Positions 1 through 64,000 of a stretch of DNA of 64,000 nt are shown piece after piece. The stretch lies in the NCBI GenBank assembly GCA_003132665.1, contig PKYN01000015.1:76188-140187 (forward strand), read 5' to 3'. The notes below the pieces were generated by a model, which saw nothing but the letters and a program-made list of their open reading frames with translations, had not been told where the DNA came from and did no database searches. Both the position numbers and the translations under genes were made by a program. Origin of the DNA: Actinomycetota bacterium. Its GTDB lineage: Bacteria > Actinomycetota > Thermoleophilia > Gaiellales > Gaiellaceae. Position 1 is the first letter of the stretch, and each line of letters starts with the position of its first letter.

Positions 1-95
1 TAGAAGAGGCCGACATCGGCATCGAAGCCCGTCGTCTTCCCGTCGAGGCTGACGGCCGCGTAGACGATCACGCGAGGCAGCGGCGGCTGATTCAT
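1..95 (-). CDS. RibD C-terminal/DHFR-type reductase, N-terminal fragment
   Basis: The minus strand from the ATG at 95 reads MNQPPLPRVIVYAAVSLDGK and continues in frame to the window edge, with a GFDADVG segment further on. The R-V-I-V...A-V-S-L-D-G-K opening followed by G-F-D-A-D-V is typical of the RibD C-terminal (DHFR-like) reductase fold, which binds NADPH and in RibD reduces a pyrimidine in riboflavin synthesis. Only 31 codons are visible, so substrate and exact family cannot be fixed; many standalone actinobacterial members are uncharacterised. Confidence 0.6.
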   Translation of the reverse strand, partial: MNQPPLPRVIVYAAVSLDGKTTGFDADVGLF

Positions 96-252
96 CGGAA
101 GCGGCTTCGAGCGAGGGTGGCGAACATACGTTCGCGATCGTATACGGGCCGCTATTGCCCGTCAAGCGCTAGAACGCCGAGTGAGGCGGATCGGCGTCCA
201 TATGATGAACTGCATCCGGCCCGAGGGCCACGAGAAAGGAGAGCAGTCGATT

Positions 253-654
253 GTGAACGTCCTTTTTGTATGCGTCGGCAATGCCGGTCGCTCGCCGATG
301 GCCGAGGCCTTCTTCCGGCGCGGCGGCGAAGGAAGGTACGAGCTGCGCTCGGCCGGCACGAGGCCCGCGATCCGGACCGGCCCGAACGTAATCGCCGTGA
401 TGCACGAGCTGGGCATCGACCTCTCGCGGCACGAGCCCCGTCAACTCGAGCGCGCCGACCTCGAGTGGGCCGATCTCGTGGTGAGAGTGGGCTGCGGCGA
501 CAGCTGCCCGGTCATCCCGGGCAGGCGCTACCTCGACTGGAATGTGCAGGACCCGAACGAGACCGATCCGGAAACGACTCGGCGCATTCGCGACGAGATT
601 GCGCGCCGTGTCGCGGCGCTTCTGCACGAGCTCCAGGGAGGCAGCGCGGTCTGA
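253..654 (+). CDS. ArsC-like low-molecular-weight protein tyrosine phosphatase family protein
   Basis: About 133 residues. The P-loop CVGNAGRS (Cys7-x5-Arg13) lies right after the first strand, as in LMW phosphatases and thioredoxin-coupled arsenate reductases. A second pair of cysteines in GCGDSCP, followed by RRYLDW and DP, matches the arsenate-reductase branch, where those thiols relay electrons. I chose the GTG at 253 because AAAGGAG lies about 11 bases upstream and the protein then begins directly at the P-loop strand; an upstream GTG at 181 would add a non-conserved tail. Arsenate as substrate is likely but not proven, and no ars operon partner is adjacent. Confidence 0.75.
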   Translation: MNVLFVCVGNAGRSPMAEAFFRRGGEGRYELRSAGTRPAIRTGPNVIAVMHELGIDLSRHEPRQLERADLEWADLVVRVGCGDSCPVIPGRRYLDWNVQDPNETDPETTRRIRDEIARRVAALLHELQGGSAV

Positions 655-685
655 GCGGCCGGCAGGTTGGCGAGCTGTTCGTGCG

Positions 686-1186
686 CTACGCGGCGCTCGA
701 GAGATCGACGTGGCAATAGCCGCCGGGGTTCTTCGCCAGATAGTCCTGGTGGTACTCCTCGGCGGGCCAGAATTCCTTCGCCGGCTCGATCGCGGTCGCG
801 ACCGGCTTGCGGAAGCGGCCCGAGCGCTCCAACTGCGCCTTCGAGCGCTCGGCCTCCTCGCGCTGCTCTTCCGAGTGCGTGAAGATCGCCGAACGGTACT
901 GGCTGCCGACGTCGTTTCCCTGGCGGTCGACCTGGGTCGGGTCGTGGATCTTCCAGAAGTGATAGAGGAGCCGATCGAAGGAAACGACCTGCGGGTCGTA
1001 CTCGACGAGCACCGACTCGGCGTGTCCGGTGCGACCCGCACAGACCTGCTCGTAGTTCGGGTGTTCTGTCGCACCTCCGCTGTAACCGGAGGTTGCCCGG
1101 ATAACGCCTTTCACGCGCCTGAAATAGGCCTCGACGCCCCAGAAGCAACCGGCGGCGAAGGTCGCCTGCTCAGTTTTCTGATCCAC
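686..1186 (-). CDS. msrA: peptide-methionine (S)-S-oxide reductase MsrA
   Basis: About 166 residues. It reduces the S-epimer of methionine sulfoxide in proteins and free methionine. The catalytic motif GCFWG is close to the N-terminus, followed by GYSGG, the [15 protein letters not shown] block and the DPTQ...[13 protein letters not shown] block, all standard for MsrA. I placed the start at the GTG at 1186 because GGGGAG lies just upstream; the longer frame adds about 30 residues with no family match. MsrB lies at 5676-6176, on the other side of the large secreted protease gene, so the two Msr genes flank the protease rather than form one unit. Confidence 0.95.
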
Positions 1187-1375
1187 CTGTGTCTCCCCGT
1201 CTTCCTTAACGCCACTCGGTTTCTTCCTCAATAGGGATAACGCGTTATGTTGAGAACTGTTCCCTAGAATGCCCACAACGCCGCTGACGCCGGGTTATTG
1301 GCAACATCGCTATCCGTGGCAATTGTCTGAGTTACCTCCGTTCCTTCGCCCTCGGCCTCTCGGAAGGAGACCAGA

Positions 1376-4300
1376 ATGAGGTCGCAGCTTTCGCGACCGG
1401 TTCAATACATCACTGCGCTCGCAGGCGTTGCCCTGCTCGGAGTGGTTGCACTCAGTGTCTCGGCGAGCGCCGGCGTTGCCGCGCCTTCCGACGAGCTGAG
1501 CCGCACTCAACTCAGGCAGGAACTGGGCTCCGGAGCCCGCATCGCGTACCGCCCCGAGACCGGGAAAGTACGGTTCATCGGCTCCGCTCCGGGCAAGCCG
1601 ATCAGTCGCCCGTCCGGGCTCAGCCCGTCCGCGTCTCCGACGGTGGTCGCACGTGCGTTCCTGGATATTCAAGGCAAGGCGTTCGGGATCAGCGACCAGG
1701 CCAAGGAGCTAACTGTCATTTCCGCCCGCGCGGCTTCGGCGGGACGCTCGGTCGTGCGCTTCCAGCAGACTCACGAGGGAGTTCCGGTTCTGGGCGGCGA
1801 GTTGGTAGCGAACCTCGACAGCAGCAAGAACCTGCTCTCGGTCGGGGGCGAGACAGTGCCCGCCCCGAACGTGTCGGTGAAGGCGCGGATCGACTCCTCC
1901 GCCGCGAGCGACGCGGCGCTTGAAGCCGTCGCCAAGGCGCACAGCGTGCCGGCGTCGAAGCTTCAGGCAAGCAAGCCCAGCCTGTGGATCTACGACTCGC
2001 GAATCCTGGGCGGACCCGGTCTCGCTAAGCCGACGCTCGTCTGGCGCATAGACGTCACCGGCGAGGGTGGGCTAGAGCCGATCGACGAGCTCGTTCTGGT
2101 GGACGCGCAGCTCGGGATCGTGGCGCTCCATTTCAGTCAGATTGAGACAGCGAAGTACCGCCAGGTCTGCGACGCCAATAACACCGATTCGAGGGTGCCC
2201 TGTACGACTCCTTTCGATCGCGTTGAGGGCGGCGCAGCGAGCACGATCGCGGACGTCAACGGCGCCTACGACAACGCCGGCGCGACCTACGACTTCTACC
2301 TCAACTACCTGGGGCGCGACGGCATCGACGGCGCCGGCATGACGATCAAGTCGACGACCCGTTATTGCGATCCCAGTTCCCCCTGCCCCTTCGAGAACGC
2401 GTACTGGGATGGGGAGCAGATGGTCTACGGCCAGGGCTACGCCTCAGCCGACGACGTGGTCGGCCACGAGCTCACCCACGGCGTCACCGACCACACCTCG
2501 AAGCTCTTCTACTACTACCAGTCGGGGGCGATCAACGAGTCGCTCTCCGATACCTTCGGCGAGTTCGTCGACCTAACCGATGGGATAGGCAACGACGCCC
2601 CGTCGGTGCGCTGGAAGCTCGGGGAAGATCTGCCCGGCGGCGCGATCCGCGACATGAAGAACCCGCCACTGTACGGCCAACCGGACACGATGACCAGCAG
2701 CTATTACACGGCCGATCCGGGCGGGTCAGACAGCGGTGGTGTCCACACCAACAGCGGCGTCAACAACAAGGCCGCCTTCCTGATCACCGACGGCGGCAGC
2801 TTCAACGGCAAGACGGTCACCGGCCTCGGCATCACTAAGGCCGCCAAGATCTACTACGAGGTCGAGACCAACCTGCTGACCTCGGCGAGTGACTACGCCG
2901 ACCTCTACAGCGCTCTCCAGCAAGCCTGCACCAACCTGGTGGGCAGCGCGGGCATCACGAGCTCCGACTGCACCCAGGTCACAAACGCCGTTGACGCCGT
3001 CGAGATGAACGTGACACCGCCCGCCGCACCGGCCCCCGAAGCGCCGGTCTGCTCCACAGGCCAGTCGCCGCATGACCTGTTCTTCGACAACCTCGAGAAC
3101 ACCGCGAGCGGTAGCTGGATCAGACAGCTCGGGTCGGGGCTCTACCAGGAGTGGTTCTACCCCCAGAACCCGAACGACGTCGGGCAGGACATGACCTACG
3201 CGACGAGTGGGACCACGAACTTCTGGGGCTATGACCAGGAATACAGGGCCGACTACTCGATCGCGATGACGAGTAGCGTGGCCATCCCGGTGGGAAGCAC
3301 TCCCTACCTGCGCTTCAACCACTCCTTCGGGTTCGAAAATGGCGCGGAAGCCTACGACGGCGGCGTGCTCGAGTACAGCACCAACGGCGGCGCGAGCTGG
3401 GCCGACGCCGGGTCGCTGCTCACGAGCAACGGCTACAACGGAACGATCTCCAGCAATTACCAGAACCCGCTCGGGGGTCGCAGCGCGTTCGTGAGGGAGA
3501 GCAACGGCTACATCTCCAGCCGAGCCAGCCTCGCCTCGCTAGCCGGCCAGAGCGTCCGCTTCCGCTTCCGCATCGGGACGGACATCAGCGGCTCGGACTA
3601 CGGCTGGTTCGTGGACGACATCCGCGTCTACACGTGCAGCGCTACTCCGACGTTTGCCTTCTCCTCGCCCACCTACTCGGTGGGCGAGGCAGGCCCCACC
3701 GCTTCGGTCACGATCAATCGCACCGGCTCGACCACGGGGACCGACTCGGTCCACTTCTCCACCGCGGACGGCACCGCTACCGCAGGTTCCGACTACACGG
3801 CCGTCTCCCAGGACGTCTCCTTCTCGCCGGGCGAGACAGCGAAGACGATCTCCATCCCGATAACGGACGACAGCGCGGTCGAGAACGACGAGACCGTCTC
3901 GCTTGCGCTCTCCAGCCCCTCCGCCGGCGCCATGCTCGGTGATCCAAACGCAGCGACACTCACCATCGCCGACAACGATGTCGCATTGCTCGCCCTCTCG
4001 CAGTCGAGCTACTCGGTTGGCGAGGCAGGCCCCAGCGCTTCGATCACGATCAATCGCAGCCGTAACACCGCGAGCGCCGTCTCGGTCCACTTCGCCACCG
4101 CGGACGGAACAGCAACGGCCGGAAGCGACTACACGACCGTGAATCAGGACGTCTCCTTCGCCGCCGGCGAAACGTCGAAGACCGTCGTAGTTCCGATAAC
4201 CGACGACAGCTTGATCGAAGGCAACGAGACGGTCTCGCTTACGCTCTCCGGCCCCTCTGCCGAAGCAAGACTCGGCAGCCCGAGCACGGCGACGCTGACG

Positions 4301-5617
4301 ATCGTCGACGATGACAGAGCCTTCGCCTTCTCCTCGGCCACCTACTCGGTTGGCGAGGCAGGCCCTACCGCTTCGGTCACGATCAATCGCATCGGCTCGA
4401 CCGCAGCGACCGACTCCGTCCACTTCTCCACCGCGGACGGCACCGCTACCGCGGGCTCCGACTACACCTCCGTCTCGCAGGACGTCTCCTTCTCGCCCGG
4501 CGAGAGCTCGAAGACGGTCTCCATCCCAATCACCGACGACGCGGCGTACGAGGGAAACGAAACCGTCTCGCTTTCGCTCTCGATTCCCTCCGCCGGCGCC
4601 GCCCTCGGTGATCCACACGCGGCGACGCTCACCATCGTCGACAACGACGCCGCATTGCTCGCCTTCTCGGCGGCGAGCTACTCGGTCGGCGAGGCGGGTC
4701 CCACCGCTTCGGTCACGATCAATCGCAGCGGTGCTGCCGCAAGCGCTTTCTCGGTCCACTTTGCTACTACCTCGGACGGAACTGCCACAGCGGGCTCGGA
4801 CTACACCGCTGTTTCGCAGACGGTCTCCTTCGCGCCCGGCGTAACCTCGCAGACCGTCTCCGTCCCGATCACGGACGATGCCGTAATCGAGGCTGACGAG
4901 ACCGTCTCGCTTTCGCTCTCCAGTCCCTCCGCCGGGGCGACTCTCGGCAGCCCGCAAGCGGCTGTTCTGATCATCGTCGATAACGACAGGGCGTTTGCCT
5001 TCAGCGCGGCGAGCTACTCGGTTAAAGAGAGCGGCGTCGTCGCGTCGATCACGATCGCGCGCTCGGGCGTGGTCGCTGCGGCCGACTCCGTCCACGTCGC
5101 GACCGCGAACGGCACCGCCAGTGCGGGCTCGGATTACACGGCCGTGAACCAGACCGTTTCTTTCGCTGCGGGCGAGTACTTCAAAACGGTCTCCGTCCCG
5201 ATCAGCAACGACAAGTTGTGGGAGGGCAGCGAGACGCTCACACTCACGCTCTCCAGTCCGTCGGCGGGCGCCTCCCTCCGTAGCCCCAGTATCGCCACTC
5301 TTACCATCATCAACTCGCCGGGGATAATCGTCTCGGCGAGGCCGACCAAGACGAGCTTCAAGATTTCTCAGGCGCGCAAGGTCAAGGTGGTAGTCAAGTT
5401 CTCGCCGGCGAGCAGGAAGTTCAACTACCTGCTCAGCGTCAAAAAGGGCGCGAAGTGGGTGACCGTGAGGAACGTCAAGAAGAGCGGGAACTTCGCGGGC
5501 AGGCGAAGCATGACGGTCAAGGCGCTGTTCGGAACCAAGGCGATCAAGAGCGGTCGCTATCGGGTGAAACTGACCGCCGACGCGAACAGTAAGACGTCCA
5601 GCTTCAAAGTGACCTGA
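1376..5617 (+). CDS. secreted M4-family (thermolysin-like) metalloprotease with Calx-beta repeats
   Basis: A 1413-residue exported protein. The order is: signal peptide (residues about 10-35), FTP-type propeptide region (about 40-240), M4 catalytic domain with the zinc motif HELTH (His364, Glu365, His368) and the third-ligand motif GAINESLSD (Glu388), a jelly-roll/MAM-like domain (about 560-755, with YDGGVLEYSTNGG), five Calx-beta repeats of about 111 residues (760 to about 1315), and a basic C-terminal tail. GGAAGGAG stands about eight bases before the ATG. M4 enzymes are calcium-dependent neutral proteases, and Calx-beta modules bind calcium or act as adhesive spacers. The propeptide implies autoprocessing outside the cell. 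Substrates are unknown. Confidence 0.93.
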   Translation: MRSQLSRPVQYITALAGVALLGVVALSVSASAGVAAPSDELSRTQLRQELGSGARIAYRPETGKVRFIGSAPGKPISRPSGLSPSASPTVVARAFLDIQGKAFGISDQAKELTVISARAASAGRSVVRFQQTHEGVPVLGGELVANLDSSKNLLSVGGETVPAPNVSVKARIDSSAASDAALEAVAKAHSVPASKLQASKPSLWIYDSRILGGPGLAKPTLVWRIDVTGEGGLEPIDELVLVDAQLGIVALHFSQIETAKYRQVCDANNTDSRVPCTTPFDRVEGGAASTIADVNGAYDNAGATYDFYLNYLGRDGIDGAGMTIKSTTRYCDPSSPCPFENAYWDGEQMVYGQGYASADDVVGHELTHGVTDHTSKLFYYYQSGAINESLSDTFGEFVDLTDGIGNDAPSVRWKLGEDLPGGAIRDMKNPPLYGQPDTMTSSYYTADPGGSDSGGVHTNSGVNNKAAFLITDGGSFNGKTVTGLGITKAAKIYYEVETNLLTSASDYADLYSALQQACTNLVGSAGITSSDCTQVTNAVDAVEMNVTPPAAPAPEAPVCSTGQSPHDLFFDNLENTASGSWIRQLGSGLYQEWFYPQNPNDVGQDMTYATSGTTNFWGYDQEYRADYSIAMTSSVAIPVGSTPYLRFNHSFGFENGAEAYDGGVLEYSTNGGASWADAGSLLTSNGYNGTISSNYQNPLGGRSAFVRESNGYISSRASLASLAGQSVRFRFRIGTDISGSDYGWFVDDIRVYTCSATPTFAFSSPTYSVGEAGPTASVTINRTGSTTGTDSVHFSTADGTATAGSDYTAVSQDVSFSPGETAKTISIPITDDSAVENDETVSLALSSPSAGAMLGDPNAATLTIADNDVALLALSQSSYSVGEAGPSASITINRSRNTASAVSVHFATADGTATAGSDYTTVNQDVSFAAGETSKTVVVPITDDSLIEGNETVSLTLSGPSAEARLGSPSTATLTIVDDDRAFAFSSATYSVGEAGPTASVTINRIGSTAATDSVHFSTADGTATAGSDYTSVSQDVSFSPGESSKTVSIPITDDAAYEGNETVSLSLSIPSAGAALGDPHAATLTIVDNDAALLAFSAASYSVGEAGPTASVTINRSGAAASAFSVHFATTSDGTATAGSDYTAVSQTVSFAPGVTSQTVSVPITDDAVIEADETVSLSLSSPSAGATLGSPQAAVLIIVDNDRAFAFSAASYSVKESGVVASITIARSGVVAAADSVHVATANGTASAGSDYTAVNQTVSFAAGEYFKTVSVPISNDKLWEGSETLTLTLSSPSAGASLRSPSIATLTIINSPGIIVSARPTKTSFKISQARKVKVVVKFSPASRKFNYLLSVKKGAKWVTVRNVKKSGNFAGRRSMTVKALFGTKAIKSGRYRVKLTADANSKTSSFKVT
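3653..5320 (+). repeat. five tandem Calx-beta coding repeats
   Basis: Units begin at 3653, 3989, 4322, 4658 and 4994, with a period of 333-336 bp. Each opens with a codon run for (F/L)A(F/L)S..(S/T)YSVGEAGP and contains DGTATAGSDYT and ETVSL(S/T)LS. The first four are visibly similar at the DNA level, including long shared tracts around the YSVGEAGP codons. The fifth is more diverged (SVKESG, NGTASAG). Alternate units resemble each other (1 with 3, 2 with 4), suggesting duplication of a two-unit block. Confidence 0.9.
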
Positions 5618-5675
5618 GCGCCGAGCACCCGCTCGACACGCCCCGACGTTTCGCTGCGACGGGCTCGGGCTAGCG

Positions 5676-6176
5676 CTAGCGCCCGCTTCCGTCTGTGCCC
5701 TCCTGCGCGAAGAGCGCGCGAAACTCTCCGTATCCCTCTTCTTCCAGCTGCTCGAGCGGGATGAAGCGAAGCGACGCCGAGTTGATGCAGTAGCGCAGCC
5801 CAGTCGGCTCCGGTCCGTCCGGGAACACGTGACCGAGGTGCGAATCGGCCTCCGCGCTCCGAACTTCGGTGCGTCTCATCCCGTACGACCGGTCATCGTG
5901 CTCGACGATCTCACTGTCATCGATGGGCCGCGTGAAGCTCGGCCAGCCGGTGCCCGAGTCGAACTTGTCCGTGGAGCTGAAAAGCGGCTTACCCGAGACG
6001 ATGTCCACGTAGATTCCAGGCTGGTGGTTGTTCCAGTACTCGTTTCGGAACGCCGGCTCGGTGCCTCCTTCGCAGGCGACCGCGTACTGCAGCGGGGTCA
6101 GCTCCTCTTTCAGTTCCTGCTTCCGCGCGTCGGTCTCACCGGTCGATCCCGATTGCGTTCCCCTCTTGCGAAACAC
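5676..6176 (-). CDS. msrB: peptide-methionine (R)-S-oxide reductase MsrB, zinc-less type
   Basis: About 166 residues. It reduces the R-epimer of methionine sulfoxide. The SelR fold is clear: [39 protein letters not shown] and the catalytic Cys in [11 protein letters not shown]. The two CxxC zinc motifs of many MsrB proteins are absent (GIYVDIVSG stands where the first CxxC would be), and the usual resolving Cys of FDSGCGWPS is Thr. It therefore resembles zinc-free MsrB forms and probably uses another resolving thiol or direct thioredoxin reduction. The start is a GTG with GGAGAG directly before it. It converges on the metalloprotease gene. Confidence 0.9.
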
Positions 6177-6492
6177 CTCTCCACCTCGTCTCTGGCTCGA
6201 GTTCGTTCTGCGGCGGCGAAGACCGCGATCTTCGTACTGTTCTGATCTTCACAGATTCAAACGAAGAAGCCGGCGCACTGTTCCCGCGCGACGTCGGGCA
6301 GCCGTCCCCTCACTCGCCTGCCGGCTGGTATCGACCGGGCTCTCGCCGGGCGTTTGGAGGCTTTAGTTCACCTTTATCTAAGCGTGAAAATCTGCGTTTG
6401 CGATTACCGGGTTAGTCGCGTTGGCGGTCCCTGCGGACCTTTCGATGCGAAACCAAGGAGCTGGGCAAAGATGACTCCGAGACCCCCGGATC
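6177..6492. other. intergenic region upstream of the S8 protease
   Basis: No convincing gene on either strand. It holds two small hairpins: GCGA/TCGC arms around 6399-6419, and GGTCC-CTGC-GGACC at about 6425-6438 followed by TTT. The arrangement could be a 5' leader or a terminator for an upstream transcript. I compared it by eye with c-di-GMP and c-di-AMP riboswitch consensus features and found no match. Confidence 0.4.
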
Positions 6493-6690
6493 ATGATTGG
6501 AGCCGGTGTTGCGGCGCTTGCTCTCCTCATCGTCGCGACTCCGCTTCAGGGAGCAAGTCGCGAGCGCGTTAGCTACGCCAAGCCCGATTCCCTCAGGCAG
6601 GTATTTCGGGTCTCGTCCTCTGTCACGCGTTTTGGGCGGCAACCGTACGAAGCGGGAAAGACCTCGAAACTGGTCGAGAGCTCGTACTAA
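6493..6690 (+). pseudogene. detached signal-peptide/propeptide start of the S8 protease
   Basis: An ATG at 6493 opens a frame with a good secretion signal (MIGAGVAALALLIVATPLQG) and runs to a TAA at 6688. The same frame continues beyond the stop as YNGKLVRLERSGSELSVRF, which looks like the conserved propeptide opening of many secreted subtilases (Y-x-G-K-x-V-x-L...VRF). The main protease frame is shifted relative to this one. The simplest reading is one ancestral gene from about 6493 to 9137, broken by a TAC-to-TAA change at 6688-6690 and a one-base frameshift near 6735-6780. Sequencing error is the alternative. Confidence 0.65.
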
Positions 6691-6779
6691 TACAACGGCA
6701 AGCTCGTCCGACTCGAGCGATCTGGGAGCGAGCTGAGCGTTCGCTTCGCGGCGACAGCATCGAAGTCGAGCAGGATGAA

Positions 6780-9137
6780 TTGGTCGGCGGGCTCTCCGCC
6801 TCGGCGCGGATAAGCCCGGCGGCGAGTCTTCGCGGCCGGTCTCTCTCGGCGGTCGCAATCAAAAGCAAGTCGAGTGCCGGTTTCGGCCGTTTACTCACCG
6901 GTCTGGGGACGAAGCGTGAAGTGGAATTCGCCTACCCCGCCTGGATCGATCCGAAGACCGGGAGCCGGTTGCTCTTGACCGACGAGTTGATCGTGCGTCT
7001 GAAGGGCGGTCCCGCATCGGCACAGATCAAGGACGAACTCGCTGTGCGCGGGCTTGCCGTTGCGCGCAGGCTCGCCTACAGCTCCGAGGAGTACGTGCTG
7101 CGGCTACGTAACCCCAAGAAGTCCGATCCGTTGGCCGTTTCGAGGGAGCTCTACGAAAGCGGGCTGGTGGAGTGGGCCGAGCCCAATTTCGTACAGGAGC
7201 TGAAGAAGGATTTCATTCCCAACGACCCGCTTTTCTCGCAGCAGTGGCATCTGCTCAACACGGGCCAGGATGGCGGGACGGCGAACGCCGATGCTCGTCT
7301 CACGGGCGCCTGGGGCATGGAGAGAGGCAACCCCGACATCACGATCGCCGTGATTGACGACGGCGTTCAGCTCTCTCATCCCGACCTGGCTCCGAACATC
7401 TATACGAATCCCGGCGAAATCCCCGGAAATCGCATCGACGACGATCACAACGGCTACGTAGACGACATACACGGCTGGAACTTCGTGTGGGGCACGAACA
7501 AAGTCCGGCCCGTGGGGAGCGATGAAGAGGCCGACGACCACGGGACAGCGGTCGCGGGAGTGGCGGCGGCGCGCGGAAACAACGGCAAAGGAATCTCCGG
7601 AGCTTGCCCGCGTTGCACCATCTTGCCCGTCAAGATCGCTTCCGACGGTATCTGGGCGGAGGACTCGGAGATCGCCGACGCGATCCGCTACGCCGGCCGA
7701 ATGGCGGACGTGGTCAACATCAGCTGGGGCTCAGATGAGCCGGTGGCGGTGCTCAAATCGGCTCTCCGGTACGCAGTTACGAAAGGGCGCGGGGGCAAGG
7801 GCGCGGTAGTGCTCGCGGCGTCCGGAAACAGCGCGTCCGGGATCGTTAGATTCACCCTCGCAGAAATCCCCGCCGGCACCTATCGGTTCCGATGGATGTA
7901 CTCGAAGGACGAGGATGACTCCTTCCCGGTTGGCGCCGATACCGCATGGCTGAGTTGGGTGCTCTTGCCCGACGGCGAGTTTCAGACTTTTCAGCCGAGC
8001 GTCGACCTTCCGCTCGGCTGGTCGACCGGCGGAGACGGTTCCTGGTCGATCGTCAACGACCCGACGCACGCGGACGAAGGTCGCTGTTGGTCGCAGACTG
8101 CGAAAGCCGGAAAGATCTCCAACGAGCAAGAAACGCACCTCGACCTCGTGAAGACACTTACCAAGCCGGGAGATCTCGACTTTCTTGGCTTCGTCTCCAG
8201 CGAAGCGGGAAGGTTTTATTTCATCAACGGGAGCAGCGCCGTCTCGGCTCGCGATGGGCTGTCACTATGGGTCGACCAGGGCGACGACGGCACCTTCGAG
8301 TTCGTCAGCGATCTATTCTCAGGCGTTCCGCCTGCCGGCCTCTCGTACCCGGCGGCCTATTCGCAGGCGATCGCCGTCGGCGCGAGCACCAGTTTCGATT
8401 GCCAGGCTCCCTACAGTCAGTTCGGCGCGAAGCTGGCTCTGGTCGCCCCGAGCAGCGGCGGTGATCTGACGGATGCGATCGTGACCACCGACCGAACCGG
8501 ACCGGCCGGGTACAACCGCACCGGCGACTACTACTTCGGGTTCGGCGGCACGTCGTCGGCGGCACCGCTGGCGGCGGGCATTGCCGGCCTCGTCCTGTCC
8601 CGGAACCCGGGCCTCACCGAAACCCAGGTGCGCCAGATCCTGGAAGGCTCCGCGGACAAGATCAGACCCAATGTCAGCGCTTACGATTCGCGCGGGCACA
8701 GCGAGCGCTTCGGTTACGGGCGGATAAACGCCGAGCGAGCGATTCGCTTGACACCTTTCCCTTCGAAGATCGCTTTCTCCAGATCTCGATACGAAGTCAA
8801 CGAGGGTCGGATCGCTCGGATCAGGATCAAGCGCGAGGGCACGCTGGCCGAGCGCGTTTCGTTCAAGCTCACGACTACCGGAGGCAGCGCAAGAGCCGGT
8901 CGCGACTTCGCGGGGGTCTCGCGAAAGATCTTCTTCGCCCCGGGAGAGCGCTCCAAGACGATCTCGATCCGGATCAAGGCGGACGAAACCCGCGAATCTA
9001 GCGAGACCGTTTCACTTGAGCTTACGGAGCCTTCGGCGGGCGCGATCCTTGCTGATCCGAGCACGTCGACGCTGACGATCGTGGACGCCGCCGTTACTCT
9101 CTCTCGAGACGCGGTGTCAGCGGGTCGACGGCGCTAG
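6780..9137 (+). CDS. S8 (subtilisin-like) secreted serine protease with inserted beta domain and Calx-beta repeat; 5' end disrupted
   Basis: The remaining open frame gives about 785 residues. The catalytic triad is intact: Asp in AVIDDGVQLSHPDL, His in DDHGTAVAGVAA, Ser in GTSSAAPLAAGI. Between the strand ending VLAASGNS and AYSQAIAVGAS sits an insert of about 160 residues that looks like an independent beta-sandwich (FTLAEIPAGTYRF, FLGFVSSEAGRF, WVDQGDDG). A single Calx-beta unit ends the protein (about 660-775), related to those in the upstream M4 protease. No signal peptide or plausible start exists in this frame; the TTG at 6780 is only where the frame happens to allow one. The secretion signal is in another frame upstream, so the gene is probably a recent pseudogene. 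The stop overlaps the stop of the next, convergent gene. Confidence 0.85.
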   Translation: MVGGLSASARISPAASLRGRSLSAVAIKSKSSAGFGRLLTGLGTKREVEFAYPAWIDPKTGSRLLLTDELIVRLKGGPASAQIKDELAVRGLAVARRLAYSSEEYVLRLRNPKKSDPLAVSRELYESGLVEWAEPNFVQELKKDFIPNDPLFSQQWHLLNTGQDGGTANADARLTGAWGMERGNPDITIAVIDDGVQLSHPDLAPNIYTNPGEIPGNRIDDDHNGYVDDIHGWNFVWGTNKVRPVGSDEEADDHGTAVAGVAAARGNNGKGISGACPRCTILPVKIASDGIWAEDSEIADAIRYAGRMADVVNISWGSDEPVAVLKSALRYAVTKGRGGKGAVVLAASGNSASGIVRFTLAEIPAGTYRFRWMYSKDEDDSFPVGADTAWLSWVLLPDGEFQTFQPSVDLPLGWSTGGDGSWSIVNDPTHADEGRCWSQTAKAGKISNEQETHLDLVKTLTKPGDLDFLGFVSSEAGRFYFINGSSAVSARDGLSLWVDQGDDGTFEFVSDLFSGVPPAGLSYPAAYSQAIAVGASTSFDCQAPYSQFGAKLALVAPSSGGDLTDAIVTTDRTGPAGYNRTGDYYFGFGGTSSAAPLAAGIAGLVLSRNPGLTETQVRQILEGSADKIRPNVSAYDSRGHSERFGYGRINAERAIRLTPFPSKIAFSRSRYEVNEGRIARIRIKREGTLAERVSFKLTTTGGSARAGRDFAGVSRKIFFAPGERSKTISIRIKADETRESSETVSLELTEPSAGAILADPSTSTLTIVDAAVTLSRDAVSAGRRR

Positions 9138-9415
9138 TGCTCTGGCTTCGGCGACTCGAATAGCTTCCCGGCGCGGATACGCTCGGCCATGCGCGCGGAC
9201 TGATCGCGATAGACGCTCCCGTCCTCGAACTCGATTACCGGGTAGAGCTTCTGGCCACTCAGAGCGACCACCTGGTCGCGCTTCGACCTGGCAACCGGGC
9301 CCTTCACTACTTCGTAATCGATATCCGCCGCATCGAGTGCTTTCTGGACGCGCCAGCACGGATGGGCGCCGATCTTCACCCACATCATCGAACAACGGTG
9401 CAGCTTTACGGCCAT
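9134..9415 (-). CDS. glutaredoxin/GST N-terminal-like thioredoxin-fold protein
   Basis: A 93-residue protein. A thioredoxin-fold start with a single active-site-like Cys in HPCWRVQKALD, the DYEVVKGP strand, and the cis-Pro region KLYPVIEFEDG resemble a glutaredoxin or GST N-terminal domain standing alone. One catalytic Cys would make it monothiol. Its stop overlaps the stop of the S8 protease in a CTAG, so the two transcripts converge. Function is likely thiol redox chemistry; the substrate is unknown. Confidence 0.75.
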   Translation of the reverse strand: MAVKLHRCSMMWVKIGAHPCWRVQKALDAADIDYEVVKGPVARSKRDQVVALSGQKLYPVIEFEDGSVYRDQSARMAERIRAGKLFESPKPEH

Positions 9416-9532
9416 TGCGTCTCCTTCTTCGGGGCTTTCCGCGGAGCGACAGCCGAGTCATGTCGCCTCGATCAGAGTGATTATCCACCCTGTTGTCATA
9501 ATCCTGCATGTAAGCGGCCGGGAGGAGAGCTG

Positions 9533-10030
9533 ATGGATACCGTACTCGTTGCCTACGCGACCAAGCGCGGGTCGACGCGCGAGGTCGCGGCCGACGTGGC
9601 GCGCGTCATCCGCCAGAGTGGAGCTGATGTCGAGATCTGTCCCGCTCGCGACGTGAAGAACCTCGATCGCTACGGCGCGGTCGTGCTCGGTGGCGCGCTC
9701 TACATGGGACGCTGGCACAAGGACGCGCGCAGGCTGCTCAAGCGCTATCGATCGGAACTGGCTTCGCTGCCGCTGGCGGTCTTCGCCTTGGGGCCGAAGA
9801 GCACTGAGCCGGAGGCCCTCGAGGCCGCGGGCGGCGAACTGGCGCAAGCACTCGCCGACGTGCCCGAGATTCATCCCTTTTCGACCGCGATCTTCGGCGG
9901 CGTGATCGACCCGAGCAAGCTCGGCTTTCCATTCCAGCGTATGACCGCAGTGGACGCGCGCGACTGGAAGGCGATCGAAAGCTGGGCCTATGAGGTGGTT
10001 CGCGGCCTTTCTGCCCGGTCCGGAGCCTGA
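9533..10030 (+). CDS. flavodoxin-domain protein (HemG-like)
   Basis: 165 residues. The FMN phosphate loop YATKRGSTREVA at residues 7-18, GGALYMGRWHKDA in the second loop, and PLAVFALGP are typical of the flavodoxin_5 group, which includes the menaquinone-dependent protoporphyrinogen oxidase HemG. GGAGGAG lies a few bases before the ATG at 9533. No heme genes are adjacent, so assignment to HemG itself is uncertain; a general FMN-binding electron carrier is equally possible. Confidence 0.8.
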   Translation: MDTVLVAYATKRGSTREVAADVARVIRQSGADVEICPARDVKNLDRYGAVVLGGALYMGRWHKDARRLLKRYRSELASLPLAVFALGPKSTEPEALEAAGGELAQALADVPEIHPFSTAIFGGVIDPSKLGFPFQRMTAVDARDWKAIESWAYEVVRGLSARSGA

Positions 10031-10101
10031 CCCTTTCGAGCTAGACAGATAGACGCAGAGCGGGTATCCGATACTTGCTTGCGCCGGCCGATTACCTACC
10101 T

Positions 10102-10458
10102 ATGCGAGTCATCACTCTCCATAAGCACGACGTAGCTACGCCGCAACAGCTTCCCGATACCGCCACCGTCTACGAGGCGGCGCTCGAGTGGTTGAGCGGC
10201 GCTCACGAGAACGATGCGGCTACTTGTCTCGCTTGCTGCACGCTCGAGATCGTGCCGGCGAGTGGGACTTTTCCGCAGCGCGAGCAGCTTCTGCCCGTCA
10301 GGCTCATTCTGAGCGGCCCCGGCGACACGATGGCGACGCTCGAGCGAAATCCCGAGATTCGAGGCAGAGTTCGGCAGGCCCTCGACAACGCTCTGGGCCC
10401 GACGGTGTACCTCACGCAGATGGCTCTTTCGACCTGCGCGAACGCGCTGGCCGCGTGA
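10102..10458 (+). CDS. hypothetical protein
   Basis: 118 residues from the ATG at 10102; a TTG at 10075 in frame would add nine residues. I recognise no family. The protein is soluble and mixed alpha/beta by appearance, with a CLACC cysteine cluster near residue 55 and a predicted helix around TVYEAALEWLSG. No strong ribosome binding site precedes either start. It lies between the flavodoxin gene and a convergent DUF5661 gene. Codon use matches its neighbours, supporting a real gene. Confidence 0.5.
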   Translation: MRVITLHKHDVATPQQLPDTATVYEAALEWLSGAHENDAATCLACCTLEIVPASGTFPQREQLLPVRLILSGPGDTMATLERNPEIRGRVRQALDNALGPTVYLTQMALSTCANALAA

Positions 10459-10474
10459 CCGAGCGGAAGTCGCT

Positions 10475-10753
10475 TCAGGCGAGGCGGTGGAAGCGCTTCG
10501 CCTCTTCCTCCATAGCCTCGAGACGGGTGTAGTAGTCGGGGAACTCGTTCAGGTGCGCCAGCGCGATCTTCGCGGTGAGCACCGGGTCGCTACCCGTCAC
10601 GTCGGTTGCCGGATCGCGCACTCCGTGCTCGAGCTCGATATCCATCCCGGCGCGGAACTGCTCGACGTCGAACGGCGCTTGTTCCCAGTCGATACCGATC
10701 TGCGCGCCCACGCTCTTTGCCTGCTCGGCGCTGAATACTTTTCCCTCCGACAT
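10475..10753 (-). CDS. DUF5661 family protein
   Basis: 92 residues from the ATG at 10753. The pattern AKSVGAQIGIDW...FDVEQFRAGMDIELEHG...DPATDVT...KIALAHLNEFPDYYTRLEAMEEEA matches the DUF5661 family, small soluble proteins widespread in bacteria and of unknown function. It lies 86 bases downstream of the TrpB2 gene on the same strand and could be read from the same transcript. Confidence 0.8.
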   Translation of the reverse strand: MSEGKVFSAEQAKSVGAQIGIDWEQAPFDVEQFRAGMDIELEHGVRDPATDVTGSDPVLTAKIALAHLNEFPDYYTRLEAMEEEAKRFHRLA

Positions 10754-10839
10754 CGACCGCGTCTCCTCTCGCTCGTTGGGCTGCCTATCGAAAGAGAGGG
10801 GGCGAACGCCTGCGCGCTCGCCCCCTCGCAAGAACCGAA

Positions 10840-12207
10840 TCAGGCCGGCTTCGGCAGCGACTCGATCGCCTTCAGTGCTCGTTCCATCTGGGCCTCGTCG
10901 AAGGCCACGTCGACGAGCTTGCCGGCGAGGTAGTTGTCGTACGCGGCCATGTCGAAGTGCCCGTGGCCGGAGAGGTTGAAGAGGATCGTCTTCTCCACCC
11001 CCTCTTCGTCGGCCTGCTTTGCACATCTGATTGCGCCGTGGATCGCGTGCGACGACTCGGGCGCCGGGATGATGCCTTCGCTGCAGGCGAAGGTGATCGC
11101 CGAGGCGAAGACGTCGTTCTGCAGGTAGGCCTCGGCACGGATGAGGCCGAGCTGTAGCGCGTGCGACACGAGCGGCGCCATGCCGTGGTAGCGCAAGCCG
11201 CCGGCGTGGATCGACTCGGGCACGAAGTCGTGACCGAGCGTGTGCATCGCGGCCACGGGCGCCAACTTGGCCGTGTCGCCGAAGTCGTAGGTGTAGATCC
11301 CGTGCGTCAGCGTCGGGCAGGCTGCCGGCTCACAGGCCAGGAAGTCGATCTCCTTGCCGGCGATCTTGTCGCGCATGAAGGGGAAGGCGATTCCCGCGAA
11401 GTTCGAGCCGCCGCCGACGCAGCCGACAACGACGTCGGGATAGGCGCCCGCCATCTTCATCTGCTCGATGGCCTCTTCGCCGATCACCGTCTGATGCATC
11501 AGCACGTGATTGAGCACGCTGCCCAGCGAGTAGGCGGTGTCTTCGCGAAGGGCCGCATCCTCGACCGCTTCGGAGATGGCGATACCAAGGCTGCCCGACT
11601 TCATCTCGGGGTGGTTCTCGAGGATCGAGCGGCCGGCGTTGGTCTGATCGGATGGGCTGGGAACAACCTCGGCGCCCCAGGTGTGGATGAGCGAGCGCCG
11701 GAAAGGCTTCTGCTCGTAGGAGACGCGCACCATGTAGACCATGCACTCCAGCCCCATCAGCTGACAGGCGAACGCGAGCGCACTGCCCCACTGCCCGGCT
11801 CCGGTCTCGGTAGCGATGCGTGTGCGGCCCTCTTTCTTGTTGTAGAAGGCCTGAGCGACGGAGGTGTTCGGCTTGTGCGAGCCGGCCGGACTGACGCCCT
11901 CGTGCTTGAAGAAGATGCGCGAGCGCGTACCGATTGCCTGCTCGAGGCCCTGCGCTCGGTAGAGAGGTGTCGGTCGCCAGAGGCGATAGATCTCGAGGAC
12001 TTCTTGCGGGATGTCGATGTAGCGGTCCTGACTGACCTCCTGCTTGATCAGTTCCATCGGGAAAAGCGGCGCGAGGTCTTCGGGCCCGATCGGCTCCATC
12101 GTGCCGGGATGGAGATAGGGAGGCGCAGGACTCGGTAGATCGGCCTGGATGTTGTACCAGCGCTTCGGGAGCGCGGACTCGTTGAGGAAGTACTTGGTGG
12201 TCTCCAT
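10840..12207 (-). CDS. trpB: tryptophan synthase beta subunit, TrpB2 type
   Basis: 455 residues from the ATG at 12207, which gives the usual TrpB2 opening TKYFLNESALPKRWYNI. It is a PLP enzyme with the Schiff-base Lys in GSHKPNTS, the substrate loop TETGAGQWG and the phosphate loop GCVGGGSNFAG. TrpB2 enzymes condense serine with indole but lack the usual TrpA partner interface. No trpA or other trp genes are present here, so indole salvage or a related beta-replacement is a plausible role. An ATG at 12222 is an alternative start. Confidence 0.9.
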   Translation of the reverse strand: METTKYFLNESALPKRWYNIQADLPSPAPPYLHPGTMEPIGPEDLAPLFPMELIKQEVSQDRYIDIPQEVLEIYRLWRPTPLYRAQGLEQAIGTRSRIFFKHEGVSPAGSHKPNTSVAQAFYNKKEGRTRIATETGAGQWGSALAFACQLMGLECMVYMVRVSYEQKPFRRSLIHTWGAEVVPSPSDQTNAGRSILENHPEMKSGSLGIAISEAVEDAALREDTAYSLGSVLNHVLMHQTVIGEEAIEQMKMAGAYPDVVVGCVGGGSNFAGIAFPFMRDKIAGKEIDFLACEPAACPTLTHGIYTYDFGDTAKLAPVAAMHTLGHDFVPESIHAGGLRYHGMAPLVSHALQLGLIRAEAYLQNDVFASAITFACSEGIIPAPESSHAIHGAIRCAKQADEEGVEKTILFNLSGHGHFDMAAYDNYLAGKLVDVAFDEAQMERALKAIESLPKPA

Positions 12208-12440
12208 GATGCGAACGAGCATATCCGCTGCAGGCAGGCTCGGCGGGACGTTCGGTGGCGAGCGCCGTTTTGCTCGCAGCGAGCGAGCCGGACATCTCTA
12301 CGCCACCACGCCGCCGGCCGCTTAGGCGCTCGCGCCGGGCGCGTGGGCGGCAGCGGCCGCGCTCCGGTCGCGAATGACGTTTCCAAACGAACGGACGAGG
12401 AACAACCTTTGTCGCTCGTTACGAGACTAGGAGGCGAAAG

Positions 12441-12620
12441 ATGCAGTCCTATTCGGTTAGTTGCCGCGACTCGGGCTCGGATTGTCCCGGCTCGTTCACG
12501 ACCGAGTCCAAGGAAGAGTTGATCGAGCACGTTCAGCTTCACGCGAGCAAAGCACACGGGGAGCCCAATCTCCCGGCGGAGGAGATCGAAAAGATGGTGA
12601 AGGTCGCCGCGCCGGCGTAG
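12441..12620 (+). CDS. DUF1059 family small protein
   Basis: 59 residues, with GGAGG seven bases before the ATG. The start YSVSCRDSGSDCPGSF followed by SKEELIEHVQLHASKAHG matches DUF1059: a Cys-containing strand, then a helix with H-x3-H-like spacing, suggesting a small metal-binding domain. Function is unknown. It is divergent from the TrpB2 gene; the 233 bases between them are GC-rich with several short inverted repeats but no other gene that I can see. Confidence 0.85.
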   Translation: MQSYSVSCRDSGSDCPGSFTTESKEELIEHVQLHASKAHGEPNLPAEEIEKMVKVAAPA

Positions 12621-12701
12621 GCGGCAAGATTTCACTCCCGCGCTCGGGACGGCTTCGGCTACGTCGTTCCGAGCGCGGGACTCACCGCTCAGCGGTGACG
12701 G

Positions 12702-14099
12702 CTACTGGGAAGCGGAGGACGGGCTTCGGGGCGCCGAAGCTGCGGCGGTGGCGACGTCGCCAGGGTAGGTATGCCGCGCCTTGAAAAGCAAGTACGCGGC
12801 GACGGCCAGCGGCGCGAGCATCACGGCGAACGTCCATTGCAACCCCGAGCGCCCACCGCCGAAAACGTAGTCGGACACGGCGCCGAAAAGCAGCGGCGCA
12901 AGAGCCACCGCGACGCCGCGAACGAGCGTGCGCACCGACTCGGCGCGTCCCCATAGGCGCGGCGGCATGATGTCCAGGCGCGCAGCATCTATCGCCGGGT
13001 TCTGGGCCGAGAGCGCGAGCGCGGCGAAGAGCAGGTAGGGGAGAGCGGAGCCGGCACTGCGCGTGATCAGCGCGGGAATGAAGAGCACGATCGTGGCCGT
13101 CGCCGCGAGCGCGCTCACTGTGAGGCGGGAGTTGATGTGGCGACGGCGCAGTAAGGAGTCGCTCAGCGTTCCACCGAGCAACACGCCGGCGATCGCGCCG
13201 ATTCCGACGACGAGCAAGAGGCCGTTTGCCGTCACCTGCCCGATGTTGTACTGCCCCTTGACGAACTCGACGCCGAAGATCTCCACCCCGGCCAGGAAGA
13301 AGTAGCCAAGCGAGCTGGACGCGATCAGCACGACGTTCGTGCGCACCTGAAGCACGTGTCGTATCGCCGACCTCAGGCTCATGCGGCTGATGTCGCCGTG
13401 CAGGATCAGCGCGGGATCGGGCGCGATGTTGCGCTCGCGCACGAGCAGCTGGGCGTCGGTCGCGTGAGGCTCGTCGCTGGCCGGTCGTGACTCGGTCGCG
13501 CGATGCGCCGCTCGGGCCGCCGCCGTGCCCGGCTCGGGAGCGAGCGCGCCTCGGCCTCCGCGCGCCGGCTCGGGAAGCCGCATCACCGCCCAGGCCAGCA
13601 CGAAAGCGGGGATAGCGAGGATGAAGAAGGCAAGTCGCCAGGACAGGGCGGCGATATCGCCGGTGACGGCGAAGCCGAAGCCGGCGCCGAGCAGCTCGCC
13701 GCTCAAGATGAAGCCGTAGATTCGCCCACGCTCCGAGCCGGCGAAATAGTCGCCGACGAGCGATGCCACAAGCGGACCGGCCGCGGCGGTCACCGACCCT
13801 AGGAACAGGCGCGTGAGCAGGAGCTCGCCGAAGCTCGAAGCGGTGGCGCTCAAGACCATCGCCACGCCCCAGAGCACGATCGCCGCCGCGAGCGTGAACG
13901 TTCGCCGTACTCGGTCTGCCAGCACGCCGAAAGGCAGGCTGGCCAGCGCACCGACGAGCGAGGAGACGGCGACCAGGAGGCCGATATCGGTGTTGTTGAT
14001 CGACAGGTCGCTGCGCAGCTGCGTGGCCGAGGCGCCGACGGTGACGACATCGGCGCTGCTCAACGCGAGAATCGCCGCGAGCACGACGATGACTCTCAT
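12702..14099 (-). CDS. MFS transporter
   Basis: 465 residues from the ATG at 14099. There are twelve hydrophobic segments in two halves. The loop between segments 2 and 3 has the MFS signature GVLADRVRRT, and a long charged central loop (about residues 190-235) separates the halves. The open frame continues upstream to 14375 and includes a plausible cytoplasmic amphipathic stretch (KPKPKLEASLKLARKAAK), but I see no good start codon there, so the true N-terminus may be longer. The substrate is not evident; the overall look is of a drug or organic-anion exporter. Confidence 0.85.
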   Translation of the reverse strand: MRVIVVLAAILALSSADVVTVGASATQLRSDLSINNTDIGLLVAVSSLVGALASLPFGVLADRVRRTFTLAAAIVLWGVAMVLSATASSFGELLLTRLFLGSVTAAAGPLVASLVGDYFAGSERGRIYGFILSGELLGAGFGFAVTGDIAALSWRLAFFILAIPAFVLAWAVMRLPEPARGGRGALAPEPGTAAARAAHRATESRPASDEPHATDAQLLVRERNIAPDPALILHGDISRMSLRSAIRHVLQVRTNVVLIASSSLGYFFLAGVEIFGVEFVKGQYNIGQVTANGLLLVVGIGAIAGVLLGGTLSDSLLRRRHINSRLTVSALAATATIVLFIPALITRSAGSALPYLLFAALALSAQNPAIDAARLDIMPPRLWGRAESVRTLVRGVAVALAPLLFGAVSDYVFGGGRSGLQWTFAVMLAPLAVAAYLLFKARHTYPGDVATAAASAPRSPSSASQ

Positions 14100-14432
14100 C
14101 CTGAGCGAGCCTCCGAGCGTGTCCGAGAGCTGCTCCGAGCCCGCCTTGGCCGCCTTGCGGGCGAGCTTCAGAGAGGCTTCGAGTTTCGGTTTTGGCTTGT
14201 CTCGGCTCGTTCCGATCGTCTCCCGTTGCTTGCGCCGAGGCGGGCCCGACCCGATCGGACGCGCGTGGCTCCGTCGATTATGAGGCAGGCGATTACGTGC
14301 AGCGCCGGGTGATCGCGCGAATCGAGACGCCGGTCGGCAGCGGTGAGCGCGGGCGCTCGATCGCCCCCTGCACACTCACCAGATCGCTCGCCGAGGTCTG
14401 GCCGCGGCTGTTCGCCTTCTACGACTGGTCGA
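14100..14432. other. region between MFS transporter and SDR genes
   Basis: No gene that I can support. The minus strand carries the possible N-terminal extension of the MFS gene as far as about 14245. The plus strand has an open frame through 14473 (containing RVIARIETPVGSG and RLFAFYDWST) that has no recognisable domain and runs into the antisense of the SDR gene. Confidence 0.35.
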
Positions 14433-15287
14433 CTAAGGCGCGTGTGCTCGCGTTGGATCGGGCTCGCCGGTGAGCTCCAGACTGAGCTCCCAGAGACGCC
14501 GGCGAGCGTCCCGGTCGTAGGCTTGATCGTCTGCGCGTGCCTCGGTTTGGCGGTCGAAGAACCGCCCGCTCACGTTCTCGAGCTCGGGTGCGACCGCCAG
14601 CCGCACCACCGCCTCGATGCCCGTTTCGAGACTGTCCACGGATCGGCCGATCTGCTCGAGAACGATCTTGGTGGGCATCAGCGTGCCCGGGTGGAGGCTG
14701 TTGACGGTGACCTCCTCGGCGCGCAAGCGGTCGGCGAGCTCGAAGCCGGAAGTGATTTGGGCGAGCTTGCTCTGCCCGTAGGCGCGACTACCGCTGTAGG
14801 AACGCTCGAGCATCGGGTCGTCGAAGTCGGTCGGGCTCTGTCCGATCGAGGCGACGTTGACGACGCGCGCGCGGGCGGATCGCCTCAGCAGAGGCAGCAG
14901 GCGCAGGGTGAGCACGAACCCGGCCAGGTAGTTGACCGCGAAACGCAGCTCGTAGCCGTCGCGGCTTTGCTGGCGCGTGGTCAGGTCAGGCTTGCCGCTA
15001 CCGATGCCGGCGTTGTTGACGAGGGCGTGGAGCCGCTCGGTCGAGTGCTCGATCTCCTCCGCGAGGGCGCGCACCTGGTCGAGCGAGGCGAGATCCGCGA
15101 TGTGAGTACGGACTCGGTCGTTATTCGAGTTGTGCCGAATCTGCTTCGCCACCAGCTCGAGCTTGTCCGGATCGCGGCCGTGCAGGTGCACGGTGGCTCC
15201 GTAGTCGGCAAGGCGCTCGGCCACGCCGCGTCCGAGCCCGTCGCTGGCGCCGGTGACGAGGACTGTGGTCTGGTCGATCGGCCGCAT
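14433..15287 (-). CDS. short-chain dehydrogenase/reductase
   Basis: 284 residues from the ATG at 15287. The Rossmann motif TGASDGLGRG is at residues 12-21, then LVNNAG and the active-site pair Ser and YGQSK. It belongs to the classical/extended retinol-dehydrogenase-like SDR group that uses NAD(P)H. The C-terminal part (ENVSGRFFDRQ) resembles oxidoreductases acting on bulky alcohols. Substrate unknown. It is transcribed with the SRPBCC gene upstream on the same strand. Confidence 0.88.
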   Translation of the reverse strand: MRPIDQTTVLVTGASDGLGRGVAERLADYGATVHLHGRDPDKLELVAKQIRHNSNNDRVRTHIADLASLDQVRALAEEIEHSTERLHALVNNAGIGSGKPDLTTRQQSRDGYELRFAVNYLAGFVLTLRLLPLLRRSARARVVNVASIGQSPTDFDDPMLERSYSGSRAYGQSKLAQITSGFELADRLRAEEVTVNSLHPGTLMPTKIVLEQIGRSVDSLETGIEAVVRLAVAPELENVSGRFFDRQTEARADDQAYDRDARRRLWELSLELTGEPDPTRAHAP

Positions 15288-15338
15288 CCATGTCGGTGTT
15301 CCCGATCTCGCAAGCACGAACCCGACAAGCGACGGCCC

Positions 15339-15977
15339 TCAGAGCCGGCGAATAGCTGCGAGAGCCTCGGCTCTCGCCTTCACGCCGAGCAGGAGCTTGC
15401 GCATCATCGGGAAGTCGCCGAGCTCGAACAGGATCAGCGTGAGGAACGTGCTTCCCGGCGAGCTGCGCCAGCTGTGAAAGTCCTTGAGCCGGGTGACGAG
15501 CCGGGTGTGATTGTCCGCCAGCGGCTCGAGCGTCCAGCCCCAGGTGCTGTCCGGCTTGACCCAGAGGAGCCAGCGGTTCGGCTCGAAGCCCGCGATCTTG
15601 AAGGCGGTCGTCTCGCTGACCTTCTTCGCCATCGGCACCCAGTCGCCGACCTGCGGGCTCTGGAACTCGGGCAGGATCCGCTCGGCGCTCGGTCGCATCG
15701 CGTTGTCGAAGAAGTCGTAGCTGTAGAAGCCGGCCTTGCCAAAGCCGATCTGGACAAGCCAGGGCCAGACGTCCTCCGGCGGTGCTCCGATCGTGATCGC
15801 ACGCGTGGCGGAGAACGTGGCCAGCGGCACGATCTCGTCGCCGGGCATCGATGCGGCGACCTCCTCATCGGTCGCGCCCCAGCGCAGGTGCCAGCGGCGT
15901 ACCAGCGGCGCCGCCAGAAACAGAGGCGACCCGGCGATCGCCTCGCCGGCGCACCGTGCCGCGCTACCCGCGCTCAT
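15339..15977 (-). CDS. SRPBCC family protein
   Basis: 212 residues from the ATG at 15977, with GGAAG seven bases upstream. A START/Bet v1-type fold is suggested by ATRAITIGAPPEDVWPWLVQIGFGKAGFYSYDF near the middle, WVKPDSTWGW and TRLVTRLKDF. Such proteins bind hydrophobic ligands in a deep cavity. The frame is open to 16139, but that part overlaps the antisense of a GC-rich spacer and lacks conservation signals. Probably co-transcribed with the downstream SDR. Confidence 0.8.
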   Translation of the reverse strand: MSAGSAARCAGEAIAGSPLFLAAPLVRRWHLRWGATDEEVAASMPGDEIVPLATFSATRAITIGAPPEDVWPWLVQIGFGKAGFYSYDFFDNAMRPSAERILPEFQSPQVGDWVPMAKKVSETTAFKIAGFEPNRWLLWVKPDSTWGWTLEPLADNHTRLVTRLKDFHSWRSSPGSTFLTLILFELGDFPMMRKLLLGVKARAEALAAIRRL

Positions 15978-16213
15978 CTCTCGACTTCCATTCCGGAAAT
16001 GTAGGCATCCGATATCGGTCGCGCCACCTCGCCTACGCCGACGAAAACCGTCGTCCTCCCGAAGGCTCGAGGAAAATCTCTCGCTTTCTCGGGGCGCCGC
16101 TGGCCGTGCGGCGCCGGAAGGGACAGTGTTGACCCACACGGGCCTGGAGAGTGACGTGCGGCCAGCGGTGTCAGGGCTTTCGCACGAGCGAAAGCCCGAC
16201 CGAGCAAGCGAGA

Positions 16214-16287
16214 CGGGAGCGACGGGACTCGAACCCGCGACCTCCGGCGTGACAGGCCGGCGTTCTAACCAGCTGAACTACGCCCCC
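16214..16287 (-). tRNA. tRNA-Asp (GTC)
   Basis: On the minus strand the 5' acceptor arm GGGGGCG pairs with CGCTCCC. The D-arm (GTTCAGCTGGTTAGAAC), the anticodon loop CTGTCAC with anticodon GTC, and the T-arm GCGGG-TTCGAGT-CCCGT are all present. The 74 nt exclude CCA, which is not encoded. A structured repeat copy ends 19 bases upstream of its 5' end in the same orientation. Confidence 0.97.
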
Positions 16288-16306
16288 GAGCCGGAGCATT
16301 GTACTA

Positions 16307-16575
16307 ACAACGAAAGTCCGCTCCTTGCCAACGAAAGCCTGGCGACTTTCGTTGGGGGAAAGCGGCTTGCTCTTGGTCGCCGCGACCGACATGGCGGGCG
16401 CGGCTCACAAAACGCCATCCCCCGGCTCGTCCACTTCGAACACTGACCACAAATACGGTCAGCCGAGCACGCTCCTAGGAGCAGACGAGGCACCCGCGCC
16501 GAAGGTGCGGTGTCTCGTACACAGCGGTTATCCCGCGAAAAGTCTTACCCGGCTTCGCCGGCCGACTTTTCGCGG
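16307..16575 (-). repeat. structured intergenic repeat, copy A
   Basis: Read on the minus strand it contains in order: stem-loop I (16533-16575, arms CCGCGAAAAGTC and GACTTTTCGCGG), stem-loop II (16485-16518, arms starting ACGAG and ending CTCGT), a GCTCCTAGGAGC palindrome, the conserved core (16378-16420), and stem-loop III (16328-16355, CCAACGAAAG with CTTTCGTTGG). A duplicate half-arm (CAACGAAAG) follows at 16308. It is followed by tRNA-Asp. The far edge is only 18 bases from the MarP start, so any MarP promoter must lie inside the element. It fills most of the 306 bases between tRNA-Asp and MarP. Confidence 0.85.
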
Positions 16576-16593
16576 TAGGGGTAGCCTTCATTC

Positions 16594-17724
16594 GTGGCTC
16601 TCGTCGACTGGCTCGCCGTGGCGTTCATCGCGTTGCTCGCTTTCGGCGGGGCCCGCAAGGGACTCATCGTTGGCGGTCTGTCGCTGGTAGGCGTGCTGGG
16701 AGGTTTGTACCTGGGCGCGCGTCTGGCCCCCGTTTTGTTCTCGGGCTCGAGTTCGCCCTACACGCCGCTGGTGGCGCTTGCGGGGGCGATGGTGCTCGCG
16801 ATTGCATTGGAGACCGCGGGCGCGCTCACGGGGAGTGTGCTCAGGGATGCGCTCAAACTTACGCCGCTCAGGCTGTTCGACGCCCTGGGCGGGCTGGTGC
16901 TTGGGGCGGCCACGGCCATCGCCGTGCTCTGGATAGTGGCTGCGGTCGCCTTCCATTTGCCGCAGACGTCGGTCGTGCGTGAGCGAGCGCGGCAATCGGC
17001 TCTGCTTTCGTCGCTGATCTCGACCCTGCCGCCTCAGGATGTCATGAGCGCCCTGGCGGGCATCGATCCCTTCCCGCTGATCGTCGGACCGGCGGCTCCG
17101 TCGCAGGCGCCCGATTCGGGCGTGCTCGCTCGCGCAAGCCTGCAGCGTAGCGAGCGGGGTGTGGTCAGGGTGAGGTCGGAAGCCTGCGGTATCGGCTACG
17201 CCGGCTCGGGTTGGGTGGCGAAGAAGGAGTACGTGGTCACCGCGGCGCACGTCATCGCCGGGGGAAGCAAGATCGATATTCAGGCTCAGGGTCACTCATC
17301 CCGCCCCGCCCGCGCCGTTGCCTTCGACGCGACCAACGATCTCGCCTTGCTCTTCGTGCCGGGGCTGGGCGTGAGACCGCTCAAGCTGGCCAGCCCGGAC
17401 TACGGCGATGCGGGAGCGGTGCTGGGCTATCCCGGCGACGGACCTTTCATAGCGGAGCCGGCGCGGGTCGGCTCGACGGCGCCCCTCTTCTCTCCGAACT
17501 ACGCCGGCACGGTCGTCAGCCGTTCGATCACGAGCTTGCGCGGCAAAGTGCGCCCCGGCGACTCGGGCGGCCCGCTCGTGAACGAGCTCGGAGCCGTCGA
17601 ACTGACGGTGTTCGGGGCGAAGAAGGGCACCGACGTCGGTTACGGCACCTCTAGTGAGCTCGCACGCGCCCTTCTCGAGCGTCGCGGTCGCGTCAGCGTC
17701 TCTACCGGCGCCTGCCTGGACTGA
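16594..17724 (+). CDS. MarP-like membrane serine protease (CvpA domain plus trypsin-like domain)
   Basis: 376 residues. The N-terminal 160 residues form a CvpA-like domain with four membrane segments (starting VDWLAVAFIALLAFGGARKG). A chymotrypsin-like periplasmic domain follows, with His in TAAHVIAGG, Asp in DATNDLALLFV and Ser in GDSGGPLV. Two cysteines flank the protease domain (EACGIGY and TGACLD), as in mycobacterial MarP, where a disulfide controls activity. MarP protects against acid and oxidative stress by cleaving cell-wall enzymes; a similar role here is inferred. The start is the GTG at 16594. Confidence 0.9.
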   Translation: MALVDWLAVAFIALLAFGGARKGLIVGGLSLVGVLGGLYLGARLAPVLFSGSSSPYTPLVALAGAMVLAIALETAGALTGSVLRDALKLTPLRLFDALGGLVLGAATAIAVLWIVAAVAFHLPQTSVVRERARQSALLSSLISTLPPQDVMSALAGIDPFPLIVGPAAPSQAPDSGVLARASLQRSERGVVRVRSEACGIGYAGSGWVAKKEYVVTAAHVIAGGSKIDIQAQGHSSRPARAVAFDATNDLALLFVPGLGVRPLKLASPDYGDAGAVLGYPGDGPFIAEPARVGSTAPLFSPNYAGTVVSRSITSLRGKVRPGDSGGPLVNELGAVELTVFGAKKGTDVGYGTSSELARALLERRGRVSVSTGACLD

Positions 17725-17853
17725 CACTGAGAGCCCATTTCGATAGACCTGCACGCCCGAAGCGGCCGATCCGCGGCGCCGGCAACCGGCAGGGCCGTTC
17801 ACCGCACTACCAGTGCGCCCTCGCGACCCTCCGGCCACTGGCATCCACGGCTT

Positions 17854-17890
17854 GACCCCCTCGGACGCACATCCCTACCGAAATTGGCTC
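17854..17890 (+). repeat. short dispersed repeat, copy 1 (GACCCC-TCGGACGCACATCC)
   Basis: A 37-base segment closely similar to 30800-30836. Both share GACCCC(C/T)TCGGACGCACATCC followed by ACCGAA and GGCTC. The arms TCGG and CCGA can pair around a CGCACATCC-containing loop. Both copies sit between convergent genes just past a plus-strand stop codon, which suggests a terminator or a REP-like element. Confidence 0.6.
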
Positions 17891-18082
17891 TAAAAGCCCC
17901 CTCATCGACGGGTTCTGTCAAGCGCGCATGTGCTCGGCAACGGCGTTTGTGCGCCGAATTTGCCTTTTCTCAACGCGGATATTTGGCTTGCTGAGCGGTG
18001 AAGCGAGTCAACCAACGCGGTCAAGCACCAAGCGGTGATAGATGAAGCGCTATCTAAAGACCATAGTGCAACTAACGAGACA

Positions 18083-18208
18083 GGCCCCGATGCGGCGGGG
18101 GCCACTCGAAAATAGAGCCCGGGCCCCGATGCGGCGGGGGCCCAGAGGCCAAAAACATACACGGATCTCCCCCAGATCGGATTGAAGCGGGCATGCGGCG
18201 CCCGCTTC
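18083..18208. repeat. three stem-loops with a shared ATGCGGC loop
   Basis: Stem-loops at 18083-18103 and 18122-18142 are identical 21-mers (GGCCCC-G-ATGCGGC-G-GGGGCC). A third at 18184-18208 has a different stem (GAAGCGGGC with GCCCGCTTC) but the same ATGCGGC loop. The loop is conserved while the stem changes with preserved pairing. They lie between the convergent MarP and acidic-protein genes. Confidence 0.75.
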
Positions 18209-18290
18209 GGTCTGTTCGGGGGTTGTTTTGGGTTGAAACGAGCGAGCGCAGGCGCCGGAATTGCTTGCTCGAGACCAGGCCGGGACGGGT

Positions 18291-20969
18291 TCAGCGCGAG
18301 ACGCGCAGGTTGCGCAGGTACTCACGCTCGCGCCGGCGGCGCTCTTGTTCCGCAGCGAAGCGCACTTCACTTTCGCCGTCTGCGCTCTCGTCCTCTAGCA
18401 CCTGCGTCGCGACTTCCTTGTCGACGCCGGCTCCGAGCGACCAGCGGCGTCTGCGTAAGCCGGGCTCGCGCTGCCCCAGATCCTCGAGCGTGTGCTCGAT
18501 TTCGGCGACCGCGATCTCCGGGGGTAGATCTATCTCGCCGGTCATCTCCACGGTCTCGGCTACGCGCTCGGGCCGATCGAGCGGGCTTTGCCGGGCTGCG
18601 GCTCCCGGCGATGCGTCGGGGCTTGTCTCGGCATCGAGCTCGGTCTCACTCTCGCCCGCCTCGCGCTGTCGCAAGTGGAAGCGCCGCGACCGTTCGGGCT
18701 CGCGTTCCTCGGCCACGGATTCGCTGCGATCTTCCAGCTCGATCGCGGGCTCGGGCTCGGGCTCGACTTCCCGTTCCGCCTCGGTGTCGAGGGCCTTCTC
18801 TTCGTGCCGGAATAGATGGAAGCGCCGCGGCTGCTCGGGCTCGGCCTCGATTGCGAAGACCTCGGGAATGCTCTCGAGGTCGACTCCGGGCTCGGTCTCG
18901 GGCTCGGCGGAGGATTCCGCTTCGCGCTCGAAGAGATGAAACAGACCGTGGCGCTCGGGCCCGGCCTCGGAGACCGGAATTTCGACGGTGCTTTCCAGCC
19001 GGGCTTCGCTCTCGGGATCGGCGTCGGGTTCCGCCTCGGCCTCCTCGTCGCTCTGCTCCTGCCGGTGCAGGTGGAAGCGCCGCGGCTGCTCGGGCTCGCT
19101 TTCTTCGGCCAACGGCTCGGGGGGGGCCTCCCGCTCGGGCTCAGCCTCGTCTTCTGTTCCGGTAGCGGTCTCCGACGTTGCTTCGAGCGGCTTCTCATGC
19201 TTGAAGGGATGGAAGAAGTGACGCGGCGGTGCCGGCTCGTGCTCTTCGGCCGCGGACTCCTGCTCCGGCTCGCCTTCGGGCTCGCCGGCGGAGGATTTCT
19301 CGGCCCGCTCGAAGAGGTGAGAAAGACCGTGACGCTCGGCCTCGGCCTCCGAGGCCGGTATCTCGGCGCCGCTTTCGAGCGTGACCTCGGGCTCGATCTC
19401 CGGCTCGTCCGTCCCGTGTCGGAGCAAGTGGAAGCGCTGCGGCCGCTCGGGCTGGCTTTCTTCGGCGACGGGCTCAGGCTTGTTCGCCTCGATCTCGGGC
19501 TCCGCTGCGGCGACGGTCTCGAGCTCGGCGCTCGGCTCGTCGGCGGCTCCGGGCTCTGACGTGGATTCGAACGCCTTCTCATGACGCCTGAAGAGGTGGA
19601 CGCGCCGCGGCTCCTCCGGCGCTACTTCAGTTGCGGAGACCTCGGGGATGTTCTCGCGCTCTGCTTCGGGCTCGGCCTTGCTCGCTTCGGTGCCGGCCTC
19701 GAAGCTTCTCGCCTCGGTTTCGAGCTCCAGCGCGGCTGCGATCTCGGGCTCGGTATCGATCTTGGCCTCCGGCTCAACCTCCGGCTCCTCGGTGACTTCG
19801 AGCTCGGACTCGGCTTCGGGCGCTTTCTGCTCATGCCGGAAGGGGTGGAAGAAATGCCGCGGTAGCTCGGGCTCGGCGACCTCGGCCGCGACCTCGGGGA
19901 TGTCTTCGGGCTCGACTTCGGGCGCGACCTCGGCCGCGACCTCGGCCGCCGTCTCGGCTTCGAGCGCCTTCTCCTCGTGGCGGAACAAGTGGAAGCGCCG
20001 CGACCGCTCGGGCTCGCGTTCCTCGGCCACGGCTTCGATCGGACTTTCCGGCTCGCTCTCGGGCTCGACTTCCGGCTCCGCGGCGGCTTCGGGCTCTTCC
20101 TCGGTCAGGGACTCCGGCTCGCCGCCCAGCGCCGGCACGGCGCTCTCTCGATCCGCTTCCGGCTCGGCCTCCGCAGCCGGCTCCTGCACGACCTCTGCCT
20201 CGGGCTGTTTTGCGACCGAGATCTCGGTGGCGCCTTCCGGCGCCTTCTCCGCGCTCTCGGTATCACTTGGCAGCTGATAGGTCACCAGCGGCCAGTCCGC
20301 CTCGGCGGCGCTCTCCTCTCTGTCAGCCCGCCAGACCAGAGGCTCGACCTGGTCGAGCGTGAGGGAGGTGACGCTCGGAGCGATCCTGGCCTCGCGCTCC
20401 TCGGGAGCCGCGTACGCGGGAGCGCCAGCGGGGAGTCGCTGGACGCGGCGGTTCTCGCGTGCGATCGCGAGCTCGATCGAGAAGACGATCAAAAAGGCCA
20501 CGGCCTCGGCCGTGATGAGCAGCAACGGGCGCAGGCCCGTGCGAGCCGAGATCGCAGCGACGGCGATCAGGAAGACGACCTCCAGCAGAAGCCTCGGCAC
20601 CGGGCGGGTCGTGGCGCCCGGGCTCTCCACCGGCGGCAGCGCGTAGGGATCGATTCTGGTTGAGATCGGGCTCGAGTCGAAGTGGATGCTCGAAGGACGG
20701 TAAGCGCGCTCGGGAACGGGCGGAGTCACGTCGGCCGGGGTTGCACTGCCCTTGGCGCGCTCCAGCGATTGCAGGATCTCTTCGAGCTCGCCGCTGAAGC
20801 GTTCGAGCAGATCGAAAGCCCGGCGTGCGCTCTCGGGGGCGTCCTCCGGCTCGAAGTGCTCGCCGTTAGGGCGATGCTCGCCCGCGGGCTCGGACGCGCC
20901 GCTTTCCTCCGCTGGCTGTTTGCTCTCTTCGCTGCCTGTCTGATCCACGCGTCGCTCCGTCGGCCGCAT
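18291..20969 (-). CDS. large acidic membrane protein with ten basic RFHLFRHE-like motifs
   Basis: 892 residues; I recognise no family. The N-terminal 125 residues are polar with a short helix (ARRAFDLLERFSGELEEILQ). Two membrane segments follow (about 127-141 and 146-169), then about 650 residues that are extremely rich in Glu, Ala and Pro. This acidic region is punctuated by ten copies of a basic motif near R-R-F-H-L-F-R-H-E-E-K-A, spaced about 45-65 residues. Variants include RHFFHPFRHE and RHGLFHLFER. The C-terminus is charged (EQERRRREREYL). The layout suggests a membrane-anchored, mostly disordered scaffold with repeated linear docking motifs. It lies 57 bases downstream of the sigma factor gene on the same strand, so co-transcription is likely. 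Confidence 0.75.
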   Translation of the reverse strand: MRPTERRVDQTGSEESKQPAEESGASEPAGEHRPNGEHFEPEDAPESARRAFDLLERFSGELEEILQSLERAKGSATPADVTPPVPERAYRPSSIHFDSSPISTRIDPYALPPVESPGATTRPVPRLLLEVVFLIAVAAISARTGLRPLLLITAEAVAFLIVFSIELAIARENRRVQRLPAGAPAYAAPEEREARIAPSVTSLTLDQVEPLVWRADREESAAEADWPLVTYQLPSDTESAEKAPEGATEISVAKQPEAEVVQEPAAEAEPEADRESAVPALGGEPESLTEEEPEAAAEPEVEPESEPESPIEAVAEEREPERSRRFHLFRHEEKALEAETAAEVAAEVAPEVEPEDIPEVAAEVAEPELPRHFFHPFRHEQKAPEAESELEVTEEPEVEPEAKIDTEPEIAAALELETEARSFEAGTEASKAEPEAERENIPEVSATEVAPEEPRRVHLFRRHEKAFESTSEPGAADEPSAELETVAAAEPEIEANKPEPVAEESQPERPQRFHLLRHGTDEPEIEPEVTLESGAEIPASEAEAERHGLSHLFERAEKSSAGEPEGEPEQESAAEEHEPAPPRHFFHPFKHEKPLEATSETATGTEDEAEPEREAPPEPLAEESEPEQPRRFHLHRQEQSDEEAEAEPDADPESEARLESTVEIPVSEAGPERHGLFHLFEREAESSAEPETEPGVDLESIPEVFAIEAEPEQPRRFHLFRHEEKALDTEAEREVEPEPEPAIELEDRSESVAEEREPERSRRFHLRQREAGESETELDAETSPDASPGAAARQSPLDRPERVAETVEMTGEIDLPPEIAVAEIEHTLEDLGQREPGLRRRRWSLGAGVDKEVATQVLEDESADGESEVRFAAEQERRRREREYLRNLRVSR

Positions 20970-21026
20970 AGTGATTATGACCGTCGCGGCGCGTGTTCGC
21001 GCACCGAGAGCGCCGTACCGTGTCAG

Positions 21027-21839
21027 TCAGGCCGCGATCGGCTCGTCGACATCGTAGGCGGCCACGCGAGTACGCAGCTTCTGCCGGGCGCCCGCGAGAA
21101 TCTGCGACACGCGCGATTCGCTGACACCGAGGCGCGCTCCGATCTCGGAGCCTTGAAGCTCGTCGACGTGGACGAGCTTGAGCACCATGCGCTCACGCTC
21201 GGAGAGGGACGCGATCGCGTCGCGCACGATCGCCGCCCGCTCGCTCGCCAGCGTCGCCTGCTCCGGCTCGCTGCCCAGCTCGCGATTCTCGACCGTATCG
21301 CCGATCTCGAGCGTCTCGCTGTCTTCGCCGGCTCGGGTCGGAGCGTTGAGCGAGCAAACATCGGCGCGCTCGAGCTCTCCGAGCTGCCTTCGGATCTCGT
21401 CCGCGGAAACGCTGAGCACATCGGCCAGCTCGGACTCGGAGGGCGCGCGACCGTTCTTGACGAAGAAGTCGTCGCGTGCGGAATCGATCTGGCGCGCGAA
21501 ATGGCGCACCGAGCGCGACGCCCAATCCTGGCGCCGCAATTCGTCCATGATGGCGCCTGAGACACGCGTCCAAGCGTATTGCTCGAAGGTTGCGCCCTTC
21601 TCGGGGTCGAAGCGCTCGACGGCTTCGATCAGGGCAACCAGGCCGCAGGAAGCGAGGTCGTCGAGCTCGCAGTGAGCGGGAAGCTCACGAACCTTCTTCG
21701 ACGCCAAGTAGGTGACCATCGGCGCATAGGAGAGAACGAGCCGATCACGCGCCGAGCTGTCTCGTTTTGTAGCCCAAGCACACCACAAGGCCTCGGCCTC
21801 TGACGCGCTGAGCCGCTGACCGCAAGTAACCGTATTCAT
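21027..21839 (-). CDS. RNA polymerase sigma factor, FliA/WhiG type
   Basis: 270 residues. Region 2 (LVLSYAPMVTYLASKKVRELP...CELDDLASCGLVALIEAVERFDPEKGATFEQYAWTRVSGAIMDELR), region 3 (RAPSESELADVLSVSADE) and region 4 (SLSERERMVLKLVHVDELQGSEIGARLGVSESRVSQI) are complete. The GAIMDELR motif is typical of the sigma-28/WhiG group, which drives flagellar or developmental genes. In Streptomyces, WhiG is held by a c-di-GMP-dependent anti-sigma factor (RsiG); the divergently transcribed neighbour here is an HD-GYP protein, so a c-di-GMP link is plausible but inferred. No anti-sigma gene is evident nearby. Confidence 0.92.
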   Translation of the reverse strand: MNTVTCGQRLSASEAEALWCAWATKRDSSARDRLVLSYAPMVTYLASKKVRELPAHCELDDLASCGLVALIEAVERFDPEKGATFEQYAWTRVSGAIMDELRRQDWASRSVRHFARQIDSARDDFFVKNGRAPSESELADVLSVSADEIRRQLGELERADVCSLNAPTRAGEDSETLEIGDTVENRELGSEPEQATLASERAAIVRDAIASLSERERMVLKLVHVDELQGSEIGARLGVSESRVSQILAGARQKLRTRVAAYDVDEPIAA

Positions 21840-21980
21840 TTGGGGGACCTCCGCAGGGTGGGGAACTGCTCTAACTCTGGGTCCAGCGCGGTCATCCGGC
21901 TATTCCCGGAATGCGCCCGCCGCTTTCCCCGATTTCGCGTAACCGGGGCGCGCATTTCGGCCGCTCAAGGACGCGGCGCC

Positions 21981-23258
21981 GTGCATTCATTCGCAACTCG
22001 ACTTGCCGATCAGGGGAGCGTGTTCAAGGAAGAAGCAGGCAAAAACGGCCTGGGCACGATTCGGTCGGCGCTCGATCAGGACAGCGGAGTGGCGTATCCT
22101 TTACCGCCTCAGGTCACGTTGGCGCCAAACGGAGGGAGAAGTCAAACGCTGGCCGACGGTGGATACGTGCTCGTCGTTGACGACGAGCCTCAGGTGCAGC
22201 GGCTGATTGCTCGCATCCTCGAGCGTCACGGATTTCGTTGCGAGCTCGCGGCCAGCGCCGAAGAGGCGCGCAAGCTGCTGGAATCGAAAGCGAACAACTT
22301 CCAGCTCATGCTGTGCGACGTCAACATGCCGGGCGAGAGCGGCCTGGAACTATTGAGCAGCACGCTGGTTTCTCATCCCGAGGTCGCGGCGCTCATGGTC
22401 ACCGGCGCCGACGATCCGAAAATGGCCGAGAGCGCGATCGAGCTTGGCGCCTTCGGTTACCTGACCAAGCCGTTTCGCCCCAACGAGTTGATGATCAACA
22501 TCGTCAACGCTTTGCACCGCCGCCGCCTCGAGCTCGAGAACCGCGCTCATCGGGCGATGCTGGAGAACGCCGTCGAAGCGCGTACCGCGGCGCTCAGCGA
22601 GGCCGTCTCCCGCCTGCAGCACTCCGAGCAGCAGCTGCGCGAGCATCAGGAAGAGACGGTCAAGCGCCTATCGAGCATGGCCGAGCTGCGCGATCTCGAG
22701 ACGGGACGCCATCTGGAGCGGATGAGCAGTTACTGCGCTCTGATCGCTGAGCGTTTCGACTTCAATCGCGAGCGGATCGAGCTGATGCGCATCGCGAGCC
22801 CGATGCACGACGTGGGCAAGATTGGAATCCCCGACAACATCCTGCTCAAGCCGTCGACGCTCACTCCCGAGGAGCGCGAGATCATGCAGCAACACACGGC
22901 GATTGGTTACCGGATTCTCTCGGGCTCGGGCGCCGAGCTTTTGACTCTGGCTGCGGTGCTGGCTTGGACGCACCACGAGCGCTTCGACGGAAGCGGATAC
23001 CCGCGCGGGCTGAGTAGCGAAGAGATCCCGATCGAGGGCCGGATCGCGGCTGTCGCCGACGTTTTCGATGCTCTCACCAGCGACCGCATCTATCGCCCTG
23101 CCTTCAACGTCGAGGAGGCTGTGTTGATGATGCGCGAGCAGCGCGGAGCCCATTTCGACCCCGACGTGCTCGACCTCTTCCTCGATGCGATGGAGAAGGT
23201 CGAAGAGATCCGCATCGGGTACAAGAACCGGGCGGACTCGCCCGTCGGCTTCCGCTAG
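21981..23258 (+). CDS. response regulator with HD-GYP c-di-GMP phosphodiesterase domain
   Basis: About 425 residues from the GTG at 21981 (AAGGA nine bases upstream; the frame is open to 21840, so the start is uncertain). A receiver domain (VLVVDDEPQVQRL, phospho-acceptor Asp in LMLCDVNMPG, Lys in YLTKPF) is followed by a coiled coil (about residues 190-240) and an HD-GYP domain with HDVGKIGIPD and HHERFDGSGYP. HD-GYP proteins hydrolyse c-di-GMP to GMP. Phosphorylation probably controls activity. It is divergent from the sigma factor gene, sharing the region around 21840-21980 for promoters. Confidence 0.9.
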   Translation: MHSFATRLADQGSVFKEEAGKNGLGTIRSALDQDSGVAYPLPPQVTLAPNGGRSQTLADGGYVLVVDDEPQVQRLIARILERHGFRCELAASAEEARKLLESKANNFQLMLCDVNMPGESGLELLSSTLVSHPEVAALMVTGADDPKMAESAIELGAFGYLTKPFRPNELMINIVNALHRRRLELENRAHRAMLENAVEARTAALSEAVSRLQHSEQQLREHQEETVKRLSSMAELRDLETGRHLERMSSYCALIAERFDFNRERIELMRIASPMHDVGKIGIPDNILLKPSTLTPEEREIMQQHTAIGYRILSGSGAELLTLAAVLAWTHHERFDGSGYPRGLSSEEIPIEGRIAAVADVFDALTSDRIYRPAFNVEEAVLMMREQRGAHFDPDVLDLFLDAMEKVEEIRIGYKNRADSPVGFR

Positions 23259-23407
23259 TCGGCACGCAGGCGAGCATCACGAGCTCTTCACACGCGCCGC
23301 GTAGCGCGAAAGAGTGAGCTTCCCGGCCTTCTCGTGTTAATCGTGCCGCATCCCTAAAAAGCTGCGCTCGCGGCCGATAAACAGATCAAGAGAGACGAAT
23401 CAGCAGC

Positions 23408-23686
23408 ATGAGCGAAAAGAGAACAAGCAGCCGCAGCCAGGTCATAGAGCCGGATCCATGGCCGCACGAGCCGCCCGCAGATCTTCTCGAAGCGCTTGAT
23501 CGGGCGGCGGCGCGCCTCTCCGAGCTCGACGCTCACGGCGTCCGCATCTCGCTTGGTATCGGAGCCGACGGTGACGCGCTCGCGCGCGTCTCCCAGGAAG
23601 GGCTCGCATGCGAGATTGACTCCTCGCTCCTCCTTCAGCTTGTCTGTGGAAGTAAGCTGAGGGTTCCGCGGACATCCGCGGTCTGA
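23408..23686 (+). CDS. small hypothetical protein
   Basis: 92 residues; no family recognised. It is acidic, with a helical segment PPADLLEALDRAAARLSEL and a strand-rich VRISLGIGADGDA region. It lies 34 bases before the CheB-like gene on the same strand, suggesting an operon of chemotaxis-type signalling. There is only a weak Shine-Dalgarno. Codon use fits its neighbours. Confidence 0.5.
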   Translation: MSEKRTSSRSQVIEPDPWPHEPPADLLEALDRAAARLSELDAHGVRISLGIGADGDALARVSQEGLACEIDSSLLLQLVCGSKLRVPRTSAV

Positions 23687-23720
23687 GCGAGAGGTACAAG
23701 CAGCCGGAGGCCGAGCACCG

Positions 23721-24857
23721 ATGCAGAAGTTGACTCCTTTTCGCGTTGCGGTTGCCGACCATGCGCCCTTCATGCGCCGGCTGTTGGGCGAGGCGCTGCT
23801 CGTTCGCGGTATCGAGGTGACCGGAGCGGTCGATTCGGCCGAGGCGGCGATCGAGCTGTGCGGACGAACAAACCCCGACGCCCTGCTCTTCGACATCGTC
23901 GCCGACACCATGGACGGTGTCGTTTTGATGCGCGGCTTGCGTGAGGCGGGTCTGAGCACGCCCGTGATTCTGCTCGGAGGGCATTTCCGAGCCGACCACT
24001 ACAAGGTCGTCGACGCGCTGATCGAAGGCGCGCTCGATTTCGTCGAGCGCCCGCTCGCCTGCGACACCGTTCAGGTGTTCGTCAGCGAGCTGATCACTCG
24101 CATTCGCGTGGCCTCCGACCTCACCGCGGCGCGGCAGCGGGCACTCGATCTCGCCTCGCAACGAGAGCTGCACGGACTCGAGAACGATTCGGACTCGGCT
24201 TCGGCGCTCCGCGATCCTTCGCGTGACGGCCCTGGAGCGGTGGTGGTCGTCGGCTCGCTCGGAGGTTGCTGGTCGCTCTCGCATCTGATTCCCGCACTGC
24301 CACCTCTTCTCGGCCTGGGCATGGTCGTCGTGCAGCAGCTGCCCGAGGGATTCACGACCGCACTGGCCGACCGCCTCGACCACTATTCGGTCTTGGGGGT
24401 TAGGGAGGCGCTCGGCGGTGAGCAGCTCAACCCCAGCACCGTCTACTTCGCGCAGGGAGGAAGTCACCTTCGCATGGCCGGCGACGCCAAGTTGCTCGTC
24501 TCGGTGGAGGAGCCGATCGACGGGCTGCGTCCGCGCGCCGACGTCACCGTCAGCGACGCCGCTCGCATCTTCGGCGACCGGCTGCTGCTGGTGGTTACGA
24601 GCGGGATGGGCAAGGACGGCCTGGACGGCGCACGTGAGGTAAAGGAGCGTGGCGGCCGGATCCTCGTCGAGGAGGAGTTGACGGCGATCGCCTACGGAAC
24701 GCCTCGTGCGATAGTCGAAGCCAAGCTGGCGGATGAGGTCGTCCCGCTGGGTGAGCTGGCGCAGGCTGTCGCCGACGCCGCCGGAGTCTGGGGAGCCTCG
24801 ATTCCACTGCCGAGCGATTACGCCTCGATGACGAGCAACCCGGAGAACCCGAGTTAA
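23721..24857 (+). CDS. CheB-like receiver/methylesterase protein with degenerate active sites
   Basis: 378 residues. A receiver domain (1-125) precedes a CheB methylesterase-like domain (170-360). CheB removes methyl groups from chemoreceptors with a Ser-His-Asp triad. Here the nucleophile loop normally GASTGG reads GSLGGC (one residue shorter), and the usual QHMP reads QQLP, so the catalytic His is absent; the Asp in GMGKDG is kept. The receiver has Asp in LFDIVAD, but the acidic pair is AD-H and the conserved Lys is Arg (FVERPL). Esterase activity is therefore doubtful; a binding or scaffolding role is more likely. No cheR or receptor gene is in the window. Confidence 0.8.
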   Translation: MQKLTPFRVAVADHAPFMRRLLGEALLVRGIEVTGAVDSAEAAIELCGRTNPDALLFDIVADTMDGVVLMRGLREAGLSTPVILLGGHFRADHYKVVDALIEGALDFVERPLACDTVQVFVSELITRIRVASDLTAARQRALDLASQRELHGLENDSDSASALRDPSRDGPGAVVVVGSLGGCWSLSHLIPALPPLLGLGMVVVQQLPEGFTTALADRLDHYSVLGVREALGGEQLNPSTVYFAQGGSHLRMAGDAKLLVSVEEPIDGLRPRADVTVSDAARIFGDRLLLVVTSGMGKDGLDGAREVKERGGRILVEEELTAIAYGTPRAIVEAKLADEVVPLGELAQAVADAAGVWGASIPLPSDYASMTSNPENPS

Positions 24858-24923
24858 CGCTGTGCTCAAACCGCGTCGCTCGCGGGCGCGCCGAGCCGGA
24901 ACGCGCGGAAGCTGCGGGAAGTC

Positions 24924-25943
24924 GTGAATCACGAGCAGAAGACACCGAGCGTCTCCGAGACAGTCATCTCGACTGCGGGGTTGGTCCGCAACTTCGGTCA
25001 TACGCAAGCCGTAAAGGGCATCTCCTTCAGCGTCGCCGAGGGCGAGGTCTTCGGCTTCCTAGGCCCCAACGGCGCCGGCAAGACGACGACGATCAGCATG
25101 CTTTGCACCCTGCTTGCGCCCTCGGCCGGCGAGGCGACGGTCGCCGGCTTCGACATCCGCAGCAAGCGAACCGAGGTCCGGCGCTCGATCGGCCTTGTCT
25201 TCCAGGACCCGACTCTCGACGAGTACCTGACTGCGATTCAGAATCTTCGCTTTCACGCCTACGCCTACGGCGTGCCCAAGCGGGTTCGTGACGAGCGCAT
25301 CTACGAGCTACTCAATCTGATGGAGCTGTGGGATCGCCGCAACTCCTCGGTGCGCGAGTTCTCGGGCGGGATGAAGCGCCGCCTGGAGATCGCCCGAGGC
25401 CTGCTTCACCACCCCCGCATCCTCTTCCTCGACGAGCCGACACTGGGGCTCGATCCTCAGACGCGGCACCGTATCTGGAAGTACGTGCTCGACCTGCGGC
25501 GGCGCGAGTCGCTGACGATCTTCCTCACGACGCACTACATGGACGAGGCCGAGAACTGCGACCGGATCGCGATCATCGACAAGGGTGAGATCGTTGCGCT
25601 CGACCGGCCCGAGGCGCTGAAGGATTCGCTGGGCGGTGACGTGGTGACGCTTCGTGTCGAAGACGGGAAGGGCGCGGTGGCGGAGCTGTTCGCCCGCTAC
25701 GAGCTGAGCGCGAGCATCGAAGGCGGCGGAGTCTGCTTCAAGCTGCCCGGCGCCGAGGAGTTCCTGCCCGGGCTGATGCGCAGCTTCTCGTGCGAGATCC
25801 TGGGGGTCACAGTCCGCCGTCCGACTCTCGACGACGTGTTCCTCTCCCTCACCGGCCACTCGATTCGCGATGACCGGCCGGCCACCGGCCAGCAGCTTCG
25901 TCGCTACCTGAACACGCCCGGCATGAAGTCGCAACTGAACTGA
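24924..25943 (+). CDS. ABC-2 type transporter ATP-binding protein
   Basis: 339 residues from the GTG at 24924. Walker A GPNGAGKTTT, Q-loop VFQDPTLDE, signature FSGGMKRRLEIAR, Walker B ILFLDEPTLGLD and the switch His in LTTHYMDEAE are complete. The C-terminal domain of about 90 residues resembles the DrrA-type drug or polysaccharide exporter ATPases. The permease follows after 58 bases, forming a two-gene exporter. The substrate could be a lipid, antibiotic or daunorubicin-like compound; nothing nearby specifies it. Confidence 0.93.
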   Translation: MNHEQKTPSVSETVISTAGLVRNFGHTQAVKGISFSVAEGEVFGFLGPNGAGKTTTISMLCTLLAPSAGEATVAGFDIRSKRTEVRRSIGLVFQDPTLDEYLTAIQNLRFHAYAYGVPKRVRDERIYELLNLMELWDRRNSSVREFSGGMKRRLEIARGLLHHPRILFLDEPTLGLDPQTRHRIWKYVLDLRRRESLTIFLTTHYMDEAENCDRIAIIDKGEIVALDRPEALKDSLGGDVVTLRVEDGKGAVAELFARYELSASIEGGGVCFKLPGAEEFLPGLMRSFSCEILGVTVRRPTLDDVFLSLTGHSIRDDRPATGQQLRRYLNTPGMKSQLN

Positions 25944-26001
25944 TGACCGGCTTCGATCTCCAGTCGCGCGTCCGCGTTCTTGCCGCCGGCGATCGCGCCC
26001 G

Positions 26002-26832
26002 ATGGCGGGTCTTCTCTTGAGGCAGTCTCTGCGCGGCATCTGGGTCATCGCCTACCGCGAGCTGCTTCGGTTCGCGCGCGAGCGCTCGCGCCTGGCCTCG
26101 ACGCTCGGGATGCCGATCATCTTCATGGTCGTCTTCAGCGAAGGGCTGAAGCGTCAGATCGGCGCGCTGGCGGTGGGCGTCGATTTCGTCAAGTTCATGT
26201 ATCCGGGCATCATCGCGATGTCGGTCTTCATCAACGCGATCTTTTCGGGCCTCTCGGTCGTCTGGGATCGCGAGATCGGCTTTCTCAAGGAGGTGCTCGT
26301 CTCGCCGCTCAACCGGTCGGGCGTGGTGCTCGGCAAGGCGCTCGGCGCCTCGGTGATCGCGCTCTTCCAGGCCCTGGTGATGCTCGCCCTGGCGCCGCTC
26401 TTCGGCGTGCCGCTCTCACTCAGGATCGTTCTCGAGTTGATTCCGATCGTGATCGTGCTGGCCTTTTCGCTGGCCGGATTCGGCCTTCTGATTGGCTCGC
26501 GGATGCGCTCCCAGCAGGGCTTTCAAGTGCTGGTTCAGATGGTTGTCTTCCCACTCACGTTTCTCGCGGGCGTCTTCTTCCCGGTGAACAACGTTCCGCG
26601 CTGGATGGAGATCGTCTCCAAGCTCAACCCGCTCACCTACGGTGTGGATGCGATTCGCCGCATCTTTCTAGTCGGCGAGATCTCGGCCACGGGTCAGAAC
26701 TCGGGCCATTCGATCATCGGCGTGACGGTGTTCGGGCACACGACCACGACGATCGAGGACGTCGCGCTCGTCGGCTTGCTCGGCGCAGCGCTCCTGATCG
26801 GCGCCATCTTCTCCTTCAATCGGCATACCTAG
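26002..26832 (+). CDS. ABC-2 type transporter permease
   Basis: 276 residues with six membrane segments. Features typical of the DrrB family are a cytoplasmic N-terminus (YRELLRFARERSRL), GIIAMSVFINAIFSGLSVVWDRE with the conserved E-x-G-F-L-K-E, and LTFLAGVFFPVNNVPRW before the last helices. It pairs with the ATPase at 24924-25943 to form the exporter. The ATG at 26002 gives a good N-terminus. Confidence 0.92.
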   Translation: MAGLLLRQSLRGIWVIAYRELLRFARERSRLASTLGMPIIFMVVFSEGLKRQIGALAVGVDFVKFMYPGIIAMSVFINAIFSGLSVVWDREIGFLKEVLVSPLNRSGVVLGKALGASVIALFQALVMLALAPLFGVPLSLRIVLELIPIVIVLAFSLAGFGLLIGSRMRSQQGFQVLVQMVVFPLTFLAGVFFPVNNVPRWMEIVSKLNPLTYGVDAIRRIFLVGEISATGQNSGHSIIGVTVFGHTTTTIEDVALVGLLGAALLIGAIFSFNRHT

Positions 26833-26925
26833 CCCGCGCCGTTCGCGAGCGGCACTTTCGCTTGACGTAGGTTTCTCGGCCGCTGAGAATGGGCGAGTCG
26901 ATGCCCGCCACGCGCACTCACGGTC

Positions 26926-27984
26926 ATGGCTAGCCTCGCCTGGCCGCTTCTGGCCCTCGTATTCCTTGCGGGAGCGATCGCGACCTGGATCGCCGGCACC
27001 AGCCTGGCCAAGAGCACCGACGCTCTCGACAATCGATTCGGCCTCGGCGACGCTATCGGCGGCATGGTCCTGCTCTCGATCGCAGGCACCCTCCCCGAGA
27101 TCGCGATCACCGTCTCGGCCGTGTTGCAGGGGCATCTCGACCTGGCTGCCGGCAACCTGATCGGCGGCATCGCCATTCAGACGATGGTGCTGATCATCTG
27201 CGATATCACCGCCGGCCGGAAGAGCGCGCTCACCTATCTCGTCGGCTCGCTCATCCCGGTGCTCGAGGCGCTGCTCGTAATCCTCGTGGTTTCGTTCGTG
27301 TTGATGGGCTCGCTGCTCAAGCCCTCGGTCGCCATCGGGCCGGTGAGCCCAGCCTCGATTGCCATCGTCATCGTCTGGTTCTGCGGCATCATCGTCATCA
27401 ACCGCGTCAGGAAGTCGCCGTCCTGGGAGGTGGTTGCACCGGGCAGCCGGCCGGGGCGCCCGCACCGGCGCGTCGCCCATCCGACGGAGCCGACGCCGCA
27501 CACGGGCACCTCCACCAAGCGTGTCGTGCTCTATTTCCTGACCGCCTGTCTCATCACGCTCGTGGCCGGCGTCTTCCTCCAGGTCGCCGGCAGCGATCTT
27601 GCCGGCCGGGCCGGAATCAACGGCGTCATCTTCGGCGCGACGGTGCTTGCCCTGGCGACCGCGCTTCCCGAGATCTCATCGGGAATCAGTGCCGTACGCC
27701 TAGGCGATCACGGTCTCGCGATGGGCGACATCTTCGGCGGCAACGCCTTCCAGGTCTGCCTCTTTCTCGTCGCCGACCTCATCGCCGGAAAGGCGGTCTT
27801 GACCACGGCTGGAAACCAAAACAGCTGGCTGGCGATCCTGGGTATCGGCCTCACGTCGGTCTACGCGGTCGGAATCATCTTCCGGCCCAAACGCACTTAT
27901 TTGCGATTGGGCGCCGACTCGATCTTCGTGATCGTTCTCTTCGCGCTCGGGATTGCCGGGCTCGTGACGATTCCCCACCACTAG
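26926..27984 (+). CDS. Na+/Ca2+ exchanger-type cation antiporter
   Basis: 352 residues. Two homologous halves of about five membrane segments each carry the alpha-repeats of the CaCA family: SIAGTLPEIAITVSA with GNLIGGIAIQT in the first, and ALATALPEISSGISA with GDIFGGNAFQV in the second. A hydrophilic loop rich in Pro and Arg (about 165-190) separates them. Such proteins exchange Ca2+ (or another divalent ion) for H+ or Na+ across the inner membrane. Confidence 0.88.
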   Translation: MASLAWPLLALVFLAGAIATWIAGTSLAKSTDALDNRFGLGDAIGGMVLLSIAGTLPEIAITVSAVLQGHLDLAAGNLIGGIAIQTMVLIICDITAGRKSALTYLVGSLIPVLEALLVILVVSFVLMGSLLKPSVAIGPVSPASIAIVIVWFCGIIVINRVRKSPSWEVVAPGSRPGRPHRRVAHPTEPTPHTGTSTKRVVLYFLTACLITLVAGVFLQVAGSDLAGRAGINGVIFGATVLALATALPEISSGISAVRLGDHGLAMGDIFGGNAFQVCLFLVADLIAGKAVLTTAGNQNSWLAILGIGLTSVYAVGIIFRPKRTYLRLGADSIFVIVLFALGIAGLVTIPHH

Positions 27985-28034
27985 GGAGAATCGGCGGGGC
28001 GGGGTAACCGTCGACCGTCGTCGGCGCAAAGCGT

Positions 28035-28084
28035 TTGAAATCTACGGGTTCATTGGTACACTTCGCAAAGCTACTTTAGAAAGT
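28035..28084 (+). promoter_or_regulatory. predicted cysK promoter and operator-like palindrome
   Basis: TTGAAA (28035-28040) and TACACT (28057-28062) are 16 bases apart, a good housekeeping-type promoter. ACTTTAGAAAGT (28073-28084), a 12-base near-perfect palindrome, begins 11 bases after the -10 and could bind a repressor. The cysK ATG follows at 28130 with GGGAGGAG before it. Confidence 0.5.
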
Positions 28085-28129
28085 GAAGCGACTAGGGCGG
28101 CAGCTGGATGAGCGCCCGGGAGGAGAACG

Positions 28130-29062
28130 ATGAAGGTCGCCGATAACGTCACCGAACTGATCGGCAACACGCCGCTCGTTCGCTTGCGCCGAATCTCCAA
28201 GGCGAGTGGCGCAAACGTGGTTGCAAAGCTCGAGTTCTCCAATCCCGGAGGCAGCGTCAAGGACAGAATCGGCCTGGCGATGATCGAGGCCGCCGAGCGC
28301 GAGGGCAAGATCGGGCCCGATACCGTCATTCTCGAGCCCACGAGTGGCAATACCGGCATCGCGCTGGCCCTTGTCTGCGCCGCGCGCGGCTACAAATGCG
28401 CGCTCGTCATGCCCGAGACGATGAGCAAGGAGCGGCGCATGCTGTTGCGTGCCTACGGCGCCGACCTCGTGCTCACCCCGGGTAGCGAGGGCATGCCCGG
28501 CGCGATCGCGAAGGCCGAGGAGATGGCGGCCGCTGACGAGCACTACTTCGTTCCGCAGCAGTTCGAAAACCCGGCCAACCCCGAGGTTCACCGCCGCACG
28601 ACAGCCGAGGAGATCTGGCGCGACACCGACGGCGAGGTGGACGTGATCGTCGCCGGCATCGGCACCGGCGGGACGATCACGGGCATCGGCGAGGTGATCA
28701 AGGAGCGCAAGCCGACCGCTCGCTGCGTCGGGGTCGAGCCGGACGGCTCGGCGATACTTTCGGGCGGGCAGAGGGGTCCGCACGCGATTCAGGGCATCGG
28801 CCCCGGCTTCGTGCCGAAGGTGCTGAACACCGAGATCTACGACGAGATCGTGCGCGTGACGAACGACGACGCCTTTGCCAGTTCTCGCCGGATCGCGCGC
28901 GAGGAAGGCCTGCTGGTCGGGATCTCCTCCGGCGCCGCGATCTGGGCGGCCGAGCAAATCGCTCGCCGCGCCGAGAGCAGGGGCAAGACGATCGTCGTGA
29001 TCGTGCCGTCGAACGGTGAGCGTTATCTGTCCACGGCGCTGTTCAGCGATCTGGCTGACTGA
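28130..29062 (+). CDS. cysK: cysteine synthase A (O-acetylserine sulfhydrylase)
   Basis: 310 residues, the usual length. It makes cysteine from O-acetylserine and sulfide with PLP. The PLP Lys is in GGSVKDR, the substrate loop TSGNTGI is followed by the GTGGTITG phosphate-binding loop, and the C-terminal SGAAIWA is standard. It is followed after five bases by the serine acetyltransferase gene, so the two enzymes of cysteine synthesis are translated in tandem and probably form the cysteine synthase complex. Confidence 0.96.
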
Positions 29063-29076
29063 GGGAGGTGACCGGC

Positions 29077-29784
29077 GTGCTGAAAAAGATGAGACATGAC
29101 ATTCGAGCGGTCAAGGAGCGCGATCCGGCCGCCCGCAACTGGCTCGAGATCGTGCTCTGCTATCCGGGGCTGTGGGCTGTCTGGTGGCACAGAGTGGCTT
29201 ACGTGCTCTGGCACTGGCATCTCAAGCTCCTGGCTCGCTGGATCTCTCAGCTCGCGCGGGCGCTGACCGGTATCGAAATTCACCCGGGTGCGACGATCGG
29301 CCCCGGGCTCTTCATCGATCACGGGATGGGCGTCGTGATCGGCGAGACGGCCGAGCTCGGAGCCGAGGTGACTCTGTATCAGGGCGTGACTCTCGGAGGC
29401 ACGAGCCTCGAGAAGGGCAAGCGCCACCCGACGCTCGGCGACGGGGTCGTGGTCGGCGCGGGCGCCAAGGTGCTCGGCGCGATCACGATCGGCGAGTACA
29501 GCCGGGTGGGAGCCAACGCCGTCGTCGTCAAGCCGGTGCCGTCCTGCGCAGTCGTGGTCGGCGTGCCAGGCGAGATCGTGACCTCGAAGGGCAGCGGGCC
29601 TAAGCGCGTTTCGCCCAACCTGGAACACGGTCAGCTTCCAGATGTGCTCGGGGACGCGGTCGCCGATCTGGTCGCACGGGTCGACGAGCTCGAGCGCAGG
29701 GTGGAGGGCGGAGCACCTCACCACGAGCTTGCCTTCACTCCGGGCGGCGGCGTCTGGCACGAAAGCGAAGACCCCTCGATCTGA
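29077..29784 (+). CDS. cysE: serine O-acetyltransferase
   Basis: 235 residues from the GTG at 29077, chosen because GGAGGTGA lies six bases upstream; a GTG at 29068 is too close to it. It is the short, EpsC-type form: [26 protein letters not shown], then the left-handed beta-helix ([37 protein letters not shown]). The enzyme acetylates serine to feed CysK. Feedback inhibition by cysteine and complex formation through the C-terminal Ile are usual; the protein here ends in Ile, which fits CysK docking. Confidence 0.94.
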
Positions 29785-29867
29785 TTACGACGCAAGCTCG
29801 GCGGGAATTAGTGGCCGAGGCCGACCGTTTTCAGGTTCGGCCCACTTTTTTACTCGGAGAGGACGGG

Positions 29868-30794
29868 ATGAGACTCGAGGGGATCCACCACGTCACCGCG
29901 ATAACCGGCGACGCGAGACGCAACCTCGATTTCTATGTGCGAGTGCTCGGGTTGAGGCTCGTGAAGAGGAGCGTCAACCAGGATGTTCCGAGCATCCTCC
30001 AGCTCTACTACGGCTCGGAGAATGGCGCGCCGGGCGCCATCCTTGCTTTTTACGAATACCCGGGCATCCAGGTCGGGCGTGCGGGCGCCGGCATGATTCA
30101 CCGGCTCAGCTGGCGGATCGGCTCGGAACGAGCGCTTGCATTCTGGGCGCGGCGTCTCAGCGGCGAGGGCGTCGAGCACGAGCGTCACGGCGCGCACTTG
30201 CGCTTTCGCGATCCCGAAGGTCTGGAGCTGGAACTGGTCGTGGTCGAGACCGACGACGAGCCGCTGACCGCGTCTCATCCCGATATTCCCGACGGGCTGG
30301 CTTTGCAGGGCTTCGACTCCGTGCGCGCCTTCGCCCGCGATCCCGAACGAAGTCGCGCGCTGCTGGAGGCGACTCTCGGCTTTGAGCGTCGTAGCGATGC
30401 GGTCTGGGATACTCGGGGCTCGGGGCGGGGCGGTCGCTACGCCTACGACAGCGCGCCGGTCAAGCCCGGAATTCAGGGATCCGGCACGGTGCACCATGTC
30501 GCCTGGGCAGCTACCGAGGACGATCAGGAACAATGGCACGCGGCGCTGGTCGAGGCCGGCTCGGGGGCGACGCCGGTCATCGATCGCTACTGGTTCCGCT
30601 CGACCTACTTCCGCGAGCCGAGCGGTGTTCTGTTCGAGATCACGACCACCGGCCCGGGCTTCGCACTAGACGAGCCCGTCGAACGTCTGGGCGAGCGACT
30701 CGCGCTACCGCCCGCGCTCGAGCATCTGCGCGGGGAGCTCGAAGCCGGTTTTACTCCGCTCTCCAACCCGCGCACGAGCTGGGCCAAACAGTAG
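29868..30794 (+). CDS. VOC-family ring-cleaving dioxygenase-like protein
   Basis: 308 residues from the ATG at 29868 (GGAGAGGACGG upstream). Two vicinal-oxygen-chelate modules are visible: the first begins GIHHVTAITGDARRNLDFYVRVLGLRLVKRSVNQD, the second carries VHHVAWAA and FREPSGVLFEI. The H...H...E pattern suits a metal site. It matches the MhqO/YfiE-like glyoxalase and dioxygenase group that handles quinones or thiol stress. Confidence 0.88.
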   Translation: MRLEGIHHVTAITGDARRNLDFYVRVLGLRLVKRSVNQDVPSILQLYYGSENGAPGAILAFYEYPGIQVGRAGAGMIHRLSWRIGSERALAFWARRLSGEGVEHERHGAHLRFRDPEGLELELVVVETDDEPLTASHPDIPDGLALQGFDSVRAFARDPERSRALLEATLGFERRSDAVWDTRGSGRGGRYAYDSAPVKPGIQGSGTVHHVAWAATEDDQEQWHAALVEAGSGATPVIDRYWFRSTYFREPSGVLFEITTTGPGFALDEPVERLGERLALPPALEHLRGELEAGFTPLSNPRTSWAKQ

Positions 30795-30799
30795 GAGCC

Positions 30800-30836
30800 G
30801 ACCCCTTCGGACGCACATCCGCACCGAAGCCGGCTC
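30800..30836 (+). repeat. short dispersed repeat, copy 2 (GACCCC-TCGGACGCACATCC)
   Basis: Second copy of the 17854-17890 element, again between convergent genes and six bases past a stop codon. Arms GCCG...CGGC and TTCGG...CCGAA can form a hairpin with a loop of about 14 bases containing GCACATCC. Probably a bidirectional terminator or a REP-like repeat. Confidence 0.6.
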
Positions 30837-30854
30837 GAAGCCGGGCGACCGGCG

Positions 30855-31847
30855 CTAGGCGGGATCGCTATGCGATCGGGTCCGCAAAGACTCGATTCCG
30901 AAGCTGAGGTCCTCGGCCAGCTCTTCGAGCAGCCTGACGGTGCGCCGGGCGAAGGCATGAGCTCGATTTGCGTAGATGGTGAGAACGGCGAACACGCTGC
31001 CATCGGATAAGCGCAGCGGGATAGCGATGCTCGAGCGGTATCCGCGCTGGAAGGCGCGTGCCCGCCACGGCTGCCCGGTCGGGTCGCTGGCATAGTCGTC
31101 AAGGACGACGGTTTCGCCGGTGCGCGCGGCCGTTCCCGTTGGGCCTCGTCCACGTTCGCTGTCGGCCCAGGTGATGTTCGTGCTACTCAGATATCCGTCT
31201 TCGACTCCGCTCCACGCGACGGGGCGGACAGCCTTGTTCTCGTCGCGCTCGACCAGGCCGATCCAGGCCATCAGGTATCCGCCCGAGTTGCAGACGATAC
31301 GACAGATGTCGCGCAGGAGCCTTTCCTCGCTGGTCGCTCGCAGCGTCGCTCGGGCGCACTCCCGGCCGGCGATCAGCTCGCGGTTCAGGCGAAGCAGCGT
31401 CTCCTCTGCCAGCTTATAGCGGCTGACGTCGATGTTGTAAGCCGCGCGACCCAGGTAGTGACCGTCCGAATCGGTCATCGCAGTGCACGTATGTGCGATC
31501 CAGTGCTCGCCGCCGTCTCGCGCGACGATGCGGAACTCGATCTCGCCTTCGACGGGCTGCTCGGCTATGTGTGCGTGCGCGACGTGTTGCTCGAAGCGCG
31601 GCCTGTCGTCGGGATGAACGATTCGTTCCATCAGCTTTGGGTCGGCAAGGAACTCGTCTTCGCTGTAGCCGCTCAAGCGCTTGCAGGCGGAGGAGACCTG
31701 CACGACCACACCCTGCGAATCCAGGCGGTATTCCCAACCCAGAGTCGAGCCGGCACCCTGAGAAGCGGGCGCCGTCTGAGCGGTCGCGCCGCGCTGACGC
31801 GGCGTTGGATTCTTCTTGGCGGAGCCGCGTTTCCGTTCGACCGTCAC
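30855..31847 (-). CDS. PAS-GAF sensor protein without output domain
   Basis: 330 residues. A basic N-terminal tail (1-30) precedes a PAS domain (about 37-145: VVVQVSSACKRLSGYSEDEF, GEIEFRIVARDGGEHW), a short coiled coil and a GAF domain (about 165-320: ICRIVCNSGGYLMAWIGLVE, SSIAIPLRLSDGSVFAVLTIYA). There is no kinase, GGDEF or HTH domain, so the protein may act by binding a partner, or the output domain was lost. It is divergent from the PadR regulator; the 128 bases between them hold both promoters. Confidence 0.8.
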   Translation of the reverse strand: MTVERKRGSAKKNPTPRQRGATAQTAPASQGAGSTLGWEYRLDSQGVVVQVSSACKRLSGYSEDEFLADPKLMERIVHPDDRPRFEQHVAHAHIAEQPVEGEIEFRIVARDGGEHWIAHTCTAMTDSDGHYLGRAAYNIDVSRYKLAEETLLRLNRELIAGRECARATLRATSEERLLRDICRIVCNSGGYLMAWIGLVERDENKAVRPVAWSGVEDGYLSSTNITWADSERGRGPTGTAARTGETVVLDDYASDPTGQPWRARAFQRGYRSSIAIPLRLSDGSVFAVLTIYANRAHAFARRTVRLLEELAEDLSFGIESLRTRSHSDPA

Positions 31848-31924
31848 AGAGCGAGGATCTTATGGGTTTACCGACGCCTGGGGCATCGGTGCTCTCGCCG
31901 GCAGGTTTGACAAGCGACGTTACG

Positions 31925-31934
31925 CGATATATCG
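31925..31934. promoter_or_regulatory. operator-like palindrome CGATATATCG before padR gene
   Basis: A perfect 10-base palindrome 42 bases before the PadR start, in a markedly AT-rich stretch (31915-31960) that also holds CGTTATAC and CGTTACAC half-sites. PadR proteins commonly autoregulate through AT-rich dyads, so this is a plausible self-operator overlapping the promoter. Confidence 0.4.
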
Positions 31935-31975
31935 TTATACACCGTTACACTAACGCTAACGAAGGAGTTGCTTTG

Positions 31976-32572
31976 ATGCACGAGGATCATTTTGAAGGCG
32001 CGCACAGGGCGAGGCATCATCGCCGCCGGCGCGAACTGCACCGAGAGGCTTATGCGCACCACTTCGCCGGACCGCCGTTCGGCGGCCACAGCCACAGAGG
32101 CAGGCACCGAGGTCACAAGGCACGCCGCGGAGACATCCGCACCGCCGCGCTCTTGCTTCTGGCCGAACAGCCGCGTAACGGCTATCAGATCATGCAAGAG
32201 GTGAAGGAGCGAAGCGAAGGAGTCTGGCGTCCCAGCCCTGGCTCGGTCTATCCCACGCTGCAGCAGCTGGAAGACGAGGGTCTGGTGCGCTCGCAAGAGA
32301 GCGAGGGCCAGCGTCTGCTCGAGCTGACCGAAAGCGGGCGGGCCTTACTGGACGCGCGGGCCAAGGATGCGGCTCCTCCCTGGGAGGAGATGGCGGGCGG
32401 GGTCGGCGAGCAAGCGCTCGAGCTTGGCTCGCTGGTTCGCCAGATCGGGCTCGCCGCCATGCAGGTCATGCAGGCCGGAAGCGACGCACAGGTCGAAGAG
32501 GCGCGCAAGCTCCTCACCGACACTCGCCGCTCGCTCTACCGGATTCTTGCCGAAGGCGGCGAGAAGGACTGA
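31976..32572 (+). CDS. PadR family regulator with His/Arg-rich N-terminal tail
   Basis: 198 residues from the ATG at 31976, with GAAGGAG eight bases upstream. The first 50 residues are unusually rich in His and Arg (HRARHHRRRR, HSHRGRHRGH). The winged-helix PadR domain (DIRTAALLLLAEQPRNGYQIMQEV, PSPGSVYPTLQQLEDEGLV) and a C-terminal dimerisation helix follow. A His-rich head in front of PadR is seen in the nickel-responsive regulator YqjI of E. coli, so metal sensing is possible. Target genes are not obvious. Confidence 0.88.
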   Translation: MHEDHFEGAHRARHHRRRRELHREAYAHHFAGPPFGGHSHRGRHRGHKARRGDIRTAALLLLAEQPRNGYQIMQEVKERSEGVWRPSPGSVYPTLQQLEDEGLVRSQESEGQRLLELTESGRALLDARAKDAAPPWEEMAGGVGEQALELGSLVRQIGLAAMQVMQAGSDAQVEEARKLLTDTRRSLYRILAEGGEKD

Positions 32573-32812
32573 CGCGCCGGGACATCGGCGCCTGGAGGCG
32601 CGGACCCGTCGCTGACGACTTCTACCGAGAGCTGCCGGAGTAACGGCGCCGGGAGCTCTCGGCCCGGGAGGGGGTCGACCGATTCGATCCCCAGCCTTCG
32701 CTCGTCGAGCGCTGGGAGTCGGCCGAGGAGTACTTCTATCGCCTCGGCCCGCCGCTGCATTCACGCTCGTGCTCGACGGCCTGACCGGTTGACGCGGTCA
32801 GGCGCCGGCTTC

Positions 32813-33439
32813 TCACGCGACCGGCCGAGCCAGCAGCTCGCGCAGCGCGCTCTTCGGGTCGCCGTCGAGCGGCGGCCCGTGATCGAGGCAAAGGATCGAG
32901 AAGGGAAGGTCGAGCAAACGCTCGACGCTCCTCTGCGTCTCGGCCGGATCCTCGTGATACTCGAACGGGATGAAGTCGAGACCGTTCTCGGGATCGTTGG
33001 AGATGAGATCCGAGCAGAAGAGAATCCCCGGCGCCGACTCGAGCAGGAACGAGTAGTGCGGCCACTCGGGCCCGGGCGTACGTATGGCCTTCAAATCGCC
33101 CGGAAGAATGTCGCCTTCCGCGTAGCGGCGGTCGGGCTCCTCGTCGGCCGCGCTCGCGTCCTCGGGCAGCCAGACCTCGATTCCGAACTGCTCGCGGTAG
33201 CGCCAGGCCGAGCGCTGGTGGCAGCGCGCCGTCAAGAGGATCGCCTGTGGCTCGGGCAGCATCGTCAGCGCCTCGTCGCTCAGCCTGACCGGGTCTACGA
33301 ACACGCAGCTCTCGCCGTTCGTCGCCACCGCGTGCGAGCTGGAGATCGCGCCGCCGATCGCGCTGTTGTGAATGCGCCAGTGATAGATGCCGTGCGTCAC
33401 TCTCTCGACCTTCTTCGCGATCTCGCGTGGTTCTGTCAT
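32813..33439 (-). CDS. metallo-beta-lactamase-fold-like protein, metal motif not conserved
   Basis: 208 residues. Strand patterns THGIYHWRIHN, ESCVFVDPVRLSDEAL, AILLTARCHQRSAWRYREQFG, GPEWPHYSFLLES and ILCLDHGPPL follow the order of MBL-fold hydrolases. The diagnostic H-x-H-x-D-H is replaced by RCHQRSAWR, leaving single His residues. It may therefore be a non-classical or inactive family member. It is divergent from the SDR that follows. Confidence 0.65.
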   Translation of the reverse strand: MTEPREIAKKVERVTHGIYHWRIHNSAIGGAISSSHAVATNGESCVFVDPVRLSDEALTMLPEPQAILLTARCHQRSAWRYREQFGIEVWLPEDASAADEEPDRRYAEGDILPGDLKAIRTPGPEWPHYSFLLESAPGILFCSDLISNDPENGLDFIPFEYHEDPAETQRSVERLLDLPFSILCLDHGPPLDGDPKSALRELLARPVA

Positions 33440-33581
33440 CGCTCTCTCCTCGCTTGTCGACCCACTCGAAGGATTTCACCCGTGGCCGGCTTCTGAAACA
33501 GGACTAGGTTTCTGCGCCCGCTCGGAGGAAAAGGAAGAATGCGAGCACGTGCTGCAGGTGGCGACGACAGGGGGGGACGAA

Positions 33582-34346
33582 GTGGACGAAAGACTCGAGG
33601 GCACGGTAGCGCTGGTGACGGGGGCGAGCAGCGGTATCGGTGAAGCGACGGCGCGTCTGCTGGCCGCGCGGGGCGCCGCCGTCGCAATCGCCGCCCGGCG
33701 CAGTGACCGGCTCGAGCAACTCGCGGCCGAGATCGAGAGCAAGGGCGGACGGGCACTGGTGATCGAAGCCGACGTGACCGACCGCGAGCAGGCGATCGCC
33801 GCTGTCGAGCGAACCGCCGCGGAACTGGGTCGGCTCGACATCCTCGTCAACAATGCGGGCGTGATGCTGCTCGGGCCCGCCCTGGACGCGCCGCTGGAGG
33901 AGTGGGAGCGCACGGTCGATCTCAACGTGAAGGGCCTCCTGTACTGCACCCATGCGGCGCTGCCGCATCTGCTGGCCGCCGCGGAGACCGAGCCACGCAA
34001 GCTGGCCGACCTCGTCAACATCAGCTCGGTGGCGGGACGCAAAGCCAACGCCGGCTCCGGTATCTACAACCTGAGCAAGTTCGGCGTGGGCGCCTTCAGC
34101 GAGTCGCTGCGCATGGAGTTGGCCAAGCGGCATGTGCGCGTGTCGTTGGTCGAGCCGGGCTTCGTCAAGACCGAGCTGTCGAATCACATCCGCGCCGAGC
34201 TGCGCGACGCGGCGAGGCAGCGCTACGTCGGTGTCGAGATACTGGAGGCCGAGGACATCGCCGATGCGATCGTCTACGTGGTCACGCGGCCGCGGCGCAT
34301 GGCCGTGAACGAAGTGCTCGTGCGCCCGACCGAGCAGGAGTTTTGA
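33582..34346 (+). CDS. short-chain dehydrogenase/reductase
   Basis: About 254 residues from the GTG at 33582. Motifs: TGASSGIGEATARLLA (nucleotide binding), DVTD, ILVNNAGV, ISSVAGRKANAGSGIYNLSKFGV with the catalytic Ser, Tyr and Lys, and EPGFVKTEL. It is a classical NAD(P)-dependent SDR of the YdfG/clavaldehyde-dehydrogenase-like group. Substrate unknown. The open frame extends upstream to 33387 but overlaps the antisense of the MBL-like gene. Confidence 0.9.
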   Translation: MDERLEGTVALVTGASSGIGEATARLLAARGAAVAIAARRSDRLEQLAAEIESKGGRALVIEADVTDREQAIAAVERTAAELGRLDILVNNAGVMLLGPALDAPLEEWERTVDLNVKGLLYCTHAALPHLLAAAETEPRKLADLVNISSVAGRKANAGSGIYNLSKFGVGAFSESLRMELAKRHVRVSLVEPGFVKTELSNHIRAELRDAARQRYVGVEILEAEDIADAIVYVVTRPRRMAVNEVLVRPTEQEF

Positions 34347-34366
34347 GCGAGCGCATGGACGATCTC

Positions 34367-34427
34367 GGGAGGCAAGGCTGGCGCGGGAACGAGACCATCA
34401 CGCTCCCGGCGCCCGCCTTGCCTGCCC
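34367..34427. terminator. long bidirectional stem-loop
   Basis: The arms GGCAAGGC with GCCTTGCC, GGCGC with GCGCC and GGGA with TCCC build a long interrupted stem of about 25 pairs around a 15-base loop. It lies between the stop of the SDR gene and the stop of the small minus-strand ORF, so it can serve both. No T-tract follows on either strand, so it may work as a factor-assisted terminator or a 3' stabiliser. Confidence 0.65.
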
Positions 34428-34439
34428 GCACGGCGGTGA

Positions 34440-34517
34440 TTACCAGCCGCGATAGAAGCCGAACAGTGTCGCTAGCGTTGCGAATCCTGCGGCTAGCATG
34501 GTGAAACGTACGCGCAT
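34440..34517 (-). CDS. 25-residue single-pass membrane peptide
   Basis: The ATG at 34517 is preceded by AGGAGGTG at ideal spacing (seven bases), the best Shine-Dalgarno in the surrounding region. The product starts MRVRFTMLAAGFATLATLFG and ends FYRGW: a basic N-terminus, one hydrophobic helix and an aromatic/basic end, the form of a small membrane peptide. It is divergent from the XRE-TPR regulator 122 bases away and followed by a strong stem-loop. Function is unknown; a target of, or partner to, the regulator is possible. Confidence 0.65.
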   Translation of the reverse strand: MRVRFTMLAAGFATLATLFGFYRGW

Positions 34518-34639
34518 CGATGCACCTCCTCTCGCGTGGTGGCGCTGGACGAAGATGCGAGAAGCGTTGCACCGTCTTTGTCGCGCGACAACTACTTGTC
34601 GTTGCACTGACTCCTGACAATGACCAGAATACAGAGCAC

Positions 34640-35962
34640 ATGACGAAAAAGAACGACGGCGTCGAGAACGAAACCGTTGGGCAGCGAGTCCGCCGGCTGC
34701 GAAAAGCGCGCCGTCTCACCCAGGTCGACCTCTCCGGTCCAGGAGTCACGAACGCCCACATCTCGCGGATCGAGACGGGCGCTAGGCGACCGTCGCACGG
34801 GGCGCTACGTCACATCGCGCGCAAGCTCGGCGTCCCGGTCGAGTACCTCGAGCAGGGCATCGATGTCACGACGCGCGAGGAGCTAGAGCTCACCCTCGCC
34901 GATCTAGAGCTTCGCGTCCGCCTCGAGGCGGATACGAAGTCGGTCGAGCGCGACACGAAAGCGCTGATCGTCCGTGCCCATAGCGAAGGCGAGCCCGACA
35001 TCGTGGCCAGGGCGCGGGCGGCGCTGGGAATGGCCGCTGCGACCTCGGGCCGGCTAGCGGACGCGATTCGCGAGCTCGAAGCTGCCGTTGAGCACCCGCT
35101 CATTCGGCCGGAGCTGTTCCCCGATGTCTATACGACTCTGATCGCCAGCTACCGCCAGTCGGGGCGCTCCGAAGACGCCGTCGTTGCCTGCGAGCGAACG
35201 CTCGCTCAGGTAGCGCCCGAAAACGGACAGCTTCGGATGCTGCTCGCGACACACCTGAGCCACGCGCTCTCGGACATCGGTGAGCTCGAGCGCGCGAGGG
35301 TCGCACTCGAGGAGTACGTCGGAGACTTCGAACAGAGCGATCCCTACGCGCAGGCACGCATGCACTGGTCGCTCGCCCGCGTCGCCGCGATGCAGAACGA
35401 GCGCCGTCTCGCGCTGCGACACATGAGGCAGGCGATCACGCTTCTTCGAGGCACCGAGGACACGATTCGGCTCGCGGGGGCCCACCTCGTCTGCGCCCAG
35501 ATACTCCTCTGGGGTGGAACGACGGCGGGCGTCGAAAAGCATCTCGGGGCTGCGCGAGCTCTCCTGCCGGCCCACGCCGAAGCCGGCGATCGCGGTACGC
35601 TCCGCGGGCTCGAAGCGCTACTCGCCGCTCGGAATCGCTGCTTCGAAGAAGCTCGGCAGGCCGCCGAGGAGGCGCTTCTGCTGATGCCCGAGCACACGCC
35701 CGAAATCGCGCCCGCGCTTTATGCCAAGGCGCTTGCAGCAGCAGGAGAAGGGGACTACGAGATCGCCGACGAGGCCTTCAAGAGCGTCCTCGAGCTCGCG
35801 AAACGCAGCGAGCTTTGGCAGGAAGCAGCCCTTATCGCTCGCGATTGGTCGGACATGCTTCGCTGGGCCGGCCGACCGTATGAGTCGGATCGAGCAGCAC
35901 GTGATGCCGACAGGTATGCAAGCGAGGCCCGGAAACGGGCGCGTCGGACTAGCACCGCGTAA
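34640..35962 (+). CDS. XRE-family regulator with TPR domain
   Basis: 440 residues from the ATG at 34640. The HTH domain is at about 13-70 (GQRVRRLRKARRLTQVDLSGPGVTNAHISRIETGARRPS). The remaining 360 residues are helical TPR-like repeats (for example GRLADAIRELEAAVEHP, GRSEDAVVACERTLAQV, ARVALEEYVGDFEQ). This resembles RRNPP-type or Streptomyces SARP-less XRE-TPR regulators in which a peptide binds the TPR groove. The short membrane peptide encoded divergently upstream is a candidate partner, by inference only. Confidence 0.85.
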   Translation: MTKKNDGVENETVGQRVRRLRKARRLTQVDLSGPGVTNAHISRIETGARRPSHGALRHIARKLGVPVEYLEQGIDVTTREELELTLADLELRVRLEADTKSVERDTKALIVRAHSEGEPDIVARARAALGMAAATSGRLADAIRELEAAVEHPLIRPELFPDVYTTLIASYRQSGRSEDAVVACERTLAQVAPENGQLRMLLATHLSHALSDIGELERARVALEEYVGDFEQSDPYAQARMHWSLARVAAMQNERRLALRHMRQAITLLRGTEDTIRLAGAHLVCAQILLWGGTTAGVEKHLGAARALLPAHAEAGDRGTLRGLEALLAARNRCFEEARQAAEEALLLMPEHTPEIAPALYAKALAAAGEGDYEIADEAFKSVLELAKRSELWQEAALIARDWSDMLRWAGRPYESDRAARDADRYASEARKRARRTSTA

Positions 35963-36001
35963 AGCCGCGCCTGGCTCGAAGGCTCCTGGCGCCCAGGCAA
36001 A

Positions 36002-36733
36002 TCAATACTCGCTGACCGTCAGCACGGCGCGCGCGTAGCGATCAACCTTTCGCTCGCCGAGCTTCCCGCCGGGGAGCTCGGCGACGAACGCCGCGGATTC
36101 CGGGAGAACATGGCGCTCCCAGGACGTCGCGCTGCCTGGGTAAGCCGACAGCCGCGCGAGCCCCAGCCCGGCCAGGCGGGCGAACCTGCGCTCGAGCGCG
36201 AGCGAGCGCGTCGTGATGCTGACCGCTCCGAGCGGCTGATGGAACCAGATCGACAGTCGCGGTCGTAGGCGCTTGATGAGGCGATAGGCGGCGCGCGATT
36301 CCGGTTCCGACAAGCGGCGGCGACCCGAGTAGAAGGCTCCGCCCAGGCGCCGCCAGTGCCAGGGGAAGTTGCGGTTGAGATCGACTCCGCGGGCGTTCCC
36401 GCGCGTTCCGGCCGCCCGACCGTCGGGGTTGAGGTTGAGGATGACCCAAAGATCGACGCCTTCCGGCGCGGGCGTTTTCAGTAGGCGCCGAGCGACGACC
36501 ACTCCGCCGGGCTCGTTGCCGTGGATCGATCCGACGATCAATACCGTCGGGCCGTACGGGTCGCCTCGCTGGTAGGCGTAGATAGCCCGGCCCTGAACGG
36601 AGCGGCCGATCAAGTGCCGCGTCGTGCCGCTCTGTGAGGCCTGAGCGTCGCTGCGGGGGGCGGTCAGTGCGACTAACGCGATCCCGATCGCGGCAAGCGC
36701 GAGGACCGCGAATCGCTCGATGGTTCTGGCCAC
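36002..36733 (-). CDS. secreted M14-family carboxypeptidase/murein peptide amidase-like protein
   Basis: About 243 residues from the GTG at 36733. An N-terminal hydrophobic segment (FAVLALAAIGIALVALTA) serves as signal peptide or anchor. The M14 zinc motif H-x-x-E is in SIHGNEPGG, followed by NLNPDG, the substrate Arg region GVDLNRNFPW, and a later His in WFHQPLGAV. The catalytic Glu may be in VAELPGG. It resembles MpaA-type amidases that trim murein peptides. The start is uncertain; an ATG at 36814 is in frame but neither has a clear Shine-Dalgarno. Confidence 0.8.
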   Translation of the reverse strand: MARTIERFAVLALAAIGIALVALTAPRSDAQASQSGTTRHLIGRSVQGRAIYAYQRGDPYGPTVLIVGSIHGNEPGGVVVARRLLKTPAPEGVDLWVILNLNPDGRAAGTRGNARGVDLNRNFPWHWRRLGGAFYSGRRRLSEPESRAAYRLIKRLRPRLSIWFHQPLGAVSITTRSLALERRFARLAGLGLARLSAYPGSATSWERHVLPESAAFVAELPGGKLGERKVDRYARAVLTVSEY

Positions 36734-36866
36734 GAGGTCAAGGCTACTTGCAGCGCCGCGCGCCGCAGGAGCTCGAGAAGCGGATGGAGAAGTCAGTTGC
36801 GCGCGGCGTAGCATGTGAACATCGCGGAGACGCGTCCGCGACGCGGTCAGAGGGAAGGAGTGGGTC

Positions 36867-37580
36867 GTGAGCGAGCGAGCCGGGAATCGAAGATCGACCA
36901 TCGCCGTCGTCGGAGACTACGGCGCCGAGCGACCGACGCACAGGGCGACGCAGCAAGCGCTGGAGCACGCGGTAGCGCCGCCGCTTCGCTTCGAGTGGCT
37001 GCCCAGCGAGCGGGCGGCCGAGATGGAAGACGCGGAGCTCGCCTCCTATGCGGGGCTCCTGATCTCGCCCGGCAGTCCCTACCGCAGCATGAACGGCGCT
37101 CTCAAGGCGATCAGGGTCGCGCGTGAGCAGCGAGTGCCGCTGCTCGGCACGTGCGGCGGCTTTCAGCACGTGGCGGTCGAGTTTGCGCGCGATGTGCTTG
37201 GCATCGAGGAAGCGGATCACGAGGAGTCGAATCCGGATGCTCGCGAGCTGGCGATAGTGAAACTCCCGGTCTCGCTTGCCGGCGGCGAGCACGAGGTCTT
37301 CTTCGAGCCGGGCTCCCGCGTCGCCTCGATCTACGGAGTGCCCGCGGCGGTCGAGCCCTTCTTCTGCAGCTTCGGGCTCAACCCGGCGTACCGGGCAAGA
37401 GTCGAGGCGCGAGGTCTCGCGGTCAGCGGAACGGGCGCCGACGGCGCCGCGCGCGTCTTCGAGCTGCCCGAGCACCCGTTCTTCGTCGCCACGCTGTATG
37501 TGCCGCAGGCGCGCTACACACCGGACGACCCGCATCCGCTGGTGACGGCGTTCGTTGCGGCTGCTGCTACGCGTAGCTAG
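36867..37580 (+). CDS. CTP synthase C-terminal-region-related protein (class I glutamine amidotransferase-like)
   Basis: 237 residues from the GTG at 36867, with AAGGAG nine bases upstream. The domain resembles the glutaminase half of CTP synthase: IAVVGDYG start, GLLISPGSPYRSMNG, and the nucleophile loop GTCGGFQH with its Cys. The usual catalytic His of the F-H-P-E motif is missing; HPFFVATLYVPQ stands there. It therefore matches the group annotated as CTP synthase C-terminal region-related (seleno)proteins rather than an active amidotransferase. It has no CTP synthase N-terminal half. Role unknown. Confidence 0.8.
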   Translation: MSERAGNRRSTIAVVGDYGAERPTHRATQQALEHAVAPPLRFEWLPSERAAEMEDAELASYAGLLISPGSPYRSMNGALKAIRVAREQRVPLLGTCGGFQHVAVEFARDVLGIEEADHEESNPDARELAIVKLPVSLAGGEHEVFFEPGSRVASIYGVPAAVEPFFCSFGLNPAYRARVEARGLAVSGTGADGAARVFELPEHPFFVATLYVPQARYTPDDPHPLVTAFVAAAATRS

Positions 37581-37729
37581 TTCTGCTCGAAGATTCGGCC
37601 GATCTGGGCGGGTTCACCGCGCGCTTTCTCCCTATTCGGGTTGAAACGCGCTCCGCTTCGGCGTCGCATGACCAGACGGCGGCTCAGTGCGGTTGCATCC
37701 CCGCATTGGCAGGCCGATGACGTTTGTAT

Positions 37730-38206
37730 ATGCCTGCGACCGAAAACGGTTCTGACCGAACCTTTGTCCGCCTTGCGTGGGCGGTGTTGGTCGTCGGAGC
37801 GTCGGGGACCGTCGCTTACGCTTTCGCCCCCTCGAGCAGGGTCGCGGACATCCTTTATTACTCGGTTGGCACGGTCGCGCTCGGGCTCGGCTGGATTGGG
37901 ATCTTGCGCCGTGTCGCCGCCGCGCCGGCGCAGGCGATCGAGCTCGCGGCCCAGGTCGAGTTCGATCTCCTCGTCACGGACGTCGTGCTGCCGGGCATGG
38001 ACGGGCAGCGACTTGCGGCCGAGCTTCGCAGCCGCAAACGCGAGCTCCGCGTCGTCTACGTCTCGGGCTACCCTCGCGACGGGCTGGTTGAGAGTGAGCT
38101 CAACCAGGGAACCCGGTTCCTGCAGAAGCCCTACTCGACCGACGAGCTGTCCCGCACCGTTCGGGGCGCGCTGGACTCGAACTTGGTTGCCGACGTATCG
38201 CGCTAG
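37730..38206 (+). CDS. chimeric membrane protein with half receiver domain
   Basis: 158 residues. The first 60 hold two membrane segments (FVRLAWAVLVVGASGTVAYAF and DILYYSVGTVALGLGWIGIL), like the start of a membrane GGDEF or sensor protein. The rest is only the second half of a receiver domain: AIELAAQVEFDLLVTDVVLPGMDG with the phospho-acceptor Asp, the YVSGYP strand and FLQKPYST with the Lys. The first strand, helix and acidic pair are missing. The receiver half resembles the C-terminal receiver of the hybrid kinase at 51907-54273. It looks like a deletion fusion and is probably not functional as a phospho-switch. Confidence 0.65.
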   Translation: MPATENGSDRTFVRLAWAVLVVGASGTVAYAFAPSSRVADILYYSVGTVALGLGWIGILRRVAAAPAQAIELAAQVEFDLLVTDVVLPGMDGQRLAAELRSRKRELRVVYVSGYPRDGLVESELNQGTRFLQKPYSTDELSRTVRGALDSNLVADVSR

Positions 38207-38264
38207 AGCCCGCCGCGGGGTGTCTTGGGACGACGAGTCACTACGTAATAGCGCTGGCTTTCAG

Positions 38265-41036
38265 CTAGCTACAGCCGGTGTTCGTCCCGCAGTCACGGCA
38301 CGTATAGCAACTGCCCGTCCGTACCATGCGGCCGCCGCAGCGGGCGCACTCGACCGCGTCTTCCCAGCTGTTGAAGAGCGCCTTCTGGCCGGGCGGGGGC
38401 ATCTCGGCCGGAGCCGGGTCGCCGCCCTGGCCGGGGGTGCCGCCGTTCGTGTAAGCCTGGGCCATCCGTTGCCTGACCTCGAGCGAGAGGATGCCCAGCT
38501 CTTCCTGCTGATCGATCGTGAGGAAGCGCTTGCCGAGCCAGCGGAAGATGTAGTCCGGTAGCGACTTGGCGATGCGGATATCGGCATCGTTGGTCGGGCC
38601 TGAGGGATCGAAGCGCATGTGCGCGTACTTGGAGACGAAGACCTCGAGCGGCACTCCGTACTGAAGCCCGAGCGAGATCGCGATCATGAAGGCGTTCATC
38701 AACCCGGCCAGGGTCGTGCCCTCCTTGGCGATATCGACGAAGACGTCGCCGGGCGTGTTGTCGTCGTAAACGCCGACGTGGATGTAGCCCTCGTAGTCGC
38801 CGACGCGGAACTTGCGACCGATCTCGGTGCGCTCGTCGGGCAGGCGATGGCGCTGAGGCGCCGCCAGCATCGGGACGGCGCCGATCAGCATGGCCGCGCT
38901 CTTGTCGGCCTTGCCGGAGAGCGGCTGAGCGACCTTGGAGCCCTCGCGGTACAGCGCGATCGCCTTGACGCCGAGCCTCCAGGCATCCTCGAGCAGCTGC
39001 ATGACGTCCTCGACCGTGGCCGACTCGGGCATGTTCACGGTCTTGGAGATCGCGCCCGAGATGAAGGGCTGTACGGCGCCCATCATCTTCACGTGGCCGA
39101 CGTAGTGAATGGAGCGCTCACCGACTGCGCAGTCGAACACGGGATAGTGCTCGTTCTTCAGATGGGGCGCGCCTACGACGGTGTTGCGCTCGTCGATGAA
39201 GGCTTCGATCTCGGCGCCCTCGGCGGGTGAGTAACCGAGCTTCTCGAGCGCCATCGGCACCGTCTTGTTCACGATCGTGATCTCGCCGCCACCGACCAGC
39301 TTCTTCGACTTGGCCAGCGAGAAGTCGGGCTCGACGCCGGTGGTGTCGCAATCCATCATGAAGCTGATCGTTCCGGTCGGCGCGAGCACGGTCGACTGGG
39401 CATTGCGGAAGCCGTGCGCCTCGCCCAGGTCGAGCGCCTCGTCCCAGGACTTACGGCAGGCCGAAAGGAGCTCGCGCGGGACCGACTCGTCGTTGTCGAT
39501 GTTGCCGACCGCGGCCCGGTGCTTGGAGATGACGCTGAGCATCGCGCCGGCGTTCTTCTGATAGCTGGCGAAGGGGCCCATGCGACTGGCGATCTCGGCC
39601 GACTTGCGGTAGGCGCGCCCGGTCATCAGCGCCGTGACGGCGGCGGAGTAGGCGCGGCCTTCGTCGGAGTCGTAGGGCAGCCCGCGCGCCATCAGGAGTG
39701 CGCCGAGGTTGGCGAAGCCGAGCCCGAGCTGACGGAAGGCGCGGGCGTTTCGCTCGATCTCGGGCGTCGGGTAGCTGGAGTAGCCGATCAGGATCTCTTG
39801 CGCCAGGAAGACGACGTCCACGGCGTGCTCGAAGGCTTCGATGTCGAGCTCGCCGTCGTCCTCGCGGCGGAACTTCATCAGGTTGAGCGAGGCGAGGTTG
39901 CAGGCCGAGTCGTCGATCGACATGTACTCGGAGCACGGGTTGGAGGCGTTGATCCGGCCCGAGTTGGGAACCGTGTGCCAGCGGTTGATGGTCGTGTCGT
40001 ACTGGATGCCGGGGTCGGCGCACTCCCAGGCGGCGGCGGCGATCTGGCGCAGCAGCTCGCGCGCCTTGGTGGCCGCGACGACCGAGCCGTCAACCCGCGC
40101 GGTCAGGTTCCAGTCGGCGTCGTCCGCGGCCGCCTGCATGAAGGCGTCGGTGACGCGGACCGAGTTGTTGGCGTTCTGGTACTGGACCGAGGCCCAGTCG
40201 GGCGAGTCGAGCGACATGTCGTAGCCGGCCGCCTCGAGCACGCGAACCTTCTTCTCCTCCTTGGCCTTGCACCAGATGAACTCTTCGATGTCGGGGTGGT
40301 CGACGTCGAGGATCACCATCTTGGCCGCGCGCCTCGTCTTGCCGCCCGACTTGATCGTGCCCGCGGAGGCGTCGGCGCCGCGCATGAATGAAACCGGCCC
40401 GGAGGCGTGCCCGCCCTTGGAGAGCTGCTCCTTGGAAGCGCGCAGGCGCGAGAGGTTGACCCCGGCCCCGGAGCCGCCGCGGAAGATGACGCCCTCGCGC
40501 CGGATCCAGTCGAGGATCGAGTCCATGCTGTCCTCGATCGAGAGGATGAAGCAGGCCGAGCACTGCGGCTTCTCCTCGAAGCCGACGTTGAACCAGACCG
40601 GCGAGTTGAAGGCGGCGAGCTGGTTGACGAGAATCGCCTTCAGCTCAGCCTCGAAGGTCTCGGCCTCCTCCTCGTTTGCGAAGTAGCCGCCCTTGCGGCC
40701 CCAGGCGCCGATCGTCGTGACGACGCGCCCGATCATCTGCTTGACGCTCCACTCGCGCTCGGGCTCGCCCATCTTGCCGCGGAAGTACTTCTGGGCGACG
40801 ATGTTGGTAGCGGTCTGCGACCAGAAGCGCGGGAACTCCACGCCCTTCTGCTCGAAGGCCGCGCCCTCCTTGCCCGGGATGAAGGCGTCGCGCACCTCCC
40901 ACTCGATCTCGTCGAAGGGGTCGCGCCCGGGGATGGTGAAGTAGCGGCGCACGCCGAGATTCGCTTCCGCATCGATCACGACGTTCTCCAGCTCTTTCTC
41001 CGTCGCCTCAACCGGTGTCTCTTTGGCTGTCGCCAT
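38265..41036 (-). CDS. nrdJ: adenosylcobalamin-dependent ribonucleotide reductase (class II)
   Basis: 923 residues. It reduces ribonucleotides to deoxyribonucleotides with a B12-derived thiyl radical. Visible motifs: FNSPVWFNVGFEEKPQCSACFIL, RGGSGAGVNLSRLRASKE, the active-site NPCSEYMSIDDSACNLASLNL, and LAPTGTISFMMDCDTTGVEP. A C-terminal Cys-rich tail (CARCGGRMVRTGSCYTCRDCG) carries the thiols for re-reduction. The upstream 218 bases hold no B12 riboswitch or NrdR box that I can see. It is a single-gene unit upstream of nothing else on this strand. Confidence 0.96.
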   Translation of the reverse strand: MATAKETPVEATEKELENVVIDAEANLGVRRYFTIPGRDPFDEIEWEVRDAFIPGKEGAAFEQKGVEFPRFWSQTATNIVAQKYFRGKMGEPEREWSVKQMIGRVVTTIGAWGRKGGYFANEEEAETFEAELKAILVNQLAAFNSPVWFNVGFEEKPQCSACFILSIEDSMDSILDWIRREGVIFRGGSGAGVNLSRLRASKEQLSKGGHASGPVSFMRGADASAGTIKSGGKTRRAAKMVILDVDHPDIEEFIWCKAKEEKKVRVLEAAGYDMSLDSPDWASVQYQNANNSVRVTDAFMQAAADDADWNLTARVDGSVVAATKARELLRQIAAAAWECADPGIQYDTTINRWHTVPNSGRINASNPCSEYMSIDDSACNLASLNLMKFRREDDGELDIEAFEHAVDVVFLAQEILIGYSSYPTPEIERNARAFRQLGLGFANLGALLMARGLPYDSDEGRAYSAAVTALMTGRAYRKSAEIASRMGPFASYQKNAGAMLSVISKHRAAVGNIDNDESVPRELLSACRKSWDEALDLGEAHGFRNAQSTVLAPTGTISFMMDCDTTGVEPDFSLAKSKKLVGGGEITIVNKTVPMALEKLGYSPAEGAEIEAFIDERNTVVGAPHLKNEHYPVFDCAVGERSIHYVGHVKMMGAVQPFISGAISKTVNMPESATVEDVMQLLEDAWRLGVKAIALYREGSKVAQPLSGKADKSAAMLIGAVPMLAAPQRHRLPDERTEIGRKFRVGDYEGYIHVGVYDDNTPGDVFVDIAKEGTTLAGLMNAFMIAISLGLQYGVPLEVFVSKYAHMRFDPSGPTNDADIRIAKSLPDYIFRWLGKRFLTIDQQEELGILSLEVRQRMAQAYTNGGTPGQGGDPAPAEMPPPGQKALFNSWEDAVECARCGGRMVRTGSCYTCRDCGTNTGCS

Positions 41037-41254
41037 CTCGCCTCTCCCTCTCTGAAACGGACTCCTGGGGACTTCCTACGGCCGGCTGAGCACCCGATTT
41101 TGCGGGCAATTGACCGACGGACCTCGGAACGATAGGAGCCTTCCCGGACGTAACCTATTTTACCTGTAAAACCCGTGTTTCCCGGTGCCAGTTTGGGCAC
41201 CGCTCGGGCCGGCCGAAAAGCCCGACTCCCGCTACCTCCAGCCCGGGCTCAACC

Positions 41255-41944
41255 CTACCCGTTCGCGCCGCTCTCGAAGCGGTACCCCATGCGCGGCTCG
41301 GTGAGGAAGTAGCGCGGCCGCGAAGGGTCGGGCTCGAGCTTGCGCCGGATCTGCGCCAGATACACGCGCAGGTAGTTCGTCTCCTTCTCGTACTGCGGCC
41401 CCCATACGGCCTTGAGGAGCTGGCGCTGAGTGACCAGTCGGCCTTCGCTACGGACGAGGATCTCGACTATCTCCCACTCGGTGGGCGTCAGCTTCACCTC
41501 TTCGGAGTCGCGGCTGACTCGCTTGGCGGCGAGGTCGACGCTGAAGTCCGCCGTGGTCATGACCGCCTCCTCCTTGCTCGCGGGAACTGCGCGCCGCAGA
41601 GCGGCCCGCAGGCGGGCCAGGAGCTCGTCCATGCCAAAGGGCTTCGTGACGTAATCGTCGGCGCCGGCATCGAGCGCGGCGACCTTGTCGGCCTCGCGCT
41701 CGCGCACCGAGAGCACGACGATCGGTACGGCACTCCAGCCGCGCAGGCCGGCGATCACCTCGAGCCCGTCGATGCCCGGCAGGCCGAGATCGAGCACGAC
41801 CAGATCGGGGTGATGGCTCGCCGCCAGCATCAGCGCCGCCTCGCCGGTCGCCGCCTGATCGATCTCGTAGCCGCGAGCTTTCAGGTTCGTTGCAAGCGCT
41901 CGCAGGAGCTGCGGCTCGTCGTCGACGACGAGGATGCGAGTCAT
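41255..41944 (-). CDS. kdpE: response regulator KdpE
   Basis: 229 residues. The OmpR/PhoB-type regulator has a receiver (ILVVDDEPQLLRAL, phospho-acceptor in VVLDLGLPGIDG, Lys in YVTKPF) and a winged helix (KLTPTEWEIVEILVRSEGRLVTQRQLLKAVWG...YLRVYLAQIRRKLEPD). It activates kdpFABC at low K+ or high osmolarity. The start overlaps the kdpD stop in an ATGA, so the two are translationally coupled. Confidence 0.95.
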   Translation of the reverse strand: MTRILVVDDEPQLLRALATNLKARGYEIDQAATGEAALMLAASHHPDLVVLDLGLPGIDGLEVIAGLRGWSAVPIVVLSVREREADKVAALDAGADDYVTKPFGMDELLARLRAALRRAVPASKEEAVMTTADFSVDLAAKRVSRDSEEVKLTPTEWEIVEILVRSEGRLVTQRQLLKAVWGPQYEKETNYLRVYLAQIRRKLEPDPSRPRYFLTEPRMGYRFESGANG

Positions 41945-44439
41945 CTCTCCGCCCGCAGTCGCACGATCATCGTCAATCCTCCACCGGGCGTCTCCTTGCC
42001 CTCGATCGATCCCTCCATGGCCTCGACGAAGCCGCGCGCCACCGCCAGTCCGAGCCCTACGCCGTTCGCGCCGGATACATCGCCGAGCCGCTGGAAGGGA
42101 ACAAAGATCTGCTCTCTCTCCGACTCGGGAACTCCCGGCCCGTGATCGACGATACGCAGATCGATGTACTCGTCGCCGGTTGGATCGGCGACGACGCGTA
42201 CCTCGGTCTCCTCCGGGCAGTGGCGAAGCGCGTTGTCGAGCAGGTTGGCCAGCGCCCGCTCGAGCAGGCCGGGATCGGCCAGGACCCGGGGCAGCGTCTC
42301 GGGAACCTCGCTGTGGACGCGACTCGCGCGCCCGCCGAGTGAGTGCAGCGCCGCCGGAACGACCTCCTCGAGCCCGACCGGCTCGGCCGAGACGGTCAGC
42401 GCTCCCGCCTGCAGGCGACTCATGTCGAGCAGGTTGCCGACGAGCGCATTCAGGCGGTCGGTCTCCTCGTCGATCGTGCGCAGGAACTCCCCGCGCGCCG
42501 CGCTCGTCCACTTAACGTCCTTCTGGAGCAGGCTCGTCACCGACGCCTTGATGGCCGAGAGCGGCGTGCGTAGATCGTGCGAGACCGCCGAGAGGATGGC
42601 GATGCGCAACTCGTTTCCCGCCGCCAGCGCGCCCACCGTCTGGGCCTCGGCTTCGAACTCCTCGTGCGCCATCGACGAGGAGATCTCGCGCACGAACGCT
42701 TCGAGAATGCGTTGTTCCTCGGTCCGGACAGTGCGACCGGAGATGGCGAGCAGGTGACCCCGGTCGAGGTCGATCGTCTGAGTTGCGCTGTCCGGATCGC
42801 GCGGCGCGTGCTCACCGCCGGCGGCCACGGCGCTCCAGGAGCCATCACGGTTCGCAAGCAGGGCGATGCCGTCGAGCTGAAGTGCTCTCGCCAGGCGCTC
42901 GATCAAGATGTCAACGGGCGTGTGCCCCGAGAAGGTCAGGAAGAGATCGGCTTCGGCTCGTGCCTGCTCGCCGGCAACGGCACGCCTGGCCGCGAGAGCG
43001 ACGTAGCCGGAGAACCCCGCGGCGACGGCAAGGAAGACGCAGAGCGCGAGCAGGTTCTGCGGCTCGCTGATGGTGAAGGTGTGGATCGGAGGCGTGAAGT
43101 ACCAGTTGGCCAGCAAGTCTCCGACGACGGCCGCGGCGAGCGCCGGCCACAGCCCTCCTACGGCCGAGACGAGGACGACCAGGAGCAGATAGAGCAAGAG
43201 GATGCTCGGGAGCGTGACGTGACCGCCCAGCGCGTTGAGCAGGACGGTGAGCAGCGGCAGGCCAACGACGGCCAGCGAGAATCCCAGCGCGATACGCCGC
43301 CGCGGCAGAGCGCTGGGCCGACGTCTTCGGGCGGGCTCTTCCTCGCCCTCCCCGTCTTCGTCCTCGTTGCTGATGACGTGAACGTCGATGCTGGCGCCGG
43401 AGAGGCGGATGACGGTGTTGATCACCGACCCCTGCAACAGCTCGTACAACTGGTTTCGGCGCGTGGCGCCGAGAATGATCTGGGTGCCGTTGAAAGAGCG
43501 CGCCGCTTCGACGAGCGCCCGGCCGACATCCGCGCCGACTATCTCGCGATAGCCTCCTCCGAGCGAGGATACGAGCTCGCGCTGCGCCCTGAGGCGGTCG
43601 AGCGCCGGCCCTGCAAGCCCGTCCTGCGGACGTACATGCACGGCCACGAACTCGCTGCCGAAACGCTGCGCCATGCGCGCCGCACGGCGTACCAGGCGCT
43701 CGCCGCGCTCCGACCCGGAGAGCCCGACCAGCACCCGCTCGCGGGTTTCCCAGGGCTCGCTGATGCCGTGGCGCTCGCGGTATTCCTTCAGTCCCTCCTC
43801 GACCCGGTTGGCGATCCAGAGCAGGGCGAGCTCACGTAGGGCGCCGAGATTCCCGGCCCGGAAGTAGTTGCTGAGGGCGGTGTCGACGCGGTCGGCCGGG
43901 TAGATGTCACCGCGGGCCAGCCGCGCCCGCACCGTCTCGGGAGCCAGGTCGACGAGCTGCATCTGCTCGGCCTGGCGCACGACGGCGTCGGGGATCGTCT
44001 CCTGCTGGGTCACACCGGTGATCTGCGCGATCACGTCGTTCAGCGACTCGAGGTGCTGGATGTTGAGCGTCGAGATGACGTTGATGCCGGCATCGAGTAG
44101 CTCTTCGACGTCCTGCCAGCGCTTCTCGTGGCGCGATCCGGGGACGTTGGTGTGGGCGAGCTCGTCGACCAGCGCCACCTCCGGTCGCCGCGCCAGGAGG
44201 GCGTCGATATCCATCTCCTCGAACACCCGGTCGCGATAGGCAAGCTTCTTGCGCGGAACGACCTCGAGCTCGCCGATCTGCTCGCCGGTGCGCCTGCGCG
44301 CGTGCGTCTCGACGAAGCCGCAGACGACGTCCTCGCCGCGCTCCCGCCTGCGCCGGCCCTCGTTGAGCATGGCGAAGGTCTTGCCGACGCCCGGCGCGGC
44401 GCCGAGGTAGATGCGCAGCTTTCCGCGTGCCACGATCAC
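41941..44439 (-). CDS. kdpD: osmosensitive K+ channel histidine kinase KdpD
   Basis: 832 residues. The N-terminal KdpD domain has a Walker A (LGAAPGVGKTFAML) and ALVDELAHTNVPGSRH, followed by a universal-stress-protein domain (VLVGLSGSERGERLVRRAARMA), four membrane segments (about 385-480), a GAF-like region and the kinase core (AVSHDLRTPLSAIKASVTSLL; HATPase with DHGPGVPESEREQIF and GVGLGLAVARG). It senses K+ availability and phosphorylates KdpE. The start codon is GTG. The 174 bases between kdpC and kdpD contain a CGTAC-TGGCG-GTACG hairpin. Confidence 0.95.
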   Translation of the reverse strand: MIVARGKLRIYLGAAPGVGKTFAMLNEGRRRRERGEDVVCGFVETHARRRTGEQIGELEVVPRKKLAYRDRVFEEMDIDALLARRPEVALVDELAHTNVPGSRHEKRWQDVEELLDAGINVISTLNIQHLESLNDVIAQITGVTQQETIPDAVVRQAEQMQLVDLAPETVRARLARGDIYPADRVDTALSNYFRAGNLGALRELALLWIANRVEEGLKEYRERHGISEPWETRERVLVGLSGSERGERLVRRAARMAQRFGSEFVAVHVRPQDGLAGPALDRLRAQRELVSSLGGGYREIVGADVGRALVEAARSFNGTQIILGATRRNQLYELLQGSVINTVIRLSGASIDVHVISNEDEDGEGEEEPARRRRPSALPRRRIALGFSLAVVGLPLLTVLLNALGGHVTLPSILLLYLLLVVLVSAVGGLWPALAAAVVGDLLANWYFTPPIHTFTISEPQNLLALCVFLAVAAGFSGYVALAARRAVAGEQARAEADLFLTFSGHTPVDILIERLARALQLDGIALLANRDGSWSAVAAGGEHAPRDPDSATQTIDLDRGHLLAISGRTVRTEEQRILEAFVREISSSMAHEEFEAEAQTVGALAAGNELRIAILSAVSHDLRTPLSAIKASVTSLLQKDVKWTSAARGEFLRTIDEETDRLNALVGNLLDMSRLQAGALTVSAEPVGLEEVVPAALHSLGGRASRVHSEVPETLPRVLADPGLLERALANLLDNALRHCPEETEVRVVADPTGDEYIDLRIVDHGPGVPESEREQIFVPFQRLGDVSGANGVGLGLAVARGFVEAMEGSIEGKETPGGGLTMIVRLRAER

Positions 44440-44613
44440 GGCTCCGAATGAAGACCCGTCGACTGGGTGTGATCGGTGGTGCGAGGCAAGGACACAAGGA
44501 GCCCTCGTACTGGCGGTACGGGGGCGACCGAGGACGCAGTATCGCGCCGCCGAGCGCGGCCGGGCGGCGGAGTGCTTTGTTCTGAGCCGTGATCCACACC
44601 CATAGCTTGACTC

Positions 44614-45185
44614 CTATTTCCCCTTGTCGAGCGCCAGGTTGAGCTCGAGCACGTTCACCCCCGGCTCGCCCAGGAAGCCGAGCGAGCGTCCGTGGGTGTT
44701 CTCGCGCACGAGTGTAAGCACCTGCGCTAGTGCCAGCCCGCGGGCGCGAGCGACCCTTGGCGCTTGCAGGCGGGCATTTGCGGGCGAGATCTCGGAGTCG
44801 AGGCCGGAGCCGGAAGCGGTGATGGCGTCGACCGGTACCTTCGTGCTTGCGCTCAGGCCGTTGAAGCGCCGGTAGCTCGCCACTCGCTCACGCACGCTCT
44901 TCAGCAGGACCGGGTTGGTCGGCCCCAGGTTCGAGGCGGCGCTCGCCGCGCCGTCGTAGCCCGTTCCCGCCGCCGAGGGCCGTGGCTGGAAGTAGCGGGG
45001 CGCGCTGAAGGCCTGTCCGAGCAGGCGCGAGCCGACGACGACTCCGCCCTCTCGCACCAGCGAGCCCTGCGACTTGGAAGGGAAGGCGATCCGCGCCACA
45101 CTCGTCACCGCGAGCGGGTAGACGGCCCCGACCAGCACGGTGAAGAAGAGGAAGACGGCCAGGGCTGGAAGGATCTGCCGGCGCA

Positions 45186-45189
<4 letters not shown>
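44614..45189 (-). CDS. kdpC: potassium-transporting ATPase subunit KdpC
   Basis: 191 residues. One N-terminal membrane helix ([23 protein letters not shown]) and a periplasmic domain with the family motif [29 protein letters not shown] and [14 protein letters not shown]. KdpC stabilises the complex and boosts affinity. The ATG overlaps the kdpB stop by four bases. Confidence 0.95.
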
Positions 45190-47200
<2,011 letters not shown>

Positions 47201-47204
<4 letters not shown>

Positions 47205-48886
47205 AGGCTCAGGTGCTCCAAAATCGGCCCGAGCGCGAGCACGGGCGCATAGGTGAGAAGAACGACGACGACGATCACCGCCACCAGGAGCACGGCAAAG
47301 AGCGGCGTGGCGGTCGGGAAGGTGCCGGACGACTCGGGCACGGTCTGCTTGCGCGCGAGCGCGCCCGCCAGCGCGAGCACGAGGATCATCAGCAGGAAGC
47401 GGCCGGCGAGCATGGCGATCGCGAGCGTCGCGTTGAACCAGTTCGTGTTCGCGCCAATTCCGCCGAAGGCCGAGCCGTTGTTGTTGGCCGCCGAGGTGAA
47501 GGCGTAGACCATCTCGGTGAGGCCGTGCGAGCCGTGGTTGAGCAGCGCCGAGCGCGGCCCGGAAAGCACCACCGAGGCTCCCGCCAAGCCGAGGATCACG
47601 AGCGGCACGACGAGCAGATAGAGCACGATCAGCTTCATCTCCAGCGCCTGCACCTTCTTGCCCAGGTACTCCGGCGTCCTGCCGACCATCAGCCCGGCGA
47701 GGAAGACCGTGAGAATCGCGAAGACGAGCATCCCGTAGAGACCCGAGCCGGTTCCGCCCGGACTGACCTCGCCGAGCAGCATGTTGGCGACGACGACACC
47801 GCCCGCAAGCGGGGTAAAACTGTCGTGGGAGGAGTTGACGGCCCCGGTCGAGGTGTCGGTGGTGGAGGCGGCGAAGAGCGCCGAGGCCGGCGCGCCGAAG
47901 CGCACTTCCTTGCCCTCCATGTTCGAGCCGACGACGCCGATCGCCTGGATGCGTGGATTGCCGGCCAGCTCATAGTGCGTGGCCACGCCGACCGAGCCGA
48001 TCCAGAGCAAGAACATGGCCGCAAAGATCGTCCAGCCCTGGCGCCGGTTCCCGACCAGGCGCCCAAAGGCGAAGGCGAGAGAGAAGGGGATCACCAGCAG
48101 CGCCCAGATCTCGAGCAGGTTGGTCAGCGCGGTCGGGTTCTCGAACGGGTGGGCGGAGTTGGCGTTGTAGAAGCCGCCGCCGTTCGTGCCCAGCTCCTTG
48201 ATCGCCTCCTGGCTCGCGACCTGACCGCCGGGGATCGACTGCGTCGCGCCGGCCACGGTGTGCGCATGGGTGAAGCCGTGCAGGTTCTGTACGACGCCCT
48301 GGCTGGCCAGAACGATCGCCAGCACGAAGGCGATCGGTATGAGTACACGCACCGTCGTCCGAACAAGATCGACCCAGAAGTTCCCGATCGTGTCCGACTT
48401 TCGCCGCGTCAGCCCGCGAATCAGCGCGACCGCGACCGCGATCCCCACCGCCGCCGAGAGGAAGTTCTGAACCGCCAGTCCGGCCATCTGCGTGAGGTGG
48501 CTGGCGCCGGTCTCGCCGGCGTAGTTCTGCCAGTTGGTGTTGGTGACGAAGCTGACTGCGGTGTTGAAGGCGAGCGCCGGCCCGGCGCTGACGGCGTGGC
48601 TCGGATTGAAGGGGAGCGAGCCCTGCAGGCGCATCAGCAGGTAGACGGCGGCCACCGAGACAGCGCTGAAGATCAGAAGCGAGCCGGCATAGACCCGCCA
48701 GGTCTGTTCGCCTTGCTCGTCGATTCCCGCCGCTCGGTAACAAAGCCGTTCGATCGGGCCGAAGACCCGGTCGCCGGGCGCCGTCCCGCCGCCGAACACG
48801 CGTGCCAGATAGGCGCCGACCAGCGGCGCGCTCAGCGCGATCAGCCCAACCAGCACGCCGAGCTGGAGCCAGCCGCTCGAGCTCAT
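47201..48886 (-). CDS. kdpA: potassium-transporting ATPase subunit KdpA
   Basis: 561 residues with about ten membrane segments and the four pore-loop regions of the K+ channel-like subunit ([48 protein letters not shown] and the less regular fourth). It binds and passes K+. The ATG overlaps the kdpF stop in an ATGA. Confidence 0.96.
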
Positions 48887-48975
48887 CCGAACCGGTCCGG
48901 CTTGAGCAAGGCAACGAGCAGATACAGGAAGACGAACGCGGCGAGCACCAGCGAGCCGGCATCGCCCCAGCTCAT
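48883..48975 (-). CDS. kdpF: KdpF small membrane subunit
   Basis: 30 residues, too short for most gene finders: MSWGDAGSLVLAAFVFLYLL followed by [10 protein letters not shown]. The single membrane helix ending in (L)L-K-P-(D/E)-(R/K)-F matches KdpF, which stabilises the Kdp complex. It overlaps kdpA by four bases (ATGA), and its own ATG overlaps the stop of the small gene upstream. Confidence 0.92.
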   Translation of the reverse strand: MSWGDAGSLVLAAFVFLYLLVALLKPDRFG

Positions 48976-49088
48976 CTGCTGCTTCCCTTCTCGTCGTCCT
49001 CTTGAACGAGGATTCCGATCGCGTGCGCGAAGAGCGCCAGCAGAGTAAAGGCGAGCGCCCCGGCGAGGACGAAGGCTAAATCGGCCAC
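48972..49088 (-). CDS. small membrane protein at the head of the kdp operon
   Basis: 38 residues from a GTG at 49088: MADLAFVLAGALAFTLLALF, then AHAIG and a charged tail ending DDEKGSSR. It has one membrane helix. Its stop overlaps the kdpF start in an ATGA, the same coupling used along the whole kdp operon, which argues that it is really translated. AGGAGG is only one base from the GTG, so the exact start is uncertain. I do not recognise it as a known Kdp subunit; it may be an extra accessory or regulatory peptide. Confidence 0.65.
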   Translation of the reverse strand: MADLAFVLAGALAFTLLALFAHAIGILVQEDDEKGSSR

Positions 49089-49169
49089 GCCTCCTGTCTT
49101 ACCTCAAGCGGATCGCCAAGGCACCGGTCATTGACGCCGTCTCTACGCCGGCGCCCAATATCTTGACGC

Positions 49170-49194
49170 CCCCTTAGCGCTCAGCGAGCTAAGG
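49170..49194. terminator. stem-loop between epimerase and kdp genes
   Basis: CCCTTAGC and GCTAAGGG pair in an 8-bp perfect stem around a nine-base loop. It starts three bases past the stop of the minus-strand epimerase gene and lies about 80 bases before the first kdp gene. No T-tract follows, so it could be a weak terminator or part of the kdp leader. Confidence 0.5.
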
Positions 49195-49196
49195 GC

Positions 49197-50099
49197 TTAG
49201 TTCCGGATCCAGTTCCAGGTGTGGCGCAGGCCGTCTTCGAGGCTTGTTTCGGGGCGCCACGAGAGCTCGTCGGCTGCCTTGCTGACGTCGAGGACGCTTC
49301 GTTGCAGCTCGCCCGCGCGCGCGGGAGCGTTCTCGGCCGAGAGCTTGCTTCCGGCTACCTTGCGGCAGAGGTCGTAGAGCTCGAGCACCGAGGTGGCCCG
49401 GCCGGTTCCGACGTTGAAGACTCCGCCCTCGGCCTCGGACGCGGCCAACGCCGCGCGCACCACATCGCCGACGAAGACGTAGTCGCGCTCCTGCTCGCCG
49501 TCGCCGAAGATGAGACAGGTCTCACCGTCTCTAAGGCGCCCAAGGAAGATGGCGACCACTCCCGCCTCGCCGTTCGGATCCTGCCTCGGCCCGAAGACGT
49601 TGGCGAAGCGCAGCGCGACGTTCGCCATCCCGTGCAGGCGCTGGTAGGTGAGCAGATACTCCTCGCCGGCCAGCTTGGCCGTTCCGTAGGGAGCGAGCGG
49701 GCGGCGCTCGCTCGCCTCGTCGGCGGGCTCGTCGCACTCGCCGTAGATGGCGCCGCCGCTGGAGGCGAAGACAACCCGGGCGCCAACCGATCGGGCCGCC
49801 TCGAGCACGTGCACGGTGCCGATCACGTTCACCTCGGCGTCGTAATCGGGCCGCTCGACCGAGACGCGCACATCGGCCTGGGCCGCGAGGTGGAAGCAAA
49901 CCTCGGGCCGGAGCTCACTGAAGAGGTCTTCGAGCGGCTCGCGTATGTCCAGCACGTGCAGCCGCGCCTGCGCGTGAACGTTCTCGCGCTTCCCGCTCGA
50001 GAGGTTGTCGACGATGTCGACGGAGTCGCCGCGTTCGATCAGAGCATCGACGAGATTCGAGCCGATGAATCCTGCACCGCCGGTGACGAGCGCCCGCAC
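49197..50099 (-). CDS. NAD-dependent sugar-nucleotide epimerase/dehydratase (GalE-like)
   Basis: 300 residues from the GTG at 50099, which gives the usual opening V-R-A-L-V-T-G-G-A-G-F-I-G-S-N. Extended SDR motifs are HLAAQADVRVSVERP, ASSGGAIYGE, PYGTAKLAGE (Tyr and Lys of the active site) and RFANVFGPRQDPNGEAGVVAIF. It probably epimerises UDP-glucose or a related sugar for cell-surface glycans. An in-frame ATG at 50123 would overlap the start of the divergent tmk gene. Confidence 0.88.
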   Translation of the reverse strand: MRALVTGGAGFIGSNLVDALIERGDSVDIVDNLSSGKRENVHAQARLHVLDIREPLEDLFSELRPEVCFHLAAQADVRVSVERPDYDAEVNVIGTVHVLEAARSVGARVVFASSGGAIYGECDEPADEASERRPLAPYGTAKLAGEEYLLTYQRLHGMANVALRFANVFGPRQDPNGEAGVVAIFLGRLRDGETCLIFGDGEQERDYVFVGDVVRAALAASEAEGGVFNVGTGRATSVLELYDLCRKVAGSKLSAENAPARAGELQRSVLDVSKAADELSWRPETSLEDGLRHTWNWIRN

Positions 50100-50121
50100 G
50101 CCCCGTATCCTATCGATGCTC

Positions 50122-50724
50122 ATGTTCATCTCCTTCGAAGGTCTCGACGGCTGCGGCAAGACGACTCAGGTCGAGCTGCTCGAGGCCTTCCTCGAGACGC
50201 GAGATTTCGAGGTCGTCGCGACGCGCGAGCCGGGCGGCACCGAGCTGGGCGAGACGCTGCGCCAGATAGTCCTCCACGGCGGCAAGATCTCGCCCTGGGC
50301 GGAGGTGGCCATCTTCGCGGCGGCGCGGGCCGAGCTGGTCGAAGAGGTGATCGAGCCGGCGCTCGGGCGGGGAGCGATCGTGATCTCCGATCGCTTCGTC
50401 GATTCCTCGCTCGTCTACCAGGGAGTGGCGCGCGGGCTCGGGATCGAGAACGTCTTGCAGCTCAACCTGCACGCCACGAAGGGCTTGCTTCCCGAGCGCA
50501 CCTTCCTACTCATGGTCGACGAGAAGCTCTCGGAGGCGCGAGTCGGCGAGGAGCGCGATCGCATGGAGCGCGAAAGCGTGGAGTTCCGGCGCCTGGTCGG
50601 CGACGGCTACCGGCGCCTGGCGGAGATGTTCCCCGGGCGGATAGTCGCGCTCGACGGGACGCAGTCCCGCGAGTTGATCGCGCGCCAGGTTCGCCAGGCG
50701 CTCGAGGAAGCCGGGCTGCTTTGA
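50122..50724 (+). CDS. tmk: thymidylate kinase
   Basis: 200 residues. It phosphorylates dTMP to dTDP. P-loop FEGLDGCGKTTQ at residues 5-16, TREPGGTELGE with the substrate Arg, and the DRFVDSSLVYQGVARGLG region are standard. An ATG at 50116 is also in frame. It is coupled to the delta' gene: its TGA overlaps that gene's TTG start (TTGA). Confidence 0.95.
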   Translation: MFISFEGLDGCGKTTQVELLEAFLETRDFEVVATREPGGTELGETLRQIVLHGGKISPWAEVAIFAAARAELVEEVIEPALGRGAIVISDRFVDSSLVYQGVARGLGIENVLQLNLHATKGLLPERTFLLMVDEKLSEARVGEERDRMERESVEFRRLVGDGYRRLAEMFPGRIVALDGTQSRELIARQVRQALEEAGLL

Positions 50725-51815
50725 GCTCTACGAGCGATCTGTTCGCCGCGGTCGCCGAGCAGGAGGAGGCGAAGGCGCTGCTTCGCTCGGCGCTGACCGA
50801 GGGGCCCGCGCACGCCTATCTCTTTCACGGCCCGAGCGGGATCGGCAAGCGCAAGGCGGCGCTGCTCTTCGCCGGCGAGCTGCTCGGAGACCTGCGCCGC
50901 GTCGAGCAGCACTCGCATCCCGATCTCTACCTGCTCGAGCCCGTCGGCGACCAGATTCGCATCGACGACACCCGAGCGCTCAGGCGTGACCTGCACATGC
51001 GCCCGTTCGAGGCGAACTGGCGCGTTTATCTCATCTTCTCGGCCGAGACAATGAATCGCGAGGCCGCCGACGCGCTGCTCAAGGATCTCGAGGAGCCGCC
51101 CGCCTACGCCGTCTTCGTGCTCGTCGCGAGCGATCCGCGGCGAATCTCCGAGACCATCCGTTCGCGCTGCCAGTCGGTCTCCTTCCACCGCCTCTCCGAG
51201 CAGGCCGTACTGGAACGGATCGAGCGCCTGGGCGGTGTTCCCGACGAGGAGCGCCGGCGAGCTCTGGCGCGCATCGCGGCCGGCCGCCTCGACCGGCTGG
51301 AGCGCCTGCTCGAGCCCGCCGCCTCCGCCCGGCGCGCCCGCCTGCTGGCGGCCGCGCGCGCCGTCTACTCCGATCCCGACTTCGAGCCGGCCGACGCCGT
51401 GCGCTCGCTTCAAGAGGCGATCGACGAGCGCGGCGCCGAGGCGCGGGCGAAGGCCGAGCACGGGCTGGAGGGAAGCGACCTTCCCAAGCGCGAGCTCGAT
51501 CAGCGCCTGCGCCGGGTCGAGCGCGGCGCCAAGCGTGAGGAGTTGCTGGCGATGCTCGAGGAGCTGGCCGCCTGGTACCGCGATCTCGTTGCGATCGCCA
51601 TCGGCGCCGACGGCGTGCTGATTCATTCCGACGCCGCCGCCGAGCTGCGCGCCGACGGAACGCTCGATCGCCTGGCCGCGGCCGAGGACGCGGTCGATCT
51701 GGTGCGCGAGACCTTCCGCTGCACGCAGACGCTCAACCTCAACTCGTCGCTGGCGCTGGAGGCGCTGTTCGTTCGCTTGCATGCACTCTTCGCCGGGGTC
51801 GAGGCGCTTGTTTGA
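50721..51815 (+). CDS. holB: DNA polymerase III delta' subunit (clamp loader)
   Basis: 364 residues from the TTG at 50721, whose frame overlaps the tmk stop. AAA+ features: YLFHGPSGIGKRKAALLFAGELL, DTRALRRDLHMRPFEANWRVYLIFSAETMNREAADALLKDLEEPP, SRCQSVSF. The C-terminal half (LLAMLEELAAWYRDLVAIAIG) is helical, as in clamp-loader collar domains. The zinc-binding cysteines seen in many delta' proteins are absent. The tmk-holB pair is common in actinobacteria and coordinates dTTP supply and replication. Confidence 0.88.
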   Translation: MSSTSDLFAAVAEQEEAKALLRSALTEGPAHAYLFHGPSGIGKRKAALLFAGELLGDLRRVEQHSHPDLYLLEPVGDQIRIDDTRALRRDLHMRPFEANWRVYLIFSAETMNREAADALLKDLEEPPAYAVFVLVASDPRRISETIRSRCQSVSFHRLSEQAVLERIERLGGVPDEERRRALARIAAGRLDRLERLLEPAASARRARLLAAARAVYSDPDFEPADAVRSLQEAIDERGAEARAKAEHGLEGSDLPKRELDQRLRRVERGAKREELLAMLEELAAWYRDLVAIAIGADGVLIHSDAAAELRADGTLDRLAAAEDAVDLVRETFRCTQTLNLNSSLALEALFVRLHALFAGVEALV

Positions 51816-51906
51816 GGCCGGCGCGCTTTCGGCGCCCTCTCACGTTCGCCGTTTTCGAGATACTGAGCGGAGTCCGTCCGCTCTGATCACGACGTAAGGC
51901 AGGACC

Positions 51907-54273
51907 ATGCCGCCGGTCCCCCGCAATAAGCCGAAAAACGACACCCCGATCGAGCCCGATCCGCAGCGGAGTCAGACGCTCGAGACGCTGCTGCAAAACC
52001 TCCCCGATGCCGTCGTCCGCATCGGCAGGGACTACCGGCATGTATTCGCCAACCCCGCTTGCGAGAGAGTGCTTGGAGTTCCCGCTGCGGAGGTCATCGG
52101 CAAGAAGATGCAGGAGCTCCCCTTGCCGCCGAAGCTGCGCAAGACGTGGGAGGCGCGGGTCAAGAAGGTGCTCGAGAGCGGGGAGACGCTGGACGTCGAA
52201 GACACCTTCGAGGGCCCCACCGGCCCGCGCAGCCACGAGACGAGGCTGCTACCCGAGCGGGACGAGCGCGGCGAGATAGTGAGCGTCCTCATCGTCATCC
52301 ACGATGTCAGCGAACGTCACCGGGCCGAGAGGACGCTCAAGGAGAGCGAGGAGCGCTTCCGCGTCGCCTTCGAGGAGGCGCCGATCGCGATGCTCCTGAT
52401 CGGCGACGACGTCACCATTCGCGGAAGCAACGCCGCCGCCTGCGAGCTGCTCGGCTACGCGAAGAATGAGCTCACAGGGAAGACGATCTACGAGATCACC
52501 CATCCCGACGATCTCGAGCTGACGCGCGATGTTGCCGCGCGGATGATCGAGGGCGCCCATCCCGAGTCGACGATCGCGACCGAGAAGCGCTACCTGCGCA
52601 AGGACGGTGACGTCGTCTGGGGCCGGCTATCGGTTTCGTCCGTGCGCGACTCCGAGCAGCGCTTCGTTCAGAACATCGCGCAGATCGTCGACATAACGTC
52701 GCTCAAGCAGGCCGAGCAGGCGTTGCGCGAGCGCGAGGAACTGCAACGGCTCGTGATCGGGCACGCCAACGACGTGATCGCGGTGGTCGGTTTCGACTTC
52801 ACCATTCGCCTGGTCTCTCAGTCGGTGCGGAACGCTCTGGGCTTCGAGCCCGAGCAGCTAGTCGGCCGCAGCGTCCACGAGCTGATCGAGCCCGAGAAGT
52901 TCGAGGAACTCCAAAACGCGTTGGAAGAGATCATCGATGGCCGGCCGCCGCACACTCGCTCCTTCCGTATCAGGCACCGCGACGGCGGCTGGCGCCTGTT
53001 CGACGGCCTCGGCTCGATCGCAAGCGACGAGCGGGGCGCGCCCTCGTACGTGGTCGTGATCCTGCGCGATGTGACCGAGCGGACGTCGCTCGAACAGAAG
53101 CTTCTGATCGCCCAGAAGATGGAAGCGGTCGGCCAGCTCGCCGGCGGTGTCGCGCACGACTTCAACAACCTTCTCACTGTCATCAACGGCTTTGCCGACA
53201 TGGCGATCAAGGAGCTCGGCGACCGCGACGACCCGATCAGCCGCTACCTCGCCGAGATAGGTCACGCCGGCCGGCGCGCGGCCGAGCTGACCCAGCATCT
53301 GCTCGCCTTCAGCCGCCAGCAAGTGCTTCGGCCGGAGATCGTCGACGTCAACTCGGTCGTCGAGGAGTACGCCGTAATGCTCCGCCGCGTTCTGGGTGAG
53401 GAGATCGAGCTGTCGACGCAGCTGGAGCCGCACCTCCACACCGTCGAGGTGGATCCCGGCCAGCTCGGCCAGGTGCTGATGAACCTGGCGGTAAATGCCC
53501 GCGATGCCATGCCACACGGCGGAGCTCTCGCCATCAGCACCCGGAACGTCGCACTGAAGAAGTCGCTCCCGATCGAGTACGGAACGCTCCCGCGCGGCAG
53601 GTACGTGCTTCTCTCGGTCTCCGACAACGGCGAAGGGATGGCAGCGGAGACGCGTGCACACGTCTTCGAGCCCTTTTTCACCACCAAGGAGCCGGGCCAG
53701 GGAACCGGGCTCGGGCTGGCCACGGTGGTCGGCATCGTCGAGCAGTCGGGCGGGGCTATCGCCGTCGAGAGCGTGCCCGAGCAGGGAACGACCTTCCGTG
53801 TTTACCTGCCGCGCAGCGCGGTGGGCCGGGTCACGGAGAAGGCCGAGCTCGAGAAGTCGCAGACCGGCGCCGGCACGATCCTCATCGCCGAGGACGACCA
53901 GGCCGTACGCAAGCTGGTGGCCAAGATCCTGCTCGAGGCCGGCTACCGCGTGCTGATTGCCGCTTTGCCCAGTGAGGCGATCTCGCTGGCCGCCCGTGAG
54001 CCCTCGATCGATGTGCTCGTAACCGACGTCGTCATGCCCGAGATGAACGGTCACGAGCTGGCGCAGGGACTCCTCGCCGAGCGGCCCGACCTACGCATCC
54101 TCTACATCTCCGGCTACACGCCCGACGTCGTCCGCGACAAAGGCGTGCTAACTAACCAGGAAAGCTTTTTGCAGAAGCCTTTCACCGCCGCCGCGCTCAC
54201 GCAGGCGGTCCGCGAACTAACCGCGGAAAGTCCGCCTCGGTCCGCAGAAAGTCCGCCTCCTGCGGAGGCATGA
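51907..54273 (+). CDS. hybrid histidine kinase with three PAS domains and C-terminal receiver
   Basis: 788 residues. PAS domains lie at about 15-135, 140-265 and 275-395 (the second with EERFRVAFEEAPIAMLLIG, the third with GHANDVIAVVGFDF). The kinase core follows: H-box GGVAHDFNNLLTVINGFADM, ATPase motifs DNGEGM and GTGLGLATVVGIVEQSGG. A receiver with LVTDVVMPEMNG and FLQKPFT ends it. There are no membrane segments, so it senses a cytoplasmic cue. The last 18 residues (from TAESPPRSAESPPP) are encoded by repeat copy B, so the original C-terminus was replaced or extended by the repeat. Confidence 0.92.
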   Translation: MPPVPRNKPKNDTPIEPDPQRSQTLETLLQNLPDAVVRIGRDYRHVFANPACERVLGVPAAEVIGKKMQELPLPPKLRKTWEARVKKVLESGETLDVEDTFEGPTGPRSHETRLLPERDERGEIVSVLIVIHDVSERHRAERTLKESEERFRVAFEEAPIAMLLIGDDVTIRGSNAAACELLGYAKNELTGKTIYEITHPDDLELTRDVAARMIEGAHPESTIATEKRYLRKDGDVVWGRLSVSSVRDSEQRFVQNIAQIVDITSLKQAEQALREREELQRLVIGHANDVIAVVGFDFTIRLVSQSVRNALGFEPEQLVGRSVHELIEPEKFEELQNALEEIIDGRPPHTRSFRIRHRDGGWRLFDGLGSIASDERGAPSYVVVILRDVTERTSLEQKLLIAQKMEAVGQLAGGVAHDFNNLLTVINGFADMAIKELGDRDDPISRYLAEIGHAGRRAAELTQHLLAFSRQQVLRPEIVDVNSVVEEYAVMLRRVLGEEIELSTQLEPHLHTVEVDPGQLGQVLMNLAVNARDAMPHGGALAISTRNVALKKSLPIEYGTLPRGRYVLLSVSDNGEGMAAETRAHVFEPFFTTKEPGQGTGLGLATVVGIVEQSGGAIAVESVPEQGTTFRVYLPRSAVGRVTEKAELEKSQTGAGTILIAEDDQAVRKLVAKILLEAGYRVLIAALPSEAISLAAREPSIDVLVTDVVMPEMNGHELAQGLLAERPDLRILYISGYTPDVVRDKGVLTNQESFLQKPFTAAALTQAVRELTAESPPRSAESPPPAEA

Positions 54274-54486
54274 CGACTTTCTGCGGTGAGAAACGAAACT
54301 GAGCCGCGCCTTCGGCGCTCGGCTCAGCTGATCCCAGGAGCGGGGCGGGCTGCCGGAGTTGGGGTCAGTGTTCGAGGTGGAGGGGTCGGGGGATGGCGTT
54401 TCGTGAGCCGCGCCCGCCATGTCGGTCGCGGCGGCCGGGAGCAAAGCCGCTTTCCACCGACGAAAGTCGCCAGACTTTTATCGGCT
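54221..54486 (+). repeat. structured intergenic repeat, copy B
   Basis: Order: a duplicated half-arm (54221-54238), stem-loop I (54242-54286, CCGCAGAAAGTC with GACTTTCTGCGG, inner hairpin GCCTCC/GGAGGC), stem-loop II (54299-54327, CTGAGCCG with CGGCTCAG), the invariant core (54391-54432) and stem-loop III (54457-54484, CCGACGAAAG with an imperfect CTTTTATCGG). It overlaps the last codons of the hybrid kinase, including its stop. The 219 bases after it and before the next gene hold no gene that I can see. Confidence 0.87.
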
Positions 54487-54705
54487 AACAGCGTCCGCGA
54501 TCGGGGGATACAGCCGCCTTGCCTGTGCTCCGATAGCCGGTCTGAGTAGTGCTCTGCGGCCCTCGCTCAGTCAGATGTGGGCTCAACGCAGCGCAACGAA
54601 ACATCATCGCTTCGGTAGCCCTCTGCAGGATGCGAACACGGCGCCGATAAGACAACCGAGACTCGAATATCACATAGCATCGCGACGCTGGTCGGAGGTA
54701 ATGAG

Positions 54706-55332
54706 ATGAAGAATTTGAGATCCATGCGAATCCTTGTTCCTGTCTTTCTCGCTCTGGCTGTCGTCTTCGTTGCCGCAGCCGTCGCAGCTCCCAGCCCGGC
54801 GAAGATGGTGCTGAAGAGGCTCGACCTCTCAACGGCTTTCCTGCCGGACGGCGCCACGCAAGTGACGAACGCGGACGTCGTCGCGGGAGGCGGGGCTACC
54901 GATGCGCAGCTCGCGAGTTGGGGTCGAATCGACGGTTACAAGGTGGCGTTCAAGATCAAGACCAACCGCGCCTTGGCTAACAAGCTCATCGGCCCGATCT
55001 ACGTCGTCTCGGGCGCCAACACCTACAACACGGCGGCCGGAGCCCACGTGGCCTGGCTGGCGCAGCTTTCCGCGCTCAAGAAGACCCCCGGCATTCATAC
55101 GGCAGTAGGCCGGCGCGTAGGAAGCGAATCGAAGCTCCTCACCTACACGCAATCGGCGAAGGTGTCGGGCGGCACCGTCACCTACCTGATCTATGTCTAC
55201 ACCTGGCGCAGCGGTAGCAACACCGCATCGCTGATATGCGAGGGGTTCAAGGGCCGGATCACCAAGCAGGCGGCCGTAAAGCTCGCGCGGAAGCAGCAAT
55301 CGCGCATCAAAGCCTCTTACGCAGCCGGATAA
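54706..55332 (+). CDS. secreted hypothetical protein
   Basis: 208 residues, with GGAGG seven bases before the ATG. A clear signal peptide (MRILVPVFLALAVVFVAAAVAAP) starts the mature chain near residue 28. The mature part is basic and beta-rich (YKVAFKIK, GTVTYLIYVYTWR), with one Cys near the end. I recognise no family. The stop codon is two bases before stem-loop I of repeat copy C. Confidence 0.7.
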   Translation: MKNLRSMRILVPVFLALAVVFVAAAVAAPSPAKMVLKRLDLSTAFLPDGATQVTNADVVAGGGATDAQLASWGRIDGYKVAFKIKTNRALANKLIGPIYVVSGANTYNTAAGAHVAWLAQLSALKKTPGIHTAVGRRVGSESKLLTYTQSAKVSGGTVTYLIYVYTWRSGSNTASLICEGFKGRITKQAAVKLARKQQSRIKASYAAG

Positions 55333-55334
55333 AC

Positions 55335-55613
55335 CCGCTGAAAGTCCGCGGGCAGAGCCCGCGAAGACTTTCAGCGGTATGACCGTGATGTACGAGTCAC
55401 CGCGCCTTTGGCGCGGTGACTCGTCTGCTCCCAGGAGCGTGCTCGGCTGGCTGTCGTTGTGGTCAGTGTTCGGGGTGGACGGACCGGAGGATGGCGTTTG
55501 GTTAGCCGCGCCCGCCATGTCGGTCGCGGCGGCTAGGAGCAACCTGCTTTCCACCGACGAAAGTCGCCAGACTTTCGTCGGCTAAGGCGCGCCCGCCATG
55601 TCGGTCGCGGCTG
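55335..55613 (+). repeat. structured intergenic repeat, copy C, with extra partial core
   Basis: Stem-loop I (55335-55377, perfect 12-bp arms CCGCTGAAAGTC and GACTTTCAGCGG), stem-loop II (55392-55424, a perfect 15-bp stem with loop TTT), palindrome GCTCCCAGGAGC (55427-55438), core (55489-55531) and stem-loop III (55554-55581, perfect). A second, partial core (about 55587-55612, CGCGCCCGCCATGTCGGTCG) follows. It fills most of the gap to the next gene; the remaining 56 bases contain no recognisable feature. Confidence 0.9.
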
Positions 55614-55669
55614 CGAGGGAAAGCTTGGGATAACTCGGGATAGCCGATGCGGGCCGTAGGTTTGGGGCG

Positions 55670-56950
55670 ATGCGGGAAGCGGCTCGAGCGCTGTTGCAGA
55701 CGAATACCGAGAGTGTGGAGCTCGACGGTAAGGTCTGGCGCTACTCGGTGCCCTCGCGGCGTTCGTATCCCCACCAGTGGCTCTGGGACTCTTGCTTTCA
55801 CGCCATCGTCTGGTCGCTGTTCGATCCCGTTCGCGGTTGCGACGAGTTGCGCTCGCTCTTTCGCTGGCAGTGGCCCAACGGCTTCGTCCCTCATGTCGTT
55901 TTCTGGCATCCCGAGCGCGTCTACCTGCGCAGCTGGCACCACCTCGAGAGCCCCGACGTGTGGAGCTTCTTGCGCCGGCGCACGCCGCACACAACGGCCT
56001 TGACTCAGCCGCCGGTGCTGGCGACGGCGGTCGAGCGCCTGGTCGAGGCAGGCGCCGAGGATTTCCTGGCGGAAGCCCTGCCCGTGCTCGATCGCTACTA
56101 CCACTACCTCGCCTCCGAGCGCGACCCCGATGGGGACGGGCTGATCTCGACCATCGTGCAGTTCGAGACTGGGCTGGACTTCAGCTCGGCCTACGACAAG
56201 GCGATCGGCGCCGGCCCGCGCTCCGCGTTCAAGATCGTCGCCAACTCGCGCCGCGTCGAGATCAAGAACAAGCTCGCCGGCTACGACCTGAAGCGCATCT
56301 TCGCCCGCGAAGACCACGCCGAGGATGTGCTCGTGAACAGCATCTGGATCGACAACCTCGAGGCGCTCGCCCGTCTGGCCCGCCGCGCCGGGCAGGCCGA
56401 GCTGGCCACCTGGGCCGTGGCCAAGTCGGCCCAGGCGCTGCAGTCGCTGCTCGAACGCTGCTGGGATCCCAAGCGCGGCCTCTTCTTCAGTCTCGTCGGC
56501 TCGGCCGAGATTCGCACCGAGGCGAAGACGATCCAATGCCTGCTGCCGCTCCTCATCGAGCAGCTACCGGCCGACGTCGCGGAGCGCCTGCTCGGCCACC
56601 TGACCGATACGCACGAGTTCTGGTCGCCCTATCCCGTGCCCTCGGTCGCCCTCGACGAGCCTTCCTACACCGACGACTCCCACATCCACGGCATCCGCCT
56701 GATCTGGCGCGGCCCCTGCTCGATGAACACCAACTGGTTCCTGCACCAAGGACTGCTCCGGCACGGCGAGGCGCGCTACGCCTCCCAGCTGGCCGAGCGC
56801 TCGCACGAGCTGGTCGAGAGCGGCGGCTTCAACGAGTTCTACAACGCAAGGTCCGGGCGGCCGGTTGGGGCGAAGCGCTTCGGGTGGGCGACATTGGTAG
56901 CGGACATGCGTCCGCTACCCGCGGAAAGTCCGCCGGCTTTGCCGGCTTGA
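55670..56950 (+). CDS. MGH1-like glycoside hydrolase (GH63-type alpha-glucosidase fold)
   Basis: 426 residues. The (alpha/alpha)6-barrel pattern of GH63/MGH1 proteins is clear: YPHQWLWDSCFHAIVWSLFDP near the start, the TQPPVLATAVERLVE helix, SVALDEPSYTDDSHIHGIRLIWRGPCSMNTNWFLHQGL with the probable acid/base region, and ESGGFNEFYNARSGRPVGAKRFGW at the end. It probably trims mannosylglycerate, glucosylglycerate or a similar compatible solute. It has no signal peptide, so it is cytoplasmic. The final residues (PAESPPALPA) come from repeat copy D. Confidence 0.88.
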   Translation: MREAARALLQTNTESVELDGKVWRYSVPSRRSYPHQWLWDSCFHAIVWSLFDPVRGCDELRSLFRWQWPNGFVPHVVFWHPERVYLRSWHHLESPDVWSFLRRRTPHTTALTQPPVLATAVERLVEAGAEDFLAEALPVLDRYYHYLASERDPDGDGLISTIVQFETGLDFSSAYDKAIGAGPRSAFKIVANSRRVEIKNKLAGYDLKRIFAREDHAEDVLVNSIWIDNLEALARLARRAGQAELATWAVAKSAQALQSLLERCWDPKRGLFFSLVGSAEIRTEAKTIQCLLPLLIEQLPADVAERLLGHLTDTHEFWSPYPVPSVALDEPSYTDDSHIHGIRLIWRGPCSMNTNWFLHQGLLRHGEARYASQLAERSHELVESGGFNEFYNARSGRPVGAKRFGWATLVADMRPLPAESPPALPA

Positions 56951-57105
56951 CGACTTTCCGCGGCAGGGAAGAGACTGAGCCGCGCCTGCGGCGATCGGCT
57001 CAGGTGCTCCTACTAGCGGAATGGGCTGGCCGGGTGGTCGAGCGGGGTTCGGAGCGAGCCGGGGGATGGCGTTCGTGAGCCGCGCCCGCCATGTCGGTCG
57101 CGGCG
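56919..57105 (+). repeat. structured intergenic repeat, copy D (lacks stem-loop III)
   Basis: Stem-loop I (56919-56963, CCGCGGAAAGTC with GACTTTCCGCGG), stem-loop II (56975-57003, CTGAGCCG with CGGCTCAG) and the core (57064-57105, one T shorter in loop 1) are present. Stem-loop III is absent. The tRNA-Thr gene begins 41 bases after the core. The repeat supplies the last codons and stop of the glycoside hydrolase gene. Confidence 0.87.
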
Positions 57106-57146
57106 ATCGGCAAGGAGGTTTGCGGGGGCGCTATCCTCTTTGTCGC

Positions 57147-57219
57147 GCCGACGTAGCTCAGTTGGTAGAGCACTTCACTCGTAATGAAGGGGTCCGCGGT
57201 TCGAATCCGCGCGTCGGCT
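57147..57219 (+). tRNA. tRNA-Thr (CGT)
   Basis: Acceptor arm GCCGACG pairs with CGTCGGC; D-arm GCTCAGTTGGTAGAGC; anticodon stem CTTCA/TGAAG around CTCGTAA, anticodon CGT; T-arm CCGCG-GTTCGAATC-CGCG. It is 73 nt with discriminator T; CCA is not encoded. Repeat copy D is just upstream, and an integrase relic begins just downstream on the opposite strand, as is typical of an element that integrated at a tRNA 3' end. Confidence 0.97.
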
Positions 57220-57536
57220 TCCTCTACTGGAGCCAAACCCGGCCCACCTAACGAAGTCGGTCCAGTAGGCTCCGCGTCCTCTGAGCGTCCACTATGTGCG
57301 GCTCGCGCGGCTCGGATCGACTGTTCCGCGTCGATGTGACCCGGGCCCATCTCGTCGAAAACGTGCGCGTAAGTGCTCAGCGTGGCCTCTGGACTGTTGC
57401 CCATCTGCCGCGCGACCTCGACCACCGACTGGCCCGTATGGATCAGCAGCGAAGCGAACGAGTGCCGCAAGTCGTACGGTCGCGCACTCTCTAGCCCAAC
57501 GCCTTCTGCCGCCGGCTCGAAGCACCCGAAGCCGCC
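57220..57536 (-). pseudogene. tyrosine recombinase (phage-type integrase) C-terminal fragment
   Basis: Minus-strand frame open from about 57536. ARPYDLRHSFASLLIHTGQS holds the catalytic R-H of box II (RHSFASLL), and EATLSTYAHVFDEM holds the catalytic Tyr. The N-terminal three quarters, including the first catalytic Arg, are missing; a TAG stands in frame at 57537-57539. Downstream the frame stays open through the tRNA antisense into the repeat to 57000, so no normal C-terminus exists. It is the residue of an element once integrated at tRNA-Thr. Confidence 0.8.
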
Positions 57537-57573
57537 CTAAGGGAAAACCCTACACGAGCCGATGTAGCGCAAG

Positions 57574-58017
57574 ATGCGAGGAACTCGACAGCCCGGGTAT
57601 ATGCGCCCGAGTGCCCTGGGCATGCTCGTCCTGTTGATCGCGACTTTACTGGTTGGAGTCGCGGGGGCTGCAACGCAGACCCGCGACCAAAGTCGTGTCT
57701 ACGCCCACTTGACGATGACACGGTTCCCTGTCTCCCAGGTTGCCAACGTCAAGCTCATCTACTACTTCAAACCCAAGAGTAAGAGCTTCGCTCACCGGAT
57801 CACTTTCCCGGCCACAGGGCACTGGATTTGGACCATGCGGCCATCCGACAATTATTGGCCCAACGGCTCCACTGGCCCCTACTCGACCACTGTGAAGAAA
57901 CTCTTCGCCTGTATGCCCAACCTTCCTTGCGACCGCATCAAGCCCGGTACCTATCGTTTGGATCTGTACCCCTCTAATCCCAAAGGGGCAACGACCCTCT
58001 ACTTCACGATCTACTAA
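57574..58017 (+). CDS. secreted hypothetical protein
   Basis: 147 residues from the ATG at 57574, or 138 from the ATG at 57601. A signal peptide (SALGMLVLLIATLLVGVAGA) is clear. The mature part is beta-rich (VYAHLTMTRF, NVKLIYYFKP, TYRLDLYP) and has two cysteines (CMPNLPC), perhaps a disulfide. I recognise no family. Its base composition is visibly more AT-rich than its neighbours, and it lies next to the integrase relic, so it may have come with the mobile element. Confidence 0.6.
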   Translation: MRGTRQPGYMRPSALGMLVLLIATLLVGVAGAATQTRDQSRVYAHLTMTRFPVSQVANVKLIYYFKPKSKSFAHRITFPATGHWIWTMRPSDNYWPNGSTGPYSTTVKKLFACMPNLPCDRIKPGTYRLDLYPSNPKGATTLYFTIY

Positions 58018-58236
58018 GAGCGGGCGGTAGCGACTAACCGAAGATTCGCGCCGCTGTTGCCACGGCCGGCGATGGCAGATGCTTCCATAGAGCTCTCATG
58101 CGACCCCCCCGCCATCTCGATCTGGAGCTGTCTACTCAAGGAGATCGAACGGGCGGGCGCCGTCTTTAGGGCTTGTCTCGCCGCGTACGGCGTGAATGCA
58201 CGGCCTCTGGCGGAACGATCCCTGTGAGGCCGGCGT

Positions 58237-59469
58237 CTACGAGCCCGAGACCGAGTACACGTTCACGAGCCCGGCCTCGGCCAGCGGGCGGCGGGCCCAG
58301 GCGAAGCGGTTCGCGTACCAGCCTTCGAGCGGGACGACCGCGACTCCGTAGCCCGATGACTGGATCAGCCAGCCGCCGCCGAGGTAGATCGCCGTGTGAT
58401 TGATATCGGTGGGCTTCGAGCGGGTGCCCTTGGCGCCGAAGAAGAGCACGTCGCCGGGCTCGAGCGCGTCCATCGCGATGCGCTTGGAACGCCCGACCTC
58501 GCCCGACATCACGTAGGTGGTGCGGCCGCGGATCGTCGACTTCAGCATCCCTTCGCCGGCGTAGCTGCGCAGCTTGTAGACGCGCCAGACGAAGCCCGAG
58601 CAGTCGAAGCCGCCGGTCACGGTCTGGCCGAAGACGGTCTGCTTCGTGGGGCTCGCTCCGCCCCAGATGTAGGGGTAGCCGATGAAGCTCACCGCGTAGT
58701 TCAGGATGCGCTTCTGCCAGGCGTTGAGCGTCGGCATCTCGAGCGAGAGCGACGTGTCCTCTACCCACTGCGTCTCCTCGCCCGTGAACGCGAGCAGCTG
58801 CGCGATCGAGTAAGCGGCCTCGGCGCGGGTGATCGGAGCCGAGGGCAGAAGCTCGAGCTTGTCCTGGCTGGCGGGGTGATTGATGCGTAGGCCGAGCATA
58901 CGAGCGACCGTCTCGGTGCCGTAGCGCGAGGGCGCGGCGATGCCGGCCTGACGCATGACGAAGCGGAAGCGGGCCGCGGCGCTGTTCAGCCCGAGCTGCT
59001 TGACGAGAGCCGTGTCGAACGCGCTGACGCTCACCGAGACGCCGGACGTCGGCGACCCGGGCGCAGGCCCACTTGGCGTTGTCGTCGTTGTCGTCGTCGT
59101 AGTGTCGGTCAGGGTCGGGTCGCGCGAGGGATCAGTGCTGGTTGGAGTCGTCGTCGTGGTGGGATCGGTCGTGGACGGAGTCGTCGACGTGGTGGTGGTC
59201 GTGTCGTCTCCGGTATCGGGATAGACGACGGCGTCGGTCGGCAGCGCGGCCAGAATCTCGCTGAGCTCTGGCTTGGTAAGCGGCGCGTTGGGTTTGAACG
59301 CGCTCACGCTGCTGGCCATCAGGCCGTGCGCGACGACCGCCTTGATCTGCGGCTTGGCCCAGTTGGCCGTCTGCTTTGCTCCGGCGGGCGGCGCGAGCAA
59401 GACCGCGGCGCCGGCAAAAGCGAGCAGAACAAATAGGCGGAAGCGTAGATAGCGGCTTGGCACGTACAT
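58237..59469 (-). CDS. cell-wall hydrolase: SLH-like region, Thr-rich linker, NlpC/P60 domain
   Basis: 410 residues. The order is: signal peptide (RLFVLLAFAGAAVLLAPPAGA), an S-layer-homology-like module (WAKPQIKAVVAHGLM...PLTKPELSEIL), a low-complexity linker of mostly Thr, Ser and Pro (about 85-145), a second SLH-like module (PITRAEAAYSIAQLL), and the NlpC/P60 peptidase with Cys in GGFDCSGFVWRVY and His in INHTAIYLG. The enzyme cleaves peptidoglycan stem peptides. The linker is encoded by a GTC/GTN microsatellite-like run (59085-59215 on the plus strand), prone to slippage. Confidence 0.9.
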   Translation of the reverse strand: MYVPSRYLRFRLFVLLAFAGAAVLLAPPAGAKQTANWAKPQIKAVVAHGLMASSVSAFKPNAPLTKPELSEILAALPTDAVVYPDTGDDTTTTTSTTPSTTDPTTTTTPTSTDPSRDPTLTDTTTTTTTTTPSGPAPGSPTSGVSVSVSAFDTALVKQLGLNSAAARFRFVMRQAGIAAPSRYGTETVARMLGLRINHPASQDKLELLPSAPITRAEAAYSIAQLLAFTGEETQWVEDTSLSLEMPTLNAWQKRILNYAVSFIGYPYIWGGASPTKQTVFGQTVTGGFDCSGFVWRVYKLRSYAGEGMLKSTIRGRTTYVMSGEVGRSKRIAMDALEPGDVLFFGAKGTRSKPTDINHTAIYLGGGWLIQSSGYGVAVVPLEGWYANRFAWARRPLAEAGLVNVYSVSGS

Positions 59470-59637
59470 TCGATCGGCAATGAGGGAGTTCAGCTTGAAC
59501 CAGACCTGACTGATTTACGGGTTTCGTCGATCGCTCGAGCCTGTCGAGCGGACCTCCTCGAATCGTTCAACTCCTACGACAACCCTCCTCCCGAGGGGTC
59601 AACTCCGTATACCCGGAAGTCGATAGCAACGCCAAAT

Positions 59638-60345
59638 ATGGAAACTCCCGAACCAGACTGGCAGCTACCCGAGGAGCCGCCGCGACGATCGCGCTTGGGC
59701 AGCGTCGGCTTGCTGGTCGTCCTCTCCCTCATTCTGGTCGCTCTGATCGGGGTGAAGTTGGAGCGCCTGAGCGGACAGGAGATGTCCACGCAATCGCGCT
59801 TGTCCGACATCAAGTTCTCGATCCTGCCGGGCCTGCCGGCGTTGACGATCCACAAGGGCTCGCTCTATCCGCCTAACGACCCCTGGAAGAGCTACCTCGC
59901 AAGCGAGCAGACCTGTCCGAACGCCGAGCGAACGGATCTGCCGCTGAACGAGCAGGCGAACACCATGACCTGTCTGGTCAATTACGCCAGGCGGCAGCGG
60001 GGCCTCTCGACCCTGACGCCCGCCTCGCTGCTGAACGAGAGTTCGCTGAAGAAGGCCGGCAAGATCGTGCGCTGCAGCGAGTTCGCCCACGACGCCTGCG
60101 GTGAGGATCCGGCCGCCGACGTCAGAGCGGCCAACTACTACGGCTCCTGGGGTGAGAACCTCTACCTCGGCGAAGGGCGCCTGGGCGCGCCGCGCGTGGC
60201 GCTCGACGGCTGGCTCAACTCGACCGAGCACCGCGAGAATCTGTTCAATCCGTACTGGCACAGCGAGGGGATAGCGGTGACGACCGCGGCCAAGGTCGGA
60301 GAGTACTCGGGCGTGACCGTCTGGGTGAATCAGTTTGGTACGTAG
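59638..60345 (+). CDS. membrane-anchored CAP/SCP-domain protein
   Basis: 235 residues. A short cytoplasmic head (RRSRLGS) is followed by one membrane helix (VGLLVVLSLILVALIGVKL) and an extracellular CAP domain (about 100-235). The domain has CLVNYARRQRGLSTL, SEFAHDACG, GSWGENLYLG with the conserved E, and LNSTEHRENLFNPYW with the His-Glu pair. CAP domains bind lipids or act in cell-wall processes in actinobacteria; the exact role is unknown. Confidence 0.85.
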   Translation: METPEPDWQLPEEPPRRSRLGSVGLLVVLSLILVALIGVKLERLSGQEMSTQSRLSDIKFSILPGLPALTIHKGSLYPPNDPWKSYLASEQTCPNAERTDLPLNEQANTMTCLVNYARRQRGLSTLTPASLLNESSLKKAGKIVRCSEFAHDACGEDPAADVRAANYYGSWGENLYLGEGRLGAPRVALDGWLNSTEHRENLFNPYWHSEGIAVTTAAKVGEYSGVTVWVNQFGT

Positions 60346-60446
60346 AACTTCGGCGGCGCCGGCCGGCCGCGCCTATCCGCGCGCGATCGTCTGAGCCCGG
60401 CGCGACCTGTTCGCGATCATCCCACCGAGCTCGCTCGAGTGGATTC

Positions 60447-60701
60447 TCAGGCGGCTTGGGAAATCAACGGTCGCCGGAACTCGAGAGGGCGCTTGTCGGC
60501 GTATGCGAATGGATGACGGAAGACTTCCATCGCTTCGCTCGGGTCGACCTCCATGGCGAACTCTTCGCCGGCGACTTCGTCGACGACGACAACGGCAAGT
60601 TGCCCTGATTCAGGGCTCCACAGGAGAGAGACCTCCATGTGGGCGCCAGTTCGGTAGTCGAGTTCCTTAAGCGTCATGTCGTTTTGATAGTCGGCAAACA
60701 C
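60447..60701 (-). CDS. small hypothetical protein
   Basis: 84 residues from the GTG at 60701, with AGGA eight bases upstream; the ATG at 60677 is an alternative. It is acidic with strand patterns VSLLWSPESGQLAVVVVDEVAGEEFAMEV, suggesting a small beta fold. It resembles short actinobacterial proteins of unknown function. It overlaps no neighbour. Confidence 0.6.
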   Translation of the reverse strand: MFADYQNDMTLKELDYRTGAHMEVSLLWSPESGQLAVVVVDEVAGEEFAMEVDPSEAMEVFRHPFAYADKRPLEFRRPLISQAA

Positions 60702-60878
60702 GGTTATTTCCTGAACGTCGGAAGAAAGAAACCTGCCTCTTAAAGCGTTGCAAAAACGAGGTTTGCTACGGAAGGCGGTTTCTACGGATTGTCACGCGGT
60801 CGATGCCGCAGAGAATGCTGCGGCCTGTTCCGAACGCCGGTTTCACACAGTAGCGGTGACGCGGCTCGTTACGCTCGC

Positions 60879-61817
60879 TCAACCCGCGAGCGGCGGCATG
60901 TCCACGTGCTCGAACTGCGTCATGCGCTGGAACGCCGCGAAGCGCTGCTCGATCTCCGGGAAGGTCAGCCGCGCGACACGCTCGGTGCCGAACTCCTCGA
61001 CGTTGAACGAGGCAAGCGTCGAGCCGTACACGAGGGCCGCGCGCAGTAGCTCCTCGCTCAGCTCGCCGGCCGCATGCGCGGCGAGGAAGCCGACGAAACC
61101 TCCGGCGAAGGTGTCGCCGGCGCCGGTTGGATCGAATACGTCCTCGAGCGGATAGGCCGGCAAAGAGAAAAATCCGTCCTCGCTGAAGAGCGATGCACCG
61201 TATTCGCCCTGCTTGACCACGACGAGACTCGGGCCCCATTCGCGGATGCGTCGGGAGGCGCGGATGAGATTTGGCTCGCCGGTGAGCTGGCGCACCTCCG
61301 CGTCGTTCAGCAAGATCGCGTCGACCAGCTTGATCGCCTCGACCAGCGAGTCGCGCTCCTTCTCGATCCAGTAGTTCATCGAGTCGAGCGCGGCGAACGA
61401 GGCTTCCGCGCACTGCTCGCGCACTCGGCGCTGCAGTTGCGGCTGGATGTTGGCCAGGAAAAGCGCCTCGGACGAGCGCGAGACCTCCGAGAGCTTCGGA
61501 TCGAAGCCCGCGAAGACGTTCAGCTTCGTCTCGAGCGTCTTCGCCGAGTTCAGATCGAACTCGTACTGCCCGCGCCAGAAGAAGGTCTCACCGTCGGGCA
61601 CGACCTCCAGGTCGCGGATGTCGATGTCTCGCGTCTCGAGCACCGCGCGCTCGGCGGCGCCGAAGTCGCCGCCGACGACTCCCACCAGGCGCACCTGGGT
61701 GAAAAAGCTGGCCGCGAGCGAGAAGTGCACAGCTGCGCCGCCGAGCACGCGCTCGCGCTTTCCATAAGGCGTCGCGATGCTGTCGAAAGCGACGGAGCCG
61801 ACAACTGTAAGGGCCAT
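60879..61817 (-). CDS. PfkB-family sugar kinase
   Basis: 312 residues from the ATG at 61817. The ribokinase fold is shown by LGGAAVHFSLAASFF near the start, LVGVVGGDFG, NDAEVRQLTGE, VVVKQGEYGASLF and the anion-hole motif DPTGAGDTFAGGFVGFLA. It phosphorylates a sugar or nucleoside; the substrate is not clear. It is divergent from the DAHP synthase gene, with 86 bases between the starts. Confidence 0.9.
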   Translation of the reverse strand: MALTVVGSVAFDSIATPYGKRERVLGGAAVHFSLAASFFTQVRLVGVVGGDFGAAERAVLETRDIDIRDLEVVPDGETFFWRGQYEFDLNSAKTLETKLNVFAGFDPKLSEVSRSSEALFLANIQPQLQRRVREQCAEASFAALDSMNYWIEKERDSLVEAIKLVDAILLNDAEVRQLTGEPNLIRASRRIREWGPSLVVVKQGEYGASLFSEDGFFSLPAYPLEDVFDPTGAGDTFAGGFVGFLAAHAAGELSEELLRAALVYGSTLASFNVEEFGTERVARLTFPEIEQRFAAFQRMTQFEHVDMPPLAG

Positions 61818-61903
61818 CAGGCGAAAGCCTAGCGTCGCTTCATCCCGGCCAGGGCGCGAACCCGCTCCCCGGGAGGCGACGTCCATCAGTAACGTATTGG
61901 TAC

Positions 61904-63241
61904 ATGGCTACCTGGCAACCCTCCTCCTGGCGCGAGTTTCCGACGGCGCAGCAGCCGGATTGGCCCAGCCGCGAGATCGCGGACGAGGTCGTGGATGAGG
62001 TGCGCTCTCAGCCGCCGCTCGTATTTGCGGGGGAGGCCCGCCGTCTGCGGGAAGCCCTCGCTCAGGTTGCCGTCGGTAAGGCCTTCTGCCTGCAGGCCGG
62101 CGATTGTGCGGAGTCCTTTCACGAGCACTCGGCGATCGCGATCCGCGAGCGCCTGAAGGTGATCCTGCAAATGTCGGCCGTCATGACCTATGCGGCCAGC
62201 GTCCCGGTCGTGCGCATGGGACGCATGGCGGGGCAGTTCATGAAGCCGCGCTCCTCGCCGACCGAGAAGATCGGCGACCTCGAAATTCCCTCCTTCCGCG
62301 GCCACATGGTCAACAGCGAGGAAGAGACGGCCGAGGCGCGGATCCCCGATCCGGCCCGCATGCTCAGGGCCTACAACCAGGCCGCTTCGACGCTCAACCT
62401 ACTGCGCGCGTTCACCAAGGGAGGCTTCGCCGATCTCTCGCAGGTGCACGTCTGGAACCAGGAGTTCGTGGCCGCCGCGCCCGAGGGCCGGCGCTACGAG
62501 CAGATAGCCGGCGAGATCGACCGGGCGCTTGCCTTCATGGCCGCCTGCGGCGTCGACATGCACAACTCCGCGCTGCATCAGGTCGACATCTGGACCTGTC
62601 ACGAGGGCCTACTGCTCGACTACGAGGAAGCGCTCACCCGCCGCGACTCGCTCACCGGCGACTGGTACGACTGCTCCGCGCACATGCTCTGGATCGGCGA
62701 GCGCACGCGCCAGCCGGATGGAGCGCACGTCGAGTTCTTCTCGGGCGTGCACAACCCGATCGGAGTCAAGCTGGGCCCGGCCGCAACTTCCGAGCAGGTG
62801 CTCGAGCTTTGCCAGCGCCTCAATCCCGAGAAGATCCCGGGGCGTCTTACGTTGATCACGCGCATGGGCGCCAAGCAGGTCGAACAGAAGCTGCGCCCGA
62901 TCTTGACCGCTGTGCGCGACGCCGGTCATCCGGTCGTATGGATCTGCGATCCGATGCACGCCAATACTTTCACGACCGAAAGCGGCCGCAAGACACGTCG
63001 CTTCACCGACATCATGACCGAGATCGAGGGCTTCTTCGCAGCCCATGCCGCCGAGGGTACCTGGCCGGGCGGCGTGCACCTGGAGATCACGGGCGGCGAC
63101 GTAACCGAGTGCCTCGGCGGCGGTGAGAAGCTGTCGGAAGAGAAGCTCGAAGAGGCGTATCAGACCCTGTGCGATCCGCGCCTGAATGCACGCCAGTCGC
63201 TCGATCTGGCCTTCCACCTCGCCGAGTTGATGCGTCGCTAG
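61904..63241 (+). CDS. class II 3-deoxy-7-phosphoheptulonate synthase (DAHP synthase)
   Basis: 445 residues. It condenses PEP with erythrose 4-phosphate, the first step of aromatic amino acid synthesis. Class II features: FCLQAGDCAESF, GRMAGQFMKPRS, SALHQVDIWTCHEGLLLDYEEALTR, HMLWIGERTRQPDGAHVEFFSGVHNPIGVKLGP, VWICDPMHANTF and GGVHLEITGGDVTECLGG. The metal ligands in these motifs are intact. Feedback regulation by aromatic amino acids is expected in this class. Confidence 0.96.
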   Translation: MATWQPSSWREFPTAQQPDWPSREIADEVVDEVRSQPPLVFAGEARRLREALAQVAVGKAFCLQAGDCAESFHEHSAIAIRERLKVILQMSAVMTYAASVPVVRMGRMAGQFMKPRSSPTEKIGDLEIPSFRGHMVNSEEETAEARIPDPARMLRAYNQAASTLNLLRAFTKGGFADLSQVHVWNQEFVAAAPEGRRYEQIAGEIDRALAFMAACGVDMHNSALHQVDIWTCHEGLLLDYEEALTRRDSLTGDWYDCSAHMLWIGERTRQPDGAHVEFFSGVHNPIGVKLGPAATSEQVLELCQRLNPEKIPGRLTLITRMGAKQVEQKLRPILTAVRDAGHPVVWICDPMHANTFTTESGRKTRRFTDIMTEIEGFFAAHAAEGTWPGGVHLEITGGDVTECLGGGEKLSEEKLEEAYQTLCDPRLNARQSLDLAFHLAELMRR

Positions 63242-63362
63242 CTCGTTCAGTTGGGTTGCTGGCTGGACATCGGCCGGCGAAATGTGCATCATTTAGGCAG
63301 CGGCGTTGGCTCCGGGTTGCCGGCTCGTACACAACTGAGCCCTTAACAACCCAGGAGACACC

Positions 63363-64000
63363 GTGCGAAAGTACCTCGCGAAAAAGCTGATCACCTACGG
63401 CATTACGCTTTTTGCCGCAGTCACAATCGACTGGACAATTCCGCACCTGATGCCGGGCGATCCGATTCAGACGCTCATGGCGACGTTGCAGGTCTCGAAC
63501 GAGAAGACGTACTGGGCGATTTACAATTCCATTGCCAAAGCGTTTCGAACCGATCTACCGCTCTGGAAGCAGTACTACTACTTCTGGTCATTGCTCCTCC
63601 ACGGCAACCTTGGCTTCAGCATCATCAACTACCCGACCAAGGTCACCACACTCATCTTCAACTGCGCCCCGTACACGCTCGGGCTGCTGCTTCCGGCGAT
63701 CTTGCTGAGCTGGTACGCAGGCAACAAGGTCGGGGCGATGGCAGCGCGCACAAAGGTGCTCGACAACACGGCGCTTCCTGTCTCCTACGCGCTCACCTCG
63801 ACTCCTTACAACTGGATCGCGATGATCATGGTCTGGTTTCTTGCACTCACCTTCAGGGTCTTCCCGACCAGCGGCGCCTACGACCCGACCCAGATTCCGG
63901 GCTGGTCATGGGGCTTCATCGGCAGCCTGGCCTATCACTGGTTCCTTCCCTTCTTTTCGATCTTCATCGTTACCTTCGGCGGTTGGGCGATCGGGATGCG
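63363..64000 (+). CDS. peptide-type ABC transporter permease (DppB/OppB-like), partial
   Basis: The GTG at 63363 has AGGAGA six bases upstream. The visible 212 residues begin VRKYLAKKLITYGITLF and contain PGDPIQTL near residue 40 (the PGDP motif of DppB-type permeases), HGNLGFSIINYP and several membrane segments. It likely forms the first permease of an oligopeptide or dipeptide importer that continues past the window. Confidence 0.9.
   Translation, partial: MRKYLAKKLITYGITLFAAVTIDWTIPHLMPGDPIQTLMATLQVSNEKTYWAIYNSIAKAFRTDLPLWKQYYYFWSLLLHGNLGFSIINYPTKVTTLIFNCAPYTLGLLLPAILLSWYAGNKVGAMAARTKVLDNTALPVSYALTSTPYNWIAMIMVWFLALTFRVFPTSGAYDPTQIPGWSWGFIGSLAYHWFLPFFSIFIVTFGGWAIGM

Follow-up and report, generated by a model that had tools for sequence, protein, structure and literature searches.

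The systems closest to the repeat described here are MITEs, which are non-autonomous DNA transposons with terminal inverted repeats, the tagged hairpin repeats of the REP type, and transcription terminators built around a hairpin. According to the accessible text of PMC3733652, REP-type repeats are known mainly from Proteobacteria. Linkage to a RAYT transposase holds for REPs carrying a GTAG tag, and CGTC REPs are reported without one; one of the two REP super-families has no known transposase. The available portion of PMC12366685 gives a distance of about 8 nt between the hairpin and the RNA 3' end in bacterial termination, and also reports that yeast RNA polymerase I terminates fast when it is roadblocked 8 bp past a hairpin. 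The accessible parts of PMC2267715 and PMC4132739 add nothing decisive. Within the literature searched, where most subscription papers were beyond reach, we found no published description of the repeat itself.

The repeat was recognized in a stretch of 64,000 nucleotides (the window) from a draft genome, G000, that comprises 2.15 Mb in 19 contigs and is 77.5% complete. A preliminary description of the window had reported a four-copy family sharing a nearly identical core of about 42 nt, with the differences confined to loop 1. We recovered all four copies, A (16307–16575, minus strand), B (54221–54486), C (55335–55613) and D (56919–57105), and the core is as described. Its 24-nt 3' part, CGCGCCCGCCATGTCGGTCGCGGC, is identical in the four and has five mismatch-free occurrences in the window, compared with none in 100 shuffles of the same sequence. 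The fifth occurrence, at 55588–55611, is a tandem core within copy C that the preliminary description had missed. A repeat family is therefore borne out, but its size was underestimated. Searching the G000 stretches with a profile HMM built from copies A–D (nhmmer, E up to 1e-3) returned 49 hits. Thirty-four of these are near-full, spanning at least 140 model positions, and the remainder comprise fragments and tandem cores, together with matches to the palindromic H1 hairpin on the opposite strand. A BLAST search of G000 at E up to 10 gave at least 49 matches (40 of 69 candidates scored), and 29 cores match a strict pattern for the second hairpin, H2. The repeat is thus not confined to four sites, and the genome carries many extragenic copies of palindromic hairpins, as is the case for REP sequences. 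The repeat has no match in Rfam at gathering score, in line with the preliminary description; the only such matches in the whole window are two tRNAs. We regarded the sub-threshold Rfam matches between 54200 and 57140 (E up to 10) as chance; the best of them, istR, scores 24.9 bits where the cut-off is 45.

The usual architecture consists of a hairpin, H1, that directly adjoins a tRNA or coding gene on the gene's 3' side, followed by a spacer and then H2. In the genus of G000, for which six genomes including G000 were sampled, the full element starts with H1, composed of an AAAGTC arm, an inner stem and a GACTTT arm, with T-runs located within the 3' arm. A middle region follows, containing a hairpin (M1) and a conserved stretch, then GATGGCGTTT..GTGA, and finally H2, which has the sequence GCCGCGCCCG-CCATGT-CGGTCGCGGC and variants of it. 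The gap between H1 and H2 is about 100 nt, and 38 nt in one short copy. On the 3' side of H2 there is often H3, a small hairpin resembling H1, and then another H2. Additional 5' arms of H1 stand ahead of the full H1 in copy B, at L009, L021 and L249, and in copy C of G003.

Copies B, C and D lie on the plus strand. In copy B the extra arm (54221–54241) is followed by H1 (54242–54286), the H2 core hairpin (54407–54432) and H3 (54457–54484), and H1 contains the stop codon (54271–54273) of an ORF at 51907–54273 that is a PAS histidine kinase/response regulator by Pfam. Copy C consists of H1 (55335–55377), the genus-specific M1 (55392–55424), H2 (55505–55530), H3 (55554–55581) and the tandem H2 core, which has no ATGGCG strand ahead of it. 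The ORF that ends 2 nt upstream of this copy (54706–55332, 208 amino acids) has no Pfam domain, and those before B and D have clear ones. The H1 of copy D (56919–56963) contains the stop codon of a glycoside-hydrolase ORF (55670–56950), and its H2 (57079–57104) lies about 42 nt ahead of a tRNA-Thr (57147). Copy A, on the minus strand, is exceptional. Its H1 (16533–16575), whose 12-bp outer stem is formed by AAAAGTC/GACTTTT arms, faces the start of a plus-strand gene (16594–17724, with Colicin_V and Trypsin_2 domains in Pfam) rather than a gene 3' end. Beyond its H2 (16379–16404) and H3 (16328–16355), the other end of the copy faces the 5' end of a tRNA-Asp (about 16288), about 40 nt past H3.

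Across G000, with tRNAs placed by ARAGORN and ORF stops called using a GC3 rule, a sense tRNA immediately precedes H1 in 8 of the 34 near-full copies (p = 4e-7, with about 2100 genes assumed). The gap is 4–5 nt in seven of these; the remaining one shows a 7-nt overlap between the predicted tRNA and H1. In twelve further copies a sense coding-like ORF stop is located at H1, and in 14, including copy A, neither feature is present. At the far end, none of the 34 copies meets an antisense tRNA and five meet an antisense ORF stop. H1 itself faces a gene or tRNA start in at least two copies (A and L021). Counted from the 44 tRNA matches in G000, a sense H2 is found within 330 nt of ten, and at two of these H2 stands behind another repeat. 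Among 54 cores of other genera, 21 follow a sense tRNA within 200 nt and 4 precede one within the same distance. The preference for tRNA 3' ends is thus one-sided and marked. The placement of H1 behind tRNAs suggests that it serves as a transcription terminator, which would explain why insertions are retained. A consensus scan of 54000–57300, a region that does not include copy A, gave no U-tract terminator site against a shuffle mean of 2.0, so that the GC-rich hairpin followed by a U-tract that defines intrinsic terminators was not found there.

The core had been proposed to fold as an H-type pseudoknot with invariant stems. Both pairings named for it (1:3 and 2:4) are possible in copies A–D, and in those four the stems are indeed invariant, an impression that arose because only four copies were available. 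We compared the stems in an alignment of 34 copies (A1) and in a larger genus set of 96 distinct copies, each 150 nt or longer. All six pairs of stem 1 (ATGGCG:CGCCAT) are intact in 27 of the 86 copies of the larger set that have letters at every position. Pair 1 is unpaired in 29 of 87 cells and pair 2 in 43 of 89, and the three double-changed cells of this stem are all at pair 1. On A1, stem 1 has one double-changed cell, a value matched by 400 of 500 shuffles; H2 has eight, reached in none of the 500. Stem 2 of the pseudoknot is real, but it is part of a plain hairpin of 9–10 bp, namely H2. Within H2, A-U replaces G-C at pair 6 in 14 of 88 genus copies. At pair 7 the bases do not pair in 68 of 88 (G-C in 14, C-G in 4), so that this position is usually a C.U mismatch. 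By eye, the 5' strand of stem 1 lies within a genus-specific stretch and is absent before most cores of other genera, where H2 mostly stands behind unrelated sequence. Because H2 covaries, stem 1 breaks, and H2 occurs elsewhere behind unrelated sequence, we conclude that the core is a hairpin and that stem 1 is not maintained. Compensatory change preserving both stems was not observed, as stem 1 lacks it and stem 2 is H2. We therefore reject the pseudoknot, for which we find no support. As a structured RNA with a pseudoknotted core the repeat is very improbable: the pairing is present in A–D and whole copies fold better than shuffles (z of −6.8 and −4.3), but stem 1 is often broken and does not covary, minimum-energy folds give H2 as an ordinary hairpin, and the covarying helices show no excess of G-U pairs.

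The last point comes from a comparison of mispairs. RNAalifold applied to 80 copies found H1, M1 and H2, with double changes. If the plus strand acted as RNA, G-U should be seen more often than A-C. The ratio of G-U to A-C is 22:31 in H1, 34:40 in M1 and 8:17 in H2 (64:88 in sum), against 18:4 when 41 distinct tRNAs of G000 and G004 are counted in this way (Fisher p = 0.0005, valid if the cells are independent). This tally omits pairs that are less than 60% Watson-Crick, namely one in H1 (19 G-U) and one in M1 (3 G-U, 2 A-C), and restoring both brings it to 86:90, about equal. For the outer stems of H1 the ratio is 1:1 (47 hairpins of the genus) and 2:5 (24 hairpins of other genera). As mispairs are strand-symmetric, with G-U no commoner than A-C, the covarying helices carry no RNA signature. 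They are compatible with DNA hairpins, or with a structure that is useful on both strands. Against a reading as DNA stand the nearly even ratio obtained with the filtered pairs and the non-covarying middle, which was kept out of the tally and has 46 G-U to 12 A-C.

A search for relatives with copy C gave matches in 18 of 61 genomes, including all six of the genus, and beyond the genus the matches align chiefly at the H2 part. The strict H2 pattern occurs in 28 of 103 genomes of the family, representing 13 of 34 genera, and its reversed control has no match in the same 103. Among 399 sampled genomes of the class 29 match, 28 of which are these family members. The distribution is therefore patchy and family-bound. 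Named records among the matches listed are mostly Thermoleophilia or Actinobacteria MAGs, many of them labelled fen, palsa or Chersky. Among the at least 80 matches listed, 12 have titles outside Thermoleophilia or unspecified Actinobacteria MAGs. Since each of the 12 is embedded in an open frame 229 codons or longer and lacks an H1 in the 90 nt upstream, we read them as chance matches and not as spread beyond the lineage. L225, a thirteenth locus that we inspected, belongs to the family and does have an H1. The viral contig collection contains no match to the core pattern, and we dropped the idea of a virus-borne repeat.

Outside the genus, 51 cores have at least 100 nt of upstream sequence, and 35 of them are preceded by a hairpin (at least 9 bp, ending 10–45 nt before H2). 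The distance from this hairpin to H2 has a median of 26 nt and a range of 11–45 nt. The sequence of the spacer is hardly conserved (mean pairwise identity 0.35), with its final bases, GTGA, the most conserved; these are mostly the four bases ahead of H2 in 25 spacers. The hairpins are of more than one type: some have a GAAGTCC..CATGACGACTTC frame, found in 20 of the 103 family genomes, and others are GCGAGCCGGC..GCCGGCTCGC hairpins at similar distances to H2. In one genus (g6) the GAAGTCC..CATGACGACTTC frame is mostly followed, by eye and after a similar spacer, by a different H2 whose apical part is GGGC-AAA-GCCC or GCCGGC-AAA-GCCGGC. H2 was also considered as a common 3' module of other tRNA-flanking repeats. 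We dropped this possibility, having found only single chimeras in G000, in which H2 follows the repeat E3 at C15:159827 and the repeat E2 at C9:47008.

Comparison of orthologous sites revealed both change and stability. At the copy D site, between the glycoside-hydrolase ORF and tRNA-Thr, G000 and G005 carry the element, which is missing from G003 and G002. This is the only site compared in filled and empty states; its flanks have diverged, and no target duplication could be discerned. In G003 most of the element has been lost at the copy B site. For most of the G003 copies, G000 has a counterpart at the orthologous place; those on L235 and L253 have none among the G000 stretches searched, which cover part of that genome. 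Eighteen sites could be paired between the two genomes. Five keep the element at 93–96% identity with flanks at 90–98%, that is, these copies evolve at the rate of their flanks, which indicates that many copies are old and stable. At five others (L195, L218, L227, L238:4183 and L249:7478) the element is 77–85% identical and both flanks are at least eight points higher. The remaining eight are intermediate or have one flank unaligned. The change at L238:4183 begins just past a TAG, which reads as the upstream stop, and ends with H2. Changes may also be partial: at L220 H1 is identical and the rest differs, and at L272 the middle is identical and the inner hairpin of H1 differs. These partial swaps look like gene conversion rather than transposition. 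A comparison of 28 tRNAs of G000 with 30 of the 41 of G004 gave 25 partners at a ratio of at least 0.93, the pairs being backed by upstream synteny. Five carry the repeat in both genomes and one in G000 only. At a further five, the H1 of the repeat is found in G004 only, with no H2 found at two of them. In G000 these five tRNAs are followed by other repeat families instead, with two exceptions: no recognised repeat is present at C16:174316, and at C15:159827 E3 is fused to H2 of the twin-hairpin repeat.

Presence and absence at orthologous sites, swapped elements, the patchy distribution and the strand-symmetric helices are together best explained by a REP-like non-autonomous DNA repeat. We give a little better than an even chance to a multi-copy extragenic repeat of two DNA hairpins that moves as a non-autonomous element and is thereby copied into the 3' ends of genes. 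A mobile element of this kind was one of three options offered in the preliminary description, and our analysis supports it. A trans-acting enzyme would read H2, and H1 as well, as single-stranded DNA hairpins, and re-insertion or ectopic gene conversion would produce the element swaps. Insertions would be kept because H1 serves as the transcription terminator of the gene, and in copies B and D would also supply its stop codon. Several observations weigh against this mobile repeat. No target duplication is readable at the copy D site, five of 18 orthologous copies change no faster than their flanks, the partial swaps at L220 and L272 speak against transposition, and the 14 copies with neither a sense tRNA nor a coding-like stop at H1 speak against targeting of gene 3' ends. 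In addition, our search for a mobilising gene, which covered one recombinase family (PF01797, Y1), did not detect it in G000 or G003. The same search bears on a classical REP or REPIN moved by a RAYT-type Y1 transposase, which we regard as quite improbable. PF01797 is present in 78 of the 103 family genomes, including G001, G002 and G004, and the accessible text of PMC3733652 and PMC3116915 describes for REPs and REPINs extragenic hairpins behind genes, stop codons provided by the repeat itself, compensatory changes, and spacers of conserved length. However, G000, G003 and G005 are among the genomes of these 103 that have no match, and the first two, of which G003 is 91% complete, are the two copy-richest. 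No H2, allowing up to four substitutions, was found in 22 Y1 loci covering 19 places. The bases at the foot of H2 are mostly GTGA, neither GTAG nor CGTC, and the two hairpins are unlike and co-oriented. We therefore find RAYT/REP proper unsupported.

A different possibility, which we consider unlikely, is that the repeat is a two-part terminator, kept and perhaps copied for that function, in which H1 is the terminator hairpin, lacking a U-tract, and RNA polymerase is halted just past it by H2 or by a protein that binds H2. The spacing outside the genus favors it, with 25 of 35 distances at 24–30 nt in a spacer of little sequence conservation, hairpins of unlike sequence at similar distances before H2, and a different H2 placed similarly behind H1 in another genus (by eye). 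The front of the polymerase covers about 15–18 bp. Added to the roughly 8 nt between hairpin and RNA 3' end, this would amount to 23–26 nt, and it is this distance that points to a putative roadblock role for H2. In the genus of G000 the spacing does not fit, at about 100 nt or, in the short copy, 38 nt; 16 of the 51 cores outside it have no such hairpin; and the G-U excess expected of an RNA hairpin under selection is not seen. Mobility and termination may also be combined, in a cassette of a hairpin and a conserved roadblock site one polymerase footprint downstream. By jumping or by conversion, such a cassette would take the place of existing terminators at tRNA and protein genes. We hold this to be unlikely as well. 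If it were true, transcript ends in this clade would have been rewritten repeatedly by a selfish yet useful element.

Returning to the mobile repeat, this Thermoleophilia lineage displays the two-hairpin design, a spacer of fixed length outside the genus, the strong preference for tRNA 3' ends, and elements that differ between sister species at shared sites. If movement or termination were confirmed, the lineage would offer a natural experiment on mobile DNA rewriting gene 3' ends, and would raise the question of which enzyme moves hairpin repeats without a RAYT.

The repeat shares features with each of the known systems. Like MITEs it is short, non-coding, structured, present in many copies, and variably present among relatives; however, H1 and H2 are not inverted copies of one another, and at the one site examined, where the flanks have diverged, no target duplication could be discerned. 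Like intrinsic (Rho-independent) terminators it places a strong GC-rich hairpin directly behind tRNA and protein genes. It differs from them in being repetitive, in having a second conserved hairpin after H1, and in the lack of a U-tract site in the consensus scan. The hairpin-plus-roadblock system of RNA polymerase I, as presented in the available portion of PMC12366685, has a comparable layout, with a second DNA site placed after a hairpin where a transcription unit ends, but it is eukaryotic and uses Reb1 and a T-rich stretch. There is also a resemblance to REPs and REPINs. According to the accessible text of PMC3733652 and PMC3116915, these are also multi-copy, extragenic and hairpin-forming, adjoin gene 3' ends, and sometimes supply the stop codon, and REPINs show compensatory changes and length-conserved spacers. 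A REP or REPIN is one palindrome or an inverted pair, whereas here two unlike hairpins stand in the same orientation. The twin-hairpin repeat further differs in that no GTAG or CGTC tag was seen and no RAYT neighbour found at the loci examined, and in being longer (about 110–270 bp) and preferentially located at the 3' flank of tRNA genes.

Copies B and C of the twin-hairpin repeat (hairpins H1 and H2) flank a 208-amino-acid ORF at 54706-55332 of the window, in which a Pfam search identified no domain. The order in a compared genome, G002, is the PAS histidine kinase/response regulator gene, directly followed by an element, and then the glycoside hydrolase gene. Several twin-hairpin copies lie at contig ends (for example G004:C3:6, G002:C26:48, G005:C78:29, G027:C70:67 and G015:C43:23), indicating that assemblies break at the copies and that the copy numbers are therefore lower bounds. 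On contig C4 of the draft genome that contains the window (G000), before position 72809 (about 1310-1370 of locus L003), an apparent 3' half of a tRNA-Gly, its 5' half missing, is found upstream of a twin-hairpin copy; ARAGORN predicted no tRNA at this site.

A second repeat family, E2, lies directly 3' of tRNAs. The window copy (about 16078-16213, minus strand) follows tRNA-Asp, and further copies in G000 are at C19:69809, C19:71815, C19:77068 and C9:47008. E2 forms a foldback that starts with TCTCGCTT[T/G]CTCGG and ends with CCCCGAGAAAGCGAGAG or a similar sequence.

Three more families occur immediately 3' of tRNAs in G000: E3 (C15:159827, C19:69440 and C19:149124; pattern CTTCTCGACGC..GACTGCAGGATGC), E4 (C19:36441 and C15:39471; TCCGT..) and E5 (C9:272160 and C9:42063; AAGCCCG..GACGTCCAAACCCC). 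At several tRNAs the resident repeat family differs between G000 and G004.

In G002 (L306, tRNA-Thr) and at two G004 loci (L326 and L331), part of the tRNA 3' end is repeated downstream of E2. Such an att-like duplication is the mark left by elements that integrate into tRNA genes, and E2 may be a very small element of this kind that depends on an integrase.
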